DNA from: Lutibacter sp. A64
Lineage (GTDB): Bacteria; Bacteroidota; Bacteroidia; Flavobacteriales; Flavobacteriaceae
DNA length: 64,000 nt
Reading direction: 5' to 3'
Assembly (NCBI RefSeq): GCF_022429565.1
Contig: NZ_CP092487.1
Span: 2,188,001-2,252,000, forward strand
The first letter of the stretch is position 1; each line of letters starts with the position of its first letter. Below, piece after piece: positions 1 through 64,000 of this stretch. The notes below the pieces were generated by a model. The model did not search any database, was not told where the DNA came from, and saw only the letters and a list, made by a program, of their open reading frames with translations. The translations under genes were made by a program, and so were the position numbers.

Positions 1-484
1 TGAAAATGAAGTTTCAGGCACAACCGAAAGTTTTACACCAGAACTTACAAGCAGCAATTTAACTTCAGAATCTATAGAACAAACAACAGGTAAAGTAACA
101 ATTGCCGATGCAGATATTGTAGTTTCAGGCGGACGTGGATTAAAAGGACCTGAAAATTGGGGAATGATTGAAGAATTAGCTTCAGTTTTAAATGCTGCAA
201 CAGCTTGTTCTAAACCAGTTTCAGACTTAGGATGGAGACCACATAGCGAACATGTTGGACAAACCGGAAAACCAGTAGCTTCAAATTTATATATTGCTAT
301 TGGTATTTCTGGAGCAATTCAACATTTAGCAGGTATTAACTCATCTAAAGTAAAAGTAGTTATAAATACCGATGCCGAAGCACCCTTTTTTAAGGCCGCA
401 GATTACGGTATTATAGGAGATGCTTTTGAAGTAGTTCCTAAATTAATTGAAAAGTTAAAAAAATTTAAAGCAAATAACGCATAA
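1..484 (+). CDS. etfA: Electron transfer flavoprotein alpha subunit, C-terminal part (5' end outside window)
   Basis: The reading frame is open from the window edge to the TAA at 482-484, so only the last ~160 residues are present. They hold the FAD-binding C-terminal domain of ETF-alpha: [12 protein letters not shown] near the start, then [14 protein letters not shown], a [19 protein letters not shown] stretch, and the [17 protein letters not shown] motif before the EVVPKL tail. The EtfA/EtfB dimer passes electrons from acyl-CoA dehydrogenases to the respiratory chain. etfB would be expected just upstream, outside the window. A terminator follows directly. Identification is by characteristic family motifs. 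Confidence 0.95.
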
Positions 485-511
485 TTTTATTAAATTGTGC
501 CTCTTAACAAG

Positions 512-559
512 GCTGTCTAATTTTTGGGCCAACTGTCCTTTGATTAGGCAGCTTTTTTT
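512..559 (+). terminator. Rho-independent terminator after etfA
   Basis: A 10-bp stem (GCTGTCTAAT at 512-521 with ATTAGGCAGC at 543-552, one G-U pair) closes a 21-nt loop and is followed by seven T residues at 553-559. It lies between the etfA stop and the next gene on the same strand. Confidence 0.8.
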
Positions 560-573
560 GCTAATTTTAATTT

Positions 574-1185
574 ATGAGTTTAGTTCGTCTAAATATAAAA
601 GGAATATCATACAGTCAAACACAGAGTGGTGCTTATGCATTAGTTTTAAGTGAAGAAGAAGGAAACAGAACGTTACCAATTGTAATTGGTGCTTTTGAAG
701 CACAATCAATTGCTATAGCTCTTGAAAAAGAGATTAAACCTCCAAGACCTTTAACACACGATTTATTTAAAACTTTTGCAGACAGGTTTCAAATTAAAAT
801 AAAACAAGTAATTATTCACAAATTAGTAGATGGTGTTTTTTACTCTAGTTTAATTTGCGAGCGCGATAAAATTGAAGAAATTATAGACACTCGAACTTCA
901 GATGCTATTGCTTTAGCTACCCGTTTTAGTGCTCCAATTTATACGTATGAAAACATTTTAGATAAAGCAGGTATTTATTTAAAAATGAAAGATGAGTTAA
1001 GTCCAACAGAAGAAGATGATTTAGGTATCGAAAAATTAATTGAAGAACCTGAACCTATTAAAGAATCTGCTTATTCAAAAGTTTCCTTAAAACAATTAAA
1101 CGAAAAATTAGAAAAAGCTGTTCAAGACGAAGATTACGAATTAGCTGCAAAAATTCGTGATGAAATTAATAAACGTACCCAATAA
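574..1185 (+). CDS. Bifunctional nuclease family (DUF151) protein with C-terminal UVR motif
   Basis: 203 residues. Residues ~1-135 match the bifunctional nuclease/DUF151 fold: SYSQTQSGAYALVLSEEEG, LPIVIGAFEAQSIAIALE, PRPLTHDLF and DARTSDAIALA-like motifs (here DTRTSDAIALATRF). Residues ~165-200 (LKQLNEKLEKAVQDEDYELA and the following KIRDEI) form a UvrB/UvrC-type UVR motif, a pairing common in Bacteroidetes. Family members have been reported to have nuclease activity; the physiological role in this phylum is unknown to me. The gene sits between the etfA terminator and a nucleoside transporter, whose start is 13 bases downstream of this stop, so the two are probably cotranscribed. Confidence 0.9.
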   Translation: MSLVRLNIKGISYSQTQSGAYALVLSEEEGNRTLPIVIGAFEAQSIAIALEKEIKPPRPLTHDLFKTFADRFQIKIKQVIIHKLVDGVFYSSLICERDKIEEIIDTRTSDAIALATRFSAPIYTYENILDKAGIYLKMKDELSPTEEDDLGIEKLIEEPEPIKESAYSKVSLKQLNEKLEKAVQDEDYELAAKIRDEINKRTQ

Positions 1186-1198
1186 TCAAACTTCAAAA

Positions 1199-2593
1199 AT
1201 GATAAAAAAAATTGGTTTAGCTACACTGCTATTTTTCAGTATTACAACTGCAAATTCACAAGAAATTACATCAAATATAATAATAGAAAATCAAGGTTTT
1301 TCAATCACTTCTTTATGGAGGGGAATTTTAGGAATGCTTTCTTTATTAATTGTAGCCTACTTATTTAGTAGTAATAAAAAAGCAATTAAATGGAAAACTG
1401 TAGGAGCCGGTTTAACAGCTCAACTTTTAATAGCTATAGGTGTTTTAAAAGTTCCTTTTGTACAAGCAATTTTTGAATTTGTAGGAAGTATTTTCACAAA
1501 TATATTAGACTATACAGCTGCTGGTAGCGAATTTTTATTTGGAGGTTTAATGAATATAGAATCATACGGTTTTATATTTGTATTTCAAATTTTACCTACT
1601 ATCATTTTCTTTTCGGCTTTAACCTCTTTATTATTTTACTTAGGTATTATTCAAATAATAGTAAAAGGTTTAGCTTGGCTACTTACAAAATTATTGCATA
1701 TTTCTGGAGCAGAAAGCTTGTCTGTTGCAGGTAACATATTTTTAGGACAAACAGAAGCTCCTTTAATGATAAAAGCATATTTAGAACGTATGAATCGTTC
1801 TGAAATATTATTAGTTATGATTGGTGGTATGGCTACAGTAGCCGGTGGTGTTTTAGCTGCCTATATTGGTTTTCTGGGCGGAAATGATCCTGAACTTAGA
1901 TTGCATTTTGCAAAACACTTATTAGCCGCTTCTGTTATGGCAGCGCCTGGAGCAATAGTAATATCTAAAATTCTATACCCACAAACTGAAAGTATAAATA
2001 CAGATGTACACGTATCACAAGATAAAATTGGCTCTAATATTTTAGATGCTATTGCAAACGGAACAACAGAAGGTTTAAAATTAGCAGCAAATGTTGCCGC
2101 TATGCTTTTGGTATTTGTAGCCATTATTGCAATGCTAAACGGAATGCTAGGTTGGGTTGGAGATATAACCAATTTAAATGAATGGATGGTAGCAAACACA
2201 CCCTATCAAAAATTTACTTTAGAAGCTATTTTAGGAACTATTTTTGCACCATTAATGTGGTTAATTGGTGTAGCTAAAGAAGATATTATGCTAATGGGCC
2301 AGTTATTAGGTGTAAAATTAGCAGCAAGTGAATTTGTTGGCTACATACAATTAGCCGAACTTAAAAACGTTGCAAACATTACTCATTTCACCTACAATAA
2401 ATCTGTAATTATGGCAACCTATATGCTTTGTGGATTTGCAAATTTTGCATCCATCGGAATCCAAATTGGAGGTATTGGATCTTTAGCTCCTGGACAACGC
2501 AAAACACTTTCAGAATTTGGAATGAAAGCATTAATTGGAGGTTCAATTGCTTCATTACTATCCGCTACAATTGCAGGAATGATTATTGGGTAA
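1199..2593 (+). CDS. Concentrative nucleoside transporter (CNT/NupC family)
   Basis: 464 residues from the ATG at 1199; the frame also opens at 1157, but that start overlaps the previous gene and adds a non-hydrophobic leader, so 1199 is preferred. The protein begins with a signal-like hydrophobic segment ending in NSQ, then a long multi-membrane region. Diagnostic CNT motifs: QLLIAIGVLKVPFVQ, GAESLSVAGNIFLGQTEAPL (the QTEAP-type substrate motif), GGMATVAGGVLAAYIGFLG and the C-terminal CGFANFASIGIQIGGIG. Family members import nucleosides with Na+ or H+. Its place upstream of thyA and folA fits nucleotide salvage. The exact nucleoside specificity cannot be read from sequence. Confidence 0.92.
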   Translation: MIKKIGLATLLFFSITTANSQEITSNIIIENQGFSITSLWRGILGMLSLLIVAYLFSSNKKAIKWKTVGAGLTAQLLIAIGVLKVPFVQAIFEFVGSIFTNILDYTAAGSEFLFGGLMNIESYGFIFVFQILPTIIFFSALTSLLFYLGIIQIIVKGLAWLLTKLLHISGAESLSVAGNIFLGQTEAPLMIKAYLERMNRSEILLVMIGGMATVAGGVLAAYIGFLGGNDPELRLHFAKHLLAASVMAAPGAIVISKILYPQTESINTDVHVSQDKIGSNILDAIANGTTEGLKLAANVAAMLLVFVAIIAMLNGMLGWVGDITNLNEWMVANTPYQKFTLEAILGTIFAPLMWLIGVAKEDIMLMGQLLGVKLAASEFVGYIQLAELKNVANITHFTYNKSVIMATYMLCGFANFASIGIQIGGIGSLAPGQRKTLSEFGMKALIGGSIASLLSATIAGMIIG

Positions 2594-2675
2594 TTTTTTA
2601 TATTGAAATGTACAAAAAGTTGAATGGTTATAAATCTTATAACATATTTAACTTTTAAAATTTTAAACAGCATAA

Positions 2676-3500
2676 ATGAAACAATATTTAGATTTAATAA
2701 AACACGTTCAAGAAAATGGAACGGTAAAAGAAGATAGAACAGGAACAGGTACAAAAAGCGTTTTTGGCTATCAAATGCGATTTGATTTAAGTAAAGGGTT
2801 TCCAATGGTAACCACAAAAAAATTACATTTAAAATCTATAATTCATGAGCTTCTTTGGTTTTTAAAAGGAGCAACAAACATAGATTATTTAAAAGAAAAC
2901 GGCGTAAAAATTTGGGATGCATGGGCTAATGAAAATGGTGATTTAGGTCCTGTTTACGGACATCAATGGCGTAATTGGAATAGTGAAGGTATAGACCAAA
3001 TTACAGAAGTAATTAATACTATAAAAACAAACCCAGACAGCAGAAGAATGTTAGTAACAGCTTGGAATCCGAGTGTATTACCCGATACAAGTATTTCATT
3101 TTCTGAAAATGTAGCAAACGGAAAAGCTGCGCTTCCACCCTGCCATGCTTTTTTTCAATTTTATGTAACAGATGGAAAACTATCTTGCCAATTATACCAA
3201 CGCAGTGCAGATATTTTCTTAGGAGTTCCATTTAACATTGCTTCTTACGCCTTATTAACTATGATGATGGCACAAGTTTGTGGATTAGGTTATGGAGATT
3301 TTATACACACCTTTGGAGATGCACACATATACAGCAACCACAGCGAACAAGTAGCACTACAGTTATCTAGAGAACCAAAGGAGCTCCCTCAAATGAAAAT
3401 AAACCCAAATATTAAAAATATTTTTGATTTTAACTTTGAAGATTTTACCTTAGTAAATTACAATCCGCACCCACATATTAAAGGTGCAGTTTCTGTATAA
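2676..3500 (+). CDS. thyA: Thymidylate synthase
   Basis: 274 residues, close to the normal length of ThyA. It methylates dUMP to dTMP using methylenetetrahydrofolate. Visible motifs: N-terminal [19 protein letters not shown], the [11 protein letters not shown] region, the catalytic cysteine in [13 protein letters not shown] (about residue 156), and the dUMP-binding [18 protein letters not shown] stretch. The C-terminus [11 protein letters not shown] is a slight variant of the family's usual PxIKMxxAV ending. folA, which regenerates the folate oxidised in this reaction, lies 0.66 kb downstream on the same strand, so the two probably share an operon with the two small genes between them. Confidence 0.97.
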
Positions 3501-3538
3501 TATTATAGAAAAGTAAACGTTAAGCATAAAAAAACAAC

Positions 3539-3745
3539 ATGGACTCTATACAACTTAAAAACAAAATTATTCAAAGAATTATTGAAATTGAAGACATTAA
3601 TTTGTTAAAATCAATAAATGTTCTTTTAAATGCTTCAGATAAAAATATTTCAAAATTTCTAACCTCTGCTAACGATAAGCTTTCTGAAGCTAATGAAACA
3701 GAAGATTATACTAACTATATAAAAGAATGGGTTAAAAATATGTAA
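3539..3745 (+). CDS. Small protein of unknown function, antitoxin-like
   Basis: 68 residues, predicted helical and charged: an N-terminal LKNKIIQRIIEIEDINLLKS helix and a C-terminal YIKEWVKNM end. This pattern resembles the short helical proteins annotated as antitoxin-side partners of RelE/ParE toxins in Bacteroidetes, but no toxin gene adjoins it; the next gene encodes a 2TM protein. Spacing of 38 bases from thyA and 13 bases to the next gene suggests an operon member. The function is not recognised. It could be an orphan antitoxin or simply a conserved hypothetical protein. Confidence 0.6.
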   Translation: MDSIQLKNKIIQRIIEIEDINLLKSINVLLNASDKNISKFLTSANDKLSEANETEDYTNYIKEWVKNM

Positions 3746-3758
3746 AACTAGTTAGATT

Positions 3759-4166
3759 ATGAATGAACAATTTGAATTGTATGAGAATGCAAGAAAACGC
3801 ATCAAACAAAAAAAACGCCTTTACTTACATTTTGTAATTTTTTTAATCGGGTCTGTTTTTTTAATCATCCTTAATAAATTTGTTAAAGTTTGGGAACAGT
3901 ACGATTGGTTTGTTTGGGCAATTTTAACTTGGTTTTTCTTATTTATATTACATTTTATCAATGTTTTTATTACCAACAAGTTTATGAACAAAGAATGGGA
4001 ACGTAAACAAACCGAAAAATTAGTTCTAAAACAAGAAGTAAAAATAGCTAAACTCGAAAAAAAAATAGCAGAAGAAGGTAAAAGAAAAGCTGAAAGTGAA
4101 AGTTATGCTTCAGAAGTAATTGAAAAAGAACAACAAAAGCTACCAAACATTAAAAAAAACGAATGA
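3759..4166 (+). CDS. 2TM domain-containing membrane protein
   Basis: 135 residues. The N-terminal ENARKRIKQKKRLYLHFVIF motif, two transmembrane helices (about residues 22-42 and 52-72) and an FxxxFxxKWExxKI-like segment (here KFMNKEWERKQTEKL) match the Bacteroidetes 2TM domain, seen alone or attached to histidine kinases. A charged coiled-coil tail of ~50 residues follows. Its stop codon overlaps the folA start as ATGA at 4163-4166, implying translational coupling. The molecular role of this domain is not established. Confidence 0.8.
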   Translation: MNEQFELYENARKRIKQKKRLYLHFVIFLIGSVFLIILNKFVKVWEQYDWFVWAILTWFFLFILHFINVFITNKFMNKEWERKQTEKLVLKQEVKIAKLEKKIAEEGKRKAESESYASEVIEKEQQKLPNIKKNE

Positions 4167-4645
4167 TCACTATTATTGCTGCAATAGCTAAAAATAATGC
4201 TTTAGGAAAAGACAACAAACTTATTTGGCATTTACCAGCAGATTTAAAAAGATTTAAACAAGTTACTTTAAATCACCATATTATTATGGGAAGAAAAACT
4301 TTTGAATCACTTGGTAAACCACTTCCTAATAGAACTTCAATTATAATTTCAAGAAATAAAAATTATAAAGTTGAAGGTTGTATTGTTGTAAATTCTTTAG
4401 AAGAAGCCATAAAAGCCGCAGCAGAAGATGAAAACCCTTTTATTTTAGGTGGCGCAGAAATTTACAAACAAGCTATTGATATTGCTGACAAATTAGACTT
4501 AACATTTGTACATCATACATTTGAAGCCGATGCTTTTTTTCCAAAAATAGACACTTCAATTTGGAAAGAAACTTCTAGGCAAGATTTTAAAGCCGATGAA
4601 AAAAACAACTATGATTATAGTTTTGTTAGCTTTGAAAAATTATAA
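4163..4645 (+). CDS. folA: Dihydrofolate reductase
   Basis: 160 residues, typical DHFR length. It reduces dihydrofolate to tetrahydrofolate with NADPH. Motifs in order: IAAIAKNNALGKDNKLIWHL (substrate and Met20-loop region), DLKRFKQVTLNHHIIMGRKT (cofactor motif GRKT), PLPNRTSIIISRN, and GGAEIYKQAI near residue 100. The ATG overlaps the stop of the preceding 2TM gene. Together with thyA upstream this is a classic thymidylate/folate cycle pairing. Confidence 0.97.
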   Translation: MITIIAAIAKNNALGKDNKLIWHLPADLKRFKQVTLNHHIIMGRKTFESLGKPLPNRTSIIISRNKNYKVEGCIVVNSLEEAIKAAAEDENPFILGGAEIYKQAIDIADKLDLTFVHHTFEADAFFPKIDTSIWKETSRQDFKADEKNNYDYSFVSFEKL

Positions 4646-4715
4646 GAATTGTAATTCTTAGTTTAAACTTTTAATTAATTATTTTTTTTTACCATAATCA
4701 CATATATTTACAAAT

Positions 4716-4723
4716 TAAATTTG
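4716..4723 (+). promoter_or_regulatory. Candidate -7 box upstream of the ECF sigma gene
   Basis: TAAATTTG fits the Bacteroidetes -7 consensus TAnnTTTG exactly. No clear -33 TTG is present at the usual distance. Transcription would begin within a few bases of the GTG at 4730, so the message would have almost no leader or a later start codon would be used. Confidence 0.35.
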
Positions 4724-4729
4724 TTTTGA

Positions 4730-5281
4730 GTGATTTTGGATATAAGAAAGGTGATTTTAAATTTAAAAAAAGGTGATACCAATGCATTTAAATTAATTTT
4801 TGATGCTTTTTATGATCGTCTCTATGCATTTTCATATCAGTACGTTAAAGAAAAATATGCGGCTGAAGAAATTGTTGAAAATACCATGCTAATGGTTTGG
4901 GAAAAAAGAAAACATTTAGACGCCATACAAAACCTAAAATCTTACTTATACAAAACAGTTAGAAATGCATCGTTAGATTATTTAAAAAAAAGCAGTAAAA
5001 CAGTTCAATTAGATACGGAATTACACGACACTCAATTCAATCAATTTATAATTGAAGAAGAAACACATCAATATTTTATCAATGCAATGGAACTACTTCC
5101 AGACAAATGCAGACAAATTTTTAAAATGTGTTGCATTGAAGGTATTAAATATAAAGATGTTGCTGAAGACTTAAATATAAGTATAAATACTGTAAAATCT
5201 CAAAGAGCTCGTGCAGTAAAATTACTTCAAAGTCACTTAAAAGACAAGCCCTTCTATTTAATTATTCTTAACCTTATGTAA
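4730..5281 (+). CDS. RNA polymerase ECF-type sigma factor (FecI-like)
   Basis: 183 residues from a GTG. Sigma region 2 is at about residues 18-80 (FDAFYDRLYAFSYQYVKEKY, then EIVENTMLMVWEKR), and region 4 is at about residues 120-175 (MELLPDKCRQIFKMC, then YKDVAEDLNISINTVKSQRA). The family directs polymerase to a small regulon, usually the adjacent SusC/SusD operon. The next gene encodes a FecR anti-sigma, and the SusC that follows has an N-terminal STN signalling domain, completing the three-part surface-signalling circuit. The start is uncertain: GTG 4751 (MILNLKKGD-like) is another candidate. Confidence 0.93.
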   Translation: MILDIRKVILNLKKGDTNAFKLIFDAFYDRLYAFSYQYVKEKYAAEEIVENTMLMVWEKRKHLDAIQNLKSYLYKTVRNASLDYLKKSSKTVQLDTELHDTQFNQFIIEEETHQYFINAMELLPDKCRQIFKMCCIEGIKYKDVAEDLNISINTVKSQRARAVKLLQSHLKDKPFYLIILNLM

Positions 5282-5369
5282 AAAATATTATTTTTTTTAC
5301 ACCCTTTTTTACTTTTCTTTAGTCATACCTAAAATTAATCGCTATAATTTTCAATATTTAACAACAGTA

Positions 5370-6602
5370 ATGACCAAAAAACTAACTACATATAGAATTG
5401 CTGAACTTATATACAAATCTGTATCTCAAACAATTAACAGTACAGAAGAGAAAGAACTTCAAGTTTGGCTAAAAAATAAATCTAATAAAGATTTATTTGA
5501 AAAAATAATTAAAAGTGATGCTATTGAACAAAAAATATTGCTTTACAAACAATCTAATAAACAGGCTGTATACAATAGATTATCTAAAAAAATAGCTCTT
5601 AACCAACAAAAAAACAATAAAAAGAACAAATTTGCTACAGTCTTAAAATATGCAGCAATATTAATTATATGTCTAACTGTTGGAAATTTTATTTATCAAA
5701 ATAATTTTAATGAAACAGTCATTACAAAAAATGCTGTAAAGCAAATTAAACCTGGTTATAAGAAAGCTACTTTAATTTTAAGTGACGGAAGCTCTGTTGA
5801 CTTAGAGAGCACAAAAAATACAGTAATCGCGTCAACAAATACCACACAAATTAAAAATACAAATAACATTTTACAATACAATACTGTAGACAAAGCTCCT
5901 AAAACAAAAGATAAAACAACCCCAGAAGAAGTAACCTATAATACATTATATGTTCCTACGGGAGGTATGTACCAAATTGAATTACCTGACGGAACTAATG
6001 TTTGGATAAATTCAGAATCTTCATTAAAATACCCTATAAAATTTACCGGTAACAAACGCATAGTAGAACTTACAGGTGAAGCATATTTTGAAGTAACAAA
6101 AGATAACTCAAAAGAATTTATAGTTGAAACAAACTCAGCTTCAATTACTGTTCTAGGAACAAAATTTAATGTTTCCTCATACAATACTGATAATTATTTT
6201 TCTTCAACACTTGTAGAAGGAAAAATTAAATTAACCAGTTTAATAAATACTAAAAAATCGATTATAATGCTACCGGGAGAAAGAGGAAAAATCGATAACG
6301 GAAAATCATCAATTACTATTAATAATGTAGATTCAAACCTATACACAGCTTGGATAGAAGGGAAATTTTACTTTGAAAAAGAAAATTTAGATAGAATTCT
6401 AACTAAAATAGGGCGCTGGTATAATATTGATATTGAATTTGATGACCCTTCAATTAAAAAACAAACATTTACAGGAGTTGCTTTAAAAAACAAACCTGTA
6501 GATTATTTATTAAAAATGATAAGCGAAACAGCAAATTTAAAATATAACATTAATAAAAACAGAGACAATGATAAATACAAGCTAATCATATCAAAAAATT
6601 AG
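5370..6602 (+). CDS. FecR-family anti-sigma factor
   Basis: 410 residues. The cytoplasmic N-terminal part (~1-85) would bind the sigma factor. One transmembrane helix lies at about residues 88-108 (LKYAAILIICLTVGNFIY). The periplasmic FecR domain is near residues 190-285 (VPTGGMYQIELPDGTNVWIN, GEAYFEV, VLGTKFNVSSY). The C-terminal DUF4974 region at ~330-405 includes FYFEKENLDRILTKIGRWYN. It is predicted to hold the ECF sigma until the SusC-like receptor's STN domain signals substrate. It lies 88 bases after the sigma gene. Confidence 0.95.
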   Translation: MTKKLTTYRIAELIYKSVSQTINSTEEKELQVWLKNKSNKDLFEKIIKSDAIEQKILLYKQSNKQAVYNRLSKKIALNQQKNNKKNKFATVLKYAAILIICLTVGNFIYQNNFNETVITKNAVKQIKPGYKKATLILSDGSSVDLESTKNTVIASTNTTQIKNTNNILQYNTVDKAPKTKDKTTPEEVTYNTLYVPTGGMYQIELPDGTNVWINSESSLKYPIKFTGNKRIVELTGEAYFEVTKDNSKEFIVETNSASITVLGTKFNVSSYNTDNYFSSTLVEGKIKLTSLINTKKSIIMLPGERGKIDNGKSSITINNVDSNLYTAWIEGKFYFEKENLDRILTKIGRWYNIDIEFDDPSIKKQTFTGVALKNKPVDYLLKMISETANLKYNINKNRDNDKYKLIISKN

Positions 6603-6611
6603 CAAAAAAAA

Positions 6612-6638
6612 CCGAGAAATGCTACCAACATTTCCCGG
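6612..6638 (+). terminator. Hairpin between fecR-type and SusC-type genes
   Basis: CCGAGAAATG at 6612-6621 pairs with CATTTCCCGG at 6629-6638 (one A-C mismatch, 7-nt loop). It is preceded by an A-run and followed only by a weak T-rich stretch. It may end the sigma/anti-sigma transcript or partly attenuate read-through into the importer operon. Confidence 0.5.
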
Positions 6639-6704
6639 ACATTATTTATTTGCTAATCAAACCTTTACGGATATAAATTATTAATTAACTAAACATACAA
6701 ATTT

Positions 6705-9700
6705 ATGAAAAAAAAGTTAACCGCAGAAATATGTAGGTTACCCAGCAAACAAAAATCTTTAATACTTCAGTTTATGAAACGATCCCTTATTTTATCAATT
6801 CTATTCTCTAGTATTACTGCGTTCTCATTTTCTCAAAAAATTACAATTAATATGGGAAAAGTATCACTACATGAAGCTTTAAAAGAGATAAAAAAAGAAA
6901 CAAATATTGACTTCTTTTATAGTGATAGAGAGTTAAATACTGATAGAGTTGTTTTAGCAAACTTTATAGATACCGATATTGAAGAAGCTATATCTAAACT
7001 TGTTGGTAAAACATATAAAATTCAAAAAAACGAAGAAGGTATTTTATTAATTACCCCTATACATTCAGTTAATTTTCAAAATGAAATAACAATAAAAGGA
7101 GTTATTACAGATGAATTTAACAACCCACTACCAGGTGTAACAATTTTAGTAAAAGGGACCAAACAAGGAACCACTTCAGATTTTGACGGAAACTATACAA
7201 TAAAAGCAGATAAAGAATCTACTTTAGTATTTAGCTATGTTGGTTACAATACACAAGAAGTTAGTGTTAATGGTAAAACAGAAATAAATGTACAACTAAA
7301 AACAGCTGTTGCAGAATTAGATGAAGTTGTTGTTACTGGTATTATAGAACGACAAAAAGAAACCTATACTGGAGCAGTTACAACCATTTCTGGAAATGAA
7401 TTAAAAGAAATAGGTAACCAAAATATTATTCAAAGTATAAAAACTATAGAACCTTCATTTTTAGTACTTGAAAACAACATTCAAGGAGCTAACCCTAATA
7501 TATTACCAACTATTGAAGTTAGAGGACAAACCAGTATATCTACTGAGGATTTAAGAGATGAATACGATTCTGATCCAAATAGCCCATTATTTGTATTAGA
7601 TGGTTTTGAAACTACTTTAAGAACAATTGTAGATTTAGATATGAATAGAGTAGAATCTATTACTATCTTAAAAGATGCAGCCTCTACAGCTTTATATGGT
7701 TCAAAAGCAGCAAATGGTGTAGTTGTTGTTGAAACCAAGAAGTCTAAAGATGGAGAATTAAACATAAGCTATACAGGAGATTTTAGTGTAGATATTCCAG
7801 ACTTATCAGATTACAACTTAATGAATGCTGAAGAAAAATTAGAATTTGAACGTTTATCTGGTAGATGGACTTATTACTCTGTAGATCCAGCATATCAAAT
7901 TCCTTTAGATAGTGCATATAATGCTAAACTAGCTGATATTAAAAGAGGCGTGGATACGTATTGGTTAAATGAACCAGTACAAACAGCTTTTACACAAAGA
8001 CACTCTGTTTACGTAGATGGAGGTAGCGATGCTTTACGTTTTTCAACAGGATTAAGTTATAGAGATAACGAGGGTGTAATGAAAGGCTCTGGTAGAGATA
8101 TTTGGAGTGGTAATATAGATTTAACCTATAGAAAAAATAAAATAAACATTACAAATAGATTATATGTAAGTGGTTCTATGGCAAATGAATCTAATTATGG
8201 TTCTTTTGAAAAATTTGCACAAGCAAATCCATACTATAAAAAATACAATGATGAAAACGAAATAACTAGACATTTAGAAACTTCTGCATATGGTAACTAT
8301 GTTAGAGGTTATTATGGATACAACATTGTAAATCCTTTATACAGTTCAACCCTAAACAATATAGATGAAACTAACGGTTTTTCAGTTCAAAATAATTTAG
8401 CATCTATTTGGACCATAAACAACAATTTAAGAGTTCAAGCAGGGATTCAACTTAAAAAATCAACTACAGAAAATGAAGTATTTATCTCTCCTGAAGAAAC
8501 CATATACGACAACGTAAGTTTTTTTGAAAAAGGAGAATATACAAATGCACATTCTGAAAACTTTAGCTATGTAGCAAATGCTATGTTAGTTTACCATAAT
8601 TTATTTAATAAAAAACATAGTTTAACTGGTAATTTAAGAGCTGAAATTGAAGAACAAAACAACGAATCTTATACTACAAAAGCGGTTGGTTTTCCTTCAG
8701 GATCTAATGGTAAACCAAGCTTTTCTTTTAGTTATGATTTAAATGCCAAACCTAATTTTTACACAAATAAATATAGAAGAAATAATGTTATGGCATCTGT
8801 AAATTATTCTTTTGATAAAAAATACTTTATAGATTTAAATTATAGATTAGATGGTTCAACGGCTTTCGGCTCCAAAGAACGCTACTCTCCTTTTTGGTCT
8901 GCAGGTCTTGGATGGAATCTACATAACAACTTTGGAATTAAAGGAGATGTTATAAATGTGCTTAGATTAAGACAAACATTAGGTTATACTGGAAACCAAA
9001 ACCTTGGAAGTGTTGCTTCAACCTCCGTTTACACATATAATAGCCTAATAAACTATTACGGTGCAGGAGCTAAATTAACTCAATATGCAAATGCAGACTT
9101 AGAATGGCAAAGAACATTTGATACTAATTTAGGTTTAGATTTAGTAATGTTTAACAATAAACTTGATGCCCAATTTAACTTATATAATAAAAATACCAAT
9201 CCATTAGTAGTGCCTATAGATTTAGCTTCTTCAACAGGTTTGGTTAACTATCCTTTAAATGTTGGGAAACTTAAAGTAAACGGATGGGAAGCTGTTATAA
9301 ACTACAAAATAATTAACAATTTAGAAGATCAACTATTTTGAAGAATAGGTGGAACAGCAGCAATTGTTAATATGGAATATGATGATTTTGGTAATAAATT
9401 AAAAAGTTTAAATGACGACGCCTTAAATAGTGGCTCTTTAAAACGCTATAAAGATGGATATAGTCCTGATGATATATGGGCTGTACCGTCTTTAGGTATC
9501 GACCCAACTACAGGGAGAGAAGTATTTCTTAAGAAAAATGGACAAAGTACTTTTGACTACGATTATGATGATGAAGCTGTAGTAGGTAGCACTAGAGCTG
9601 ATATTGAAGGGGTATTTAATACATTTTTCAATTACAAAGGCTTTAACTTAGGTCTTAATATTAGATATAGAATAGGAGGTCAAGCATTTAACACCGCCCT

Positions 9701-10058
9701 ATATGAAAAAGTTGAAAACATTAGTACAGCAGATATTACACTTAATCAAGATAAACGTGCACTATATGACAGATGGCAAGAACCAGGAGATATTTCTCAA
9801 TTTAAATCCATTTCAATTACAAGCACCACTCCAATCTCATCTCGTTTTGTACAAGATGAAAATGTACTTATTGGAGAATCTATAAGTATTGGCTATAGAG
9901 CAGATTCAAAACCTTGGTTAGACGCACTTGGTTTAAAAAATATACGCTTTACAGCATATATGAGTGACATTTTCCGAAATTCTTCAATTAAAGTTGAAAG
10001 AGGTATCCAATATCCATTTGCTCGTTCAATATCATTTAGTATTAATACTTCATTTTAA
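6705..10058 (+). pseudogene. SusC/RagA-like TonB-dependent receptor, interrupted by an in-frame TGA
   Basis: The full frame would encode 1,117 residues. N-terminal signal segment ~24-44, STN domain ~48-118 (MGKVSLHEALKEIKKETNID), carboxypeptidase-like beta domain ~128-205 (PLPGVTILVKGT, FDGNYTI, LVFSYVGY), TonB plug ~215-340 (SPLFVLDGFE, ILKDAASTALYGSKAANGVV), then the barrel. Codon 879 (TGA, 9339-9341) stops translation after DQLF; the same frame continues with RIGGTAAIVN to 10058 and a normal barrel end (SFSINTSF). SusC barrels usually have FW or similar here, so TGA probably replaces TGG (Trp). As read, 6705-9341 gives 878 residues lacking the last barrel strands, and 9372-10058 would be an unanchored piece. 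No frameshift was seen. Confidence 0.85.
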
Positions 10059-10069
10059 CATACATAATC

Positions 10070-11500
10070 ATGAAAAAAAATATATTTAAAATAATATCTA
10101 TGATAATTGTTTTAGGAACTTTATTTTCCTGTGATGATTATTTAGATGTACAACCAGAAGATAAATTACTAGAATCTCAAATATACACTACTGAAGGAGG
10201 TATTAATAATATCTTAAACGGTATATATATGGATTTAGTTAGCTCAAATTTATATGGAGGTAACCTAACTATGAGCACCATAGAACTATTGGCACAACAA
10301 TACAGTGTGTCTGATTCTAGATGGAGCAACAATTCATTTGTAACCTATCAATATGAACAAACCAACGTAAAATATGCTTTCGAGAATGTATGGTCTTCAG
10401 CCTATTTAGCAATTCTTAATATTAATGACCTTATAGAAAATATTGATAAATACAATACATTACCCCCTTCCAAAACTAACATTATAAAAGGAGAAGCATA
10501 TGGCTTAAGAGCTATGATGCATTTTGATTTATTACGTGTTTTTGGTCCTATTTACAGTGTTTCTCCTGAAGCCTCAGCTATACCCTACTATACTAAAGTT
10601 AGCACACAAAATGGCAAAATTCTATCAGCATCAGATGTTGTGACATTAATTTTAGAAGATTTAAAAAAAGCTGAAGAATTACTAATAGACGATAGCATTA
10701 AAACAGGTATTATAGAAAGTAGTGAAAATACTTTTTATGAAAGTAGACGTAATATGAGACTAAATTATTTTGCTGTAAAAGCATTACAAGCTAGAGTAAA
10801 TTTATATGCAGGAAATACTGTAGAAGCTAATAGTGCAGCAAAAATAGTAATAGAACAAGCTTCAGAATATTTTCCGTGGACAGATCCTTCTAGTATTATC
10901 TCAGCTGGAGCAAATCCTGATAGAGTTTTCTCTTCTGAATTAATATTTGCTATTCAAAATGTAAACTTATATGATAGTCATGATGAATATTTTGCCAGCC
11001 ACCTACAAGATGAATACATCTTAACACCAAACAACACAAGGCTATCAGATGTATTTGAAAATAACGAAAATGATTATCGTTACAATTCTACTTGGATTTT
11101 ACCAACTACTGGTGAAAAAACATATAAAACTTTTTATAAATATGCTGATGTTACAGATACAAGTATGTCTTCTAGATTTTTACAGCCTTTAATTAGAATT
11201 TCAGAAATGTATTATATAGTTGCTGAAACTGAAACAGACCCTAATTTAGCTATAGAATATATTAACACCGTTAGATACAATAGAGGACTTATAGATCTAG
11301 ATGCAAGTGCTAATATAAATGCAGAACTTAAAAAGGAATATCAAAAAGAGTTTTATGGAGAAGGACAATTGTTTTTTTACTATAAGAGAACTAATACCTC
11401 TACAATACCTTTAGGCTCTTCTGAACAAGATCAAACAATTTCAATGGGAGAAAATGAATATGTAGTACCACTTCCAGATTCTGAAACTCAATATCAATAA
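10070..11500 (+). CDS. SusD/RagB-family outer-membrane nutrient-binding lipoprotein
   Basis: 476 residues. A lipoprotein signal (VLGTLFSCDDYLDVQPEDKL) puts the lipidated Cys at about residue 21, followed by the family's usual DYLDVQP opening. Helical TPR-like segments include IKGEAYGLRAMMHFDLLRVFG, the hallmark SusD RAMMHFDLLRxFG motif. The end, GENEYVVPLPDSETQYQ, is typical. SusD forms the lid of the SusC barrel and captures substrate. It begins 11 bases after the SusC stop and is intact although its SusC partner is interrupted. Confidence 0.95.
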   Translation: MKKNIFKIISMIIVLGTLFSCDDYLDVQPEDKLLESQIYTTEGGINNILNGIYMDLVSSNLYGGNLTMSTIELLAQQYSVSDSRWSNNSFVTYQYEQTNVKYAFENVWSSAYLAILNINDLIENIDKYNTLPPSKTNIIKGEAYGLRAMMHFDLLRVFGPIYSVSPEASAIPYYTKVSTQNGKILSASDVVTLILEDLKKAEELLIDDSIKTGIIESSENTFYESRRNMRLNYFAVKALQARVNLYAGNTVEANSAAKIVIEQASEYFPWTDPSSIISAGANPDRVFSSELIFAIQNVNLYDSHDEYFASHLQDEYILTPNNTRLSDVFENNENDYRYNSTWILPTTGEKTYKTFYKYADVTDTSMSSRFLQPLIRISEMYYIVAETETDPNLAIEYINTVRYNRGLIDLDASANINAELKKEYQKEFYGEGQLFFYYKRTNTSTIPLGSSEQDQTISMGENEYVVPLPDSETQYQ

Positions 11501-11515
11501 TCTAAAAAAAGAAAT

Positions 11516-12292
11516 ATGAAAAAAATAAATATATACTTAATTTTAATTTGTTTTGGACTTTGTTTGAGCTCGTGTGACACAGATGATATTAAAACCTACC
11601 AAACTAGCGATAACATTTATTTTAGTTGGTCAAAACATCATAATTTATGGATAAATAATACGAGCCAATATATTGATAGTATCGGGTTTTCTTTTGCCTT
11701 TAAAAACGCAACTGTTGTAGACACATTATTTCAGTTGCCAATATCTGTTCAAGGAAAAGCATTAGACAATGACAGAATAGTTAATTTAAAAGTTTTAGAC
11801 CAATCTACAGCAATAGAAGGTGTTCATTTTGACATTTCAGATCCCGTTATTTTTAGAGCTGGAATGAGTATTGACAGTATACCTATTACATTTTATAGAA
11901 CACCAGAAATGAAAAACAATACATATACTTTGGCTATTGAACTTTTGGCTAATGATGACTTTTCTGTAAATATGAAAAATGAAGTCTTAGATGATCTTAC
12001 AGAAGAAATAAGAAATCATACTATATTTCAAATATCTGTAAACGACATTTTAACAGCTCCTGAATATTGGTATGATGGATACCTAGGAACATTTAGTTCT
12101 AAAAAAATGTTTTTAATGAGCGAGTTACTTGGTATTGCTACTAACTTTTACGATTCACCTATTCAAAGTTACTCAGAAGTACAATATCACGGACTTTTTA
12201 TGCAACGTTACTTAAATGAAAAAGAAGCTTCAGGAGAGACCGTATATGAAGATGATGGTAGTAAAATGATGATGGGGCCATATGTACAATAA
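11516..12292 (+). CDS. DUF4843 domain-containing surface lipoprotein
   Basis: 258 residues with a lipoprotein signal ending LSSCD (Cys about residue 20). The features YQTSDNIYFSW near the start, IEGVHFDI, a central beta-rich domain, and the end EDDGSKMMMGPYVQ match the DUF4843 family. These proteins travel with SusC/SusD and a PKD-like lipoprotein. I recall a comparable four-protein importer in Bacteroides thetaiotaomicron (BT2264-BT2261), reported with bound peptides, which suggests a peptide-type substrate; this is an analogy from memory. The gene is intact. Confidence 0.85.
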   Translation: MKKINIYLILICFGLCLSSCDTDDIKTYQTSDNIYFSWSKHHNLWINNTSQYIDSIGFSFAFKNATVVDTLFQLPISVQGKALDNDRIVNLKVLDQSTAIEGVHFDISDPVIFRAGMSIDSIPITFYRTPEMKNNTYTLAIELLANDDFSVNMKNEVLDDLTEEIRNHTIFQISVNDILTAPEYWYDGYLGTFSSKKMFLMSELLGIATNFYDSPIQSYSEVQYHGLFMQRYLNEKEASGETVYEDDGSKMMMGPYVQ

Positions 12293-12316
12293 TTTTAAAT
12301 AAAAAATTTAGACAAT

Positions 12317-13828
12317 ATGTTAAATAAAATAAAATATCCTACAATACTATATATAATTGCTTTTTCAATTATGTTATCATGTTCCGAAGATCTCGGAAAC
12401 TATGGCTACAAAGAAATTAATGAAGTGAATATTGAAGGCCTAGAAAATGAATATACAGGTTTATTAGGACAACCATTCGAAATTATACCAACACTTAATT
12501 TCACTAAAGATTCAGATGAAAATGAAGATGATTATGAATACTAATGGATTGCGATGACCAAAGGAAATGTGTTAGCAGCAGACCGACAAAAAGATTTAGC
12601 AACAACTAAAAATCTACAATTAGATGCTTTATCTATACCTCCTGCTTCTTATGAAGTATTTTATAGAGTTACAGATAAAAACACTGGAATACAATGGTCT
12701 ACCTCATTTAACTTAAATGTAGAAAGCACCATTTATCAAGGGTGGTTGATTATGAATGATGTAAACGGAACAGCTAGACTAGATATGATATCTAAATTAA
12801 CAGATGACGAATTGATAATGCATGATGTATTAGCTTTATCTGGTTCATCATTAGTTTTAGAAGGTGCTCCTGGAAATGTGTACTGCTACCCTTACGACCC
12901 AACATTTTACGGAATATATGTAACATCTGAAGAAACTGGAACAACAAAAATTCACCCAGAAACTTTTGATTGGGAAACAGAATACTATTTATCATTTGAA
13001 ATGCTTTCTTCTGTTCCTACAGATTTTAAGGCAGATTTTATTAAAATGTTGCCATTTGGATCAGAAAGTTTAATGTACAAAGACGGTAACTATTACTATT
13101 ACCTAAGAGTCTACCAATACAGATATGGAGTACCTATAAATATTGTAGATGGTGAAGTAAATACTTTTAAAGCTTCTCCTTATGTTGGTACAGCTGGAGT
13201 AATGGGAGAAAGTATACTTTATGATGAAGATAATAAACGCTTTGTGAGACATCCTTGGGCTTCTTTAAAATCTAACGTATTTCCAGAAGGAACATTATTT
13301 GATTATAATATAGATATGGATTTGGTTTTTATGGATAGAACTGAATACAATGGAGGAGAAGTTTTTGCAATTTTAAAAGATAACCCTAGCAATAAACTAT
13401 ATTTAGCACGTATGAGTTCAGGATTCTTTGGAAATATAAGTCAAAGATATTTTGAAGAAATACCTACTGAAATTGCTGAAGATATGGCACTAGCAGAACA
13501 CTTTGCTATAAGCCCACAATTTGGATATCTATTTTATAATGTAGGTAGTAAAATTTATGAATACGATTTTGGAATTAAACAATCGAAATTAATGATTGAT
13601 AAAGGAACTGAAGAGATAACCCAATTAAAATTCTCAAAATTTTCATATCCTAATAACGAACCACAATCGTTATATACTAATCAATTACTTGTTGCAAGCT
13701 ACAATTCTGGAGAATCTAATGGGACTCTAGAATTCTATGAAGTACCTCCAGTAAATGGAGATTTAATCTTAACAGAATCTTATGATGGTTTTGGAAAAAT
13801 TGTTAGCACTTCTTTTAGAGAACGCTAA
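12317..13828 (+). pseudogene. PKD-like family lipoprotein, interrupted by an in-frame TAA
   Basis: The frame would encode ~503 residues. It opens with a lipoprotein signal (FSIMLSCSEDLGNYGYKEIN; Cys about residue 22) and a PKD-like region, but codon 76 is TAA (12542-12544) after EDDYEY; the same frame resumes with WIAMTKGNVLAADRQKD and runs uninterrupted to 13828. The resumed part has family features: ASYEVFYRVTDKNTGIQWST, TIYQGWLIMNDVNGTARLDM. In relatives a residue such as Gln, Glu or Lys stands before the Trp, so a single substitution made the stop. Fragments as read: 12317-12544 (75 residues) and 12554-13828 (424 residues, no signal peptide). This is the second nonsense codon in this operon. 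Confidence 0.8.
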
Positions 13829-13843
13829 TTTCTAATAAATTAA

Positions 13844-13870
13844 ATAAGGGATGATAATATCATCCCTTAT
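13844..13870 (+). terminator. Terminator hairpin closing the importer operon
   Basis: A perfect 12-bp stem, ATAAGGGATGAT (13844-13855) with ATCATCCCTTAT (13859-13870), closes an AAT loop just after the PKD-like gene. The trailing T-tract is weak (ATTTAT). It separates the importer from the thioredoxin/protease genes. Confidence 0.75.
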
Positions 13871-14069
13871 ATTTATCTATTAAATAATCATCAACATTAT
13901 TAATTTAAGCCTCCCAGATAAGACTCAAACATTTACATTCAATTGTTATCTACAGGTAAAGTTCAAAACTAACTATTTTTATTTTTTTCATAAATAATAA
14001 TCTACAACCTGCTCAATAACCTAAAAACCTTTAAAAGTTATACAACTTTAAACCCTTTAAAAACAAATT

Positions 14070-15452
14070 ATGAAATTACAACACTTAATTTTCACTATAC
14101 TTATTACAAGTTTATTTATATCGTGCAACACTGATAAAACCTCAACCAATAAAAACGGGTTTTCAACAATAACAGGAACACTTGATATGCCCTATAAAAC
14201 AGAAATTAACTTATCCAAAGTCGAACATGGTAAATCTTCTATAGTTAGTACTGCACAATTAAATAAAGACAAACAATTTGGATTTACTGTAAACCCTGAT
14301 AAAGAAGGGTTTTACATTTTAGGAGATAGAGATATTAAAATTCCTATATACATTAAGGGAGATCAAGCATTTAATATACAATATAATGAAGAGGGCTATA
14401 AACTATTAGAAAACCCTGATATTGAAAATGAAATACTTTACAACTGGATTAAATCTAACGATACATTAGAGGTTTTCGATTTTAGAAAAGGAGCCAAAAC
14501 ATATAAAGATTTTTTCCCTTTCTATACAGATTTTATCCCTGAAATGAAAAAACAACACGAAAATGTTAATTCTAAAAACAATCGTTTTAATGAGTTAATG
14601 CACGCTTACATAGATTTAAATATTGAATACCAAGCATTAAATTTTTTATTTACCCCAAGAAGTGCTCACCCAAAAAGAAAAGATTTAGCACCATTTTATA
14701 CTGACTTTGCAAAAGGTGATACCTTTAAATCTGACATTATATTAGATGTTCCAAATGGTTTAAATACTTTAAGATTACATCAACAATATAAATTTAGCCA
14801 TACAGGTAAAGATTCAAAAGAAAAAAATTATCTAACAGAAGCTTTAAAAGATATTGAAAATGATAAGCTTAGAGGTTATATAGCTTTAAATCATATTAAA
14901 CGATTTAAAGCTTATAATAAAGAATATTTAGATTTTATAGAACCTTTAAGAAAAGATATTGCACTTAGTGAATATGTAAGTGCCGAAGTTGATAAATTCG
15001 AAGTTGGTATTAAAACAACAACAGTAGGAACCCAAGGCTATCCTTTTACATATAAAGACCAAAACGATAAAGATGTTTCTTTTAGCGATTTTAAAGGAAA
15101 ACTTGTATATATAGATGTATGGGCAATGTGGTGCGCACCTTGTAAAGCAGAAATTCCTTACCTGAAACAACTAGAAAAAGATATTCATGGAAAAGATATT
15201 CAATTTGTTAGTATTTCTATGGACAAGCCTAAAGAACATGAAAAATGGAAACAATTTATAAAAGATCAAGAATTAACTGGTGTTCAATTATTCTCTGATG
15301 ATGCCTTTAATACTAGAATTGCCAAAGATTATAAAATTAATACCATTCCAAGATTCTTATTATTTGACAAAGAAGGTAAAATTGTAGATGCTGATGCAAA
15401 ACGTCCATCAGATCCTAAACTTAAGCAACAATTATTAGAATTACTTAAATAA
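14070..15452 (+). CDS. TlpA-like thioredoxin-fold lipoprotein (first of two)
   Basis: 460 residues with a lipoprotein signal (FTILITSLFISCNTDK, Cys about residue 19). The N-terminal ~300 residues hold a DUF4369-like beta region and helical segment. The C-terminal ~140 residues are a thioredoxin/AhpC-TSA fold with WAMWCAPCKAEIPYL (CxxC at about residues 352-355), cis-Pro in NTIPRFLLFD, and FVSISMDKPKEHEKW. Likely a periplasmic or surface thiol oxidoreductase. It starts a three-gene set with the protease and a second TlpA homologue, separated from the importer by a terminator. Confidence 0.88.
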   Translation: MKLQHLIFTILITSLFISCNTDKTSTNKNGFSTITGTLDMPYKTEINLSKVEHGKSSIVSTAQLNKDKQFGFTVNPDKEGFYILGDRDIKIPIYIKGDQAFNIQYNEEGYKLLENPDIENEILYNWIKSNDTLEVFDFRKGAKTYKDFFPFYTDFIPEMKKQHENVNSKNNRFNELMHAYIDLNIEYQALNFLFTPRSAHPKRKDLAPFYTDFAKGDTFKSDIILDVPNGLNTLRLHQQYKFSHTGKDSKEKNYLTEALKDIENDKLRGYIALNHIKRFKAYNKEYLDFIEPLRKDIALSEYVSAEVDKFEVGIKTTTVGTQGYPFTYKDQNDKDVSFSDFKGKLVYIDVWAMWCAPCKAEIPYLKQLEKDIHGKDIQFVSISMDKPKEHEKWKQFIKDQELTGVQLFSDDAFNTRIAKDYKINTIPRFLLFDKEGKIVDADAKRPSDPKLKQQLLELLK

Positions 15453-15460
15453 TAAACAGT

Positions 15461-16369
15461 ATGAAATTTAATTTTCAAATAATATTACTTTTAATTCTAA
15501 TAACTTTTAGTTGTAAAAACAACAATCAAAAACATCAAAATAAAACAAGTGAAATAGCTACAACAGAAGTAATTAAAGAAGTTAATGTTCTAAAAAGTTC
15601 AACATACATAACTAATGTTACTAAAAAAGTACAAAATTTAATAGGAGAAAATAATTTCACTCATTTTAATCAGTTACAAATGCAAAAACTAGATAGAATT
15701 GAAGAGAATTCTGAAGTTATAGTAAACACCTCTACTCCAATATTAAAAAATGGAAATCAAATGTATTATCATTTAAAAGAAAGCACCTTATACATTGGCT
15801 CTTCTTATTTATGTGATAGATGCCCAGAAATCCATTTAAATAATGCTAGCGGTTTTGTTATTCATGAAGAAGGTGTAATTGTAACTAACTATCATGTAAT
15901 TGAAGTAAAAGACAATATAAATGTTTCTGCAATTTTTGCTGCAGATAGCAATGGAAATGTCTATCCTGTCTCTAAAATACTAGCTGCTAGTCAATCTAAC
16001 GATTTAGCTATACTTCAACTGGACACTAAAGGAACAAAATTAAAAGCACTTCCAATGGCTGAAGAAGAATCAATGGGTGAAACTATTTATATGATGGGAC
16101 ATCCATACAATAATCTTTTTTTTATGACCAAAGGAATAGTATCTAGAAAATATTTAAGTGAAAGAGATAGTGAAGTTAAAATAGCAGTAACAACTGAATT
16201 TGGACAAGGTGCAAGTGGTGGACCAATAGTAAATGAACATGGCCAAGTAGTAGCCATGGTTGCAGGCGTACAACCTCATAATGCATCAGGTAACCAAGGC
16301 CCAACATTAATGGTTTCTAGAGAAGCTATACCTGTTAGTGTTTTAAACAAATATATAAGAAAACCTTAA
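15461..16369 (+). CDS. Trypsin-like (S1-fold) serine protease lipoprotein
   Basis: 302 residues, lipoprotein signal with Cys about residue 18 (LITFSCKNNN). The complete catalytic triad is visible: His in IVTNYHVIEV (~144), Asp in SQSNDLAILQL (~180), Ser in GQGASGGPIVNEHGQ (~252). No PDZ domain follows, so it is not a full DegP/HtrA; it is a stand-alone S1C-like domain after a ~100-residue N-terminal region. A CDRC pair at ~121-124 precedes the protease core and could be a substrate of the flanking CxxC proteins; this is inference. It begins 8 bases after the upstream gene. Confidence 0.88.
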   Translation: MKFNFQIILLLILITFSCKNNNQKHQNKTSEIATTEVIKEVNVLKSSTYITNVTKKVQNLIGENNFTHFNQLQMQKLDRIEENSEVIVNTSTPILKNGNQMYYHLKESTLYIGSSYLCDRCPEIHLNNASGFVIHEEGVIVTNYHVIEVKDNINVSAIFAADSNGNVYPVSKILAASQSNDLAILQLDTKGTKLKALPMAEEESMGETIYMMGHPYNNLFFMTKGIVSRKYLSERDSEVKIAVTTEFGQGASGGPIVNEHGQVVAMVAGVQPHNASGNQGPTLMVSREAIPVSVLNKYIRKP

Positions 16370-16381
16370 TTACTCAAATTA

Positions 16382-17416
16382 ATGAAAAAACATATATTTA
16401 CACTAATACTTGTAACCACTTTTGCCTGTAACAATAAAACCCCACACCCTAACTATATTGAAATATCAGGCAAAATAGTAAATGCAAAATCAAAAGAAAT
16501 TTCTTTCTATGGAATGGGAGGTCCTTCAAAAAAAATTCCTTTAAAAGAAAATGGTAAATTTAAAGACACTTTAAAAGTATTAAAAGGTAGAAATAAATAT
16601 CAATTATCTTTAGCTAAAGATGAAATAATGGCTTTATTATATTTAGAGAATGGAGCTAATCTATCAATAAAAGCTGATGTAAAAGATTTTGAAAACACAC
16701 TGAAATTTGATCAAGATTTAGCTGATTATAATAATTTTTTAAATAAAAAATTTAATTTAATTTCATCTGAAAATGGTTTTAAAAAAACTTGGTATCAAGA
16801 AAAACGAGGAGTATTTGATACAAAAATAACCACTTTAAAAACTGAATTAGAACAGACTCTAAAATCTTTTAAAAACATATCAGCTGATAATGTTGAATAT
16901 GAAGAAAATTACATCAACTCTTATATAAAAAGATTAACTGATAAGTACCCTGAAGAACATATGTTTGCAATAAAATTAGCAAAAGGTACACCATCTCCTA
17001 CATTTAAAAACTATGAAAATATTGATGGATCTTTAACTTCTCTTTCAGATTTTAAAGGAAAATATGTATATATAGATGTGTGGGCAACTTGGTGCGCTCC
17101 ATGTAAAGCCCAAATTCCATTTTTAAAAGAATTAGAAAAAGAATACCATGGTAAAAATATTACCTTTATTAGTATGTCTGTTGACAAACCAAGAGATAGA
17201 GATAAATGGTTAGCTATGGTTAAAGATAAAGAAATGTCAGGAGTTCAAATAATAGCACCTAATGCTACAGCTTCAGATTTTACAAGAGCATATAATATTA
17301 CAAGCATTCCTAGATTTATTCTTATAAACACAGAAGGTAAAATAATAGATTTTAATGCTCCAAGGCCTTCTGTGAAAGAAAAAATAAAAACATTATTTTC
17401 ATCATTAAATATCTGA
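16382..17416 (+). CDS. TlpA-like thioredoxin-fold lipoprotein (second of two)
   Basis: 344 residues, shorter than its paralogue at 14070. Lipoprotein-like signal (ILVTTFACNNKTP, Cys about residue 16), N-terminal DUF4369-like domain with ISGKIVNAKSKEISFYG, and a C-terminal thioredoxin domain with WATWCAPCKAQIPFL (CxxC at about residues 236-239) and the cis-Pro segment TSIPRFILIN. The two thioredoxin domains are clearly related, whereas the N-terminal parts have diverged. It is the last gene before a structured terminator. Confidence 0.88.
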   Translation: MKKHIFTLILVTTFACNNKTPHPNYIEISGKIVNAKSKEISFYGMGGPSKKIPLKENGKFKDTLKVLKGRNKYQLSLAKDEIMALLYLENGANLSIKADVKDFENTLKFDQDLADYNNFLNKKFNLISSENGFKKTWYQEKRGVFDTKITTLKTELEQTLKSFKNISADNVEYEENYINSYIKRLTDKYPEEHMFAIKLAKGTPSPTFKNYENIDGSLTSLSDFKGKYVYIDVWATWCAPCKAQIPFLKELEKEYHGKNITFISMSVDKPRDRDKWLAMVKDKEMSGVQIIAPNATASDFTRAYNITSIPRFILINTEGKIIDFNAPRPSVKEKIKTLFSSLNI

Positions 17417-17441
17417 ATTAATTAATTTGTAACTATTTTTT

Positions 17442-17520
17442 AGTAGCATTTAACTATTTGAAATTTAAAGTTTATAAAACCAAACTTTTTTATATACAAA
17501 TAGCTGATGCTACTTTTTTT
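17442..17520 (+). terminator. Nested multi-segment hairpin terminator
   Basis: Three paired segments nest in order: AGTAGCAT 17442-17449 with ATGCTACT 17507-17514, CTATTTG 17454-17460 with CAAATAG 17497-17503, and AAAGTTT 17467-17473 with AAACTTT 17482-17488. A run of T follows at 17514-17520. The structure is longer than a usual terminator but sits where one is expected, after the TlpA-protease-TlpA genes. Confidence 0.7.
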
Positions 17521-17643
17521 ATTAAATAAGTTATATTAGTAGTAATAAAATACTAAAACTTTTAAATTAAATACTACCTACGATAATTATTTATCTCACT
17601 TTAAACAAGTTAAAATACGCTATATTTTCACTAAACTATAAAA

Positions 17644-17676
17644 CAAAAAAAAGTCTTCTAACGAAGACTCTTTTTT
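17644..17676 (-). terminator. Terminator of tandem secreted-protein gene, copy 1
   Basis: A perfect 7-bp stem AGTCTTC/GAAGACT (17652-17658 with 17663-17669) with A-runs on the left and T-runs on the right, so it can work on both strands. On the minus strand it ends in eight T residues. The same element recurs after copies 2 and 3. Confidence 0.8.
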
Positions 17677-17714
17677 ACTAAACCAAACATAAATAATATA
17701 TAAATTATATACTA

Positions 17715-18314
17715 CTATTTTTTATAAACATTTTGTTCAAATATTTTTCCTGCACTTTTTGTTACAACTTTATAACTTCCAGATTTAAGATCTTTTAAAT
17801 TAAGAGCCTTCCCTAAATTTACTTCTCCAGCTAATAACTCGTTATACAATAAATTGAATTCATCATCATATAAATTAATTTCAAAGTTTTCCTCGTTAAA
17901 AGCTATTTTAGAAATAAGAATTAAATCTCCTTCTTGTCTTACAGTAGGCTTATAATATGTACTTGTAATTTCATTATTAAATTCAAAACCTCTTGAAGTT
18001 ACCGTAAATGGCATTAAATTAATTTTTGTAACGCCTTCAATCTCGAAATAATAATTACCAATTGGTAATGTATTTAAATCGTATTTTTTTGAAAAATAAC
18101 TTCCCGAAAATTCCTCAGAGTATAAAACTTCTCCATAAGAGTCTTTTACACTTATAGTTAAATCTCCATCAGAATTCTTCAATCGTAAATCAATTAATTT
18201 AGAATCAATTGTACTTACTTTTATATCTAGGTTGTTATTAATGTTCGTTGCGCTTATTACTACTGTAGTTAAAACGGCTACAATAAGTAAACTTTTTTTA
18301 ATTAAATTTTTCAT
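17715..18314 (-). CDS. Small secreted beta-sandwich protein, tandem copy 1
   Basis: 199 residues from the ATG at 18314; a TTG at 18332 also opens the frame, but the ATG directly precedes the signal peptide (MKNLIKKSLLIVAVLTTVVI, cleaved near SATNIN). The mature part has two similar beta-rich halves; one holds DLTISVKDSYGEVLYSEEF, the other EINLYDDEFNLLYNELL. Each resembles the short domains of secreted Bacteroidetes proteins related to DUF3244 or T9SS sorting domains. Function is not known. Copy 1 is the most diverged of three: signal and N-terminal ~100 residues match the other copies almost exactly, while differences gather in the second half. Confidence 0.85.
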   Translation of the reverse strand: MKNLIKKSLLIVAVLTTVVISATNINNNLDIKVSTIDSKLIDLRLKNSDGDLTISVKDSYGEVLYSEEFSGSYFSKKYDLNTLPIGNYYFEIEGVTKINLMPFTVTSRGFEFNNEITSTYYKPTVRQEGDLILISKIAFNEENFEINLYDDEFNLLYNELLAGEVNLGKALNLKDLKSGSYKVVTKSAGKIFEQNVYKK

Positions 18315-18343
18315 AATTTGATATTTTATCAATTAGTATGGGG

Positions 18344-18351
18344 CAAATATA
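18344..18351 (-). promoter_or_regulatory. -7 box of tandem copy 1
   Basis: On the minus strand this reads TATATTTG, an exact TAnnTTTG match, about 30 bases before the ATG. The same box occurs at 19361-19368 and 20365-20372 before copies 2 and 3. A matching -33 TTG at standard spacing is not evident. Confidence 0.6.
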
Positions 18352-18658
18352 TGGCAGATTTCAATTTTAAAATACTTCACATTTCCCATATTTATATCCT
18401 ATTTTAACCATTAATTAATTGTTAAGTTTTCAAGGTTAATTTAGAGTATAAAAAGGTTAAATAGCATTATTTATTACTAAATAATAGTTGTAATCTAGTG
18501 GGTTTAGAATTACTCGTTTTACTAGATTTTATTCATAAAATTTTAACAGACTAAAGAATTGTTTATAAACAAATAGAATACGCACTACAAACGTTTTATT
18601 CATTATAATTAATATAGAATCAACTTAATCTTAATATTAAAAGCTTATTAGTATAAAA

Positions 18659-18693
18659 CAAAAAAAAGATCTTCAAACGAAGACCTTTTTTTT
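18659..18693 (-). terminator. Terminator of tandem secreted-protein gene, copy 2
   Basis: Same element as after copy 1: GATCTTC (18668-18674) faces GAAGACC (18679-18685) with one A-C mismatch; A- and T-runs flank it. Confidence 0.7.
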
Positions 18694-18731
18694 ACTAAAC
18701 CAAACATAAATAATATATAAATTATATACTA

Positions 18732-19331
18732 CTATTTTTTATAAACATTTTGTTCAAATACTTTACCTGCACTTTTGGTTACAACTTTATAACTTCCAGA
18801 TCTAAGGTCTTTTAAACTTAAAGCTTTGTCTAAATTAATTTTACCATTCAATAATTCGTTATACAATAAATTAGATTCTTCATCGTATAAATTAATCTCT
18901 AAATTTTCTTCGTTAAAAGCTATTTTAGAAATAAAAACTAAATCACCATCTTGTCTTACTGTAGGTTTGTAATACGTACTTGTAATTTCATTATTAAATT
19001 CAAAACCTTTTGAAGTTACTGTAAATGGCATTAAATTAATTTTTGTAGTACCTTCTACTTCAAAATAATAATTACCAGTTGGCAATGTATTTAAATCGTA
19101 TTTTTTTGAAAAATAACTTCCTGAAAATTCCTCAGAGTATAAAACTTCTCCATAAGAGTCTTTTACACTTATTGTTAAATCTCCATCAGAATTTTTTAAT
19201 CGTAAATCAATTAATTTAGAATCAATTGTACTTACTTTTATATCTAGGTTGTTATTAATGTTCGTTGCGCTAATTACTACTGTAGTTAATACGGCTACAA
19301 TAAGTAAACTTTTTTTAATTAAATTTTTCAT
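18732..19331 (-). CDS. Small secreted beta-sandwich protein, tandem copy 2
   Basis: 199 residues from the ATG at 19331. Almost identical in protein sequence to copy 3; in the mature part I see only a Ser/Ala difference (EEFSGSYF against EEFAGSYF). It differs from copy 1 mainly after residue ~135 (for example INLYDEESNLLYNELLNGKI). Signal peptide and two-part beta-rich architecture as in copy 1. Near-identity of coding and flanking sequence points to recent duplication or gene conversion. Confidence 0.85.
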   Translation of the reverse strand: MKNLIKKSLLIVAVLTTVVISATNINNNLDIKVSTIDSKLIDLRLKNSDGDLTISVKDSYGEVLYSEEFSGSYFSKKYDLNTLPTGNYYFEVEGTTKINLMPFTVTSKGFEFNNEITSTYYKPTVRQDGDLVFISKIAFNEENLEINLYDEESNLLYNELLNGKINLDKALSLKDLRSGSYKVVTKSAGKVFEQNVYKK

Positions 19332-19360
19332 AATTTGATATCTTATCAATTAGTATGAGG

Positions 19361-19368
19361 CAAATATA
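19361..19368 (-). promoter_or_regulatory. -7 box of tandem copy 2
   Basis: TATATTTG on the minus strand, exact TAnnTTTG, 30 bases before the ATG. Confidence 0.6.
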
Positions 19369-19663
19369 TGGCGGATTTTAACTTTAAAATACCTCAGATT
19401 TTTCATATTTATATTCTATTTTAACTATTAATTAATTGTTAAGCTTTTATGGTTAATTTGAAACATAAAGAGGTTAAATAACACACAATGCTAAATTCTT
19501 AAAGATCTAAATAGAACTACACTAATAATATTCCTTTCAACATATTTAAGGTACTAAGTGTAATATATTATATATGTAGATATTTTTTTATTAATAGGAA
19601 GTAAACAATATTAATTAATACAGTACTAAACTTGCAAGTATTTATTAAAAGAAAAACTATAAA

Positions 19664-19697
19664 ACAAAAAAAAGTCTTCAAACGAAGACCTTTTTTT
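19664..19697 (-). terminator. Terminator of tandem secreted-protein gene, copy 3
   Basis: AGTCTTC (19673-19679) faces GAAGACC (19684-19690) with one end mismatch; A- and T-runs flank it. Third instance of the element. Confidence 0.7.
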
Positions 19698-19735
19698 ACT
19701 AAACCAAACATAAATAATATATAAATTATATACTA

Positions 19736-20335
19736 CTATTTTTTATAAACATTTTGTTCAAATACTTTACCTGCACTTTTGGTTACAACTTTATAACTTC
19801 CAGATCTAAGGTCTTTTAAACTTAAAGCTTTGTCTAAATTAATTTTACCATTCAATAATTCGTTATACAATAAATTAGATTCTTCATCGTATAAATTAAT
19901 CTCTAAATTTTCTTCGTTAAAAGCTATTTTAGAAATAAAAACTAAATCACCATCTTGTCTTACTGTAGGTTTGTAATACGTACTTGTAATTTCATTATTA
20001 AATTCAAAACCTTTTGAAGTTACTGTAAATGGCATTAAATTAATTTTTGTAGTACCTTCTACTTCAAAATAATAATTACCTGTTGGCAATGTATTTAAAT
20101 CGTATTTCTTTGAAAAATAACTTCCTGCAAATTCCTCAGAGTATAAAACCTCTCCATAAGAGTCTTTTACACTTATAGTCAAATCTCCATCAGAATTCTT
20201 CAATCGTAAATCAATTAATTTAGAATCAATTGTACTTACTTTTATATCTAGGTTGTTATTAATGTTCGTTGCGCTTATTACTACTGTAGTTAAAACGGCT
20301 ACAATAAGTAAACTTTTTTTAATTAAATTTTTCAT
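19736..20335 (-). CDS. Small secreted beta-sandwich protein, tandem copy 3
   Basis: 199 residues from the ATG at 20335, nearly identical to copy 2. Being first in transcription direction, it is divergent from an AraC-family regulator at 20527, with under 200 bases between them. That makes the regulator a plausible controller of the tandem array, but only by position. Signal peptide as in copies 1 and 2. Confidence 0.85.
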   Translation of the reverse strand: MKNLIKKSLLIVAVLTTVVISATNINNNLDIKVSTIDSKLIDLRLKNSDGDLTISVKDSYGEVLYSEEFAGSYFSKKYDLNTLPTGNYYFEVEGTTKINLMPFTVTSKGFEFNNEITSTYYKPTVRQDGDLVFISKIAFNEENLEINLYDEESNLLYNELLNGKINLDKALSLKDLRSGSYKVVTKSAGKVFEQNVYKK

Positions 20336-20364
20336 AATTTGATATTTTATCAATTAGTATGGGG

Positions 20365-20372
20365 CAAATATA
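20365..20372 (-). promoter_or_regulatory. -7 box of tandem copy 3
   Basis: TATATTTG on the minus strand, exact TAnnTTTG, 30 bases before the ATG. Confidence 0.6.
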
Positions 20373-20513
20373 TGGTGGATTTTAAGTTTAAAACACCTCA
20401 CATTTCCCATATTTATATCCTATTTTAACTGTTAATAAAATGTTAACTTTTAAAAGGTTAATTTAGAACATAAACATATTAAATCTAAATAGAATCATTG
20501 TTTATTTTATATT

Positions 20514-20521
20514 TACTTTTG
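20514..20521 (+). promoter_or_regulatory. Candidate -7 box of the AraC-family gene
   Basis: TACTTTTG matches TAnnTTTG and ends 5 bases before the first ATG (20527). Transcription would start near 20528, which would favour the second ATG at 20536 as the translation start. Confidence 0.4.
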
Positions 20522-20526
20522 TATAT

Positions 20527-21414
20527 ATGGCAAACATGAAAAATACAAAGCCCACATTTAAAAAACTAAATCCAGAATTTGGAAGCTCAATACGCATAAA
20601 ACAACATAACAAAAACGTAGTTGATGCTGTCCCTTCTTGGCATTTCCACCCAGAGTTAGAGTTAATATATGTTAATAAAGCAAATGGGAAAAGGCATATT
20701 GGAAGCCATTTATCACATTTTAACAACAGCCAATTAATACTTATTGGAGCAAATTTACCACATAGTGGTTTTACAGATAGGTTTACTTCTAATGGTACAG
20801 AAACTATAATTCAATTTAAAGAAGATTTTTTAGGTAAAGATTTTGTTAATTTACCAGAAATGCAATTTGTAAAGTCCTTATTTATAAAGGCAAAAAAGGG
20901 GATTTTATTTAATGTTGAAGCAAAAAAAGTAATTGGACCAAAGATAGAAAAGCTAGCTGAGTATGAAGGTATGGATAGAATTATCCACTTTTTAGAAATT
21001 CTAAAAGACCTTGCGCATACAAAAAATTACTCGTTGTTAAATGTAGATGGTTTTGCTTTTGAAATTGAACCACAAGACAATAATAAAATAGATATTATTT
21101 TTAGTTTTGTTAATTCAAACTTTAAAAGACCAATTCCTTTAGATGAGATTGCAGAAAAAGTTAGCATGACGGTTCCGGCATTTTGTAGGTATTTTAAAAA
21201 ATCTACAAATAAAACATTTACCCAGTTTGTAAATGAGTTTAGAATAGTACACGCTACAAAATTACTTGCTGAAAATCACTCGAGTATAACCGAAATTTGT
21301 TTTGAAAGTGGTTTTAACAACTTCTCTCATTTCAATAAATTATTCAAAAAATTTACAGGAAGTAGCCCTTTAAAATATAGAAATGAAATGAAAAAACTGT
21401 TAGTTCAAAAATAA
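20527..21414 (+). CDS. AraC-family transcriptional regulator with N-terminal cupin
   Basis: 295 residues (292 if the ATG at 20536 is used). The N-terminal cupin-like half has SWHFHPELELIYVNKANGKR and the HSGF region of sugar-sensing AraC proteins. The C-terminal ~100 residues carry two helix-turn-helix motifs: IPLDEIAEKVSMTVPAFCRY and the SSITEICFESGFNNFSHFNK signature followed by FKKFTGSSPLKYR. It is predicted to bind a small ligand and DNA. It is divergent from the three tandem secreted-protein genes. Confidence 0.92.
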   Translation: MANMKNTKPTFKKLNPEFGSSIRIKQHNKNVVDAVPSWHFHPELELIYVNKANGKRHIGSHLSHFNNSQLILIGANLPHSGFTDRFTSNGTETIIQFKEDFLGKDFVNLPEMQFVKSLFIKAKKGILFNVEAKKVIGPKIEKLAEYEGMDRIIHFLEILKDLAHTKNYSLLNVDGFAFEIEPQDNNKIDIIFSFVNSNFKRPIPLDEIAEKVSMTVPAFCRYFKKSTNKTFTQFVNEFRIVHATKLLAENHSSITEICFESGFNNFSHFNKLFKKFTGSSPLKYRNEMKKLLVQK

Positions 21415-21431
21415 TTATCTTTTTGAATTAA
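21399..21431 (+). terminator. Hairpin at the end of the AraC-family gene
   Basis: GTTAGTTCAAAAA and TTTTTGAATTAAC form a 13-bp stem (one G-U pair) around an 8-base loop, overlapping the stop codon at 21412-21414. A second imperfect hairpin (GTAGGT 21448-21453 with ACCTAC 21484-21489) follows before the convergent sppA. No strong T-run follows either. Confidence 0.5.
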
Positions 21432-21523
21432 CAGTTCTTATTGTAATGTAGGTAAGAAACCCCTCCCATTCTTTAATGGTTCTACCTACTTAACAGTAAG
21501 CGTATATTACATAAACTTTTATG

Positions 21524-23278
21524 CTATTTAATATCTAACACAAACGGAGCTCTAGCTTGAATTCCTTTTAACTTAGAAACTTGCTTTAAGTTTTTATACA
21601 TTCTATAATTCTCCTCTCCTAACTCTTCAATAATTAATTTTTCTTTTGATTTTGCAAAAGGAAGACTATTAAGTCTATCTTCAAAATCTATATTGTAATT
21701 AGGATAATTTCTAACTCTATAATCTGTAACACCGGCCAATTCAGCAGCTTCTGTAATTGCAGCTTCTAAATTACCTAATTTATCTACTAAACCTTTTTCA
21801 ATAGCCTCTACACCAGACCAAACTCTACCTTGCGCAACACTATCAACTTCCGTTACCAACATTCCACGTCCCTTTGCAACTCTTTCTAAAAAAGTTGTAT
21901 AAACTTGCTCTACTCCTTCTTGAGTAACAGTTCTAAAAGCATCTGACATTGGTTCAAAAACACTATAATTAGCACTATTATTTGTGCTTACTTGCTCTGC
22001 ATTAACACCAATATTATCTGCCAATTCACTAATATTTGGCAATACTCCAAAAACACCAATAGAACCAGTAATAGTAGTAGGTTCTGCAAAAATAACATCT
22101 GCATTACAAGCAATATAATAACCTCCAGAAGCGGCAACATCTCCCATAGATACAACAATTGGGAGCTCCTTACTTGCTAACTCTAACTCTCTCCAAATTA
22201 ACTCACTTGTTAGTGCACTACCTCCCGGTGAATTTACTCTTAAAACAATAGCTTTTGTATTTTTATCATCTACCGCCTTTCTTAAAGCATTAATAATTAA
22301 TTCTGGACCTATATAGTTTTCATCACCTTTACCATATATAATTTCACCTTGTGCATAAATTACAGCAATTTTGTTACTTGCTGAAGATTTTAAACGCCCC
22401 TTTCCTGTAGAAATATAATCTTTTAAAGTAATTTTATTTAACTCATCTTCAGTAGAAACACCAACAGCTTCTTTAAGTTTATCCGTATATTCATCAAAAT
22501 AAATTGCTCCATCTACCATATCATTTTCAAGTGCTAAATCAGCATTTCTTGTCAACAAATTATCTGCAATTGTATTTAATTCTTCAATGGTTTTATTTCT
22601 ACTTTCAGAAATATCTTGCAACATTTCATTCCAAATAGAAGTTAAAAACGATGTAATTTGAGCTCTATTATTATCACTCATTTCATCATATAAAAAAGGC
22701 TCTACAGCACTTTTATATTTTCCATGGCGAATAACTTCCATCTTTACACCTGTTTTATACTGAATATCTTTATAATACAAAACTTCAGATGAAAGCCCTT
22801 TAAAATCTACAGATCCGAAAGAATTTACATAAACCGAATCGGCAACAGAGCTTAAATAATAGCTTTGTTGATCGTACATATCTGCATACGACTTTATAAA
22901 CTTGCCAGATTCTTTAAAATCTAAAAGCGCATTTCTTATTGCTTGCGTTTGGGCAATTCCAGCATTAATACCTGCAAGATCAATACTTATACCTTTTATA
23001 TTAGTATCGGAAGCTGCATTTTCAATAGCATTTATTATTTTATTTAACCCCATTTTACCATCATTAACCCCAAATATCTCTTCAAAAGGATTATCACTTT
23101 TAGGAGCGTAATCTTTAATAACGCCACTTAATTTTAATTCTAAAACCGAATTCTTTTTAACGGTTACTTTTTCAGTTTCTGAAGCTAAAGATGCTATTAA
23201 AATAAATAGCATAAAAATAATACCTAAAGCTATAAATGTTCCAAAAATTGATGCTAATAAATTTCTTAAAAATTTCAT
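21524..23278 (-). CDS. sppA: Signal peptide peptidase SppA, 67K type
   Basis: 584 residues, the long two-domain form. One N-terminal transmembrane helix (~7-30: SIFGTFIALGIIFMLFILIA). The catalytic Lys is in RHGKYKSAVEPF (~187), and the nucleophile Ser is in SMGDVAASGGYYIACNADVI (~382), the standard Ser/Lys dyad split between the two repeats. It degrades leftover signal peptides in the inner membrane. It converges with the AraC gene and diverges from folK-dNK. Confidence 0.95.
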   Translation of the reverse strand: MKFLRNLLASIFGTFIALGIIFMLFILIASLASETEKVTVKKNSVLELKLSGVIKDYAPKSDNPFEEIFGVNDGKMGLNKIINAIENAASDTNIKGISIDLAGINAGIAQTQAIRNALLDFKESGKFIKSYADMYDQQSYYLSSVADSVYVNSFGSVDFKGLSSEVLYYKDIQYKTGVKMEVIRHGKYKSAVEPFLYDEMSDNNRAQITSFLTSIWNEMLQDISESRNKTIEELNTIADNLLTRNADLALENDMVDGAIYFDEYTDKLKEAVGVSTEDELNKITLKDYISTGKGRLKSSASNKIAVIYAQGEIIYGKGDENYIGPELIINALRKAVDDKNTKAIVLRVNSPGGSALTSELIWRELELASKELPIVVSMGDVAASGGYYIACNADVIFAEPTTITGSIGVFGVLPNISELADNIGVNAEQVSTNNSANYSVFEPMSDAFRTVTQEGVEQVYTTFLERVAKGRGMLVTEVDSVAQGRVWSGVEAIEKGLVDKLGNLEAAITEAAELAGVTDYRVRNYPNYNIDFEDRLNSLPFAKSKEKLIIEELGEENYRMYKNLKQVSKLKGIQARAPFVLDIK

Positions 23279-23481
23279 ACGTTTTTTTTATTGTTTTTTT
23301 TGAAGGTCGCAAGCTAATCCGTCTACTGGAAGAGCGTTTTATCTTATTATTAAATGATAAATTTTTAAGCAAGTTCGTTTCGTGAAATATACATTTTATA
23401 TTAAAAAAACTTAAATGTTTATAAGTTGAACCACAAAGATATATTTTTAAATAATACTTTTCTTTTCTTTGTACTCAGTTT

Positions 23482-24612
23482 ATGAAAATATTACGAACAA
23501 CATATCTTTCTTTAGGAAGCAACCAAGGTGCTAAACTTAAAATTTTACAAGAAGCTATTAATTTAATTGCTGAAAAAATTGGTACTATATCTAAAATTTC
23601 ATCGGTTTATAAAACTGCTTCTTGGGGTTTTAAAAGTGATGATTTTTATAATATATGTATAGTACTTTCTACAAATTTAAATCCAGAAGATTTGTTAAGT
23701 ACTATTCATAAAATTGAAGCATCTTTAGGTAGAACACCCAATTTAAGTTCTGAATATAAAGCTAGAACCATTGATATTGATATTTTATTATTTGATGATG
23801 AAATAATTTTTTCGAAAGACTTAAATGTTCCTCACAAAGAAATGTTAAATAGAAAATTTGTATTAATTCCTTTAGCTGAAATTGCCCCAAATGTACTTCA
23901 CCCAATTAAAAAACAACGTATTAAACTACTTGTTAAAGATTGTAAAGATACTAACGAAATAGAAAAAACAACTTTAAAACTTATTCGTCCTATTCCTATT
24001 TCAGAAAAATACAATTACATAGCTATTGAAGGAAATATTGGTGCTGGAAAAACCACATTAGTAAATATGATTGCTGAAGATTTTAATGCTAAAAAAGTGT
24101 TAGAACGCTTTGCAGACAATCCGTTTTTACCAAAATTTTATAAGGACAACGAACGTTATGCTTTTCCTTTAGAAATGAGCTTTTTGGCCGATAGATACCA
24201 ACAGCTTACAGATGATTTAGCGCAATTTGATTTGTTCAAAAATTTTATAGTCTCAGATTATTATATTTTTAAATCGTTAATTTTTGCACAGGTAACTTTA
24301 CAAAAAGAAGAATATTTTTTATATAGAAAAATGTTTGATATTATGTATAAAGAAATTACCAAGCCAGATTTATACATTTATTTATATCAAAATACACCGC
24401 GTTTGTTAGAAAATATTAAAAATAGAGGTAGAGATTACGAACAAAATATTGCATCAGAATATTTAGATAAAATTCATAATGGATACAATACCTTTATTAA
24501 AACTGAAAAAAAATTAAACACTTTAATTATTGATGTTTCAGATAAAGATTTTCTTAAAAACCCTGAAGATTATGCCGCTATTTTAAAAACCATAAATAAT
24601 TGCGATTACTAA
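23482..24612 (+). CDS. folK: Fusion: HPPK (FolK) plus deoxynucleoside kinase
   Basis: 376 residues. Residues 1 to ~165 are 6-hydroxymethyl-7,8-dihydropterin pyrophosphokinase: TYLSLGSNQGAKLKILQEAI, YKTASWGFKSDDFYN and the signature KARTIDIDILLFDDEII. Residues ~177-376 are a deoxynucleoside kinase: P-loop EGNIGAGKTTLVNMI (~184), then RFADNPFLPKFYKD, DRYQQL and the NRGRDYEQNIASEYLDKIH lid region. It therefore joins a folate-biosynthesis enzyme with a nucleoside-salvage kinase, an arrangement I know from other Bacteroidetes. Confidence 0.94.
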   Translation: MKILRTTYLSLGSNQGAKLKILQEAINLIAEKIGTISKISSVYKTASWGFKSDDFYNICIVLSTNLNPEDLLSTIHKIEASLGRTPNLSSEYKARTIDIDILLFDDEIIFSKDLNVPHKEMLNRKFVLIPLAEIAPNVLHPIKKQRIKLLVKDCKDTNEIEKTTLKLIRPIPISEKYNYIAIEGNIGAGKTTLVNMIAEDFNAKKVLERFADNPFLPKFYKDNERYAFPLEMSFLADRYQQLTDDLAQFDLFKNFIVSDYYIFKSLIFAQVTLQKEEYFLYRKMFDIMYKEITKPDLYIYLYQNTPRLLENIKNRGRDYEQNIASEYLDKIHNGYNTFIKTEKKLNTLIIDVSDKDFLKNPEDYAAILKTINNCDY

Positions 24613-24665
24613 GTTTTTAGTTATAATCCTAATCAAAGTCTAGGTCAAGAACTTAAAGGCCTTCC

Positions 24666-25001
24666 CTACTTCTTCAATTCTAATTTTTCAGCAAAATAAT
24701 CGCAAAAATCACGCATAGTTGCAGCCATTTTATCATCATTTGTAGCATTTTCAAAAGTATTAGCCATAGAAACCAAAGTTTGATGAAAAAACTGTTTCAT
24801 TTCATCAATCGGCATATCTTTTGTCCATAAATCCATTCTTAAAGTATCTTTAGTATTTGGATCCCAAACAGAAATCATTAAAGCTTTTGCCTCTTCATTG
24901 GTAATACCACCTTCTTCTGCGTTCCAATGTAGTTTTTCAGGAACTTTATTTTCATCTAAGCCAACTGTAAATTCTATTTTTGATGTATGTTTTACTGCCA
25001 T
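24666..25001 (-). CDS. gldC: Gliding motility protein GldC
   Basis: 111 residues, small and soluble, without a signal peptide. Matches GldC: KIEFTVGLDENKVPEKLHW, LWTKDMPIDEMKQFFHQTL and the TMRDFCDYFAEKLELKK end. GldC is a non-essential accessory of Flavobacterium gliding thought to support GldB. Its ATG shares one base with the gldB stop (25001), so the two are translationally coupled. Confidence 0.95.
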   Translation of the reverse strand: MAVKHTSKIEFTVGLDENKVPEKLHWNAEEGGITNEEAKALMISVWDPNTKDTLRMDLWTKDMPIDEMKQFFHQTLVSMANTFENATNDDKMAATMRDFCDYFAEKLELKK

Positions 25002-25960
25002 TATTTTTTTGGTTTGTATTTTGATTTGTTAAATATTTGATCTGCATTAGTCTGCAATAATTGCTGCAAAGTTACATTATTATTATTCATATAAGATTTT
25101 ACAATTTGCCAACCTAACCATACACCAATACTACCAGGTGTTTCTTTATCAATATCTATAAAAAATTTAGAAAACGGTGCTTTATCAACAAAACGTGTTC
25201 TTAAATCAGTATCTGAACTATATAACAGTTTATTTTCAATAAAATATTTCCAAATTTGAGATTCATTACTCACTGCCCATTCATATTCTTCTGAAGTATA
25301 ACCCAATAAACTAGCTTTTGACTGTTTTGGCAAATAACTTTCAATTAAAAACATTCTTTTACCTTCATCTATAATAACATCTAAAAATTGTCGTTTTCTG
25401 GTTGTATTAAAATTTCTCTTACTTATTTCAGTTGCAATATCAACAACCAATTGTTTTTTTTCAAAATTCTTAGAAATATATGCCGGAAAATCAATATAAA
25501 CCGGATTCTTTTTTCCTAAATACATATCTAAAGCAACAAACAATAGGCTATCTGCATATATTACTTTACTTTCATAATCTAAATCTGTAACCAAAGTAAT
25601 AACTTTAGGTGCTTTAAAATTTTTATTATAATATTTTATATGTTTAAATAAATCTTCAATCTCCAATGTTTCACCTTTAAAATCACCAAAAACTTTTTGA
25701 GTTTCATTAAAAAGTTTAATTTCATCTTCGTCTTTAATCTTTTGAAGCCAAATACTATCAGTATTATAAACTGGAAATAAGTAAGGATATTCACTTTTAA
25801 TTTTAGGTAAAGTTGCTGCTGTAGTAGTATAAAATTGTTGTTCAAACCTATCAATCTCAACATTTACAGCTATATTTGAAACATCTACATCGGTATTAAT
25901 TTCATTTTTACAAGAAAAACTTATTAATAAAACTAGTAACAGTATTAAAATTTTGTTCAT
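25001..25960 (-). CDS. gldB: Gliding motility lipoprotein GldB
   Basis: 319 residues with a lipoprotein signal (LLLVLLISFSCKNEINTD, Cys about residue 17). The body matches GldB: VNVEIDRFEQQFY, a central helical region, PGSIGVWLGWQIVKSYM and the NPNVTLQQLL-like segment (here NNNVTLQQLLQTN) near the end. GldB is required for gliding and T9SS-linked motility in flavobacteria. It is followed by gldC in the minus direction and divergent from nadE, the usual arrangement in this family. Confidence 0.95.
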   Translation of the reverse strand: MNKILILLLVLLISFSCKNEINTDVDVSNIAVNVEIDRFEQQFYTTTAATLPKIKSEYPYLFPVYNTDSIWLQKIKDEDEIKLFNETQKVFGDFKGETLEIEDLFKHIKYYNKNFKAPKVITLVTDLDYESKVIYADSLLFVALDMYLGKKNPVYIDFPAYISKNFEKKQLVVDIATEISKRNFNTTRKRQFLDVIIDEGKRMFLIESYLPKQSKASLLGYTSEEYEWAVSNESQIWKYFIENKLLYSSDTDLRTRFVDKAPFSKFFIDIDKETPGSIGVWLGWQIVKSYMNNNNVTLQQLLQTNADQIFNKSKYKPKK

Positions 25961-26019
25961 TAATTTATATATTTACGCTTCTTTATTTAAAACGCTAAAA
26001 TTACTAAAAAAGTTTAATT

Positions 26020-26808
26020 ATGAATACAGAGAAAGTTGTTGAACATATTGTTAACTGGTTAAAAGAATACGCAACAAATGCAAAAGTAAACGGATTTGTA
26101 ATTGGAATTTCTGGAGGAATAGACTCTGCAGTTACATCTAAACTATGCGCAAAAACCGGATTTCCTGTTTTATGTGTTGAAATGCCAATTCACCAAGGAG
26201 AAAACCAAGTTTCTAGAGCAAAAGAGCATATTTTACATTTAAAAGATAATTTTAAAAATGTAAGTTCAACAGTGGTAAATTTAACAACTTCTTTTGAAGA
26301 ATTTAAATCTGTAGTACCAACTATTGAAGATACAGCTACTGTAAATATGTCTTTAGCAAACACACGTGCGCGCCTACGAATGACAACCTTGTACTATTTT
26401 GCAGGTTTATACGGATATTTAGTGGCTGGAACAGGTAATAAAGTTGAAGATTTTGGCGTTGGTTTTTTTACAAAATACGGAGATGGCGGTGTAGATTTAA
26501 GTCCAATTGCAGATTTAATGAAATCTGAAGTTTATAAAATTGCTAAATTTTTAGAAGTTCCTGCAAGTATACAAAAAGCAGCTCCAACTGATGGTTTATT
26601 TGGAGATAGCAGAACAGACGAAGATCAAATTGGCGCAAGTTACAACGAGTTAGAATGGGCAATGAACCAAGCAGAACTTGGTAAAACCGTTAATGATTTT
26701 GAAGGTAGAGAAAAAGAAGTTTTCACCATCTACAAAAGTAGAAACACTGCAAATAAGCACAAAATGGTAGCAATACCGGTTTGCGAAATTCCAAAAGAAT
26801 TAAAATAA
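26020..26808 (+). CDS. nadE: NAD+ synthase, ammonia-dependent
   Basis: 262 residues. It amidates nicotinic acid adenine dinucleotide to NAD+. The ATP-pyrophosphatase P-loop is GISGGIDSAVTSKL at about residues 28-41; AGTGNKVEDFGVGFFTKYGD and PTDGLFGDSRTDEDQIG are diagnostic. There is no glutaminase domain, so free ammonia is the likely nitrogen donor. Its neighbours gldB/gldC are divergent and a universal stress protein gene is convergent only five bases away. Confidence 0.95.
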   Translation: MNTEKVVEHIVNWLKEYATNAKVNGFVIGISGGIDSAVTSKLCAKTGFPVLCVEMPIHQGENQVSRAKEHILHLKDNFKNVSSTVVNLTTSFEEFKSVVPTIEDTATVNMSLANTRARLRMTTLYYFAGLYGYLVAGTGNKVEDFGVGFFTKYGDGGVDLSPIADLMKSEVYKIAKFLEVPASIQKAAPTDGLFGDSRTDEDQIGASYNELEWAMNQAELGKTVNDFEGREKEVFTIYKSRNTANKHKMVAIPVCEIPKELK

Positions 26809-26813
26809 AAATA

Positions 26814-27647
26814 TTATAACTTAAACGTTACTACAGGTAAATTGGCATGGTTTGTTAAATCTTCGCCAATACTTCCATTAAATAAATATGCCAAACCTTT
26901 TCGACCGTGTGTATTTAGCACAATTACGTCAGCATCAATTAATTTAGAAAAATTAAGCACTCCAGATTCTACAGAAACATCGTTATAAATATTTAGTGTA
27001 AAATCGTCTCCCAAGTCAAAGCCATCAATAAAATTACGTATAGCTTCACTAGAATCTTTGGTTGTTTCAAAATTATTAATTGTATTAATTTTAAGTAAGT
27101 GTAATTGAGCATTAAACAATAAAGTAAAATCTAATATTCTCTGAAAAGCAGATCTATTTTCTATATTAAAATTAGAAGCAAAAACAATATTTTCAATTTT
27201 AAAATCTTTAATATCGTTTTTAACAACTAGCACAGGTATTTCAGAATTTCTAACAACTTTTTCTGTATTAGAACCAATTAAAATTTCCTCAAGCCCAGAT
27301 GCCCCTTGAGACCCCATAACAATTAAATCCACTTTTTGTTTTTGACTTTCCTCGAGTATTCCTTCATAAGCTTTATGAAAATTCACAGAATCTTCAACCT
27401 CTAGACCTTCTAAAAAAGGAAGTTTTTTAAACTCTTCAAATTTTTCATGAGCTCTTTTTAAAAATAACAATGCCGTTGGAGCATTATTTGTCATACCAAA
27501 ACTAGTAGGATCAATAACTCCCGAAGGCAATTCTAACATATGTAATAAAAAAATTTTAGAATTGGTTTGTTTTGCTATTGAAGCCGCTACTTGTGCTGCA
27601 TATTGTGCTTGAATCGAAAAATCTACTGGAACTAATATACTCTTCAT
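26814..27647 (-). CDS. Universal stress protein, tandem UspA domains
   Basis: 277 residues in two UspA-like halves. The first (1-~145) begins MKSILVPVDFS and carries the ATP-binding-type signature VMGSQGASGLEEILIGSNTE followed by PVLVV. The second (~150-277) ends with VLNTHGRKGLAYLFNGSIGE and a LPVVTF tail. Proteins of this type are cytosolic stress factors, several of which bind ATP. Its stop lies five bases from that of nadE on the opposite strand. Confidence 0.93.
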   Translation of the reverse strand: MKSILVPVDFSIQAQYAAQVAASIAKQTNSKIFLLHMLELPSGVIDPTSFGMTNNAPTALLFLKRAHEKFEEFKKLPFLEGLEVEDSVNFHKAYEGILEESQKQKVDLIVMGSQGASGLEEILIGSNTEKVVRNSEIPVLVVKNDIKDFKIENIVFASNFNIENRSAFQRILDFTLLFNAQLHLLKINTINNFETTKDSSEAIRNFIDGFDLGDDFTLNIYNDVSVESGVLNFSKLIDADVIVLNTHGRKGLAYLFNGSIGEDLTNHANLPVVTFKL

Positions 27648-27739
27648 AAAAAATAGATTATTTATAGTTATGCTTTTACGTAAAGTTAAGAATTTTAAAT
27701 TAAAAAAAGAATGATTTTTTATAATTAAAAAATTGTTAG

Positions 27740-27747
27740 TATATTTG
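27740..27747 (+). promoter_or_regulatory. -7 box of the rimP-nusA-infB operon
   Basis: TATATTTG, an exact TAnnTTTG match, with a T-rich -33-like stretch about 19 bases upstream (27715-27720). The start would lie near 27753, giving a leader of about 58 bases that contains the hairpin at 27776-27796. Confidence 0.6.
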
Positions 27748-27775
27748 CACCGAATTATTACAGAATTGAGGATTG

Positions 27776-27801
27776 GAGGGGACGTGAAGTCCCCTCTTTT
27801 T
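27776..27801 (+). promoter_or_regulatory. Terminator-like hairpin in the rimP leader (attenuator candidate)
   Basis: A perfect 8-bp GC-rich stem, GAGGGGAC (27776-27783) with GTCCCCTC (27789-27796), loop GTGAA, followed by five T residues. It lies between the promoter and rimP. The upstream neighbour is divergent, so it cannot be an ordinary 3' terminator for that gene. NusA, encoded by this operon, acts on such hairpins, so autoregulation by attenuation is plausible. Confidence 0.7.
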
Positions 27802-27810
27802 ATAAAATAA

Positions 27811-28275
27811 ATGGATAAAAATAAAATTATAAATTTAGTAGATCAAGCACTAGAAGAGAACCCAGAGCTATTTTTAATTGATCTAAAATTTTTACCGGAC
27901 AATAAAATTTATGTTGAGGTAGATGGTGATAAAGGTATTGCTTTAAACGAATGCATACGAATTAGCCGAGCCGTAGAACATAACTTAGACAGAGAAGAAG
28001 AAGATTTTTCTTTAGAAGTAACATCTCCAGACATAGCAAACCCTCTAAAAGTAAAACGACAATACCTAAAAAATATAAATCGTATATTACAAGTTAAGTT
28101 AAAAGATAATTCTACAGTTGAAGGAAAACTTAACACCGTAAATGAAGAGGATATTGAGTTAGAATGGAAAGCACGTGAACCAAAACCAATAGGTAAAGGA
28201 AAAGTTACAGTTATAAAAAAAGCAATAATACCATTTGTGGATATTTTAGAAGCAAAGGTGAAAGTAATATTTTAA
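27811..28275 (+). CDS. rimP: Ribosome maturation factor RimP
   Basis: 154 residues. It assists 30S subunit maturation. Recognised by VEVDGDKGIALNECIRISRA, the EEDFSLEVTSPDIANPLK signature (family S-PG-R/L-type motif, here SPDIANPL) and a C-terminal small beta-barrel (LKDNSTVEGKLNTVNEEDIE). It is the first gene of rimP-nusA-infB, the conserved order in bacteria, with 12 bases before nusA. Confidence 0.93.
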   Translation: MDKNKIINLVDQALEENPELFLIDLKFLPDNKIYVEVDGDKGIALNECIRISRAVEHNLDREEEDFSLEVTSPDIANPLKVKRQYLKNINRILQVKLKDNSTVEGKLNTVNEEDIELEWKAREPKPIGKGKVTVIKKAIIPFVDILEAKVKVIF

Positions 28276-28287
28276 TAAAATGAATGC

Positions 28288-29547
28288 ATGGAAAATTTAG
28301 CATTAATTGAATCATTTTCAGAGTTTAAAGGAGACAAAAACATAGATAGAGTTACGCTAATGTCAATACTTGAAGAAGTATTTAGAGCTGCTTTAAAAAG
28401 AAAATTTGGATCTGATGACAACTTTGATATTATTATTAACCCAGATAAAGGTGATTTAGAAATATGGAGAAATAGAGTGGTTGTAGCTGATGGAATGTCT
28501 GAAGATGATAATGAAGAAATAGAACTTTCAGAAGCAAGACTAATTGAACCTGATTTTGAAATTGGAGAAGACGTTTCTGAAGAAGTAAAATTAATTGACT
28601 TAGGAAGAAGAGCAATTTTAGCATTACGTCAAAACCTAATTTCAAAAATACACGAACACGATAGCACAAATACGTTCAAACATTTTAAAGAATTAGAAGG
28701 AGATATTTACAGTGCCGAAGTACATCATATTCGCCACAATGCAATTATATTACTAGATGATGATGGAAACGAAATTGTTTTACCAAAAAGTGAACAAATT
28801 CGTTCAGATTATTTTAGAAAAGGAGAATCGGTTCGCGGTATCATTAAAACAGTAGAATTACGTGGTAACAAACCTGTAATAATATTATCTAGAACTTCAC
28901 CTCAATTTTTAGAAAAATTATTTGAACAAGAAATTCCTGAAGTATTTGATGGTCTAATTACCATAGAAGGTGTTGCAAGAATTCCAGGTGAAAAAGCTAA
29001 AGTAGCAGTAGATTCTTACGACGACAGAATAGATCCTGTTGGAGCCTGTGTAGGTATGAAAGGTTCTCGTATTCACGGAATTGTTCGTGAATTAGGAAAC
29101 GAAAATATAGATGTTATCAACTATACAAAAAACACCCAATTATTTATTGCTAGAGCTTTAAGCCCTGCAAAAGTAGTTTCTATGAAAATTCATGAAGAAG
29201 AAGGTAGAGAAGACGGTAAAAAAGGTAGAGTTGATGTATTTTTATTGCCAGAAGAAGTTTCTAAGGCAATTGGTAAAAACGGAGTAAACATTCGTCTAGC
29301 ATCACAACTAACTGGTTTTGAGCTAGATGTACAACGCGAAGGTGTAGAAGCTGAAGACGATGTAGAATTAACAGAATTCTCCGATGAGATTGAAAACTGG
29401 ATAATTCAAGAATTCAAAAAAATAGGTTTAGATACAGCACGTAGTGTACTTGAAAAAGATGTAGCTGAACTTTTAAAGAGAACTGATTTAGAAGAGGAAA
29501 CTATTCTAGAGGTTCAAAAAATATTAAAAGAAGAATTTGAAGATTAA
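28288..29547 (+). CDS. nusA: Transcription termination/antitermination factor NusA
   Basis: 419 residues, the usual Bacteroidetes length without the long acidic repeats of E. coli NusA. Order: N-terminal polymerase-binding domain (1-~130), S1 domain (~135-205, with [20 protein letters not shown]), KH domains (~235-345, including [20 protein letters not shown] and [20 protein letters not shown]), and a C-terminal tail. It binds RNA polymerase and controls pausing, termination and antitermination. Cotranscribed with rimP and infB. Confidence 0.96.
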
Positions 29548-29597
29548 AAATTAATCCTTACATTCTTCAACATAATTTGGCTAAAAGAAAAAATTAT

Positions 29598-32474
29598 ATG
29601 GCTGACAACAAAACATTGAGACTAAACAAAGTATTACGCGAATTAAACATTTCGTTAGATAGAGCCGTTGAGCACTTAACAAGTCATGGATATGACATTG
29701 AGGCACGACCGACAACAAAAATATCTAATGAAGAGTACAATGTATTACTAGATGGTTTTCAAACTGATAGAAACAAAAAGGCCGCTTCAAAAGAGGTAAG
29801 TGAAGAAAAACGAAAAGAAAAAGAAGCGCTAAGAATTGCTCTTGAAGAAAAGATGGAAAAACAACGTCTTGAAGAAGAAGCAAAAAAAGTTGTTGTTAAG
29901 GCAAAAGCTGAAAAATTAGAATTAAAAACCATTGGTAAAATAGATATTGAACATAAAAAAGAAGCGTCAAGCGCTCCTAAAGTTGAAACATCTAAACCAA
30001 TAGTTGAAGAGATTAAAGAAGAGGCTCCCAAAAAACCTGAAGTAACTAAAGAAGTTATTGCTGAAACTCCAAAAGTTGAAGAGAAAAAGCAAGAAGCAAA
30101 ACCTGTTGCTAAAAAAGAAACTCCAAAAGAAGTTACTCCAGAAACACCAAAAGAGATTAAAAAGGAAGTTCCAAAATTCAATAAAACAACACCTAAAAAG
30201 GAAGTTGTTAAAACAGAAAAACCAAAGATTGTTGAACCTGTCGCAAAAAAAGAAGAAAAAACTGCTACAGAACAACCTTCTGCACCTCAAACAATTGAAA
30301 CAAAATACAAAAAGTTATCAGGACCTAAAATTACAGGTAAAAAAATTGATTTAAAACAATTTGAAAAACCTAAAAAGAAAAAACCTGAACCAACTAAAAA
30401 AGAAAATACTACAGATGCTAATAAAAAGAAGCGTCGTAGAATTGTAAAAAAAGCAACTCCTGCTGGTGGTAATAGAAGACCTGGAGGACAACATAATAGA
30501 GGAGGAAACCAAAGAGGACCATTAAGAGGTGGACCAAGAAAACCTATTATAAAAGAAGAACCAACTGAAGCTGAAGTACAAAAACAAGTTAGAGAAACTT
30601 TAGAAAAACTTCAAGGTAAATCTAAAAAAGGTAAAGGTGCTAAATATAGAAGAGATAAAAGAGATCAACACCGCCATCAAACTGAAATAGATCAAGAATT
30701 ACAAGCAGCAGAAAGTAAAATACTTAAAGTAACAGAATTTGTTACAGTAAGTGAAATTGCTACTATGATGAATATACCTGTTACTAATATTATCTCTACA
30801 TGTATGTCGTTAGGAATGATGGTAACAATGAACCAACGATTAGATGCTGAAACATTAACAATTGTTGCTGATGAGTTTGATTATAGCGTTGACTTTATTG
30901 GTGCGGAAGTAGAAGAATCTATTGAAGAACACCTAGATACCGAAGAAGAATTAGAAGCAAGAGCTCCTGTTATTACCGTAATGGGTCACGTAGATCACGG
31001 TAAAACCTCTTTACTAGATTACATTCGTGAAGAAAATGTAATAGCTGGTGAATCTGGTGGTATTACTCAACATATTGGTGCCTATGGTGTAGAACTAAAA
31101 AGCGGACATAAAATAGCTTTCTTAGACACTCCTGGTCACGAAGCATTTACAGCTATGCGTGCACGTGGTGGACAAGTTGCAGATATTGTAATTATTGTAG
31201 TTGCAGCTGATGATGATGTAATGCCGCAAACAAAAGAGGCTATTAGCCACGCACAAGCTGCTGGTGTACCAATTATTTTTGCAATCAATAAAATTGACAA
31301 ACCAACTTCTAATCCAGAAAAAATTAAAGAGCAACTTTCTCAAATGAATTTACTGGTTGAAGACTGGGGAGGTAAAATACAATCACACGATATTTCAGCA
31401 AAAACTGGTTTAGGTGTAGACGATTTACTTGAAAAAGTAATTCTAGAAGCAGAAATGTTAGACTTAAAAGCAAATCCAAACAAAAATGCTGTTGGTACTG
31501 TAGTTGAAGCCTTATTAGACAAAGGTCGTGGATATGTTTCAACAATATTAGTGCAAGAAGGTACTTTAAAAATTGGAGACTTTATGCTAGCAGGTAAACA
31601 TAGTGGTAAAATAAAAGCTATGTTTGATGAACGTGGAAATAACATGCAAAGTGCAGGACCTTCTACCCCAGTATCTATACTAGGTTTAGATGGTGCACCA
31701 CAAGCAGGTGATAGATTCCATATATTTGAAGACGAAAAAGAAGCAAAACAACTTGCAACTAAACGTTCTCAATTACAACGTGAGCAATCTGTTAGAACAC
31801 AACGCCATATTACATTAGATGAAATTGGACGAAGAATTGCATTAGGAGACTTTAAAGAATTAAATATTATCTTAAAAGGTGATGTTGATGGTTCTGTTGA
31901 AGCCTTAACAGATTCTTTCCAAAAATTATCAACTGATGAAATTCAAGTAAATATCATTCATAAAGGTGTAGGAGCAATTACAGAATCTGATGTGTTATTA
32001 GCTTCTGCTTCTGATGCAATTATTGTTGGATTTAACGTAAGACCATCTGGAAACGCTAGAACCTTAGCCGATAATGAAGAAATTGATGTAAGAACATACT
32101 CTATTATTTACGATGCAATTAACGATCTTCGTGATGCAATGGAAGGAATGCTTTCTGCTGAAATTAAAGAAGAAGTTACAGGTAATGTTGAAATTAGAGA
32201 AGTTTATAAAATTTCTAAAGTTGGAAACATTGCAGGTTGTATGGTAACTAGCGGAAAAATATTTAGAAATTCTAAAATAAGAATTATTAGAGATAGTGTA
32301 GTAATACATTCAGGAGAATTAACTTCTTTAAAACGATTTAAAGATGATGCTAAAGAAGTAGCTAAAGGTTACGATTGTGGTATTCAAATAAAGAATTTTA
32401 ACAATATTGAAATTGGTGATGTTATTGAAGCTTACCAAGAAGTTGAAGTTAAAAAGAAACTTAAAAGAAATTAA
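29598..32474 (+). CDS. infB: Translation initiation factor IF-2
   Basis: 958 residues from the ATG at 29598; an upstream TTG at 29577 would add seven residues, but [20 protein letters not shown] is the usual flavobacterial N-terminus. A long Lys/Glu/Pro-rich linker (~75-300) precedes the conserved core. GTPase motifs: G1 [12 protein letters not shown] (~462), G2/G3 [17 protein letters not shown]4 NKIDKP. Domains II to IV follow up to the KKKLKRN end. IF-2 delivers initiator tRNA to the 30S subunit. Confidence 0.96.
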
Positions 32475-32496
32475 TTTCTTACTAAAATATTTAAAC

Positions 32497-32528
32497 AAAA
32501 AAATCGAGGCTTTCACCTCGATTTTTTT
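32497..32528 (+). terminator. Bidirectional terminator between infB and the convergent gene
   Basis: Seven A residues and ATCGAGG pair with CCTCGAT and a T-run around a 6-base loop (32510-32515). A-run before and T-run after let it act for infB on the plus strand and for the convergent gene at 32534 on the minus strand. Confidence 0.85.
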
Positions 32529-32533
32529 ATTTA

Positions 32534-33820
32534 TTATTCCGTTTCACATTTACAATAACTTCCATAAGGCGCACGAATACTGCCTCTATTTATTCCATTA
32601 AAATAAACGCTACCATAATTTCCTCCTCCAGTATAATCCCTTCTAACAATAAATTGTTGCAACATACACTGTCCATCAGAATTTTTTTGAATAACTACTC
32701 CAACAGCCCATTGATACAACGGTACACCAGTTACTTTATGTTTAACAGTTGACCATTTATTAGATGTTAAATACTGCTTTAAATTTTTCATACTTGTTTT
32801 TCCGTAATATGCATTTAAACCACTAACAGCTGCACTTTTAATCTCTGAGTTCGAATCAAAACTACCTTTACTTGGCATAACTACATTACTTAACTGCTCA
32901 CCTTTCCAATCTTTACGTAATTCATCAAACTGTTTAAAAGTTACTTTTGAAGTTAATTCTGGATTCTTATAATATTTCTTAATATTTTCAGGATCTTTTG
33001 CTGCAATTATAAATTGTTTTGGTTGCGCATTATTCATCCACTTGTGTCCTTCGTTATTGTTTTTATGATACACCTCTGCACCGATTAATAAAACACCAGG
33101 CTCTAATAAAAGCACATTAACATTTGTCCATTCTGGTCCATCTCCCATTCCAAATTGAAATTGAATATTACCCTTGTCGGCAGATTTTCTATAACGTTCT
33201 GGAACTACACCATAACGCTTTTTTTCTGGAGTAAAAAACGCATTTAATTCATAAGTTGTAGGATTGTATTCAATTGAAAAACCTTCATAAATAGAACCAG
33301 GATCATTGTCGAAATGATTTATTGGACCTTTTACAAAATACTGAGAAAAATGATAATAACCAGACAATCCTTTTGAATCTGAAAAACCACCATCATATGC
33401 TGGCTTTTTTATAAATTTTGTATTATTCAGTAAATAAATTTGATTGTTTTTAAACTTTTTATCTTCGCTACTTTCCACAGGAGATGGAATTTCGGTAACT
33501 ACAATACCTTTACTATTAGCCTTATTTCTTAAAGCTTCTTCTTCAGCCAATTGCTGTGCTTGATATTCTTTATATTTTTTAAAATATAACTCCTGTTTTT
33601 CTTGATCATTTGGATATTTTTCAGCTAATTCTGCTTTAAACTCTTCATCTGTATAAGTTGCTTCTGAAGAATTTTCACTGCTTGAAGATACTGTATTATC
33701 GCTTTTTGTTACTTTCTTTTCTAAAGCTGCTTTAGCTTTATTCTTTAGCATTTTTCCCAATTGTGCCTGTGTTGAATTATAGCATAACACAAATACACAT
33801 AATAAAATAATTTTTTTCAT
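32534..33820 (-). CDS. Secreted protein of unknown function
   Basis: 428 residues with a signal peptide (MKKIILLCVFVLCYNSTQAQ). A charged, Ala/Lys/Glu/Ser-rich region (~21-115) is followed by a globular part with SGYYHFSQYFVKGPINHFDN, ERYRKSADKGNIQFQFGMGD and the Cys-containing end RAPYGSYCKCETE. I do not recognise a named family. It lies immediately downstream (minus strand) of the response regulator and sensor genes, so it may be a target or accessory of that system. Expected location is periplasm or cell surface. Confidence 0.75.
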   Translation of the reverse strand: MKKIILLCVFVLCYNSTQAQLGKMLKNKAKAALEKKVTKSDNTVSSSSENSSEATYTDEEFKAELAEKYPNDQEKQELYFKKYKEYQAQQLAEEEALRNKANSKGIVVTEIPSPVESSEDKKFKNNQIYLLNNTKFIKKPAYDGGFSDSKGLSGYYHFSQYFVKGPINHFDNDPGSIYEGFSIEYNPTTYELNAFFTPEKKRYGVVPERYRKSADKGNIQFQFGMGDGPEWTNVNVLLLEPGVLLIGAEVYHKNNNEGHKWMNNAQPKQFIIAAKDPENIKKYYKNPELTSKVTFKQFDELRKDWKGEQLSNVVMPSKGSFDSNSEIKSAAVSGLNAYYGKTSMKNLKQYLTSNKWSTVKHKVTGVPLYQWAVGVVIQKNSDGQCMLQQFIVRRDYTGGGNYGSVYFNGINRGSIRAPYGSYCKCETE

Positions 33821-33911
33821 TAGTAGATATTTAAATTTACTTCAAAAAAAATTAAAATTATTATAGAATCTATATGGTTTTTTCTGAAAACCGCTGTTTT
33901 TTTTCTAAAAT

Positions 33912-34664
33912 CTATAAAAAAACTTCCTTTATAACTTCTAAAAAATGATCGCGTTTAGATTTTGAAATTGGAATTCTCTTTTGATTATTCATTAATAAGT
34001 AATCTCCATCATCTTTTACCAATTCTTCAACATATTTTAAATTTATTAAATAGGAACGGTGACATTTAAAAAACATAGAATTATTGGCCAATTGCTGTAC
34101 AAAATGTTTTAACGGTTTACATATAGTTTTTTGTTTACCCGTTATTAAATGTACATTGGTATACATTCCATCAGCTTCAAAATATAAAATATCAGTGTGA
34201 GATGTAAATAAGATTCCCTTTGGAATTTCAAGTGCAATTTTATCTACGGATAGTTGTTTTAATGATTCTCGTAATTTATTTAATTGGTCGTTAAAATTTT
34301 GTGCCTTTATTGCTTCTTGGGCTTTTGCAATAGCATACTTGAGTTCTTCTACATCTAAAGGTTTTAGCAAATAATCTATCGCCGACATTTTAAATGCTTC
34401 AATAGCATATTGATTGTATGCTGTAACAAATATGATTTTAAAATCTATGTTATTTGGAAAATATTCTAATATTTCTAAGCCTGTTTGATTGGGCATTTCA
34501 ATATCTAAAAATACAATATCTGGTTTAGTAGTATTAATTAAAGTAACTCCTGAAGCTAAATCTACTGCTTCTTGTATATCTACTATATTAGTACAATGAT
34601 TAGATATTAAATTAGCCAATAAATGTCTGGCACGTTTTTCATCATCAATTATTAAGGCTCTCAT
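33912..34664 (-). CDS. LytTR-family response regulator
   Basis: 250 residues. Receiver domain (~1-120): MRALIIDDEKRARHLLANLI start and the phosphoacceptor Asp in DIVFLDIEM (D54), with KPLDVEEL near residue 105. A LytTR DNA-binding domain occupies ~150-250 (DILYFEADGMYTNVHLITGK, MFFKCHRSYLINLKYVEELV). It would be phosphorylated by the sensor encoded five bases upstream in the same direction. Typical of LytS/LytT-type pairs. Confidence 0.94.
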   Translation of the reverse strand: MRALIIDDEKRARHLLANLISNHCTNIVDIQEAVDLASGVTLINTTKPDIVFLDIEMPNQTGLEILEYFPNNIDFKIIFVTAYNQYAIEAFKMSAIDYLLKPLDVEELKYAIAKAQEAIKAQNFNDQLNKLRESLKQLSVDKIALEIPKGILFTSHTDILYFEADGMYTNVHLITGKQKTICKPLKHFVQQLANNSMFFKCHRSYLINLKYVEELVKDDGDYLLMNNQKRIPISKSKRDHFLEVIKEVFL

Positions 34665-34669
34665 ATTTA

Positions 34670-37582
34670 TTAGATTGTCATTGTTATAACTACTTTTGTT
34701 CCCGTTGGTTTGTTATTGTTATACAAGTCAATTATATCAATAACAATATTACGTTTTAATTTATTTTTATATAAGTGAACACGCTCATTATTTGCTTGTG
34801 TAGCAAAAGGTTTATGCTGATTTGGTCGTTTATTTTTTTCTGATTGTGCTCTACCAATTCCATTATCTTCAACAATAATTTGCAAAGTATTCTCCTTAAT
34901 AATTGTTGCTTCAACTTTTAAGTTTCTATCGTTAGTTTTATGCAACAAACCGTGTTTTAAAGCATTTTCTACATAAGGCTGTATAAACAAAGAAGGCACC
35001 TTTATATGTTTTGTATCTAACTTTTCATCTATAAAAATAATATAATGTAATTCTTCTTCAAAACGAATTTTTTCTAATTCTAAATACAATTTTAACGCAT
35101 TAAGTTCTTCTTGCAATGTTATTTCATTTTGTTGACTAAACACAAGATACATTCTTATTAATCGGCTAAATTTTACTAGATAAGAACTAGCTAGTTCTTT
35201 TTTGTTAGATATTATATAATCTTGTATAGAATTTAATGCATTAAAAATAAAATGAGGATTCATTTGCGAACGTAAATTCTCTAACCTAAGATTTGTTATT
35301 TTTTTATCCATTAAAATCTTATCAATTTCTACAATACGTTGTAGTTCTTTTTGTTTTAATCTCCATTTAAAGTAAAGCCAAATAATTCCGATTATAAGTA
35401 TTAAAACTAATGCATAAAACCAAAAGGTTTCCCATAATGGTTTTTCAATTAAAAAAGTAATTGGAGTTGAAAAAACAGCTTGTTTAGAATTTACATTCTT
35501 AGCTTGTAATTCAACTGTATATGTACCGCTAGGAAGACTATTAAAACTTATAAATTGAGTTTTTAAAGGTATATTTTTCCATAGCGAATCAATTTCTTTT
35601 ACACGATATTTATAATTAACATATTTATTGGATTGATAACCACTTGAATTAAAATCTAATCTGATATTGTTATGATTGTAAGACAGTTTATAATACGATG
35701 AAATTACGGTATCTCTATTATTAATTATCACCTTTTTTATTTCAACTTTAGAAGTTAAATAATTTTTGAATAATGCATTTCCTTTAGGTAAAATATAAAA
35801 AGCATTTGGTAAAATCACAACCAAATGATTTTTTAAAATAATAAACTTATTAATTGTAAAATCTAAACCATCTTGAGTCCCTATAGCTCTAATTATATTA
35901 GATTTTGTATGATATTTAAATAGATTATTATCAGTTGCAATCCAAAGTAGTGTATCTGAATCTGCTTTAATAGCTTTAATATGATGTACTTTAGGAAACA
36001 AGTTTAAAACCTGCATTATTGAGTCGTTTTCATATTTTAATAATTTATTATGCTGAGTAGCAAGCCAAACAACATTATCTGTTTTAACTAAATCACTAGC
36101 CAACAATCTTTTATTATTAAATTTTAACTCTTCAAATGAAAAATTTGAAGTATTGTATTTAAACACACCATCAATATAAGAAACAAACAAATGATTGTTT
36201 GCAAACACAGAGTTAATTACACGACTTGAACGAATTATTTGTAATGAATCTGTTTTATATGGTTTATTATAAACAATCCCCTCCTTATAGTTGCCATAAA
36301 ATAAATTTTCGTTATCAATTTTTGAAATAGTTTTAGCAACAGAAAACTTAGACTTTACATCAATTATTTTATTGATTTTTAAGTTAACAATAAAAGACTC
36401 TGAAGCATTTATACTTACAAGTAATTGATTTTTATTTTCATCATAAAATAAATTACCTATAATTTTTTGACCTGGTAATTGCAGGGTTTTAATCAATTTT
36501 CCCCCTTCATAAAACAATAATTTCCCTTTATTTGTTCCCAATACAAATTGATTATTTTCTATACTACAAGCCGAAATTACTTTATCTTTTCTAACACTTA
36601 AATCAACACTTTTAATATTTAAATTAGGTGATACAAGTACGCCATTATCTAGAGTAATAAACCAATAGTTATTATTAAAATCTACTTCAACCTTAGCAAT
36701 AGACTCATTTTCGAAAATTTGCTCTACAAATTGCAAAGAATTATTTTGAAATGAATAAATAAACACTCCTGAGGTTGTTAAAAACCAATAATTAGCATTA
36801 AACTCTAAAATATTATAAATTTTTAAATGCTTTATTTCATCAGGTGTTCTAAGTAATTTTGATTTATTATCCTTACTATTAATATGGTAAATTAAATTAC
36901 TTTCTTTATTTTTAAAACTAACAAATACATTATCCGTAAAGGCATAAATACTAGGTGATTGAACACCATTATATTTTTTAATTTCTAATATTTTTTCTAT
37001 TGAATTACCAGTAATTTTATATACACCCCCTTGTTTTTTATTTTTAATTCCTTCCTTAACAATAAATGCATATGAAATCTTTTTATTATTAGTAGCACTA
37101 ACTACCAATCCGTCGGTTATTTTTGTAATATTTTTGTTGGATTTTGCTATATCAAAAATTCCTTGAGAGGTATATACTCTAACACTATTTTCTCTAATAA
37201 CAAAAGGCGATAATTGTCCTTTAACCAATTTATTAGCATCAAAAAACAATTTTAGACTGTCTTTTTCAACATAAAAAATTTGTCCGTAAATATTATTACA
37301 CCATACTTTTCCTTTGCTATCTTTTTTTAATCCAAAAACTGCAACTCCATATTGCTGCTTATTAATTATTTTTTTATATGTGTTTCCATCATATTTAAAC
37401 AAACCTTTACCTGCAGATAATAACATGTTGTTATCATCATCTTCAATAATGTCATAAAATACTGTATCTGGTAAATCAGATTTATCCAACAAATTATAAC
37501 TTACTGGATTTTGACCAATAGCATGTATCAGAAAAAATAAAAATAATAGTTTAGGTAGTGTTTTTTTTATTAAATTATGCAT
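34670..37582 (-). CDS. LytS-type sensor histidine kinase with propeller-like sensor domain
   Basis: 970 residues from the ATG at 37582; an upstream TTG (37597) lies inside the -7 box, so the ATG is preferred. A signal sequence (PKLLFLFFLIHAIGQ) is followed by a ~640-residue periplasmic region of two-component-regulator propeller-type repeats (for example IIEDDDNNMLLSAGKGLFKY, WLATQHNKLLKYEND), then a Y_Y_Y-type domain (~640-715) and one transmembrane helix (WFYALVLILIIGIIWLYFKW). The cytoplasmic His_kinase domain carries RSQMNPHFIFNALNSIQDYI (~775) and an ATPase part with VEDNGIGRAQ. Similar hybrid propeller sensors often read polysaccharide or envelope cues; the ligand here is unknown. Confidence 0.93.
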   Translation of the reverse strand: MHNLIKKTLPKLLFLFFLIHAIGQNPVSYNLLDKSDLPDTVFYDIIEDDDNNMLLSAGKGLFKYDGNTYKKIINKQQYGVAVFGLKKDSKGKVWCNNIYGQIFYVEKDSLKLFFDANKLVKGQLSPFVIRENSVRVYTSQGIFDIAKSNKNITKITDGLVVSATNNKKISYAFIVKEGIKNKKQGGVYKITGNSIEKILEIKKYNGVQSPSIYAFTDNVFVSFKNKESNLIYHINSKDNKSKLLRTPDEIKHLKIYNILEFNANYWFLTTSGVFIYSFQNNSLQFVEQIFENESIAKVEVDFNNNYWFITLDNGVLVSPNLNIKSVDLSVRKDKVISACSIENNQFVLGTNKGKLLFYEGGKLIKTLQLPGQKIIGNLFYDENKNQLLVSINASESFIVNLKINKIIDVKSKFSVAKTISKIDNENLFYGNYKEGIVYNKPYKTDSLQIIRSSRVINSVFANNHLFVSYIDGVFKYNTSNFSFEELKFNNKRLLASDLVKTDNVVWLATQHNKLLKYENDSIMQVLNLFPKVHHIKAIKADSDTLLWIATDNNLFKYHTKSNIIRAIGTQDGLDFTINKFIILKNHLVVILPNAFYILPKGNALFKNYLTSKVEIKKVIINNRDTVISSYYKLSYNHNNIRLDFNSSGYQSNKYVNYKYRVKEIDSLWKNIPLKTQFISFNSLPSGTYTVELQAKNVNSKQAVFSTPITFLIEKPLWETFWFYALVLILIIGIIWLYFKWRLKQKELQRIVEIDKILMDKKITNLRLENLRSQMNPHFIFNALNSIQDYIISNKKELASSYLVKFSRLIRMYLVFSQQNEITLQEELNALKLYLELEKIRFEEELHYIIFIDEKLDTKHIKVPSLFIQPYVENALKHGLLHKTNDRNLKVEATIIKENTLQIIVEDNGIGRAQSEKNKRPNQHKPFATQANNERVHLYKNKLKRNIVIDIIDLYNNNKPTGTKVVITMTI

Positions 37583-37594
37583 ATTCCAAAAATT

Positions 37595-37602
37595 CAAACT
37601 TA
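37595..37602 (-). promoter_or_regulatory. -7 box of the sensor kinase operon
   Basis: On the minus strand this reads TAAGTTTG, an exact TAnnTTTG match, 12 bases before the ATG at 37582. A transcript starting near 37588 would be almost leaderless. Confidence 0.5.
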
Positions 37603-37789
37603 CAAACTTTATAAAAAATACAATAGTTTTTTTTCTAGATTAAGGGTGTTTTTTTCTAAAGTATAAAATAAACTAGCATTCATAAATTATAGTATAATGC
37701 ACCTATTTAATTAGTTGTTATTTTACATTATAAAACTCTTCAACTACCTCTTTCAGAATTCCATATTACAAATAATTAATTAAAAAATA

Positions 37790-37811
37790 AACCTGCCAAC
37801 AGTGGCAGGTT
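37790..37811 (-). terminator. Terminator of the ABC-M1 fusion gene
   Basis: A perfect 9-bp stem AACCTGCCA (37790-37798) with TGGCAGGTT (37803-37811), loop ACAG. On the minus strand it is followed by a T-rich tract (TATTTTTTAA), the right orientation for the gene ending at 37865. Confidence 0.8.
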
Positions 37812-37864
37812 CAAATTAGTGAAACACACTTTTAAATTGATTTTAACTATTAAATAACGATTTA

Positions 37865-40800
37865 TTAGAGCCCTCTCCTATTATCTTCAGAGTTATTGTC
37901 TATTAACTTATTGTAAGGATCTACACCAACTTCCGTTGGTTTCTTATCTACAATAATGCTCACTTTATTATTAATTGAAGTTATCTTATGCTTCTTTAAA
38001 TAGAGTTCTACTTCTTCTTTTTCCCCTTCTATTTCTTCATCATAAAAAACACCAATTTCAACATAATCTTTTAATGGAAGTGACATTTCAGGCTTCCTCA
38101 TTTTATCTGTTTTATAAGTAAGAGTATCTCCTAGTTTTTCGCCATAAATACGTTTTCCTGAATCATTAAGTCTGTATTTATTCACATTAAATTCTATATC
38201 TACTTGATATTTTCCGTTTTCTAATTCGGTCGATTCTACATTAACAATTCTATTTCTATACAGTGTAATTGTTTCAAACATATCTTTAATTACATATTGT
38301 AAAGAATCTGGTGTAGCTTCTTTTATATACTCAACCATTTCAATAGAAGTTGTGTATGGTGGTTCTTGAAACTTTACTTTATCTACATATTTTTTTATGA
38401 TTGCATTTAAATTTTCTTCACCTATAAAATCACTTAAAGCATACATAACTAAAGAGCCTTTTTTATAATGAATGTACATTTGACCATCATTATACATTAA
38501 CGGGCTTTCTCGTTTTTGTTCTAAAGTTCTACCTTGTAAATATTCATCTAAAGATTCTTTTAAATACTTACGCATTTTCTTTTTGCCGTGTTGGTGTTCT
38601 AACACTTTTAATTTTACGTAATCAGACATACTTTCAGATAACATAGTTGCACCTTTTACATCGGCTCCAATTACTTGATGTGCCCACCATTGATGCGCCA
38701 ATTCATGCACAGTAATTGCAAAACCGTAGTCTACGCCTCCTTTGTCCGAATCATCTACATCAGCAATAAATCCTACGCCTTCTGAAAAAGGAATTGTGTT
38801 TGGAAATGATTGTGCAAAACTTCCGTCTGTTCTAGGAAATTCAACAATACGAGCTTGTTTGTGTTGGTACGGACTAAAATATTTAGAATTGTAATCTAAA
38901 GAAGCTTTCATTCCATCTAACATTCTGTCTAAATTATATTCGTGTCCTTTATGATAATAAATCTCTAAATTAACATCGTTCCAAGTGTCTTTTTTCACTT
39001 CGTATCTTGCAGAATTAAAGGCATAAAAATTCAATATTTTACTATCCATTTTATAATGAAAATAACGCCTTCCATCTTCAATCCATTCTTTTTGCAAATA
39101 TCCCGGAGCTATTGCAATTTGATCTTCTGAAGTACTTACCGTCGCTTCAAAATCTATCCAATCAGAATCACTAGAAATATACGTGTTTCCTAAAGCTGTT
39201 GAATCAGTTGGAAACGGTCTTAATTTATTCTCTGGCAACTCATACTTTTCACGAACTTTATCATCCGTTAATTCACCGCCACTTGAATAACCTAAAAAAG
39301 GAAACAACACTTTATTATTTATAAATGTTCCATTTTCTTTTACATCTGAATGAATTCTAAGAAATGTATTTGGTTTGTTTTCAACTTGAAAATTTAACTC
39401 TAAGCTATCGCCAGGCAACAAGGCTTTTTCTAACTTATAAATATCGAAATTATGAATAGTATCTTCTAAAACTAAGGTATTGTTTTTATTGAAAGTAAAC
39501 GTACTTGGATAACTGTTATGGCTTAATAAAATACTATCAATTTTTTCTGAAGATTTATTCACCATTGTATAAATTCCATCAGCTTTAAAATCTAACTCTT
39601 TTGGATAAATATCAAAATTAACATTTACGGCTACAATTCTAGGTTGAATTTTACCATCGAACTTCTTATATTTTTTCTCCCATTCAACTTGTAACAATTC
39701 GCGCTCTTTTGCAGAAGTTCTTTCGTTTAAAATATTGTTTTCATAATAAATTCTATAACCTAAACTTAAAAAAGCGACTAAAAACACTACAAAACCGATT
39801 AAATAAACTCCTTTAAAACGATTTTTAGCTATAGATAACCGTTCTTTAAATGAATGTGGCAACCCTCTAACCCAAAATAATGCTGAAACAATAAATAATA
39901 CAATTCCTGCAAAAACCCAGTAAATTTTGTACGTTATATAACTACTAAAAGACGCTCCATAACCATTCATATCTGAATACGAATATCCAGGACCTTGATT
40001 GTATTTAAATATGGATTGTTCTATACCTGCAAAACTTAAAAACGGTAAACCTATAGAAATAACCAACAATATAAAAAGGCCTAAATACGCATTACCAACC
40101 AATGTTTGAATACATATTGCTAAAAATGCCCAAATAGCAAAATGAACAAATTTTAAAACTAATAATTCGTACAAATACTGATCTATTTCAAAATTATAGT
40201 AACCTCTATAAATTTGAAAAATAATACCACCAACCATAATAACAAATAGCAGTACCAATTGCATTTTTAACAAGGCTACAAATTTTGACAATAATAAAGT
40301 CCAATTTGGAATTGGAGTTACATCTATTAAATGATTAGATTTTGCCATTTTTCCTCTTTGCACAAGCATTCCTGCATATAAAAAAGTAAGAATATTTATA
40401 AATAAAGAGAAGGTATTTCCAGGATACAATAACATTTGCCAAGTAGTTGGGTATGTTTTAGTTCCTGATATTTCACCTAAAGAAATAGACATTATTAAAA
40501 TAAAAATAAGGCCAACAAGTAAAATACTTAAAAAAGGCCAACTTTTTATAATGAATTTAAAATCTAAATTAGAAATTCTCCAAGATGTTTTTAAATTTTG
40601 TAAAAATGAAAAATCATAGGTAACTTTTGGCAATTCAATTCTTGTTATACCTCCAAAATTACTTTTTGTAACGCGTTCAGCTTTTTGTTTTCTAAAACTA
40701 AATGTTAACGCATTTTGACTAAACGAAAAATACTTAAAAACCATTCCAAAAATAACAGCTGCAATCGCCATCCACAATAATCGGTTATAAATAACAACAC

Positions 40801-41521
40801 CTTTAAACGGAATTAGCAATTCGTTTTGCTCTGCAACTGTCCAATAACGTGTATAATAATTTGCTGCCTGCGCTCCAAACGGATCTAACATTGCAGATAA
40901 AAATCGGTTATCAATATCTCTTAATAAACTTTCTGAAACTCCTTGAATTAGCATTAACATTACAACCACAATAAAACCTGCGGAAATATTACGTGTAAAA
41001 GTAACCGTAGCAAATACAATGGCTCCAAATAAAAATACATTTGGAATTATATAGATTAAATAAGAATGTAAATACGGAACAAACCTAAAATTACCCACAA
41101 TTTCAGGGTTTGTTCCTGGAAGCCTGAATCCAATAAAAATTCCCAAACCAATTACTAATACAATTATAGTAACTATTAAAAATGAGCTTAAAAATTTTCC
41201 GAATAAGTAATTGGCTTTTGTAAACGGATACGAATACAAAATGGTATGCATTTCACTTTTGAAATCTCTAAAAATAGATACGCCAATTATTGATGGAAAT
41301 AAAAAATAGATTAAAATGGTTAATCCATTAAACATTCCATTTAAATTCATTGGAGAATTCACAATTTTTGAAGACCCCGTACTTAACGTAAGTGAATCAA
41401 AAATACCTGCTGCACTTGCTGCAACAAATAACGCTATCACAAAAAAGACAGCTAAATATATATAAAATGAAGGTTTTTTAAACCAATATTTTAATTCGTG
41501 TTTAAATATTGTAGTAAACAT
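37865..41521 (-). CDS. ABC transporter permease fused to M1-family aminopeptidase
   Basis: 1,218 residues. Residues 1 to ~590 are ABC-2-type permease with about twelve hydrophobic helices (for example LIYFLFPSIIGVSIFRDFKS, FVALLKMQLVLLFVIMVGGI). Residues ~620-1200 form an extracytoplasmic M1 peptidase: zinc site HELAHQWWAHQ (~939) followed by SESMSDYVKL, whose Glu is the third ligand, plus the substrate-site segment EGVGFIAD in place of GAMEN. The permease end is preceded by ATP-binding gene 41553-42446. I know such fusions in Bacteroidetes and relatives; substrate is unknown. Function may be linked cleavage and transport of peptides. Confidence 0.92.
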   Translation of the reverse strand: MFTTIFKHELKYWFKKPSFYIYLAVFFVIALFVAASAAGIFDSLTLSTGSSKIVNSPMNLNGMFNGLTILIYFLFPSIIGVSIFRDFKSEMHTILYSYPFTKANYLFGKFLSSFLIVTIIVLVIGLGIFIGFRLPGTNPEIVGNFRFVPYLHSYLIYIIPNVFLFGAIVFATVTFTRNISAGFIVVVMLMLIQGVSESLLRDIDNRFLSAMLDPFGAQAANYYTRYWTVAEQNELLIPFKGVVIYNRLLWMAIAAVIFGMVFKYFSFSQNALTFSFRKQKAERVTKSNFGGITRIELPKVTYDFSFLQNLKTSWRISNLDFKFIIKSWPFLSILLVGLIFILIMSISLGEISGTKTYPTTWQMLLYPGNTFSLFINILTFLYAGMLVQRGKMAKSNHLIDVTPIPNWTLLLSKFVALLKMQLVLLFVIMVGGIIFQIYRGYYNFEIDQYLYELLVLKFVHFAIWAFLAICIQTLVGNAYLGLFILLVISIGLPFLSFAGIEQSIFKYNQGPGYSYSDMNGYGASFSSYITYKIYWVFAGIVLFIVSALFWVRGLPHSFKERLSIAKNRFKGVYLIGFVVFLVAFLSLGYRIYYENNILNERTSAKERELLQVEWEKKYKKFDGKIQPRIVAVNVNFDIYPKELDFKADGIYTMVNKSSEKIDSILLSHNSYPSTFTFNKNNTLVLEDTIHNFDIYKLEKALLPGDSLELNFQVENKPNTFLRIHSDVKENGTFINNKVLFPFLGYSSGGELTDDKVREKYELPENKLRPFPTDSTALGNTYISSDSDWIDFEATVSTSEDQIAIAPGYLQKEWIEDGRRYFHYKMDSKILNFYAFNSARYEVKKDTWNDVNLEIYYHKGHEYNLDRMLDGMKASLDYNSKYFSPYQHKQARIVEFPRTDGSFAQSFPNTIPFSEGVGFIADVDDSDKGGVDYGFAITVHELAHQWWAHQVIGADVKGATMLSESMSDYVKLKVLEHQHGKKKMRKYLKESLDEYLQGRTLEQKRESPLMYNDGQMYIHYKKGSLVMYALSDFIGEENLNAIIKKYVDKVKFQEPPYTTSIEMVEYIKEATPDSLQYVIKDMFETITLYRNRIVNVESTELENGKYQVDIEFNVNKYRLNDSGKRIYGEKLGDTLTYKTDKMRKPEMSLPLKDYVEIGVFYDEEIEGEKEEVELYLKKHKITSINNKVSIIVDKKPTEVGVDPYNKLIDNNSEDNRRGL

Positions 41522-41552
41522 ATAGGTACGTTTTAATTGTTAAAAAAGGAGT

Positions 41553-42446
41553 TTATTCTGAAACTAAATTTGCTTCATCTTCCTTTAAAGCAATAAAATA
41601 TACATCGTCTAATTGAGGTTTCGCTGCACTAAAATCTTCCGCAGGTTTTTCAGTTGAAAATACTCGAATATTTAAGGTATTATCTTGATTGTAATTTGAA
41701 GACAATACATTATAATTTGCTTCCATGGCTTCTAAATCGTCACGTTCAATTATTTTAGTCCAAATCTGACCTTCAACTTCTTGGGTACAAGTTGTTGGAG
41801 TTGTATGTTTCAAAACTCTCCCTCCATTAACAATTACCATTTCGTTACATAGTTCTTTTACATCTTCAACTATATGTGTTGAAAATATAACGGTACAATT
41901 TGTACCAACCTCACGTAAAACATTTAAAAAACGATGACGTTCAGCAGGATCTAAACCTGCAGTTGGTTCATCAACAATTATTAATTTTGGGTTATTCAAT
42001 AGTAATTGCGCAATCCCAAAACGCTGTTTCATTCCTCCAGAATAGCCAGCAACGTGTTTTCTTCTAACTTCATATAAATTAGTAATTTCTAATACCTCTT
42101 TAACCAACTTAGTTCTATCTTCTTTTGAAGCAACTCCTTTTAAGGTTGCAAAATAGTCTAATAATTCTTCTGCAGACATTTTTGGATATACTCCAAAAGA
42201 TTGAGGTAAATATCCCAACACTTTTCTTAAAGCCATAGGATCTTCTAAAACATTTATATCTCCAAAAGTTATAGTTCCAGAATCTGGACTTTGCAAGGTT
42301 GCAATAGTTCTCATTAAAGATGATTTACCAGCACCATTTGGACCTAAAAGACCAAACATTCCAGTTCCTATTTCTAAACTTAAATTATCAATAGCTTTTA
42401 CACCATTTTTATAGGTTTTTGATAAATTTTGGATAGTTAACTTCAT
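41553..42446 (-). CDS. ABC transporter ATP-binding protein
   Basis: 297 residues from the ATG at 42446 (an upstream start at 42494 would add 16 residues not typical of the family). Motifs: Walker A GLLGPNGAGKSSLMRTIA (~33), Q-loop PQSFGVYPKM, signature YSGGMKQRFGIAQ, Walker B LIIVDEPTAGLDPAERHRFL, switch His in FSTHIVEDV. It powers the permease-M1 fusion directly downstream in the minus direction; the two form an operon. Confidence 0.93.
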   Translation of the reverse strand: MKLTIQNLSKTYKNGVKAIDNLSLEIGTGMFGLLGPNGAGKSSLMRTIATLQSPDSGTITFGDINVLEDPMALRKVLGYLPQSFGVYPKMSAEELLDYFATLKGVASKEDRTKLVKEVLEITNLYEVRRKHVAGYSGGMKQRFGIAQLLLNNPKLIIVDEPTAGLDPAERHRFLNVLREVGTNCTVIFSTHIVEDVKELCNEMVIVNGGRVLKHTTPTTCTQEVEGQIWTKIIERDDLEAMEANYNVLSSNYNQDNTLNIRVFSTEKPAEDFSAAKPQLDDVYFIALKEDEANLVSE

Positions 42447-42523
42447 AAAGTTGTAGATTTTATATTTAAAAATTACAATATAAGTATGTTTCACTTGTAA
42501 TTTGTTACAAAAAACTAATTATA

Positions 42524-42591
42524 TAAAAAAACTGTTTGAAAAAATTGAAACTTGTCGTTCTTAGACAAGAAACAAAAATTTTATCAAACAG
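42524..42591 (-). terminator. Large hairpin terminator of the leu operon
   Basis: Nested stems CTGTTTGA (42532-42539) with TCAAACAG (42584-42591), AAAATT (42541-42546) with AATTTT (42577-42582), and CTTGTC (42551-42556) with GACAAG (42564-42569). On the minus strand the hairpin is followed by seven T residues at 42531-42525. It ends the leuCDAB transcript. Confidence 0.75.
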
Positions 42592-42636
42592 CTTTGATGA
42601 TATCACCTATAAATAGGTTTGTAATTCGTGTAAAAA

Positions 42637-42682
42637 CAGGAATCTATACAGTATGAAAATAGATTCCTGCCTCCGCAGGAAT
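42637..42682. repeat. Intergenic palindromic element with alternative pairings
   Basis: Arm A CAGGAATCTAT (42637-42647) pairs over 11 bases with arm B ATAGATTCCTG (42659-42669). Arm B also pairs with arm C: ATTCCTGC (42663-42670) with GCAGGAAT (42675-42682), loop CTCC. A trailing ATGACAATC follows. The ATTCCTGC-CTCC-GCAGGAAT-GACA core resembles short dispersed repeats of flavobacterial genomes. Just downstream of leuB. Confidence 0.6.
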
Positions 42683-42734
42683 GACAATCGGATTTTAAAG
42701 TTTTTTTAGAAAGCCTTTAAAATTCAATAGTTCC

Positions 42735-43790
42735 TTAAATATTTTCAGCTAACCAATCTCCTACTTCATTTGTTCCGTAAGCTTTTCCTCCATCAGCTAA
42801 ATCTTCAGTTACAACACCTTCATTTAATGCTTTATTTACAACTTCTCTAATTGCTTTTCCTTCATCATGTAATCCAAAGTTTTCAAACATCATAGCAGCA
42901 GATAAAACCGTCGCCATTGGATTAGCAATATTTAATCCTGTTGCCTGTGGATATGAGCCGTGAATTGGTTCAAATAAGCCAATATCAGAACCTAAAGATG
43001 CTGAAGGCATTAACCCCATAGATCCAGAAATTACAGAAGCTTCATCAGTTAAAATATCTCCAAATAAGTTTTCAGTAATTAATACATCATAACTATTAGG
43101 CCATTGCACTAAGCGCATAGCTACAGCATCAACAAATTCATAAGAAACCTCAACTTCTGGGTAATCTTTTTCCATCGCTTGTACTGTTTCTCTCCACAAA
43201 CGAGATGTTTCTAAAACATTGGCTTTGTCTACACAACATAATTTTTTAGAACGTGTCATCGCTAATTCAAATCCTTTTTTAGCTAAACGTTGTACTTCTT
43301 CTCTTGTATAAACACAATTATCATAAGCCGTTTCTCCTTCATCTCTTCTTCCTTTTTCACCAAAGTAAATACCTCCAGTTAATTCTCTTAAAAAAACTAA
43401 ATCGGTACCTTCAATACGTTCTTTTTTTAAAGGTGATTTTTCTAATAATGAAGGAAATGTAAATGTAGGACGTACATTGGCAAATAAACCTAAAGCTTTA
43501 CGCATTTTTAACAACCCTTGTTCTGGACGAACTTTTGCTGAAGGATCATTATCAAAACGAGGATGTCCAATTGCTCCAAATAAAACTGCATCTGAATTTT
43601 TACAAATTTCGTGTGTTTCATCTGGGTAAGGTTCTCCAACTGCATCAATAGCAGCTGCACCTGTTAATGCTGGTTTCCAGTTTATTTCGTGGTTAAATTT
43701 TGTTGCAACAACATCACAAACTTTTACTGCTTGAGCGATCACTTCTGGTCCTATTCCATCTCCCGCTAAAAGTGCTATATTTAATTTCAT
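42735..43790 (-). CDS. leuB: 3-isopropylmalate dehydrogenase
   Basis: 351 residues. NAD-dependent oxidative decarboxylation of 3-isopropylmalate in leucine synthesis. Motifs: MKLNIALLAGDGIGPEVIAQ, AIGHPRFDNDP, FLRELTGGIYFGEKGRR and the metal/substrate region ENLFGDILTDEASVISGSMG, then EPIHGSYPQATGLNIANPMA. Last gene of the leuC-leuD-leuA-leuB operon on the minus strand. Confidence 0.96.
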   Translation of the reverse strand: MKLNIALLAGDGIGPEVIAQAVKVCDVVATKFNHEINWKPALTGAAAIDAVGEPYPDETHEICKNSDAVLFGAIGHPRFDNDPSAKVRPEQGLLKMRKALGLFANVRPTFTFPSLLEKSPLKKERIEGTDLVFLRELTGGIYFGEKGRRDEGETAYDNCVYTREEVQRLAKKGFELAMTRSKKLCCVDKANVLETSRLWRETVQAMEKDYPEVEVSYEFVDAVAMRLVQWPNSYDVLITENLFGDILTDEASVISGSMGLMPSASLGSDIGLFEPIHGSYPQATGLNIANPMATVLSAAMMFENFGLHDEGKAIREVVNKALNEGVVTEDLADGGKAYGTNEVGDWLAENI

Positions 43791-43889
43791 TTTTCTTTTA
43801 TTTTATTTTTTTATTCTTTAAATCCAGTATTTTAAAATAGTTAAGCTTTCAAAATCGGGCTTCGATTCTTCTCAGCCATCAATTTAAAT

Positions 43890-45410
43890 CTACTTAATAT
43901 TCAACATTTTTTGAGTGGCTTTAATTGCAGAAACAGTTTGATCTGAATCTAAACCTCTTGTTATAAATTTTTTACTTTCTGTTTCCCAAGTAATAATAGT
44001 TTCACATAATGCATCTGCAGTACTTCCTGGAGGAATTCTAACTGCATAATCTATTAATTTAGGTAAACTAATATTTTCTTTTTTGTATATTTTTTTAAGC
44101 GCATTCATAAAAGCATCAAACTGACCATCACCGGTAGCGTGCTCTTCAAACAATTCATTATCAATTTTAACCAATATTGTTGATGAAGGTTTTAAACCTT
44201 TAGAGTGTGTTAAAACATAGGATTCTACACTTATTCTTTCTTGGTATAAATTACTATTTAAAACATCAGAAATAATAAAAGGCAAATCTTCTTTAGTAAC
44301 CAGTTCTTTTTTATCACCCAGCTCAATAATTCGTTGCGTAACCTTTTTTAAATCTTCATCATTTAATTGTAAGCCTAATTCTTGTAAATTCTTTTCAATA
44401 TTTGCTTTACCTGAAGTTTTTCCTAAAGCATATTTACGTTTTCTACCAAAACGCTCGGGCATTAAATCGTTAAAATACAGGTTATTTTTATTGTCACCAT
44501 CTGCGTGAATTCCGGCTGTTTGTGTAAATACATTATCACCTACAACTGGTTTATTTGAAGGAATTCTAATTCCTGAAAAGGATTCAATTATTTTACTAAC
44601 CGAAAACAACGATGTTTCTTTTACTTGAATTTCAACTTGGTCTTTAAAGAAATCATTAATTACCGCAACCACACTTGCCATTGGTGCATTTCCGGCACGT
44701 TCACCCATTCCGTTTACAGTTAAATGCAATCCTTTTGCACCAGCTTTAATAGCCTCCATAACATTAGCAACGCTTAAATCGTAATCGTTATGTGCATGAA
44801 AATCAAAATGAACTGTTGGATATTTTTTAGTTATTTGTGAAAAATAATCAAATGTTTGGTTATGAGTTAATACTCCTAAAGTATCTGGCAATAAAATTCT
44901 TTCGATAGGAAGTGTTACCAAAAAGTCTAAAAACTGAAAAACATATTCTGGAGAATTATGCATTCCGTTACTCCAATCTTCTAAATAAACATTGGTTTTA
45001 ATTCCAGCTTTTTGAGCCAACGCTACAACTTCTTTTATTTCAGAAAAATGTTGTTCTGGTGTTTTTTTTAATTGATGTTTTAAATGATTTAAAGAGCCTT
45101 TTGTTAATAGGTTTTGAACTTTAGCTCCAGCCTCTTTCATCCATTCTATAGACCTTCCACCATCTACAAAAGTTAACATTTCTACGCTATCTATATACCC
45201 ATTAGTAGTTGCCCAATCGGTTATTGCTTTTACAGCGTGAAATTCTCCTTCTGAAACTCTTGCCGAAGCAACTTCAATTCTATCTACATTTAATTCTTCT
45301 AATAATAATTTTGCAATAGTCAGTTTTTCAGCTGTAGGAAAAGAGACTCCTGATGTTTGTTCACCATCACGGAGTGTGGTGTCCATTATTTCAATTTTTC
45401 TTTTTTTCAT
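43890..45410 (-). CDS. leuA: 2-isopropylmalate synthase-type enzyme (LeuA family)
   Basis: 506 residues from the ATG at 45410; an in-frame ATG at 45434 would add eight residues from the intergenic repeat, so 45410 is preferred. The HMGL-like catalytic domain starts KIEIMDTTLRDGEQTSGVSF and has HFDFHAHNDYDLSVANVMEA and TVNGMGERAGNAP. The C-terminal part (~370-506) is the LeuA-type regulatory (allosteric) domain. It condenses an acetyl unit with a 2-oxo acid. Position among leuC, leuD and leuB argues for leucine synthesis, though citramalate synthase-like family members look alike. Confidence 0.88.
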   Translation of the reverse strand: MKKRKIEIMDTTLRDGEQTSGVSFPTAEKLTIAKLLLEELNVDRIEVASARVSEGEFHAVKAITDWATTNGYIDSVEMLTFVDGGRSIEWMKEAGAKVQNLLTKGSLNHLKHQLKKTPEQHFSEIKEVVALAQKAGIKTNVYLEDWSNGMHNSPEYVFQFLDFLVTLPIERILLPDTLGVLTHNQTFDYFSQITKKYPTVHFDFHAHNDYDLSVANVMEAIKAGAKGLHLTVNGMGERAGNAPMASVVAVINDFFKDQVEIQVKETSLFSVSKIIESFSGIRIPSNKPVVGDNVFTQTAGIHADGDNKNNLYFNDLMPERFGRKRKYALGKTSGKANIEKNLQELGLQLNDEDLKKVTQRIIELGDKKELVTKEDLPFIISDVLNSNLYQERISVESYVLTHSKGLKPSSTILVKIDNELFEEHATGDGQFDAFMNALKKIYKKENISLPKLIDYAVRIPPGSTADALCETIITWETESKKFITRGLDSDQTVSAIKATQKMLNIK

Positions 45411-45428
45411 TTTTAAAACACCGTTTAA

Positions 45429-45499
45429 TGTCATTTCGAGCGCAGCCGAGAAATCTTCATTTCTAATTATTAAACATTTCGACTACGCTCAATGTGACA
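45429..45499. repeat. REP-like inverted repeat between leuD and leuA
   Basis: The block TGTCATTTCGAGCGCAGCCG... (45429-45454) faces its near reverse complement (45475-45499), where CATTTCGACTACGCTC leads to AATGTGACA. Arms are ~25 bases with a ~20-base AT spacer. It resembles short dispersed palindromes common between flavobacterial genes, and it supplies part of the apparent N-terminal extension of leuA. Confidence 0.65.
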
Positions 45500-45527
45500 A
45501 TTAAGCTATTTCAATTTTACTTTTATT

Positions 45528-46124
45528 TTAAAAAGGTCTTTTTTCAGCAAAAGCTGTAATTTCAGATTTCATTTTTGATAAATAATCTATATCATCAAAA
45601 CCATTTAACATATTTTCTTTTTTGTATTCGTTAATTTTAAAAGACTCTTGCTCTCCTGAAACTAATAAAGTAATTGTTTGTTTTGGTAAATTTATTTCAA
45701 TTTCTGTGTTTGGATCAGCTTCAATTGCTTTAAAAATTTTGTCTAAAAATTCTGCACTTACCTGAACTGGAAGCACTCCAATATTTAAACAATTACCTCT
45801 AAAAATATCTGCAAAGAAACTAGATACCACACAACGGAATCCATAATCGTATACCGCCCAAGCAGCATGTTCTCTAGAGGATCCAGAACCAAAGTTTTTA
45901 CCTCCAACTAATATTTTACCTTTATAAATTGGATTGTTTAATACAAATTGTTCTTTAGGTGTATTGTCTGAATTGTATCTCCAATCTCTAAAAAGGTTGT
46001 CTCCAAATCCTTCTCGTTTTGTTGCTTTTAAAAAACGAGCAGGAATAATTTGATCTGTATCTACGTTTTCAATTGGTAATGGAACCGCAGTACTTTTTAA
46101 TATTTCGAATTTATCGTAAGCCAT
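45528..46124 (-). CDS. leuD: 3-isopropylmalate dehydratase small subunit
   Basis: 198 residues. With LeuC it isomerises 2- to 3-isopropylmalate. Motifs: VDTDQIIPARFLKATKREGF, FVLNNPIYKGKILVGGKNFG followed by SGSSREHAAWA, and NIGVLPV. It is the second gene of the operon, 88 bases after leuC; a palindromic repeat separates it from leuA. Confidence 0.96.
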   Translation of the reverse strand: MAYDKFEILKSTAVPLPIENVDTDQIIPARFLKATKREGFGDNLFRDWRYNSDNTPKEQFVLNNPIYKGKILVGGKNFGSGSSREHAAWAVYDYGFRCVVSSFFADIFRGNCLNIGVLPVQVSAEFLDKIFKAIEADPNTEIEINLPKQTITLLVSGEQESFKINEYKKENMLNGFDDIDYLSKMKSEITAFAEKRPF

Positions 46125-46212
46125 TTTTGTTTAGTTTTTAGTTATTGGTTTTAATTGTTAGTTACAAGTAAAACCAACACATAATTTTTAATTTTTAATT
46201 ATCAATTATTAA

Positions 46213-47607
46213 TTAAAGTAATGTTCTTGGATCAGTTACAACTCCGGTTACAGCTGTAGCAGCAGCAACTAACGGACTTGCTAACAATGTTTTTGATCCT
46301 GGACCTTGACGTCCTTCAAAGTTTCTATTTGATGTACTTACTGCAACTTTACCTGCAGGAATTTTATCATCATTCATTGCTAAACAAGCTGAACATCCAG
46401 GCTCTCGTAATACAAATCCGGCTTGGTTGAAAATATCCAATAAACCTTCTTCTTTTATTTTTGCTTCAACAATATGCGAACCTGGCACTAACCAAGCTGT
46501 TATATTATCTGCTTTTTTTCTTCCTTTAACTATAGATGCAAATGCTCTAAAGTCTTCAATTCTACCATTTGTACAACTTCCAATAAACACATAATCTACT
46601 GGTTTTCCTATCATAGACTCACCTTCAGCAAAACCCATATAATCTAAGGATTTTTTATAAGTAGCCGCACCACCTTCAACCTGATCTGCAGTAGGGATAT
46701 TATTTGAAATTCCTGTTCCCATTCCTGGATTTGTACCGTAAGTAATCATCGGTTCAATTTCTGCTGCATCAAATGTAAACTCTTTATCAAAAGTAGCATC
46801 GGCATCTGTAGAAAGTGTTTTCCAGTATTCCATTGCAGTATCCCAAGCTTCACCTTTTGGTGCAAACTGACGTCCTTTTACGTATTCAAAAGTTTTTTCA
46901 TCTGGAGCAATCATACCTCCACGAGCACCCATTTCTATACTTAAATTACAAACAGTCATACGGCCTTCCATAGACATATTTGTAAATACATCTCCTGCAT
47001 ATTCAACAAAATAACCTGTTGCACCCGAAGTAGTTAATTTAGAAATAATAAATAACGCAACATCTTTAGGTGTAACTCCTAAACCAAGTTCACCATTAAT
47101 TGTAATACGCATTTTTTTAGGTTTTGGTTGCATAATACATTGCGAACTCAATACCATTTCAACTTCAGAAGTACCAATACCAAAAGCAATTGCTCCAAAA
47201 GCACCGTGTGTAGATGTATGTGAATCTCCACAAACAATAGTTGCACCTGGCAATGTAATTCCGTATTCCGGACCTACAACGTGTACAATTCCGTTTTGCT
47301 GGTGTCCTAATCCCCAGTGAGAAATTCCGTATTCTGCAGAATTTTCTTCTAATGCTTTTAACTGATTTGCAGATAAAGGATCTTCAACTGGTAAATGTTG
47401 ATTTATAGTTGGTGTATTATGGTCTGCAGTAGCAAATGTACGATCTGGAAATAACACTGAATTTTTTCTTTCTTTTAACCCTAAAAAAGCTACAGGACTT
47501 GTAACCTCATGAATTAAATGTCTGTCAATAAAAAACACATCTGGTCCATCTTTAATTTTACGAACAACATGTGAATCCCAAACTTTGTCAAATAATGTAG
47601 TACTCAT
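46213..47607 (-). CDS. leuC: 3-isopropylmalate dehydratase large subunit
   Basis: 464 residues, the usual length. Aconitase-fold subunit with a [4Fe-4S] cluster. The three cluster cysteines are in [14 protein letters not shown] and in [34 protein letters not shown]-like sequence (here [20 protein letters not shown]) and the closing [19 protein letters not shown] are diagnostic. First gene of the leu operon. Confidence 0.97.
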
Positions 47608-47648
47608 TTAATTTTTTTTTTGTTTTTATTTGATACAAATTAGGATTA

Positions 47649-47682
47649 GCAACCCTTAAATGTATGAATGGTTGCAAATTTA
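47649..47682 (-). promoter_or_regulatory. leuC promoter with overlapping inverted repeat
   Basis: The minus strand reads TAAATTTG at 47682-47675, an exact -7 box match. The box ends at the start of an inverted repeat, GCAACC (47675-47670) N15 GGTTGC (47654-47649), which would span the transcription start. It could be a repressor operator. Confidence 0.45.
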
Positions 47683-48254
47683 AAAAAATCTATTATGATG
47701 CCAATTTTATTATTTTATATATACGATACCCAAAGAGTTATTTTTTAGAAGTATTTATTTAACTGGTTTTAATTAAATATTTCATAATTCCAGAAATTAA
47801 AAATTTCAACATCTATAAATCTTTTTTTAATCAGTATATTTTACTTTCTCATTTTGATAATTCAATACATTAAACAACTCTAAAAGCTCTAATTTTAAAA
47901 ATAATTTAAAATTAAACACCCTTTAATTAATTTTTAGCAGTAATTAACGCTTTTTAAAGTTTTCTATAGATACAATTATTTGAAGTATCTAATTAAAAAA
48001 TACTTTAATTTTATGCAAAAAAAAATACCATAGTTTAATTAAATACTACGATATCCAATATTAAATTAAGATTTTGAAATCCATTACACTTTAAGCTAAA
48101 ACCTAGAATAAAAATGCGTTTTAGAGGTTTAGAAGCACTAAATATTCTTTGCTTAAAAAACACAAAAGATGTTTCCCAAATTTACCTAAAAGTCTTTATA
48201 TAGTATAAACACCACACTTTAAATATAAAACAGCAATATTCATTCTTTCAATTT

Positions 48255-48283
48255 TTGTTATGAGAATATTCTCATTATCTTTG
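48255..48283 (+). promoter_or_regulatory. Promoter with a perfect 16-bp palindrome as spacer (operator)
   Basis: TTG at 48255-48257, then 18 bases, then TATCTTTG at 48276-48283, matching the Bacteroidetes -33/-7 consensus. The spacer holds ATGAGAAT|ATTCTCAT (48260-48275), a perfect palindrome ending right against the -7 box. A protein bound there would block polymerase. It controls the operon starting at 48314. Confidence 0.75.
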
Positions 48284-48313
48284 AACTGAAATTTAAATAG
48301 ACTCAAAAAATTT

Positions 48314-48727
48314 ATGCCTCCTAAAAGAAAACTTAGAAAAATTGTAACTCCTCCAAATTTTAAAGGATACAAACCTTATGGAACAACAAAAGAATCTATT
48401 GAAGCAATTGAATTGTTGTATGAAGAATATGAAGCTATAAAATTAGCAGATTATCAATTTTTAACACATTTAGAAGCTAGCAAATTAATGGGAATATCAA
48501 GAGCAACCTTTGCTAGAATTTATGAAAAAGGGAGAAGAAAAATAGCCAAAGCACTTGTTGAAACACTTGAAATTAAAACCGTTTTTGGAAATGCTTCACT
48601 TGATAAAAGTTGGTATATATGCCTTAATTGTACTGCAAAATTTACCATTCCAAAAACTATTAAAGACTATTGCTGCCCTATGTGCGCCTCTAACAATGTT
48701 GAATCTACTTTAAATTTAAACCAATAA
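48314..48727 (+). CDS. DUF134 (UPF0251) family DNA-binding-like protein
   Basis: 137 residues. The N-terminal MPPKRKLRKIVTPPNFKGYK opening matches DUF134. A helix-turn-helix follows at about residues 48-80 (LTHLEASKLMGISRATFARI). The C-terminal half has a zinc-ribbon-like pair of CxxC motifs (CLNCTAKF and CCPMCAS), less usual for the family. Members often sit beside NifX/NifB-related genes, as here. It is a good candidate to bind the palindrome in its own promoter. The ATG lies ~30 bases after the -7 box. Confidence 0.88.
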   Translation: MPPKRKLRKIVTPPNFKGYKPYGTTKESIEAIELLYEEYEAIKLADYQFLTHLEASKLMGISRATFARIYEKGRRKIAKALVETLEIKTVFGNASLDKSWYICLNCTAKFTIPKTIKDYCCPMCASNNVESTLNLNQ

Positions 48728-48729
48728 TT

Positions 48730-49062
48730 ATGAAAATTATTATCAGTTCAACAGGGAATACTATAAAATCTCAATTTGATTTACGTTTCGGTAGAGCACC
48801 TTATTTTTGTGTAATTGATGAAACAGATTTAGATTCTTTTAAATTCTATGAAAATTTCTCTTCAAACAATAATAAAAATGCTGGTATTGCTGCAGCAAAA
48901 AAAGGTGTTTCGTTAAAAGCTACTAAAATTATTTCAGGTGAATTTGGAGATCAATCTAAAAAAATTTTAGACGAGCATAATATTCAATTAATTATGATTA
49001 ATGAAGAAAATTGCACTATTGAAACACTTTTAGAACGTTTAAAAAGCAACAATAAATCATGA
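48730..49062 (+). CDS. Dinitrogenase iron-molybdenum cofactor (NifX/NafY-like) family protein
   Basis: 110 residues, a single domain of the family covering NifX, the NifB C-terminus and the orange protein: MKIIISSTGNTIKSQFDLRF, GRAPYFCVIDE, NNKNAGIAAAKKGVSLKATK. It likely binds a metal cluster or cofactor. No nif genes are visible here, so a nitrogenase role is unlikely. It starts two bases after the DUF134 stop and overlaps the next gene by four bases. Confidence 0.88.
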   Translation: MKIIISSTGNTIKSQFDLRFGRAPYFCVIDETDLDSFKFYENFSSNNNKNAGIAAAKKGVSLKATKIISGEFGDQSKKILDEHNIQLIMINEENCTIETLLERLKSNNKS

Positions 49063-49655
49063 GCAGTCTTAATTTAATATTAATACAAGGTGAAACCGTA
49101 AAACTACCTACCAAATACGGTAATTTTGAATTAACGGTTTTTAAAGAAACTACATCTAAACTTGAACATATTGTACTCTTAAAAGGAAATTCAAAAACAG
49201 AAGGAACTTGGTTAACACGCGTACATTCGGCTTGCGCTACAGGAGATTTATTTGGCTCGCTACGTTGTGATTGTGGAGAACAACTTGAAAAATCGCTTCA
49301 ACTTATAGAAGAAAACGGAAAAGGAATTGTTATTTATTTAATGCAAGAAGGGCGCGGAATTGGGCTCCTAAATAAAGTTAAAGCCTACAAACTACAAGAA
49401 AATGGCATGGATACCGTAGAAGCGAATTTACATCTTGGATTTAAGCCTGATGAAAGATCCTACGATATTGCAGCCTCAATATTAAAATCATTGCATATTT
49501 CTGAAATTAATCTATTAACCAACAACCCCGATAAAATTGAAAAACTTGAAGAAAATGGCATTCAAATTAAAGAAAGAATTCCGTTAAAAATCACACCCAA
49601 TGTTCACAATATAAAATATTTTAAAACTAAAGTTTTAAAAATGGGGCATTTATAA
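49059..49655 (+). CDS. ribA: GTP cyclohydrolase II, stand-alone
   Basis: 198 residues, full length for the single-domain enzyme. It opens GTP's ring to form the riboflavin precursor. Zinc-ligand cysteines occur in HSACATGDLFGSLRCDCGEQ; catalytic/substrate motifs YLMQEGRGIGLLNKVKAYKL, DTVEANLHLGFKPDERSYDI, LLTNNPDKIEKLEENGI. Most Bacteroidetes carry a fused RibBA instead, so a separate copy inside this operon may be a paralogue serving another pterin or flavin-like pathway. ATG overlaps the previous stop (49059-49062). Confidence 0.92.
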   Translation: MSSLNLILIQGETVKLPTKYGNFELTVFKETTSKLEHIVLLKGNSKTEGTWLTRVHSACATGDLFGSLRCDCGEQLEKSLQLIEENGKGIVIYLMQEGRGIGLLNKVKAYKLQENGMDTVEANLHLGFKPDERSYDIAASILKSLHISEINLLTNNPDKIEKLEENGIQIKERIPLKITPNVHNIKYFKTKVLKMGHL

Positions 49656-49701
49656 AATAGAGCTAGAAACTCAATAATACATCAAAAACAAATACAAACA
49701 C

Positions 49702-50490
49702 ATGAAACTAACAGTATTAACCGAAAATTACGCAGGAGATAAGTTTGAAGCCGAACACGGACTATCGTACTTAATAGAACATAACAACCACAAAATATTG
49801 TTTGATACTGGAGCTACAGATGTATTTTTAAGAAATGCCAAAATTTTAAATATTGATATTAAAAATGAAATTAACACTGTAGTTTTAAGTCACGGACATT
49901 GGGATCACGGTGGCGGATTAGAGTATCTTAACAATAAAACCTTAATAACGCATCCTAGCTCATTTATAAAAAGATATAGAAAAAAGGATAAATCGTCTAT
50001 TGGGTTGACTTTGAGTGAAGATGAATTAAAAGAAAAATTCAAAATAATTAAAACCAGTAAACCTTATATTATAAACGATAATATGATTTTTTTAGGTGAA
50101 ATCCCTAGATTAAACAAATTTGAAGCCAAAAAAACATCTTTTATAGATAGTAAAAGAAAACTGGATTTTGTACCCGATGATTCTGCCTTGGTACTATTAA
50201 ACAAAGAAGAAATTATAATAGTTACAGGTTGCTCGCATTCTGGAATATGTAATATTGTAGATTATGCTCAAAAAAAGTTTAAACGCTCTAAAATTAAAGC
50301 GGTAATTGGCGGATTTCATTTAAAAGAAAATAATGTTCAAACACAAAAAACAATTGAGTTTTTAAAAAAATGTAACATTTCAGAAATCTATCCATCACAT
50401 TGCACTGCTGAACCTGCACTAGAAGCTTTTGAACAAGATTTCAAATTTGATCGCGTAAAAACAGGTATGACACTTACTTTTTGGGAATAG
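49702..50490 (+). CDS. MBL-fold metallo-hydrolase, COG1237 type
   Basis: 262 residues. Metal ligands: SHGHWDHGGGLEYL (HxHxDH), GCSHSGICNIV, GGFHLKENN and PSHCTAEPALEAF. This pattern matches the subgroup including archaeal dihydropterin aminobenzene-phosphate synthase of methanopterin biosynthesis, so a pterin-type substrate is possible. It lies 46 bases after ribA in the same direction, the apparent last gene of the operon. Confidence 0.88.
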   Translation: MKLTVLTENYAGDKFEAEHGLSYLIEHNNHKILFDTGATDVFLRNAKILNIDIKNEINTVVLSHGHWDHGGGLEYLNNKTLITHPSSFIKRYRKKDKSSIGLTLSEDELKEKFKIIKTSKPYIINDNMIFLGEIPRLNKFEAKKTSFIDSKRKLDFVPDDSALVLLNKEEIIIVTGCSHSGICNIVDYAQKKFKRSKIKAVIGGFHLKENNVQTQKTIEFLKKCNISEIYPSHCTAEPALEAFEQDFKFDRVKTGMTLTFWE

Positions 50491-50738
50491 ATTAATTTAT
50501 CTATTTACGTTAATAATTATTGGCATCCCCAGCACTTCAATTCCGCTCATAAACCGCTCATTGGGCGGAATAGATGTGTTTTTAAATTTCTGTATAAAAT
50601 GTGCTGAATCAAATTCAGTACAGTGGTTTCTATACTTTTTAAACAACCTCATTATTTTTTTAGTTAATTTCGCCTTTAAAATCACAGTACTTAGAAAATC
50701 CAAACCCTTTTCTAAATAATTATGTGAATTACTTTAAA

Positions 50739-51689
50739 ATGAATTACAAATTATTAGCATCTCCTCTACAAGGATTTACAGATTTTAGGTTTAGAAATGC
50801 ACAAAACAATATATTTGGTGGTATTGATACTTTTTACGCACCATACATACGATTGAATGGAAAACGCATTATTAAAAATTCATATCAAAGAGATTTATTG
50901 CCCGAAAACAATAAAGTTCCAGAATTAATACCTCAAATTATTACTAATGATGCCGATGAATTTTTATTTGTAGTCGACTATGTGCAACAACTTGGCTACA
51001 AAGAATTAAACTGGAATTTAGGTTGTCCCTACCCAATGGTTACTAAATGCGGAATGGGCTCTGGACTTATAAATGATGCTCAAAAAATTAACGAAATTCT
51101 AAAAAAAGTACATTCAGAATCTGATATTTTAGTTTCTATGAAAATGCGTTTGGGCTACGAAAACAGCGAAGAAATTTTAAAAACACTTCCTATATTAGAC
51201 ACATTTCCGCTTAAAAATATTGCAATTCACGCACGTATTGGAAAACAATTGTACAAAGGAGGTGTAGATTTAGAAGGCTTTCAAAAATGTATTGATACAG
51301 TAAAACATACACTGTATTACAACGGTGATATTACTTCAGTAGCTAAATTTAGAGAAATGCAAGAATTGTTTCCAACAATAAACCATTGGATGATTGGTAG
51401 AGGTTTAATTGCAGATCCTTTTTTACCAAGTATGATTAAAAATAACACCTTAGAATACCCTGAAAACAGGATAAAATTATTTACAGAATTTCACAATACC
51501 TTGTACCAACAATACAGCCAATCGCTTTCGGGAGCTACACACATTCTACTAAAAATGCACCACCTTTGGGAGTATTTTTCTAAATCATTTTCAGATCCAC
51601 GTAAAACTTTAAAGAAAATAAAAAAAGCAAAAAGTATTAGAAATTACGAAGCCGCTGTAAACGATATTTTTAATAATGAAACCCGTTAA
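50739..51689 (+). CDS. tRNA-dihydrouridine synthase (DusC-like)
   Basis: 316 residues from the ATG at 50739 (a GTG at 50724 adds five residues). FMN-dependent TIM barrel: LLASPLQGFTDFRFRNAQNN, then NWNLGCPYPMVTKCGMGSGL with the catalytic Cys in KCGMGSGL, SMKMRLGYENSEE, AIHARIGKQLYKG and MIGRGLIADPFL. It reduces specific uridines in tRNA; the target position cannot be told from sequence. Confidence 0.93.
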   Translation: MNYKLLASPLQGFTDFRFRNAQNNIFGGIDTFYAPYIRLNGKRIIKNSYQRDLLPENNKVPELIPQIITNDADEFLFVVDYVQQLGYKELNWNLGCPYPMVTKCGMGSGLINDAQKINEILKKVHSESDILVSMKMRLGYENSEEILKTLPILDTFPLKNIAIHARIGKQLYKGGVDLEGFQKCIDTVKHTLYYNGDITSVAKFREMQELFPTINHWMIGRGLIADPFLPSMIKNNTLEYPENRIKLFTEFHNTLYQQYSQSLSGATHILLKMHHLWEYFSKSFSDPRKTLKKIKKAKSIRNYEAAVNDIFNNETR

Positions 51690-51705
51690 TTAATACCTAT
51701 TTTTT

Positions 51706-52587
51706 ATGACTCCATTAATAAGCATTATTATAGTATCTACAATTATAATTTACATTTGGAAACGTAAAAACACCAACTCTTGGAAAAAACCTACAAAATC
51801 TTTTCCTAAAGAATGGAGAGTTATTTTAATAGAAAACATCACTTTTTACAACGCTTTAACCAAGGCTGAGCAAACAAAATTTGAATATCAAATACAAGAA
51901 TTTTTATTGAATTGTAGAATAACAGGTATTAAAACTACTGTAAATTTAGTCGATAAATTATTGGTAGCTTCTAGTGCTGTAATTCCTGTTTTTGGTTTTG
52001 ACAATTGGACTTATTCCAATATTAACGAAGTACTAATTTACCCAAATTCTTTTAACAAAGACTTTAAATTAGAAGGTGAAAACAGAGCCATTTTAGGAAT
52101 GGTTGGCACTGGTTATATGGACGGAATTATGATACTTTCTAAACAAGCCTTACATCACGGTTTTAAAAATGAATCGGATAAAAAAAACACTGCAATACAC
52201 GAATTTGTGCATTTAATTGATAAAACTGGCGGAACAATAGACGGAATTCCTTCGGTACTTATGGAAAAGCAATATGCCATACCGTGGATTGATTTAATAA
52301 ACAAAAAAATTGATGAAATTTACGATGGAAAATCTGACATAAACCCGTATGGAGGTACAAACAGAGCAGAGTTTTTCTCGGTTATTAGCGAATACTTTTT
52401 TGAACGTCCAAAACTTTTAGAAAGAAAACACCCAGAACTGTATATACTTTTAGAAAAAATATTTAAACAAGATATGGCTGCTAGAAATTTAAATAAAAAA
52501 GCCGTTAAAATTGAACGCAACAGTCCTTGTCCTTGCAACAGCGGTAAAAAGTTTAAAAAATGTTGCGGAACTTCACATTACAATTAA
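51706..52587 (+). CDS. M90-family zinc peptidase (MtfA-like) with C-terminal SEC-C motif
   Basis: 293 residues. N-terminal transmembrane helix (~3-16), then an MtfA-like domain: LLVASSAVIPVFGFDNW, zinc site AIHEFVHLIDKTGG (HEFVH) and AEFFSVISEYFFERP with the third ligand. The last ~25 residues are a SEC-C zinc motif (NSPCPCNSGKKFKKCCG), as in SecA. The tail may bind ribosomes or zinc. It starts 16 bases after the dus gene. Confidence 0.9.
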   Translation: MTPLISIIIVSTIIIYIWKRKNTNSWKKPTKSFPKEWRVILIENITFYNALTKAEQTKFEYQIQEFLLNCRITGIKTTVNLVDKLLVASSAVIPVFGFDNWTYSNINEVLIYPNSFNKDFKLEGENRAILGMVGTGYMDGIMILSKQALHHGFKNESDKKNTAIHEFVHLIDKTGGTIDGIPSVLMEKQYAIPWIDLINKKIDEIYDGKSDINPYGGTNRAEFFSVISEYFFERPKLLERKHPELYILLEKIFKQDMAARNLNKKAVKIERNSPCPCNSGKKFKKCCGTSHYN

Positions 52588-52710
52588 AAACACAGATTAA
52601 CAAATTAATTTTTTTTGATTAAATTTGAGCTACTACTAAAAAATTGCAATAGTATTTGTGTTTACACCGATTTTATTGAGGGATAAACATTATTAAATTA
52701 ATTATATAAC

Positions 52711-53483
52711 ACGTTGTAGGTAATTAAAAAAATGACAAATATGAAAACAGAAATTACATTCGTATTATTTTTACTTTTTACGATTAATTCATTTTCGCAA
52801 GATTCAAAATTTTCTATTGGAGTAAATTTCCCAGTTCTGATTGACAACAATCATTACGGAGAAAATTATAATGGAATAATCGATTTAGGATTAGAATATC
52901 GTATTTCAAATTTTGGATTTATGGATTTAGGATTCGCTCTAAATACATCCTTATTTAATACAAGTTACGAGATTAGTTCTGACTTTACTACATTTAACGT
53001 AAAAGAGAACATTTTTTTTATAAGACCAAAAGTATTTTCAGAAATTATTTTTAAGTCTAATGAGAAAATTCATCCGAGAATTGGTGTAGGATATACATTT
53101 ATCAAATCAAAAGTATCAGCAAAGAGTTCTGATTTTCCAAATGAATCGAAATCTTATTCTGATAATGGGCTAAATCTAAATTTAGGAGTTGCATATGATA
53201 TAACCAATAAAATTTTCATTCAAGCCCAATATGATTACATAAAGAAAAAGATCTCAAAAGAAGTTCCTGACTATAAATATTATTCAAATATAAACTTCTT
53301 AAATATTGGATTAGGATATAGATTTTAATGAATCAATAAAAAACTACCTACAACACCTCATATAATTTATGCTTACATTCGAACTAACATTAACGACAAA
53401 CATTCAACAAACGATTTGCTACGGCAGAAAAATCTCCGATTTTCCAGTCGCACAAATCATATAAAATCACGTTGTAATTCATT
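52711..53483. repeat. Cassette-like inverted and direct repeats around orphan genes
   Basis: ACGTTGTAGGTAATT (52711-52725) precedes the barrel gene, and its near reverse complement AACTACCTACAACA (53342-53355) follows it. A direct relative, CACGTTGTAATTCAT (53469-53483), precedes the next orphan gene. Between the two is a hairpin (AAAATC 53429-53434 with GATTTT 53438-53443, loop TCC) within CGGCAGAAAAATCTCCG. The arrangement suggests repeated recombination sites around small genes. Confidence 0.45.
52732..53328 (+). CDS. Outer-membrane beta-barrel protein
   Basis: 198 residues; ATG 52732 or 52741 (MKTEITFVLFLLFTINSFSQ, signal peptide). The mature part is an alternating hydrophobic beta pattern with GLEYRISNFGFMDLGFALNT, PRIGVGYTFIKSKVS and a final Phe (NIGLGYRF), typical of an 8-stranded porin-family barrel. 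It sits between the inverted repeats. No operon partner. Confidence 0.8.
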   Translation: MTNMKTEITFVLFLLFTINSFSQDSKFSIGVNFPVLIDNNHYGENYNGIIDLGLEYRISNFGFMDLGFALNTSLFNTSYEISSDFTTFNVKENIFFIRPKVFSEIIFKSNEKIHPRIGVGYTFIKSKVSAKSSDFPNESKSYSDNGLNLNLGVAYDITNKIFIQAQYDYIKKKISKEVPDYKYYSNINFLNIGLGYRF

Positions 53484-53503
53484 ACCGATGAAAAATTTGT
53501 AAA

Positions 53504-53953
53504 ATGATAAAATATAGATATATAATAGCTTCAATATTTTTAATAATTATTACAATTTTTATTTTCATACCGAGACCAATAGAAAAGATATATATAGCTT
53601 ATGATGAGAAAGAGAATGATTGTAATTCAAAGATTATAAAGCAAAATTTATTGAATGATTCATATTTGATTTGTGATGGATTTAAATTTCTAAATTTTGT
53701 AAAAATTAAAGATAAAAAATCTAAAACTTTAGATTTAGATAAAATTGACAAATTTAAAATTGTTTCGAAAAAAGAATTCCTCAATAGATTTAATAATGAC
53801 AAAGTATCGAAAGAAAAATACTCTTTTGATTTATTAGATAGAAATAAATTGTTTGAGTTTAATTTAATAACAAAAGATACATTTTCTGATAAGATAAATA
53901 TTATTCCTGTAAAACAAATTCGAGTTTTATGTAAGCTTAAATTGATAGATTAA
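53504..53953 (+). CDS. Hypothetical membrane-anchored protein
   Basis: 149 residues. N-terminal hydrophobic helix (YIIASIFLIIITIFIFIP) followed by a Lys-rich, Ile-rich domain with SKKEFLNRFNNDKVSKEKYS. No family recognised. It has the look of an accessory, cassette-type gene: orphan, A/T-rich, and placed after a repeat. Confidence 0.65.
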   Translation: MIKYRYIIASIFLIIITIFIFIPRPIEKIYIAYDEKENDCNSKIIKQNLLNDSYLICDGFKFLNFVKIKDKKSKTLDLDKIDKFKIVSKKEFLNRFNNDKVSKEKYSFDLLDRNKLFEFNLITKDTFSDKINIIPVKQIRVLCKLKLID

Positions 53954-53962
53954 TTAAATTAG

Positions 53963-54433
53963 ACTGATTTATTAAAAGCATTATGGAATGCAACAGTATT
54001 TTATGTTGACAGAAAAAAATGCTGGTTAATCACAAACGGAGTGACCAAATACAATGTAATTCTGACTAATATAAAATCATCGGATTTGAGTAAGATTGAG
54101 CAAATTTTTAAAGAAGCTCTTTTCGAACAATTAATTTTTGACGGAATAAAAATAGACTTTGAAATTCTAAATTTAATTATTGGTGAACTAATTTTTCTGC
54201 CAACTGATAACGATCGAAGTACAACTGGATTTCAAAATCAAAGACTTTATGAACTAGATTTTTGGAAAAATGATTTTGGTGATTTAGAAAATATGCCAAT
54301 TAAAGACTTTACAAACCTATTGAATAAAAGCCCTATTCATATTGGAAAAGAACGTAAAATGTTTGATTATACAAATTCAATTTTAACCAAAAAAAAAGAC
54401 CGTTTAAAAAAACGATCTTTAATAGTTATATAG
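53963..54433 (+). pseudogene. 5'-truncated DUF6933-like gene
   Basis: The open frame runs from just after a TAG at 53960 to the stop at 54431-54433, but has no ATG; a GTG at 54041 gives 130 residues. Reading from 53963, the product resembles the DUF6933 family: LWNATVFYVDRKKCWLITNG, then KYNVILTNIKSSDLSKIEQI, and PTDNDRSTTGF. The matching residues extend upstream of the GTG, so the natural N-terminus is missing. It probably lost its start when the neighbouring accessory stretch was inserted. Function of the family is unknown. Confidence 0.5.
54395..54420 (-). terminator. Terminator shared by the DUF6933 remnant and csp gene
   Basis: AAAGACCGTTT and AAACGATCTTT form a stem with one C-A mismatch, flanked by A-runs on the left. 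On the minus strand the T-run follows, serving the cold-shock gene ending at 54469. Confidence 0.6.
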
Positions 54434-54468
54434 TGTATATCTTTATTTAATATACATTATTTGGTTCT

Positions 54469-54663
54469 TTAGTCTATAACTTCAACGTTAATAGCATTTA
54501 AACCTTTTCTTCCTTCTTGAGTGTTGAACTGAACTTTGTCATCTTCTCTAATTTCATCTGTTAAACCAGAATTATGTACGAAAATGTCTTCACCAGTTTC
54601 TGATGATTTAATAAATCCAAATCCTTTTGTGTTGTCGAAAAATTTTACTGTGCCTTCTTGCAT
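54469..54663 (-). CDS. Cold-shock-domain protein (CspA family)
   Basis: 64 residues, one cold-shock domain. It contains the RNP-1 motif KGFGFIKS and RNP-2 motif DIFVHNSGL. Binds single-stranded RNA or DNA and acts as an RNA chaperone. A possible long leader (54664 to ~54884) is consistent with post-transcriptional control, as in other csp genes. Confidence 0.94.
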   Translation of the reverse strand: MQEGTVKFFDNTKGFGFIKSSETGEDIFVHNSGLTDEIREDDKVQFNTQEGRKGLNAINVEVID

Positions 54664-54890
54664 CTTTACTTAATTTTAAATTGTTATTATTTTTTCACAA
54701 TAAAGAATAGCCTAATTAAGATAAGCATAATAAAATATTATTATTGAAATTGTAAAAACAATTCTTATAATTTAATGCGCTATTGAAAAAAGTAATTGTA
54801 AATATAAAATTGGAAAGAAGAGAAAAACTCGTAAAAACTAATTGTACTATATACTACCTTAAAACTCTATAGGTATCTTTTATTGTTTTG

Positions 54891-54898
54891 CAAACATA
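54891..54898 (-). promoter_or_regulatory. -7 box of the csp gene
   Basis: On the minus strand this reads TATGTTTG, exact TAnnTTTG, ~230 bases before the ATG at 54663. This implies an unusually long 5' untranslated region. Confidence 0.5.
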
Positions 54899-55003
54899 CG
54901 ACATTTATTTAACACTTACTAAATAATTTAACATTAATGTTGTTTTTCAACAATTTCAATTTAATTATCAAATCGATTATTTACGCCTCGTAAAATTTAT
55001 ACT

Positions 55004-55011
55004 TACATTTG
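55004..55011 (+). promoter_or_regulatory. -7 box of the SBF-like transporter gene
   Basis: TACATTTG, exact TAnnTTTG, 23 bases before the ATG at 55035. Confidence 0.55.
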
Positions 55012-55034
55012 AAATAAAAATAAAGAAACCATTT

Positions 55035-56006
55035 ATGAAAGTAAAAATCGACAGATTTGTACTTGCTATTATAATAGTAATTTGCCTAGCTTATATTTTT
55101 CCACAGTGGGGAATTCCAGAGAGTAAAATCCCCATAGATACAATTAGTTCTGTAGGAATTTCACTTATTTTCTTTTTCTACGGACTAAAATTAAGTTCTA
55201 CAAAATTAAAACAAGGCCTTAAAAATTGGAAATTGCATATTTTAATACAAGCATCTACCTTTTTGTTATTTCCTTTATTAGTGTTACTATTTCAACCTTT
55301 TATTCAAAATGAAGAACAAAAAATAATTTGGTTAGCATTTTTTTTCCTGGCTGCACTTCCTTCAACCGTATCTTCATCAGTTGTTATGGTTTCAATAGCA
55401 AAAGGGAACATCCCTGCTGCAATTTTTAATGCTAGTATTTCTGGAATTATTGGTGTTGCTCTAACTCCTTTATGGATGGGATTGTTTGTTCAAAATACTC
55501 AAACAGATTTTAATTTTATAGATATTTATATAAAGCTTATCGTACAAATAATACTTCCAGTAGTTTTTGGATTGCTTTTACAACGTTTCTTTGGAAAATA
55601 TGCCCAAAAATATACCAAGCAATTAACATTATTCGACAAGTCTGTAATTCTATTAATCATTTACAAAAGTTTTGCAAGCTCGTTTAATGATAATATTTTT
55701 AGCACGGTATCTTTATTAGATTTACTATTACTTTTTATTGCTGTTTTAGCGTTGTTTGCAATGCTGTTTTATTTAACAAGTTTTTTAGCAAAAAAAATGA
55801 AATTCAATATTGAAGATCAAATTACTGCTCAATTTTGTGGAACTAAAAAATCGTTGGTTCACGGAACCGTATTTTCTAAAATAATTTTTGGACATATGTC
55901 TTCAATTGGTATTATTTTATTACCTCTAATGCTATACCACGCCATACAATTACTAATAATTAGTATTGTTGCATCTAAAATGGGACTTAAAAATCAAACA
56001 GAATAA
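55035..56006 (+). CDS. SBF-like bile acid:sodium symporter family protein
   Basis: 323 residues with about ten hydrophobic segments. Features: IFPQWGIPESKIPIDTISSV, IFFFYGLKLSSTKLKQGLKN, ALPSTVSSSVVMVSIAKGNI and the GTKKSLVHGTVFSKIIFGH segment, matching the SBF-like (YfeH) branch of the bile-acid/sodium symporter superfamily. Substrate is not bile acid necessarily; it is unknown here. Divergent from the csp gene. Confidence 0.88.
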   Translation: MKVKIDRFVLAIIIVICLAYIFPQWGIPESKIPIDTISSVGISLIFFFYGLKLSSTKLKQGLKNWKLHILIQASTFLLFPLLVLLFQPFIQNEEQKIIWLAFFFLAALPSTVSSSVVMVSIAKGNIPAAIFNASISGIIGVALTPLWMGLFVQNTQTDFNFIDIYIKLIVQIILPVVFGLLLQRFFGKYAQKYTKQLTLFDKSVILLIIYKSFASSFNDNIFSTVSLLDLLLLFIAVLALFAMLFYLTSFLAKKMKFNIEDQITAQFCGTKKSLVHGTVFSKIIFGHMSSIGIILLPLMLYHAIQLLIISIVASKMGLKNQTE

Positions 56007-56435
56007 ATATTTAAATTATAAATCTGTTTTTTACAAAACCTTAATTTAAGATATGCTAAAAACAGCTACTCAAATTTAGATATAAAAGATTTTATAGTCC
56101 TAATATTAAGAAAAGGTTAATTGTTGAATAACCAGCATTTTAGAAATAATAAATCCGTTACTTTGTTTTGATATTATACTTTACTTAAGTATATTTAATG
56201 CTTCAAAAATCAATATATGAACCAATATCTTTTTTTAAATGAAAGCCCACAAAAACATTGAAGATAATTCGACTTCTTATATCAAAGAATTTGCATTAAA
56301 AAATTATAAAACTTATGTAACACATTTTAAAAGCAGAAATTTACAACCACCAATGCCATTTCAAGATTTCTTAAAAAACTATACTTCACAAGAAAACTGA
56401 TTTTTATAGCATTATTTTATAAAAATTGTTTAAAC
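56007..56435. other. Intergenic region with one small ORF
   Basis: 429 bases between the transporter and the convergent ABC exporter. It holds a 53-codon frame at 56239-56400 (listed separately) and otherwise AT-rich sequence without obvious repeats. Confidence 0.5.
56239..56400 (+). CDS. Small hypothetical ORF, 53 residues
   Basis: ATG at 56239, TGA at 56398-56400. Product starts MKAHKNIEDNSTSYIKEFAL and ends with LKNYTSQEN. Mixed hydrophobic and charged residues and a helical Tyr/Lys-rich middle look protein-like. No family recognised. No strong ribosome site; upstream only an AT-rich run. It could be spurious. Confidence 0.4.
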   Translation: MKAHKNIEDNSTSYIKEFALKNYKTYVTHFKSRNLQPPMPFQDFLKNYTSQEN

Positions 56436-58199
56436 TTATATTCTACTTTGGTAGGTATATAAATCATAATAACGCCCTTTTTTAGCTAGTAATTCATCGT
56501 GTTTTCCACGCTCTACAATTTCGCCCTCTTCAATTACTAAAATTTGATCCGCTTTTTGAATTGTACTCAACCTATGTGCAATTACAAATGTTGTTCTATC
56601 TTGCATTAGGGTTTGTAAACTTTTTTGAATAAAAGATTCGCTTTCTGTATCTAAATTTGAAGTTGCTTCATCTAAAATTATAACTTTCGGATTTGCCAAA
56701 ATAGCTCTAGCAATAGAAATTCGTTGACGTTGCCCACCAGATAATTTTACACCTCTTTCACCAATAACTGTATTTAAACCATCACTAAACCTATCGGTAA
56801 ATTCGTTAACATAAGCTCCATCAACTGCTTCTAAAACTTGTGCTTCTGTAGCTTCTGGCCTTGGAAATAAAATATTTTCTCTAATAGTCCCTTCATATAA
56901 AAAATCGTCTTGCAACACAACGCCTAGCCTACTTCTAAAGCTATTTAAATTTACTTTAGACATATCTACACCATCAACAGTAATAATTCCTTTTGAAGGA
57001 TTTAAAAATGAAGCCGCCAAACTTGCTATTGTAGATTTACCAGAACCCGAAGAACCTACCAAAGCCGTAACACTTCCTTTTGGTACTTTAAATGAAATAT
57101 TATGTAACACTTCTTTTCCTTTTTCATAACTGAAAGAAACATTATTGAACTCGATATCACCTTCAATTTTACCTAAAACTTCTGTTCTAATCTCTGGATC
57201 ATCTTCTTCAGTCATATTCATTAATTCTTCCGTTCTATCTAATCCAGCCATTGCTTCTGTAAGCTGACTTCCAATATTACTCATTTGGACAATTGGAGCT
57301 ATTAGAAAGCCTAAAAACAAGGTAAAAGACACAAATTCACCATAAGTCATTGTATTATTCATTATAAAATAACCACCAATTCCCATAATACCTGCGGAAG
57401 CCAAACCTAACAAAAAGGTTGAAGAACTCGTCATAAGTGCCGTTGCAGTTAAACTTTTTTTCACATTTAAAAACAATTTTCCCACACCAGCTTCAAAGGT
57501 TTTATTTTCTTGAGTTTCTGCATTAAAACCTTTAATTACACGAACACCATTTAAAGTTTCTGTCAATCTACCTGTAACCTCTGCATTAATTTTTCCACGT
57601 GCTCTAAAAATAGGACGAATATATCCAAATGCCTTTAATGCAACTACTGCAAAAATCACTACTGGAACCAATACAAAAAGCGTCATTAATGCATTTATTT
57701 TTATTAAAATTATTAATGAAATTACGGATGTTATAGAACCTCCAACTAATTGTACCAAGCCTGTACCAACAAGATTTCTAACACCTTCAACATCTGTCAT
57801 AACTCTAGAAACTAATGCACCAGACTTATTATTATCGAAAAAACTTATGGGTAATGTTAAAAGCTTTTTTTGAACTTTTGCTCTTAGCAATGAAATTAAA
57901 TGTTGTGCTTCTACGCTTAACAAACGCGTTAAAGAAAACGAGGTTATTGCCTGAATAAGAATTGCTGTACAAACAATAATAATTAATGTTGTAAGTGCGC
58001 TCATATCTTGTGAGGGAATTACATCATCTATCAAGTTTTTACTGGCATAAGGAAGTACCAAACTGGATAAACTTTTAGCCATTATTAAAAATAAACCTAT
58101 AGAGATTATTTTTTTTCTTGGCCAAATAAACTCTTTAAATGCCCACCAAAATGATACGTTCTTTTTACTCATACCTTTAATAGTCGAAAATCGAGCCAT
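56436..58199 (-). CDS. ABC-type multidrug/lipid exporter (MsbA-like half transporter)
   Basis: 587 residues; permease and ATPase in one chain. Six transmembrane helices in ~30-320 (for example IISIGLFLIMAKSLSSLVLP). ATPase from ~345: Walker A VGSSGSGKSTIASLAA, signature KLSGGQRQRISIARAIL, Walker B VIILDEATSNLD, and FVIAHRLSTIQKADQILVIE. Works as a homodimer exporting lipids or drugs. ATG at 58199; an alternative at 58172 would shorten it by nine residues. Confidence 0.93.
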   Translation of the reverse strand: MARFSTIKGMSKKNVSFWWAFKEFIWPRKKIISIGLFLIMAKSLSSLVLPYASKNLIDDVIPSQDMSALTTLIIIVCTAILIQAITSFSLTRLLSVEAQHLISLLRAKVQKKLLTLPISFFDNNKSGALVSRVMTDVEGVRNLVGTGLVQLVGGSITSVISLIILIKINALMTLFVLVPVVIFAVVALKAFGYIRPIFRARGKINAEVTGRLTETLNGVRVIKGFNAETQENKTFEAGVGKLFLNVKKSLTATALMTSSSTFLLGLASAGIMGIGGYFIMNNTMTYGEFVSFTLFLGFLIAPIVQMSNIGSQLTEAMAGLDRTEELMNMTEEDDPEIRTEVLGKIEGDIEFNNVSFSYEKGKEVLHNISFKVPKGSVTALVGSSGSGKSTIASLAASFLNPSKGIITVDGVDMSKVNLNSFRSRLGVVLQDDFLYEGTIRENILFPRPEATEAQVLEAVDGAYVNEFTDRFSDGLNTVIGERGVKLSGGQRQRISIARAILANPKVIILDEATSNLDTESESFIQKSLQTLMQDRTTFVIAHRLSTIQKADQILVIEEGEIVERGKHDELLAKKGRYYDLYTYQSRI

Positions 58200-58310
58200 A
58201 ACTTTACAAATGACAATTAGGCAGAGAAAAAAGTTTATTATAAAACACTAATTAACAACAGTTTTAAAGCTATAAAAGCAGTATTTAGATTTGTGTAATT
58301 GCTAAAAGTA

Positions 58311-58339
58311 AAAGAAGTTGTTTTAAAACAACCTCTTTT
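58311..58339 (-). terminator. Terminator of the GH2 gene
   Basis: AAAGAAGTTGTTTT and AAAACAACCTCTTTT form a long stem with one mismatch, followed on the minus strand by CTTCTTTTA. It lies just past the end of the gene at 58364. Confidence 0.65.
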
Positions 58340-58363
58340 CCACTAAATATTTTAAAGTATATT

Positions 58364-60199
58364 TTACTTTTTATTATCATAGAAATCCTTCAATACAAAA
58401 AACGCTTTCTTTTTTTGTCCGTCTTCAGAAATTAATCCTTTTCTATTATAACCATCTTGTATTTTTGGTAATACACGTCTTGGCGATCTAAAATCAACTA
58501 AAATCCAAGGAGAAAAACCTTGTAATTGCTCAATTCCTTCCAACATTTTTAAAGTTTGAATATACAAATCCTCTTGATATTCTTCAGTCCAACGTGTTAA
58601 TTTATCGCCGTGAAAACCAACTTTAGCCCCAGCACCAAATTCTGAAATTAAGACTGGTTTATTTTGTGTAATTTTCCAACTAAGTTGTCCACATTTATCT
58701 GGTAAACCATCATACCAACCAACATATTGATTAAAACTTAATACATCAACAACATCGGCAAAGTCGTCGTGAATTGTTCTTATAGACGGATTTCCTTGAT
58801 AATCTGTTTGCTCTAAAGCTGCACTAATTAATCTAGTTGGATCCATTTCACGTGTGTGTGCTGCTAAATTTCCAAGGAAAACATTACGAGCATCACTAGT
58901 AGGCGTTTCGTTTGCCATAGACCAAATAATTACAGAAGCTCTATTTTTATCTCTATTAATAACCTCTGATAATTGATTTTCGGCATTTTTATAAGTTTCC
59001 TCATTATCCCAAGCAATGGTCCAATAAACCGGGTTTTCTTCCCAAACTAATATTCCCATTTTATCGGCTAGTCTAACCATATGTTCGTTATGTGGATAAT
59101 GTGCTAAACGCACATAATTACATCCCAATTCTTTTGCCCAATTTAGCAATTGTTGCGCGTCTTCTATTGTAGATCCTCTACCTCCAGAAATTGGACTTTC
59201 TTCGTGAATAGAAATTCCTTTTAAATATATTTTTTCATCATTTAAAAGAATTTCTTGTCCTTGTGTTTTAATAGTTCTAAACCCAATTTGATCTTCAATT
59301 TTATCTGCACCAACAGTTAAAACTACATTGTATAAATATGGATTTTGAGTTGACCAATATTTAATTTTTTTCGATTTTATTTGAATAGAAGCAATACCTT
59401 CTTTATTAGTTACAACTTTTTCTTTTATTTTAAGTTCTGGAATAGTTACTAAAATTTCTTTTTCAGAAACATCTTGCCCTTTTAATTGCACAAACCCTTT
59501 AATTTGTTGGTTATTTTCAGGATTTAATTGAATAAAATAATCTTGAATAAAAGTACTAGGAACCTCAACTAATTTTACATCTCTTGTAATTCCACCATAA
59601 TTAAACCAATCGGTATTTAAAGTTGGAACACCTTCTGCTATTCTTTTATTATCAACTTTTACAACTAAAAAATTATCACTTTCTTTTAAAAGATCGGTTA
59701 CTTCAAAATTAAAAGGTGTAAAACCACCTGTATGAGCCCCTAATTTTTTTCCATTAAAATACACATCTGATTGATAATTTACGGCTTCAAAATATACAAA
59801 AACACGGTTATCTTGATTGGTTTTTACATAATCGAATGATTTTTTATACCAAACGGTGCCTTCATAATAGTATAAATTTTCTTTTTGTGTATTCCAATCA
59901 CTTGGTACTGCAATTGAATCTGACAAATCAAAATCATATTCTACCAAATCAGATTTATCTTTTGGTTTTGCATTCATAAAAAATGCACTACTACCTGGGT
60001 TTTCTTGATCTTCAAATGCTTCTAAACGGTAATTATAAAAACCGTTTTCATAAGGGTCTACAATATATTTCCAATCGCCATTTAAACTTTCTGACGATCG
60101 ATTGTATGTGTTTATTATTAAATTTTCTTGCGCATTTATTTGTAAACAAAATGAGAATACGAAAATTAATAAAAGGATTTTTTTGTGAATTTTAAACAT
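58364..60199 (-). CDS. Glycoside hydrolase family 2 protein (beta-glucuronidase/galactosidase-like)
   Basis: 611 residues with a signal peptide (MFKIHKKILLLIFVFSFCLQ, then INAQ). Sugar-binding domain (~35-195, GDWKYIVDP, YFNGKKLGAHTGGFTPF), immunoglobulin-like domain (~195-310), TIM barrel (~310-605). Catalytic acid/base Glu in IIWSMANETPTSD (~430), nucleophile Glu in VLISEFGAGAK (~518). Exported, likely periplasmic. Substrate of the retaining enzyme cannot be fixed, but it is next to GH3 and GH43 genes. Confidence 0.92.
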   Translation of the reverse strand: MFKIHKKILLLIFVFSFCLQINAQENLIINTYNRSSESLNGDWKYIVDPYENGFYNYRLEAFEDQENPGSSAFFMNAKPKDKSDLVEYDFDLSDSIAVPSDWNTQKENLYYYEGTVWYKKSFDYVKTNQDNRVFVYFEAVNYQSDVYFNGKKLGAHTGGFTPFNFEVTDLLKESDNFLVVKVDNKRIAEGVPTLNTDWFNYGGITRDVKLVEVPSTFIQDYFIQLNPENNQQIKGFVQLKGQDVSEKEILVTIPELKIKEKVVTNKEGIASIQIKSKKIKYWSTQNPYLYNVVLTVGADKIEDQIGFRTIKTQGQEILLNDEKIYLKGISIHEESPISGGRGSTIEDAQQLLNWAKELGCNYVRLAHYPHNEHMVRLADKMGILVWEENPVYWTIAWDNEETYKNAENQLSEVINRDKNRASVIIWSMANETPTSDARNVFLGNLAAHTREMDPTRLISAALEQTDYQGNPSIRTIHDDFADVVDVLSFNQYVGWYDGLPDKCGQLSWKITQNKPVLISEFGAGAKVGFHGDKLTRWTEEYQEDLYIQTLKMLEGIEQLQGFSPWILVDFRSPRRVLPKIQDGYNRKGLISEDGQKKKAFFVLKDFYDNKK

Positions 60200-60293
60200 C
60201 TTATAGTTAATTTTAATTTATTATGATTTATACAATGTTGACTGTTAACTGTAATCAATTCTGATTGTTACACTATTTTAAATAATTGATTTA

Positions 60294-62591
60294 TTAATTT
60301 TTGTAATATATTTTGTGTTTTAATAATTCCTGCGGATTTCCACCTACTAAAATTTCAAACTCACCAAGTTCTATAACCCAGTTATTATCAATCCCTATAC
60401 TTTCTAGATCTTTAGTAGTTAACTTAAACTCAACTGTTTTTGCTTCACCTGCATTTAAATTAATTTTATTAAAACGAATTAATTTTTTTGCATCTGGAGA
60501 AACTGTTGCCACTAGGTCTTTTACAAATACTTCTACCACTTCATTTCCTGCTCTATCTCCTGTATTTTTTACCGTAACTGAAACTTTAAATCCCTCTGAA
60601 TTTGATAGCGTATCTTTATCTATATTTAAATTTGAATATTCAAAAGTTGTGTATGAAAGTCCGAAACCAAACTCAAATTGTGGGTAAAAACCATCGTATC
60701 CCCAACTTATATCTCTTATATCGGCTTTTTTATAATAATAAGGCAATATATTTCCTGTATACTTTGGATAGGTATATGGCAACTTTCCACTTGGATTTAC
60801 ATTACCAAAAACCACATCTGCTATAGCTCTTCCACCTTCTTGCCCTGGTAAATATGTCATAATAATTCCATCAACTAAAGGTTCAATATCTTTTATAATC
60901 CTAGGTCTTCCTTGTACTAAAACTAAAATAATTGGCTTTCCAGTTTTAGCTAATTTTTTAACTAAATCTTGTTGTGCTTTAGGTAAATCTAGTTCATTTA
61001 TATCTGAAGGTTTTTCAGATGCTGGAATTTCACCAACACAAACTACAATATAATCTGCATTTTTTGCTTTTGAAACTGCTACATCAGAATTGATATCATC
61101 TAAATAATCTGTACCTGCTACAAACTCCACATTTTTGGCTCCAACTTGTTTTTTTACAGCATCTAAAATTGTAAGTTTTGTTGGATCATTATATTTGGTT
61201 TCTCTTCCTAAAAAAGAACGAGACCAAGCTCCGTTTAGCATATTTATTGAATTTGCCGCATAACCAGTTACCAATATTTTTTTGGTGGAAGGCAACGGTA
61301 AAATTTCATTTTTATTTTTTAATAAAGTTATTGCTTCACTTGCTGTTTTATAATTGGCTGCTATATGTTTTTCGCTTCCAAATTCGGGATACTCATTTGG
61401 GTTGTTATAAGGCGTTTCAAAAAGATTTAAGTAAAATTTTAATCTTAAAATTCGTGTTACAGCATCATCAACCCTTTCTTTTGAAATTTCGCCAGCCTCT
61501 ACTAATTCAACAATAAAATCTACAACATCTATATCATACGGATTCATTAATAAATCAATTCCAGAGTTTACCGCTAATTTTGTTGCTTCTCGTTTATCTT
61601 TAGCAGATGCATGTGCCTCAACTAAAAATTCAACATCACTGAAGTCTGAAATCACCACTCCTTTATAATCCATTTCACCTTTTAAAATATCTGTGATATA
61701 ATAAGTGTTTAAATGGCAAGGAATTCCGTTTACAGCATTAGAGCTTATCATTATTCCCATAGCGCCATTTTCAACAGCTTTTTCAAAAGGAGGTAAAAAA
61801 TATTGACGTAAACTGTTTTCTGGAATAATAGCATTTGCTCTATCTTTTCCATTTCTACCTGCTCCATAACCCACAAAATGTTTTACACAAACAGCAGTAC
61901 TAGTTGCATTTTCCAACCCTTTTTCTTGAGATCCTTGAATGTACGCCTTAGTCATTTCTGAAATCAAATATGGATCTTCACCAAAGCTCTCTCCAATTCT
62001 ACCCCAAAGTGGGTTTGTTGCAACGTCTGCATTTGGGTTAAAATTCCAAGGAAGTGATGCCGCTCTAGATTCATAAGAGGTTATTTCACCACCAATTCTA
62101 GAAAGCTCTGTATTCCAAGTAGCTGCAACAGCAATTTGATGTGGAAACATAACAGAACCATTTACATAATTTGCTCCGTGAATATTATCAATACCATATA
62201 AAATAGGGATTCCTAAACGCGATTTTTGCATTGCAGAATCTTGAATTGTTTTTACTATTTGATACCAAACTTCTTTTTCTGGTATAAATCCGGGTGTATT
62301 ATGAATAGATCCAATTGCATAATCAACTATAAATTTTTTGAATTTATCTTTATTAAAATCAGCACTATCTTTTGGTTCCCAATAACCTCCTTTTAAAATT
62401 GCAGGCAAACCTATGTTTAACATTTGGCCAGCTTTTTCTTTTAAGGTCATTTGAGATAAAATATCTTGAATTTTTGATTCAATTTCAACAGATTGAACAC
62501 TTTTATTTGTTGAAGTTTCAGTACTATTTTCTTTTTCTGAACAAGACAACAGTACTATTGCTACTATAAAAAGTTGGATTATTTTTTTCAT
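60294..62591 (-). CDS. Glycoside hydrolase family 3 (beta-glucosidase/xylosidase, BglX-like)
   Basis: 765 residues. Lipoprotein signal (FIVAIVLLSCSEKENS; Cys about residue 17). N-terminal barrel: DNIHGANYVNGSVMFPHQI, KHFVGYGAGRNGKDRANAII, nucleophile Asp in GVVISDFSDVEFLV (~314). The C-terminal alpha/beta domain and fibronectin-III-like domain (~650-765, VTVKNTGDRAGNEVVEVFV) complete it. It trims beta-linked glucose or xylose from oligosaccharides. Confidence 0.94.
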   Translation of the reverse strand: MKKIIQLFIVAIVLLSCSEKENSTETSTNKSVQSVEIESKIQDILSQMTLKEKAGQMLNIGLPAILKGGYWEPKDSADFNKDKFKKFIVDYAIGSIHNTPGFIPEKEVWYQIVKTIQDSAMQKSRLGIPILYGIDNIHGANYVNGSVMFPHQIAVAATWNTELSRIGGEITSYESRAASLPWNFNPNADVATNPLWGRIGESFGEDPYLISEMTKAYIQGSQEKGLENATSTAVCVKHFVGYGAGRNGKDRANAIIPENSLRQYFLPPFEKAVENGAMGIMISSNAVNGIPCHLNTYYITDILKGEMDYKGVVISDFSDVEFLVEAHASAKDKREATKLAVNSGIDLLMNPYDIDVVDFIVELVEAGEISKERVDDAVTRILRLKFYLNLFETPYNNPNEYPEFGSEKHIAANYKTASEAITLLKNKNEILPLPSTKKILVTGYAANSINMLNGAWSRSFLGRETKYNDPTKLTILDAVKKQVGAKNVEFVAGTDYLDDINSDVAVSKAKNADYIVVCVGEIPASEKPSDINELDLPKAQQDLVKKLAKTGKPIILVLVQGRPRIIKDIEPLVDGIIMTYLPGQEGGRAIADVVFGNVNPSGKLPYTYPKYTGNILPYYYKKADIRDISWGYDGFYPQFEFGFGLSYTTFEYSNLNIDKDTLSNSEGFKVSVTVKNTGDRAGNEVVEVFVKDLVATVSPDAKKLIRFNKINLNAGEAKTVEFKLTTKDLESIGIDNNWVIELGEFEILVGGNPQELLKHKIYYKN

Positions 62592-62703
62592 TTAAATTTA
62601 GTTTACTGTAAAATTTGACACTATTAAATAGTTTTATTTCTATTTTCTATCTTTAAAATTTTCATCATTTTTAAAATTAAAATAAATTATATTTCAACCT
62701 AAA

Positions 62704-64000
62704 TTACTCCCCTTCATAAGAGAACCAATCAAATAAAGCATGGTTTTCAGACTTTACACCGTTACTTGATGCATACATTCCAATTCCAGCACCGTTAAAT
62801 TGATTACCATTTCCATCAGCAATTACTTTTAAACTTTGAGAACCCTCTATTTCTTTCATTTTGTTAAGAGATTCACCGTAACTAAATCTCACATCATTAT
62901 TCTTACCTTCAGCTCTTAATATAACTTCAATTTTATTGTATGGAACCCTAATAACCTCTTCTTTTACACCTTTAAAACTTTTTATTAAAACCAAATCATT
63001 TTTCTCTTTTAGTAGGAGATAATAATTTTTATTAGTTCTATAAATTGCTAATCCAGCTTGTTCATTTTGCTTACCAGTTTTAAAGCTTAGTTTTGTGGTA
63101 GCCGTAAACTTATGATCCTCAATTCTTTTTATAATTAAAGAAGAATTCCCCAAGCTATCCAATACTTCTGACCGAAGTTTAATTTTTAACTGACCATTTT
63201 TAATAATGTGAAATTTTTGCTTAGGTATTCTGATAAAACACCATTCCAAACCAAGCTCATGACCTTCAAAATCATCTTTAGAAGACTTAACTTTAAAAGG
63301 AAACCAAGGTAAATTTGGACGCTCTTGTTCTTTTAATACTTTCCCTTTCCCATTATTAAAAATAGGTGTTTTATCTTCAAATTCTACTTTAGATAAAAAT
63401 GTTTCACGAGCTAAAGTGGTTTGACCTTCTATTACTCTTTTTCCAAGTGTTACGGCCCACCATTCTCCATTTTGAGTTTCTACTAAATCACCATGTCCTA
63501 CAGCTTGTATAAGAGATTTAACTCCAAAATGTCTGTGGGTTAATACTGGATTAATTAAATCAGCAACATATGGTCCCCAAATTGATTCACTATGATGAAC
63601 TGATAAAGCGTGGTATAAACCAGTTCCTCCTTCTGAAAGCAACAACATATAATTACCGTTAATTTTATATAAGTGAGGCCCTTCAGTATAGGAGGCATTA
63701 TTCGCATGACCATAGGTTAATATTTTTCGTTCGCCAACTAATTTTTGCTGCTCTAAATCAAGTTCCTGTAACCAAATACCACATTGTGTTGGCCAATCTT
63801 GCTTTGAAATCCAATTCTGCCCAGTATAGTAACATTTTCCATCATCATCCCACATTAAGGATGGGTCTATTCCAGGTGCATCTTTCAGCCAAATTGGGTC
63901 TGACCAAGGTCCCGCAGGGTCTGTAGCCGTTATATAAAAATTACCATCACAATTGACACAGGTGGTTATTAAATAAAAAATTCCTTCGTGATATCTAATA
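62704..64000 (-). CDS. Glycoside hydrolase family 43 protein, 5' end outside window
   Basis: The frame stays open upstream of the internal Met at 63855 to the window edge, so the gene is partial at its N-terminus. Visible: FYITATDPAGPWSDPIWLKD, then PGIDPSLMWDDDGKCYYTGQ (a catalytic-domain Asp), TEGPHLYKINGNYMLLLSEG with the acid Glu, and GHGDLVETQNGEWWAVTLGK. The C-terminal ~190 residues (from ~KDDFEGHELGLEWCFIRIPK) are a beta-sandwich of the xylosidase C-terminal type. A xylosidase or arabinofuranosidase role is likely. Confidence 0.9.
   Translation of the reverse strand, partial: IRYHEGIFYLITTCVNCDGNFYITATDPAGPWSDPIWLKDAPGIDPSLMWDDDGKCYYTGQNWISKQDWPTQCGIWLQELDLEQQKLVGERKILTYGHANNASYTEGPHLYKINGNYMLLLSEGGTGLYHALSVHHSESIWGPYVADLINPVLTHRHFGVKSLIQAVGHGDLVETQNGEWWAVTLGKRVIEGQTTLARETFLSKVEFEDKTPIFNNGKGKVLKEQERPNLPWFPFKVKSSKDDFEGHELGLEWCFIRIPKQKFHIIKNGQLKIKLRSEVLDSLGNSSLIIKRIEDHKFTATTKLSFKTGKQNEQAGLAIYRTNKNYYLLLKEKNDLVLIKSFKGVKEEVIRVPYNKIEVILRAEGKNNDVRFSYGESLNKMKEIEGSQSLKVIADGNGNQFNGAGIGMYASSNGVKSENHALFDWFSYEGE

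Follow-up and report, generated by a model that had tools for sequence, protein, structure and literature searches.

The four-gene unit and its promoter

The window considered here is a stretch of 64,000 nucleotides from the genome of Lutibacter sp. A64 (Flavobacteriaceae), which comprises a single contig of 4.03 Mb. It carries four consecutive genes whose open reading frames, tight spacing and names, as given by the initial annotation, are borne out by the ORF list and by Pfam matches (DUF134, 67 bits; Nitro_FeMo-Co, 35 bits; GTP_cyclohydro2, 222 bits; Lactamase_B, 43 bits). The genes, as placed by the ORF list, and the features around them are as follows:

48255-48257, + strand: TTG, putative -33 element of a Bacteroidota-type promoter, 18 bp before the -7 element
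48260-48275, no strand assigned: perfect 16-bp palindrome ATGAGAATATTCTCAT, probable DUF134 operator, of a class common to DUF134 promoters
48276-48283, + strand: TATCTTTG (TAnnTTTG), putative -7 element, 2 nt past the palindrome core
48314-48727, + strand: DUF134 gene, 137 aa
48730-49062, + strand: NifX-like gene, 110 aa
49059-49655, + strand: RibA gene, 198 aa
49702-50490, + strand: MBL (metallo-beta-lactamase fold) gene, 262 aa
50600-50622, + strand: weakly terminator-like stem-loop 3' of the operon, only suggestive

The spacing between successive genes (2 bp, -4 bp and 46 bp) makes it likely that all four are carried on a single transcript. The strength of the downstream stem-loop is not above that of shuffled sequences. 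The flanking genes include leucine genes and Dus, and a syntenic copy of the four-gene locus is found in Lutibacter citreus (L035). Elsewhere in the window, three tandem, near-identical genes of 205 aa occupy positions 17715-20353 on the - strand.

The promoter consensus of Bacteroidota consists of TTG at -33 and TAnnTTTG at -7. The conserved operator/promoter region of the unit, at 48250-48283, lies upstream of position 48314, where the initial annotation had the unit begin. The palindrome ATGAGAATATTCTCAT is situated 54 to 39 bp 5' of the DUF134 start and fills the 18-bp spacer between TTG and TATCTTTG, which is the placement expected of a repressor site. A TGA-N8-TCA palindrome is found within 130 bp upstream of 64 of 74 DUF134 loci, as against 0.3 in shuffled sequences, with the proviso that these loci share descent and are hence not independent counts. 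The palindrome is often doubled, with the copies 26 bp apart. A TAnnTTTG motif comes after it in 43 of 70 loci, mostly at the fixed offset of 2 (a random 20-mer contains this motif in 0.8% of cases); most single-operator loci display the -7 element at the same spacing, and in double-site loci it usually accompanies the upstream copy. Within the window genome the site is unique, allowing up to one mismatch, as it is in another genome of the same genus (G274). Of 25 exact 14-mer sites in 19 genomes, 23 map to units encoding DUF134, NifX-like, Mrp, DUF5320 or RibA-MBL proteins. The exact sites of G572 (C5) and G582 (C10) have no regulon genes 3' of them and were taken as chance occurrences. Hence, ATGAGAATATTCTCAT is probably the DUF134 operator.

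DUF134 and its proposed regulon

DUF134 combines a helix-turn-helix resembling region 4 of sigma factors with a Cys4 knuckle (C103, C106, C121 and C124) that at least 77 of 79 sequences retain. An AlphaFold2 model (mean pLDDT 82) presents three helices, and Foldseek searches with it recover sigma region 4 and DeoR with a probability of about 1, albeit at E-values of about 0.1 or higher. Thus, the two features expected of a helix-turn-helix autoregulator, the predicted fold and a palindrome at its own promoter, are found together in DUF134.

Different DUF134 subfamilies are paired with different sites: those with a TFARIYE-type recognition helix go with TGAGAA half-sites and those with a TLTRIYN helix with TGAACN half-sites. 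Genome-wide, TGAACNTANGTTCA sites occur almost exclusively at genes of the TLTRIYN type, including the paralogue of the window genome at 2716346. The latter belongs to a second pair of DUF134 and NifX-like genes (L028 7344-8151; G000:C1:2716346-2717078) with its own palindrome, TGAACCTACGTTCA. In G272 and G284, RibA-MBL genes also lie downstream of DUF134 genes of the second subfamily. Gut Bacteroidales encode DUF134 and a NifX-like domain as one fused protein; the Phocaeicola fusions are followed by DUF4405 and preceded by TGAACATTTGTTCA, as exemplified by L267 1295-2107 of the Phocaeicola massiliensis record OY726045, with DUF4405 as the next gene and the palindrome upstream. Taken together, the palindrome, the way it changes along with the recognition helix, and the NifX-like fusions make DUF134, classed so far as a domain of unknown function, a candidate regulator for which a site and a limited regulon can be predicted; a literature search for DUF134 recovered no relevant study. 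We propose that it is probably an autorepressor, with operator position as the sole pointer to repression rather than activation.

In a family-wide search, no more than 8 of 249 Flavobacteriaceae had a DUF134 match above the cut-off, and a scan of genome contigs recovered 66 DUF134 loci, nearly all from Bacteroidota and many from Marinilabiliales. The core set of DUF134, NifX-like, often MinD ATPases, and MBL recurs in dozens of Bacteroidota. Gene maps suggest a core order of DUF134, NifX-like, (DUF5320), NifX-like, (DUF89/ARMT1) and two MinD ATPases with ferredoxin sites, after which come, variably, Mrp, a YbgC-type thioesterase, MBL, DUF4405 and a CoA-disulfide reductase/rhodanese. Most versions of the operon in Marinilabiliales and Maribacter include a MinD/Mrp-type iron-sulfur ATPase. 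No recognizable relatives of these ATPases were found in four same-genus genomes tested (G000, G274, G251 and G284), suggesting that the window carries a reduced version. Six of 38 same-genus genomes have a stand-alone, canonical RibA next to a COG1237-like MBL, as do three Maribacter species, one other member of the Flavobacteriaceae and one of the Marinilabiliaceae; the gene maps place RibA beside or near MBL in the Maribacter species, in G143 and in the six same-genus genomes. Three other stand-alone RibAs of Flavobacteriaceae (G075, G138 and G018) lie outside the DUF134/MBL setting. A family of proteins of about 690 aa, with no Pfam or NCBIfam match, is also repeatedly encoded next to DUF134, NifX-like, RibA or MBL genes in Flavobacteriaceae (L031 4453-6525, L032 4028-6127, L162, L163 and L164).

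This recurrence rules out a chance clustering of the four genes. Many DUF134 operons have neither RibA nor MBL, and RibA is missing from most, indicating that it is not essential to the core function. Even so, the operator also stands ahead of RibA-MBL pairs that are unlinked from DUF134. In the Marinilabiliaceae strain JC017 (G581), separate operator sites precede NifX-like (L221) and a DUF5320-DUF4405-RibA-MBL unit (L219), and in G273 TGAACGCACGTTCA precedes a DUF5320-like ORF behind which RibA and MBL lie with no adjacent DUF134. Puteibacter (G579) has operator sites 5' of DUF5320-DUF4405 (L222) and of Mrp (L223). The same site upstream of unlinked RibA-MBL units suggests that RibA and MBL are regulon members wherever they lie. 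Hence, the earlier proposal that the regulator, the NifX-like protein, the GTP ring-opening enzyme and the hydrolase belong together, for which recurrence of the neighborhood had been suggested as the check, has held up.

The NifX-like protein and related metal-sulfur systems

The NifX-like protein matches PF02579/IPR003731 modestly (35.3 bits against a cut-off of 26.3), has few cysteines and ends in LLERLKSNNKS. Its profile finds MTH1175, of the IssA clade, as the best match in the PDB and also retrieves ORP; TM1816-type proteins are among the nearest solved structures. Given these relatives and the lack of nif genes in the window, we rejected an identity as the NifX of nitrogenase, in agreement with the initial annotation, which had described a NifX-like protein without a nif neighborhood. 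We propose that it is probably a metal-sulfur cluster-binding partner or sensor of DUF134. The genome encodes a third NifX-like protein, at an isolated locus (L034 7169-7567; G000:C1:922249).

Two characterized systems offer themselves for comparison. The ORP operons of Desulfovibrio encode NifX-like/MinD/Mrp sets, of which MrpORP takes up Fe-S clusters and passes them on (PMC6345978); transcription of these operons is driven by sigma54 with an enhancer-binding protein (PMC3897727). The fuller Bacteroidota operons are similar in combining a NifX-like/Di-Nase protein with MinD/Mrp-type ATPases, a set typical of anaerobes. The window unit, in contrast, has no MinD or Mrp gene and instead has RibA and MBL, and it appears to be a single unit, as judged from TTG-18-TATCTTTG and the palindrome, unlike the divergent sigma54 operons. 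IssA of Pyrococcus furiosus is a thioferrate storage protein (PMC5524996). It shares the IPR003731 domain, and its tail has a reminiscent counterpart in the Gly/Arg-rich DUF5320 proteins, whose genes neighbor those of NifX-like proteins; however, the window NifX-like protein does not have the long, Gly-rich, high-pI C-terminal tail, and the window unit does not have DUF5320. Since the unit departs from the defining features of both systems, we file it as a DUF134 regulon that has a GTP cyclohydrolase II of its own. The claim that the system is undescribed thus needs to be qualified: its NifX-like/MinD/Mrp part resembles ORP and IssA, and the probable regulation by DUF134 and the proposed link to flavins are the new elements.

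These resemblances raise the alternative that this is an ORP/IssA-type operon for iron-sulfur assembly or storage, with NifX-like as the worker and RibA as an occasional passenger. The core operons with MinD-ferredoxin ATPases, Mrp, Gly/Arg-rich DUF5320 and NifX-like, together with the retrieval of ORP and MTH1175 by the NifX profile, speak for it. However, the RibA-MBL unit keeps its operator when moved, which is not the behavior of a random passenger, and the MinD ATPases are missing from the same-genus genomes tested; we regard this alternative as rather doubtful, if worth entertaining, and favor a role for NifX-like as sensor (or cargo) within a regulon that includes RibA.

RibA, MBL and a possible role in the supply of flavins

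RibA has a full PF00925 domain, with the zinc-binding cysteines C59, C70 and C72 and the motif QEGRGIG (96-102), and aligns end to end with Escherichia coli RibA (2bz0), whose zinc cysteines and QEGR motif it shares. By its sequence it is a canonical GTP cyclohydrolase II, and these motifs rule out a divergent type. It differs from the E. coli enzyme in its setting, within a metal-sulfur regulon and apart from the RibBA of the cell. A single origin of the operon RibAs received 98/98 support in a tree that included outgroups; it was not recovered when the outgroups were left out, a long-branched pair from G075 and G138 then falling among the operon RibAs.

The only other PF00925 protein of the genome is a RibBA (G000:C1:1132614), the presence of which the initial annotation had asked about. 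It is there, with a cyclohydrolase half that is degenerate, being devoid of both the zinc cysteines and the QEGR motif. Thus, RibA is the sole intact GTP cyclohydrolase II of the genome and cannot be viewed as a spare copy beside a normal RibBA. Proteins of the RibB type with a non-functional cyclohydrolase domain are known as RibBX. The term is used in the literature (PMC10012899), and the loss of the zinc site makes the RibBA of the window genome comparable to them. The loss differs in being family-wide and usually unaccompanied by a separate RibA: none of 20 RibBA proteins of Flavobacteriaceae keeps the zinc cysteines and the QEGR motif, as opposed to 19 of 19 from other Bacteroidota (the loci examined include L002, G000:C1:1131114-1134593, L109-L157 and L246-L252). 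Most Flavobacteriaceae have no PF00925 protein besides RibBA; 194 of 199 of their genomes encode lumazine synthase. The family-wide loss of the site with retention of lumazine synthase suggests that another solution probably exists in Flavobacteriaceae and points to a missing enzyme across a large family. A literature search on a missing cyclohydrolase II in this family returned nothing relevant.

These observations bear directly on the possibility that RibA is a plain housekeeping enzyme, parked by chance in the operon after RibBA had lost its activity. The sole intact PF00925 protein of the genome would fit such a role, and in this part the concern that RibA might simply serve riboflavin is justified. 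Yet, with the domain lost throughout the family, 32 of 38 same-genus genomes have no RibA, and the retention of lumazine synthase by nearly all sampled Flavobacteriaceae, most RibA-less relatives included, suggests that they manage without it. Furthermore, G581 has an intact RibBA alongside the regulon RibA, making a purely housekeeping role unlikely, and the regulon operator implies conditional expression. We therefore consider chance parking unlikely and take conditional flavin supply as the simplest reading of the role of RibA. The control of E. coli ribA by SoxRS provides a precedent that ties flavin demand to redox stress.

MBL displays the metallo-beta-lactamase fold of the Tm1679/COG1237 type, with an HGHWDHG motif, and its closest solved relatives are Tm1679 (3h3e, 7e-37) and 2p4z (6e-31), both structural-genomics entries. 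It adjoins or lies near RibA in every regulon locus that has RibA; the MBL tree is too poorly resolved to be of use. The initial annotation placed it in a pterin-pathway subgroup: the fold and type stand, but no hit to a curated COG1237 or pterin-pathway model was found, and the pathway is hence an annotation label only.

Accommodating these lines of evidence, we consider it moderately probable that the locus is one autoregulated DUF134-regulon unit, with NifX-like as a metal-sulfur sensor or cargo and RibA raising the supply of flavin. DUF134 would repress its own promoter by covering the spacer between the -33 and -7 elements. NifX-like might hold an iron-sulfur or thiometalate cluster and, as sensor (or cargo), set the binding of DUF134, with sensing passing through the Cys4 site, the NifX-like partner or both. 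Upon a shift in a metal, sulfur or redox signal, RibA would open GTP to the first riboflavin intermediate, allowing more flavin to be made, and MBL may hydrolyze some substrate alongside it. In most relatives, the same regulon would also drive the ferredoxin-type MinD ATPases and, sometimes, the CoA-disulfide reductase/rhodanese. Such a regulon would tie an ORP/IssA-type metal-sulfur-binding protein to flavin synthesis, a link of which we have met no description.

The further suggestion that RibA and MBL make a modified pterin-, flavin- or deazaflavin-like molecule for the metal-sulfur protein draws on the linkage of RibA with MBL, the thioesterase and NifX-like across genomes and on the tradition of annotating COG1237 as "dihydropterin", but is quite improbable, given that RibA is canonical at the catalytic motifs checked, that gene maps reveal no conserved methyltransferase, radical-SAM or other tailoring enzyme beside it, and that many DUF134 operons do without both genes. 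The synthesis of an uncommon pterin- or flavin-like cofactor, as originally envisaged, thus finds no corresponding gene for a modified product. We likewise accord little credence to a combined version in which DUF134 and NifX-like, separate or fused, are a new family of metal-sulfur-cluster-responsive regulators whose RibA and MBL, as dedicated regulon members, serve to produce an altered flavin- or pterin-like compound for a metal-sulfur protein.

Apart from these units, we observed RibA-like proteins of 170 aa that have the CDC cysteines and lack QEGRGIG (L169, L105, L106 and L168). In L169 (4996-5508 and 6273-7037) such a protein is encoded close to a creatininase-family gene, the two perhaps representing a formamide-forming cyclohydrolase and its hydrolase.
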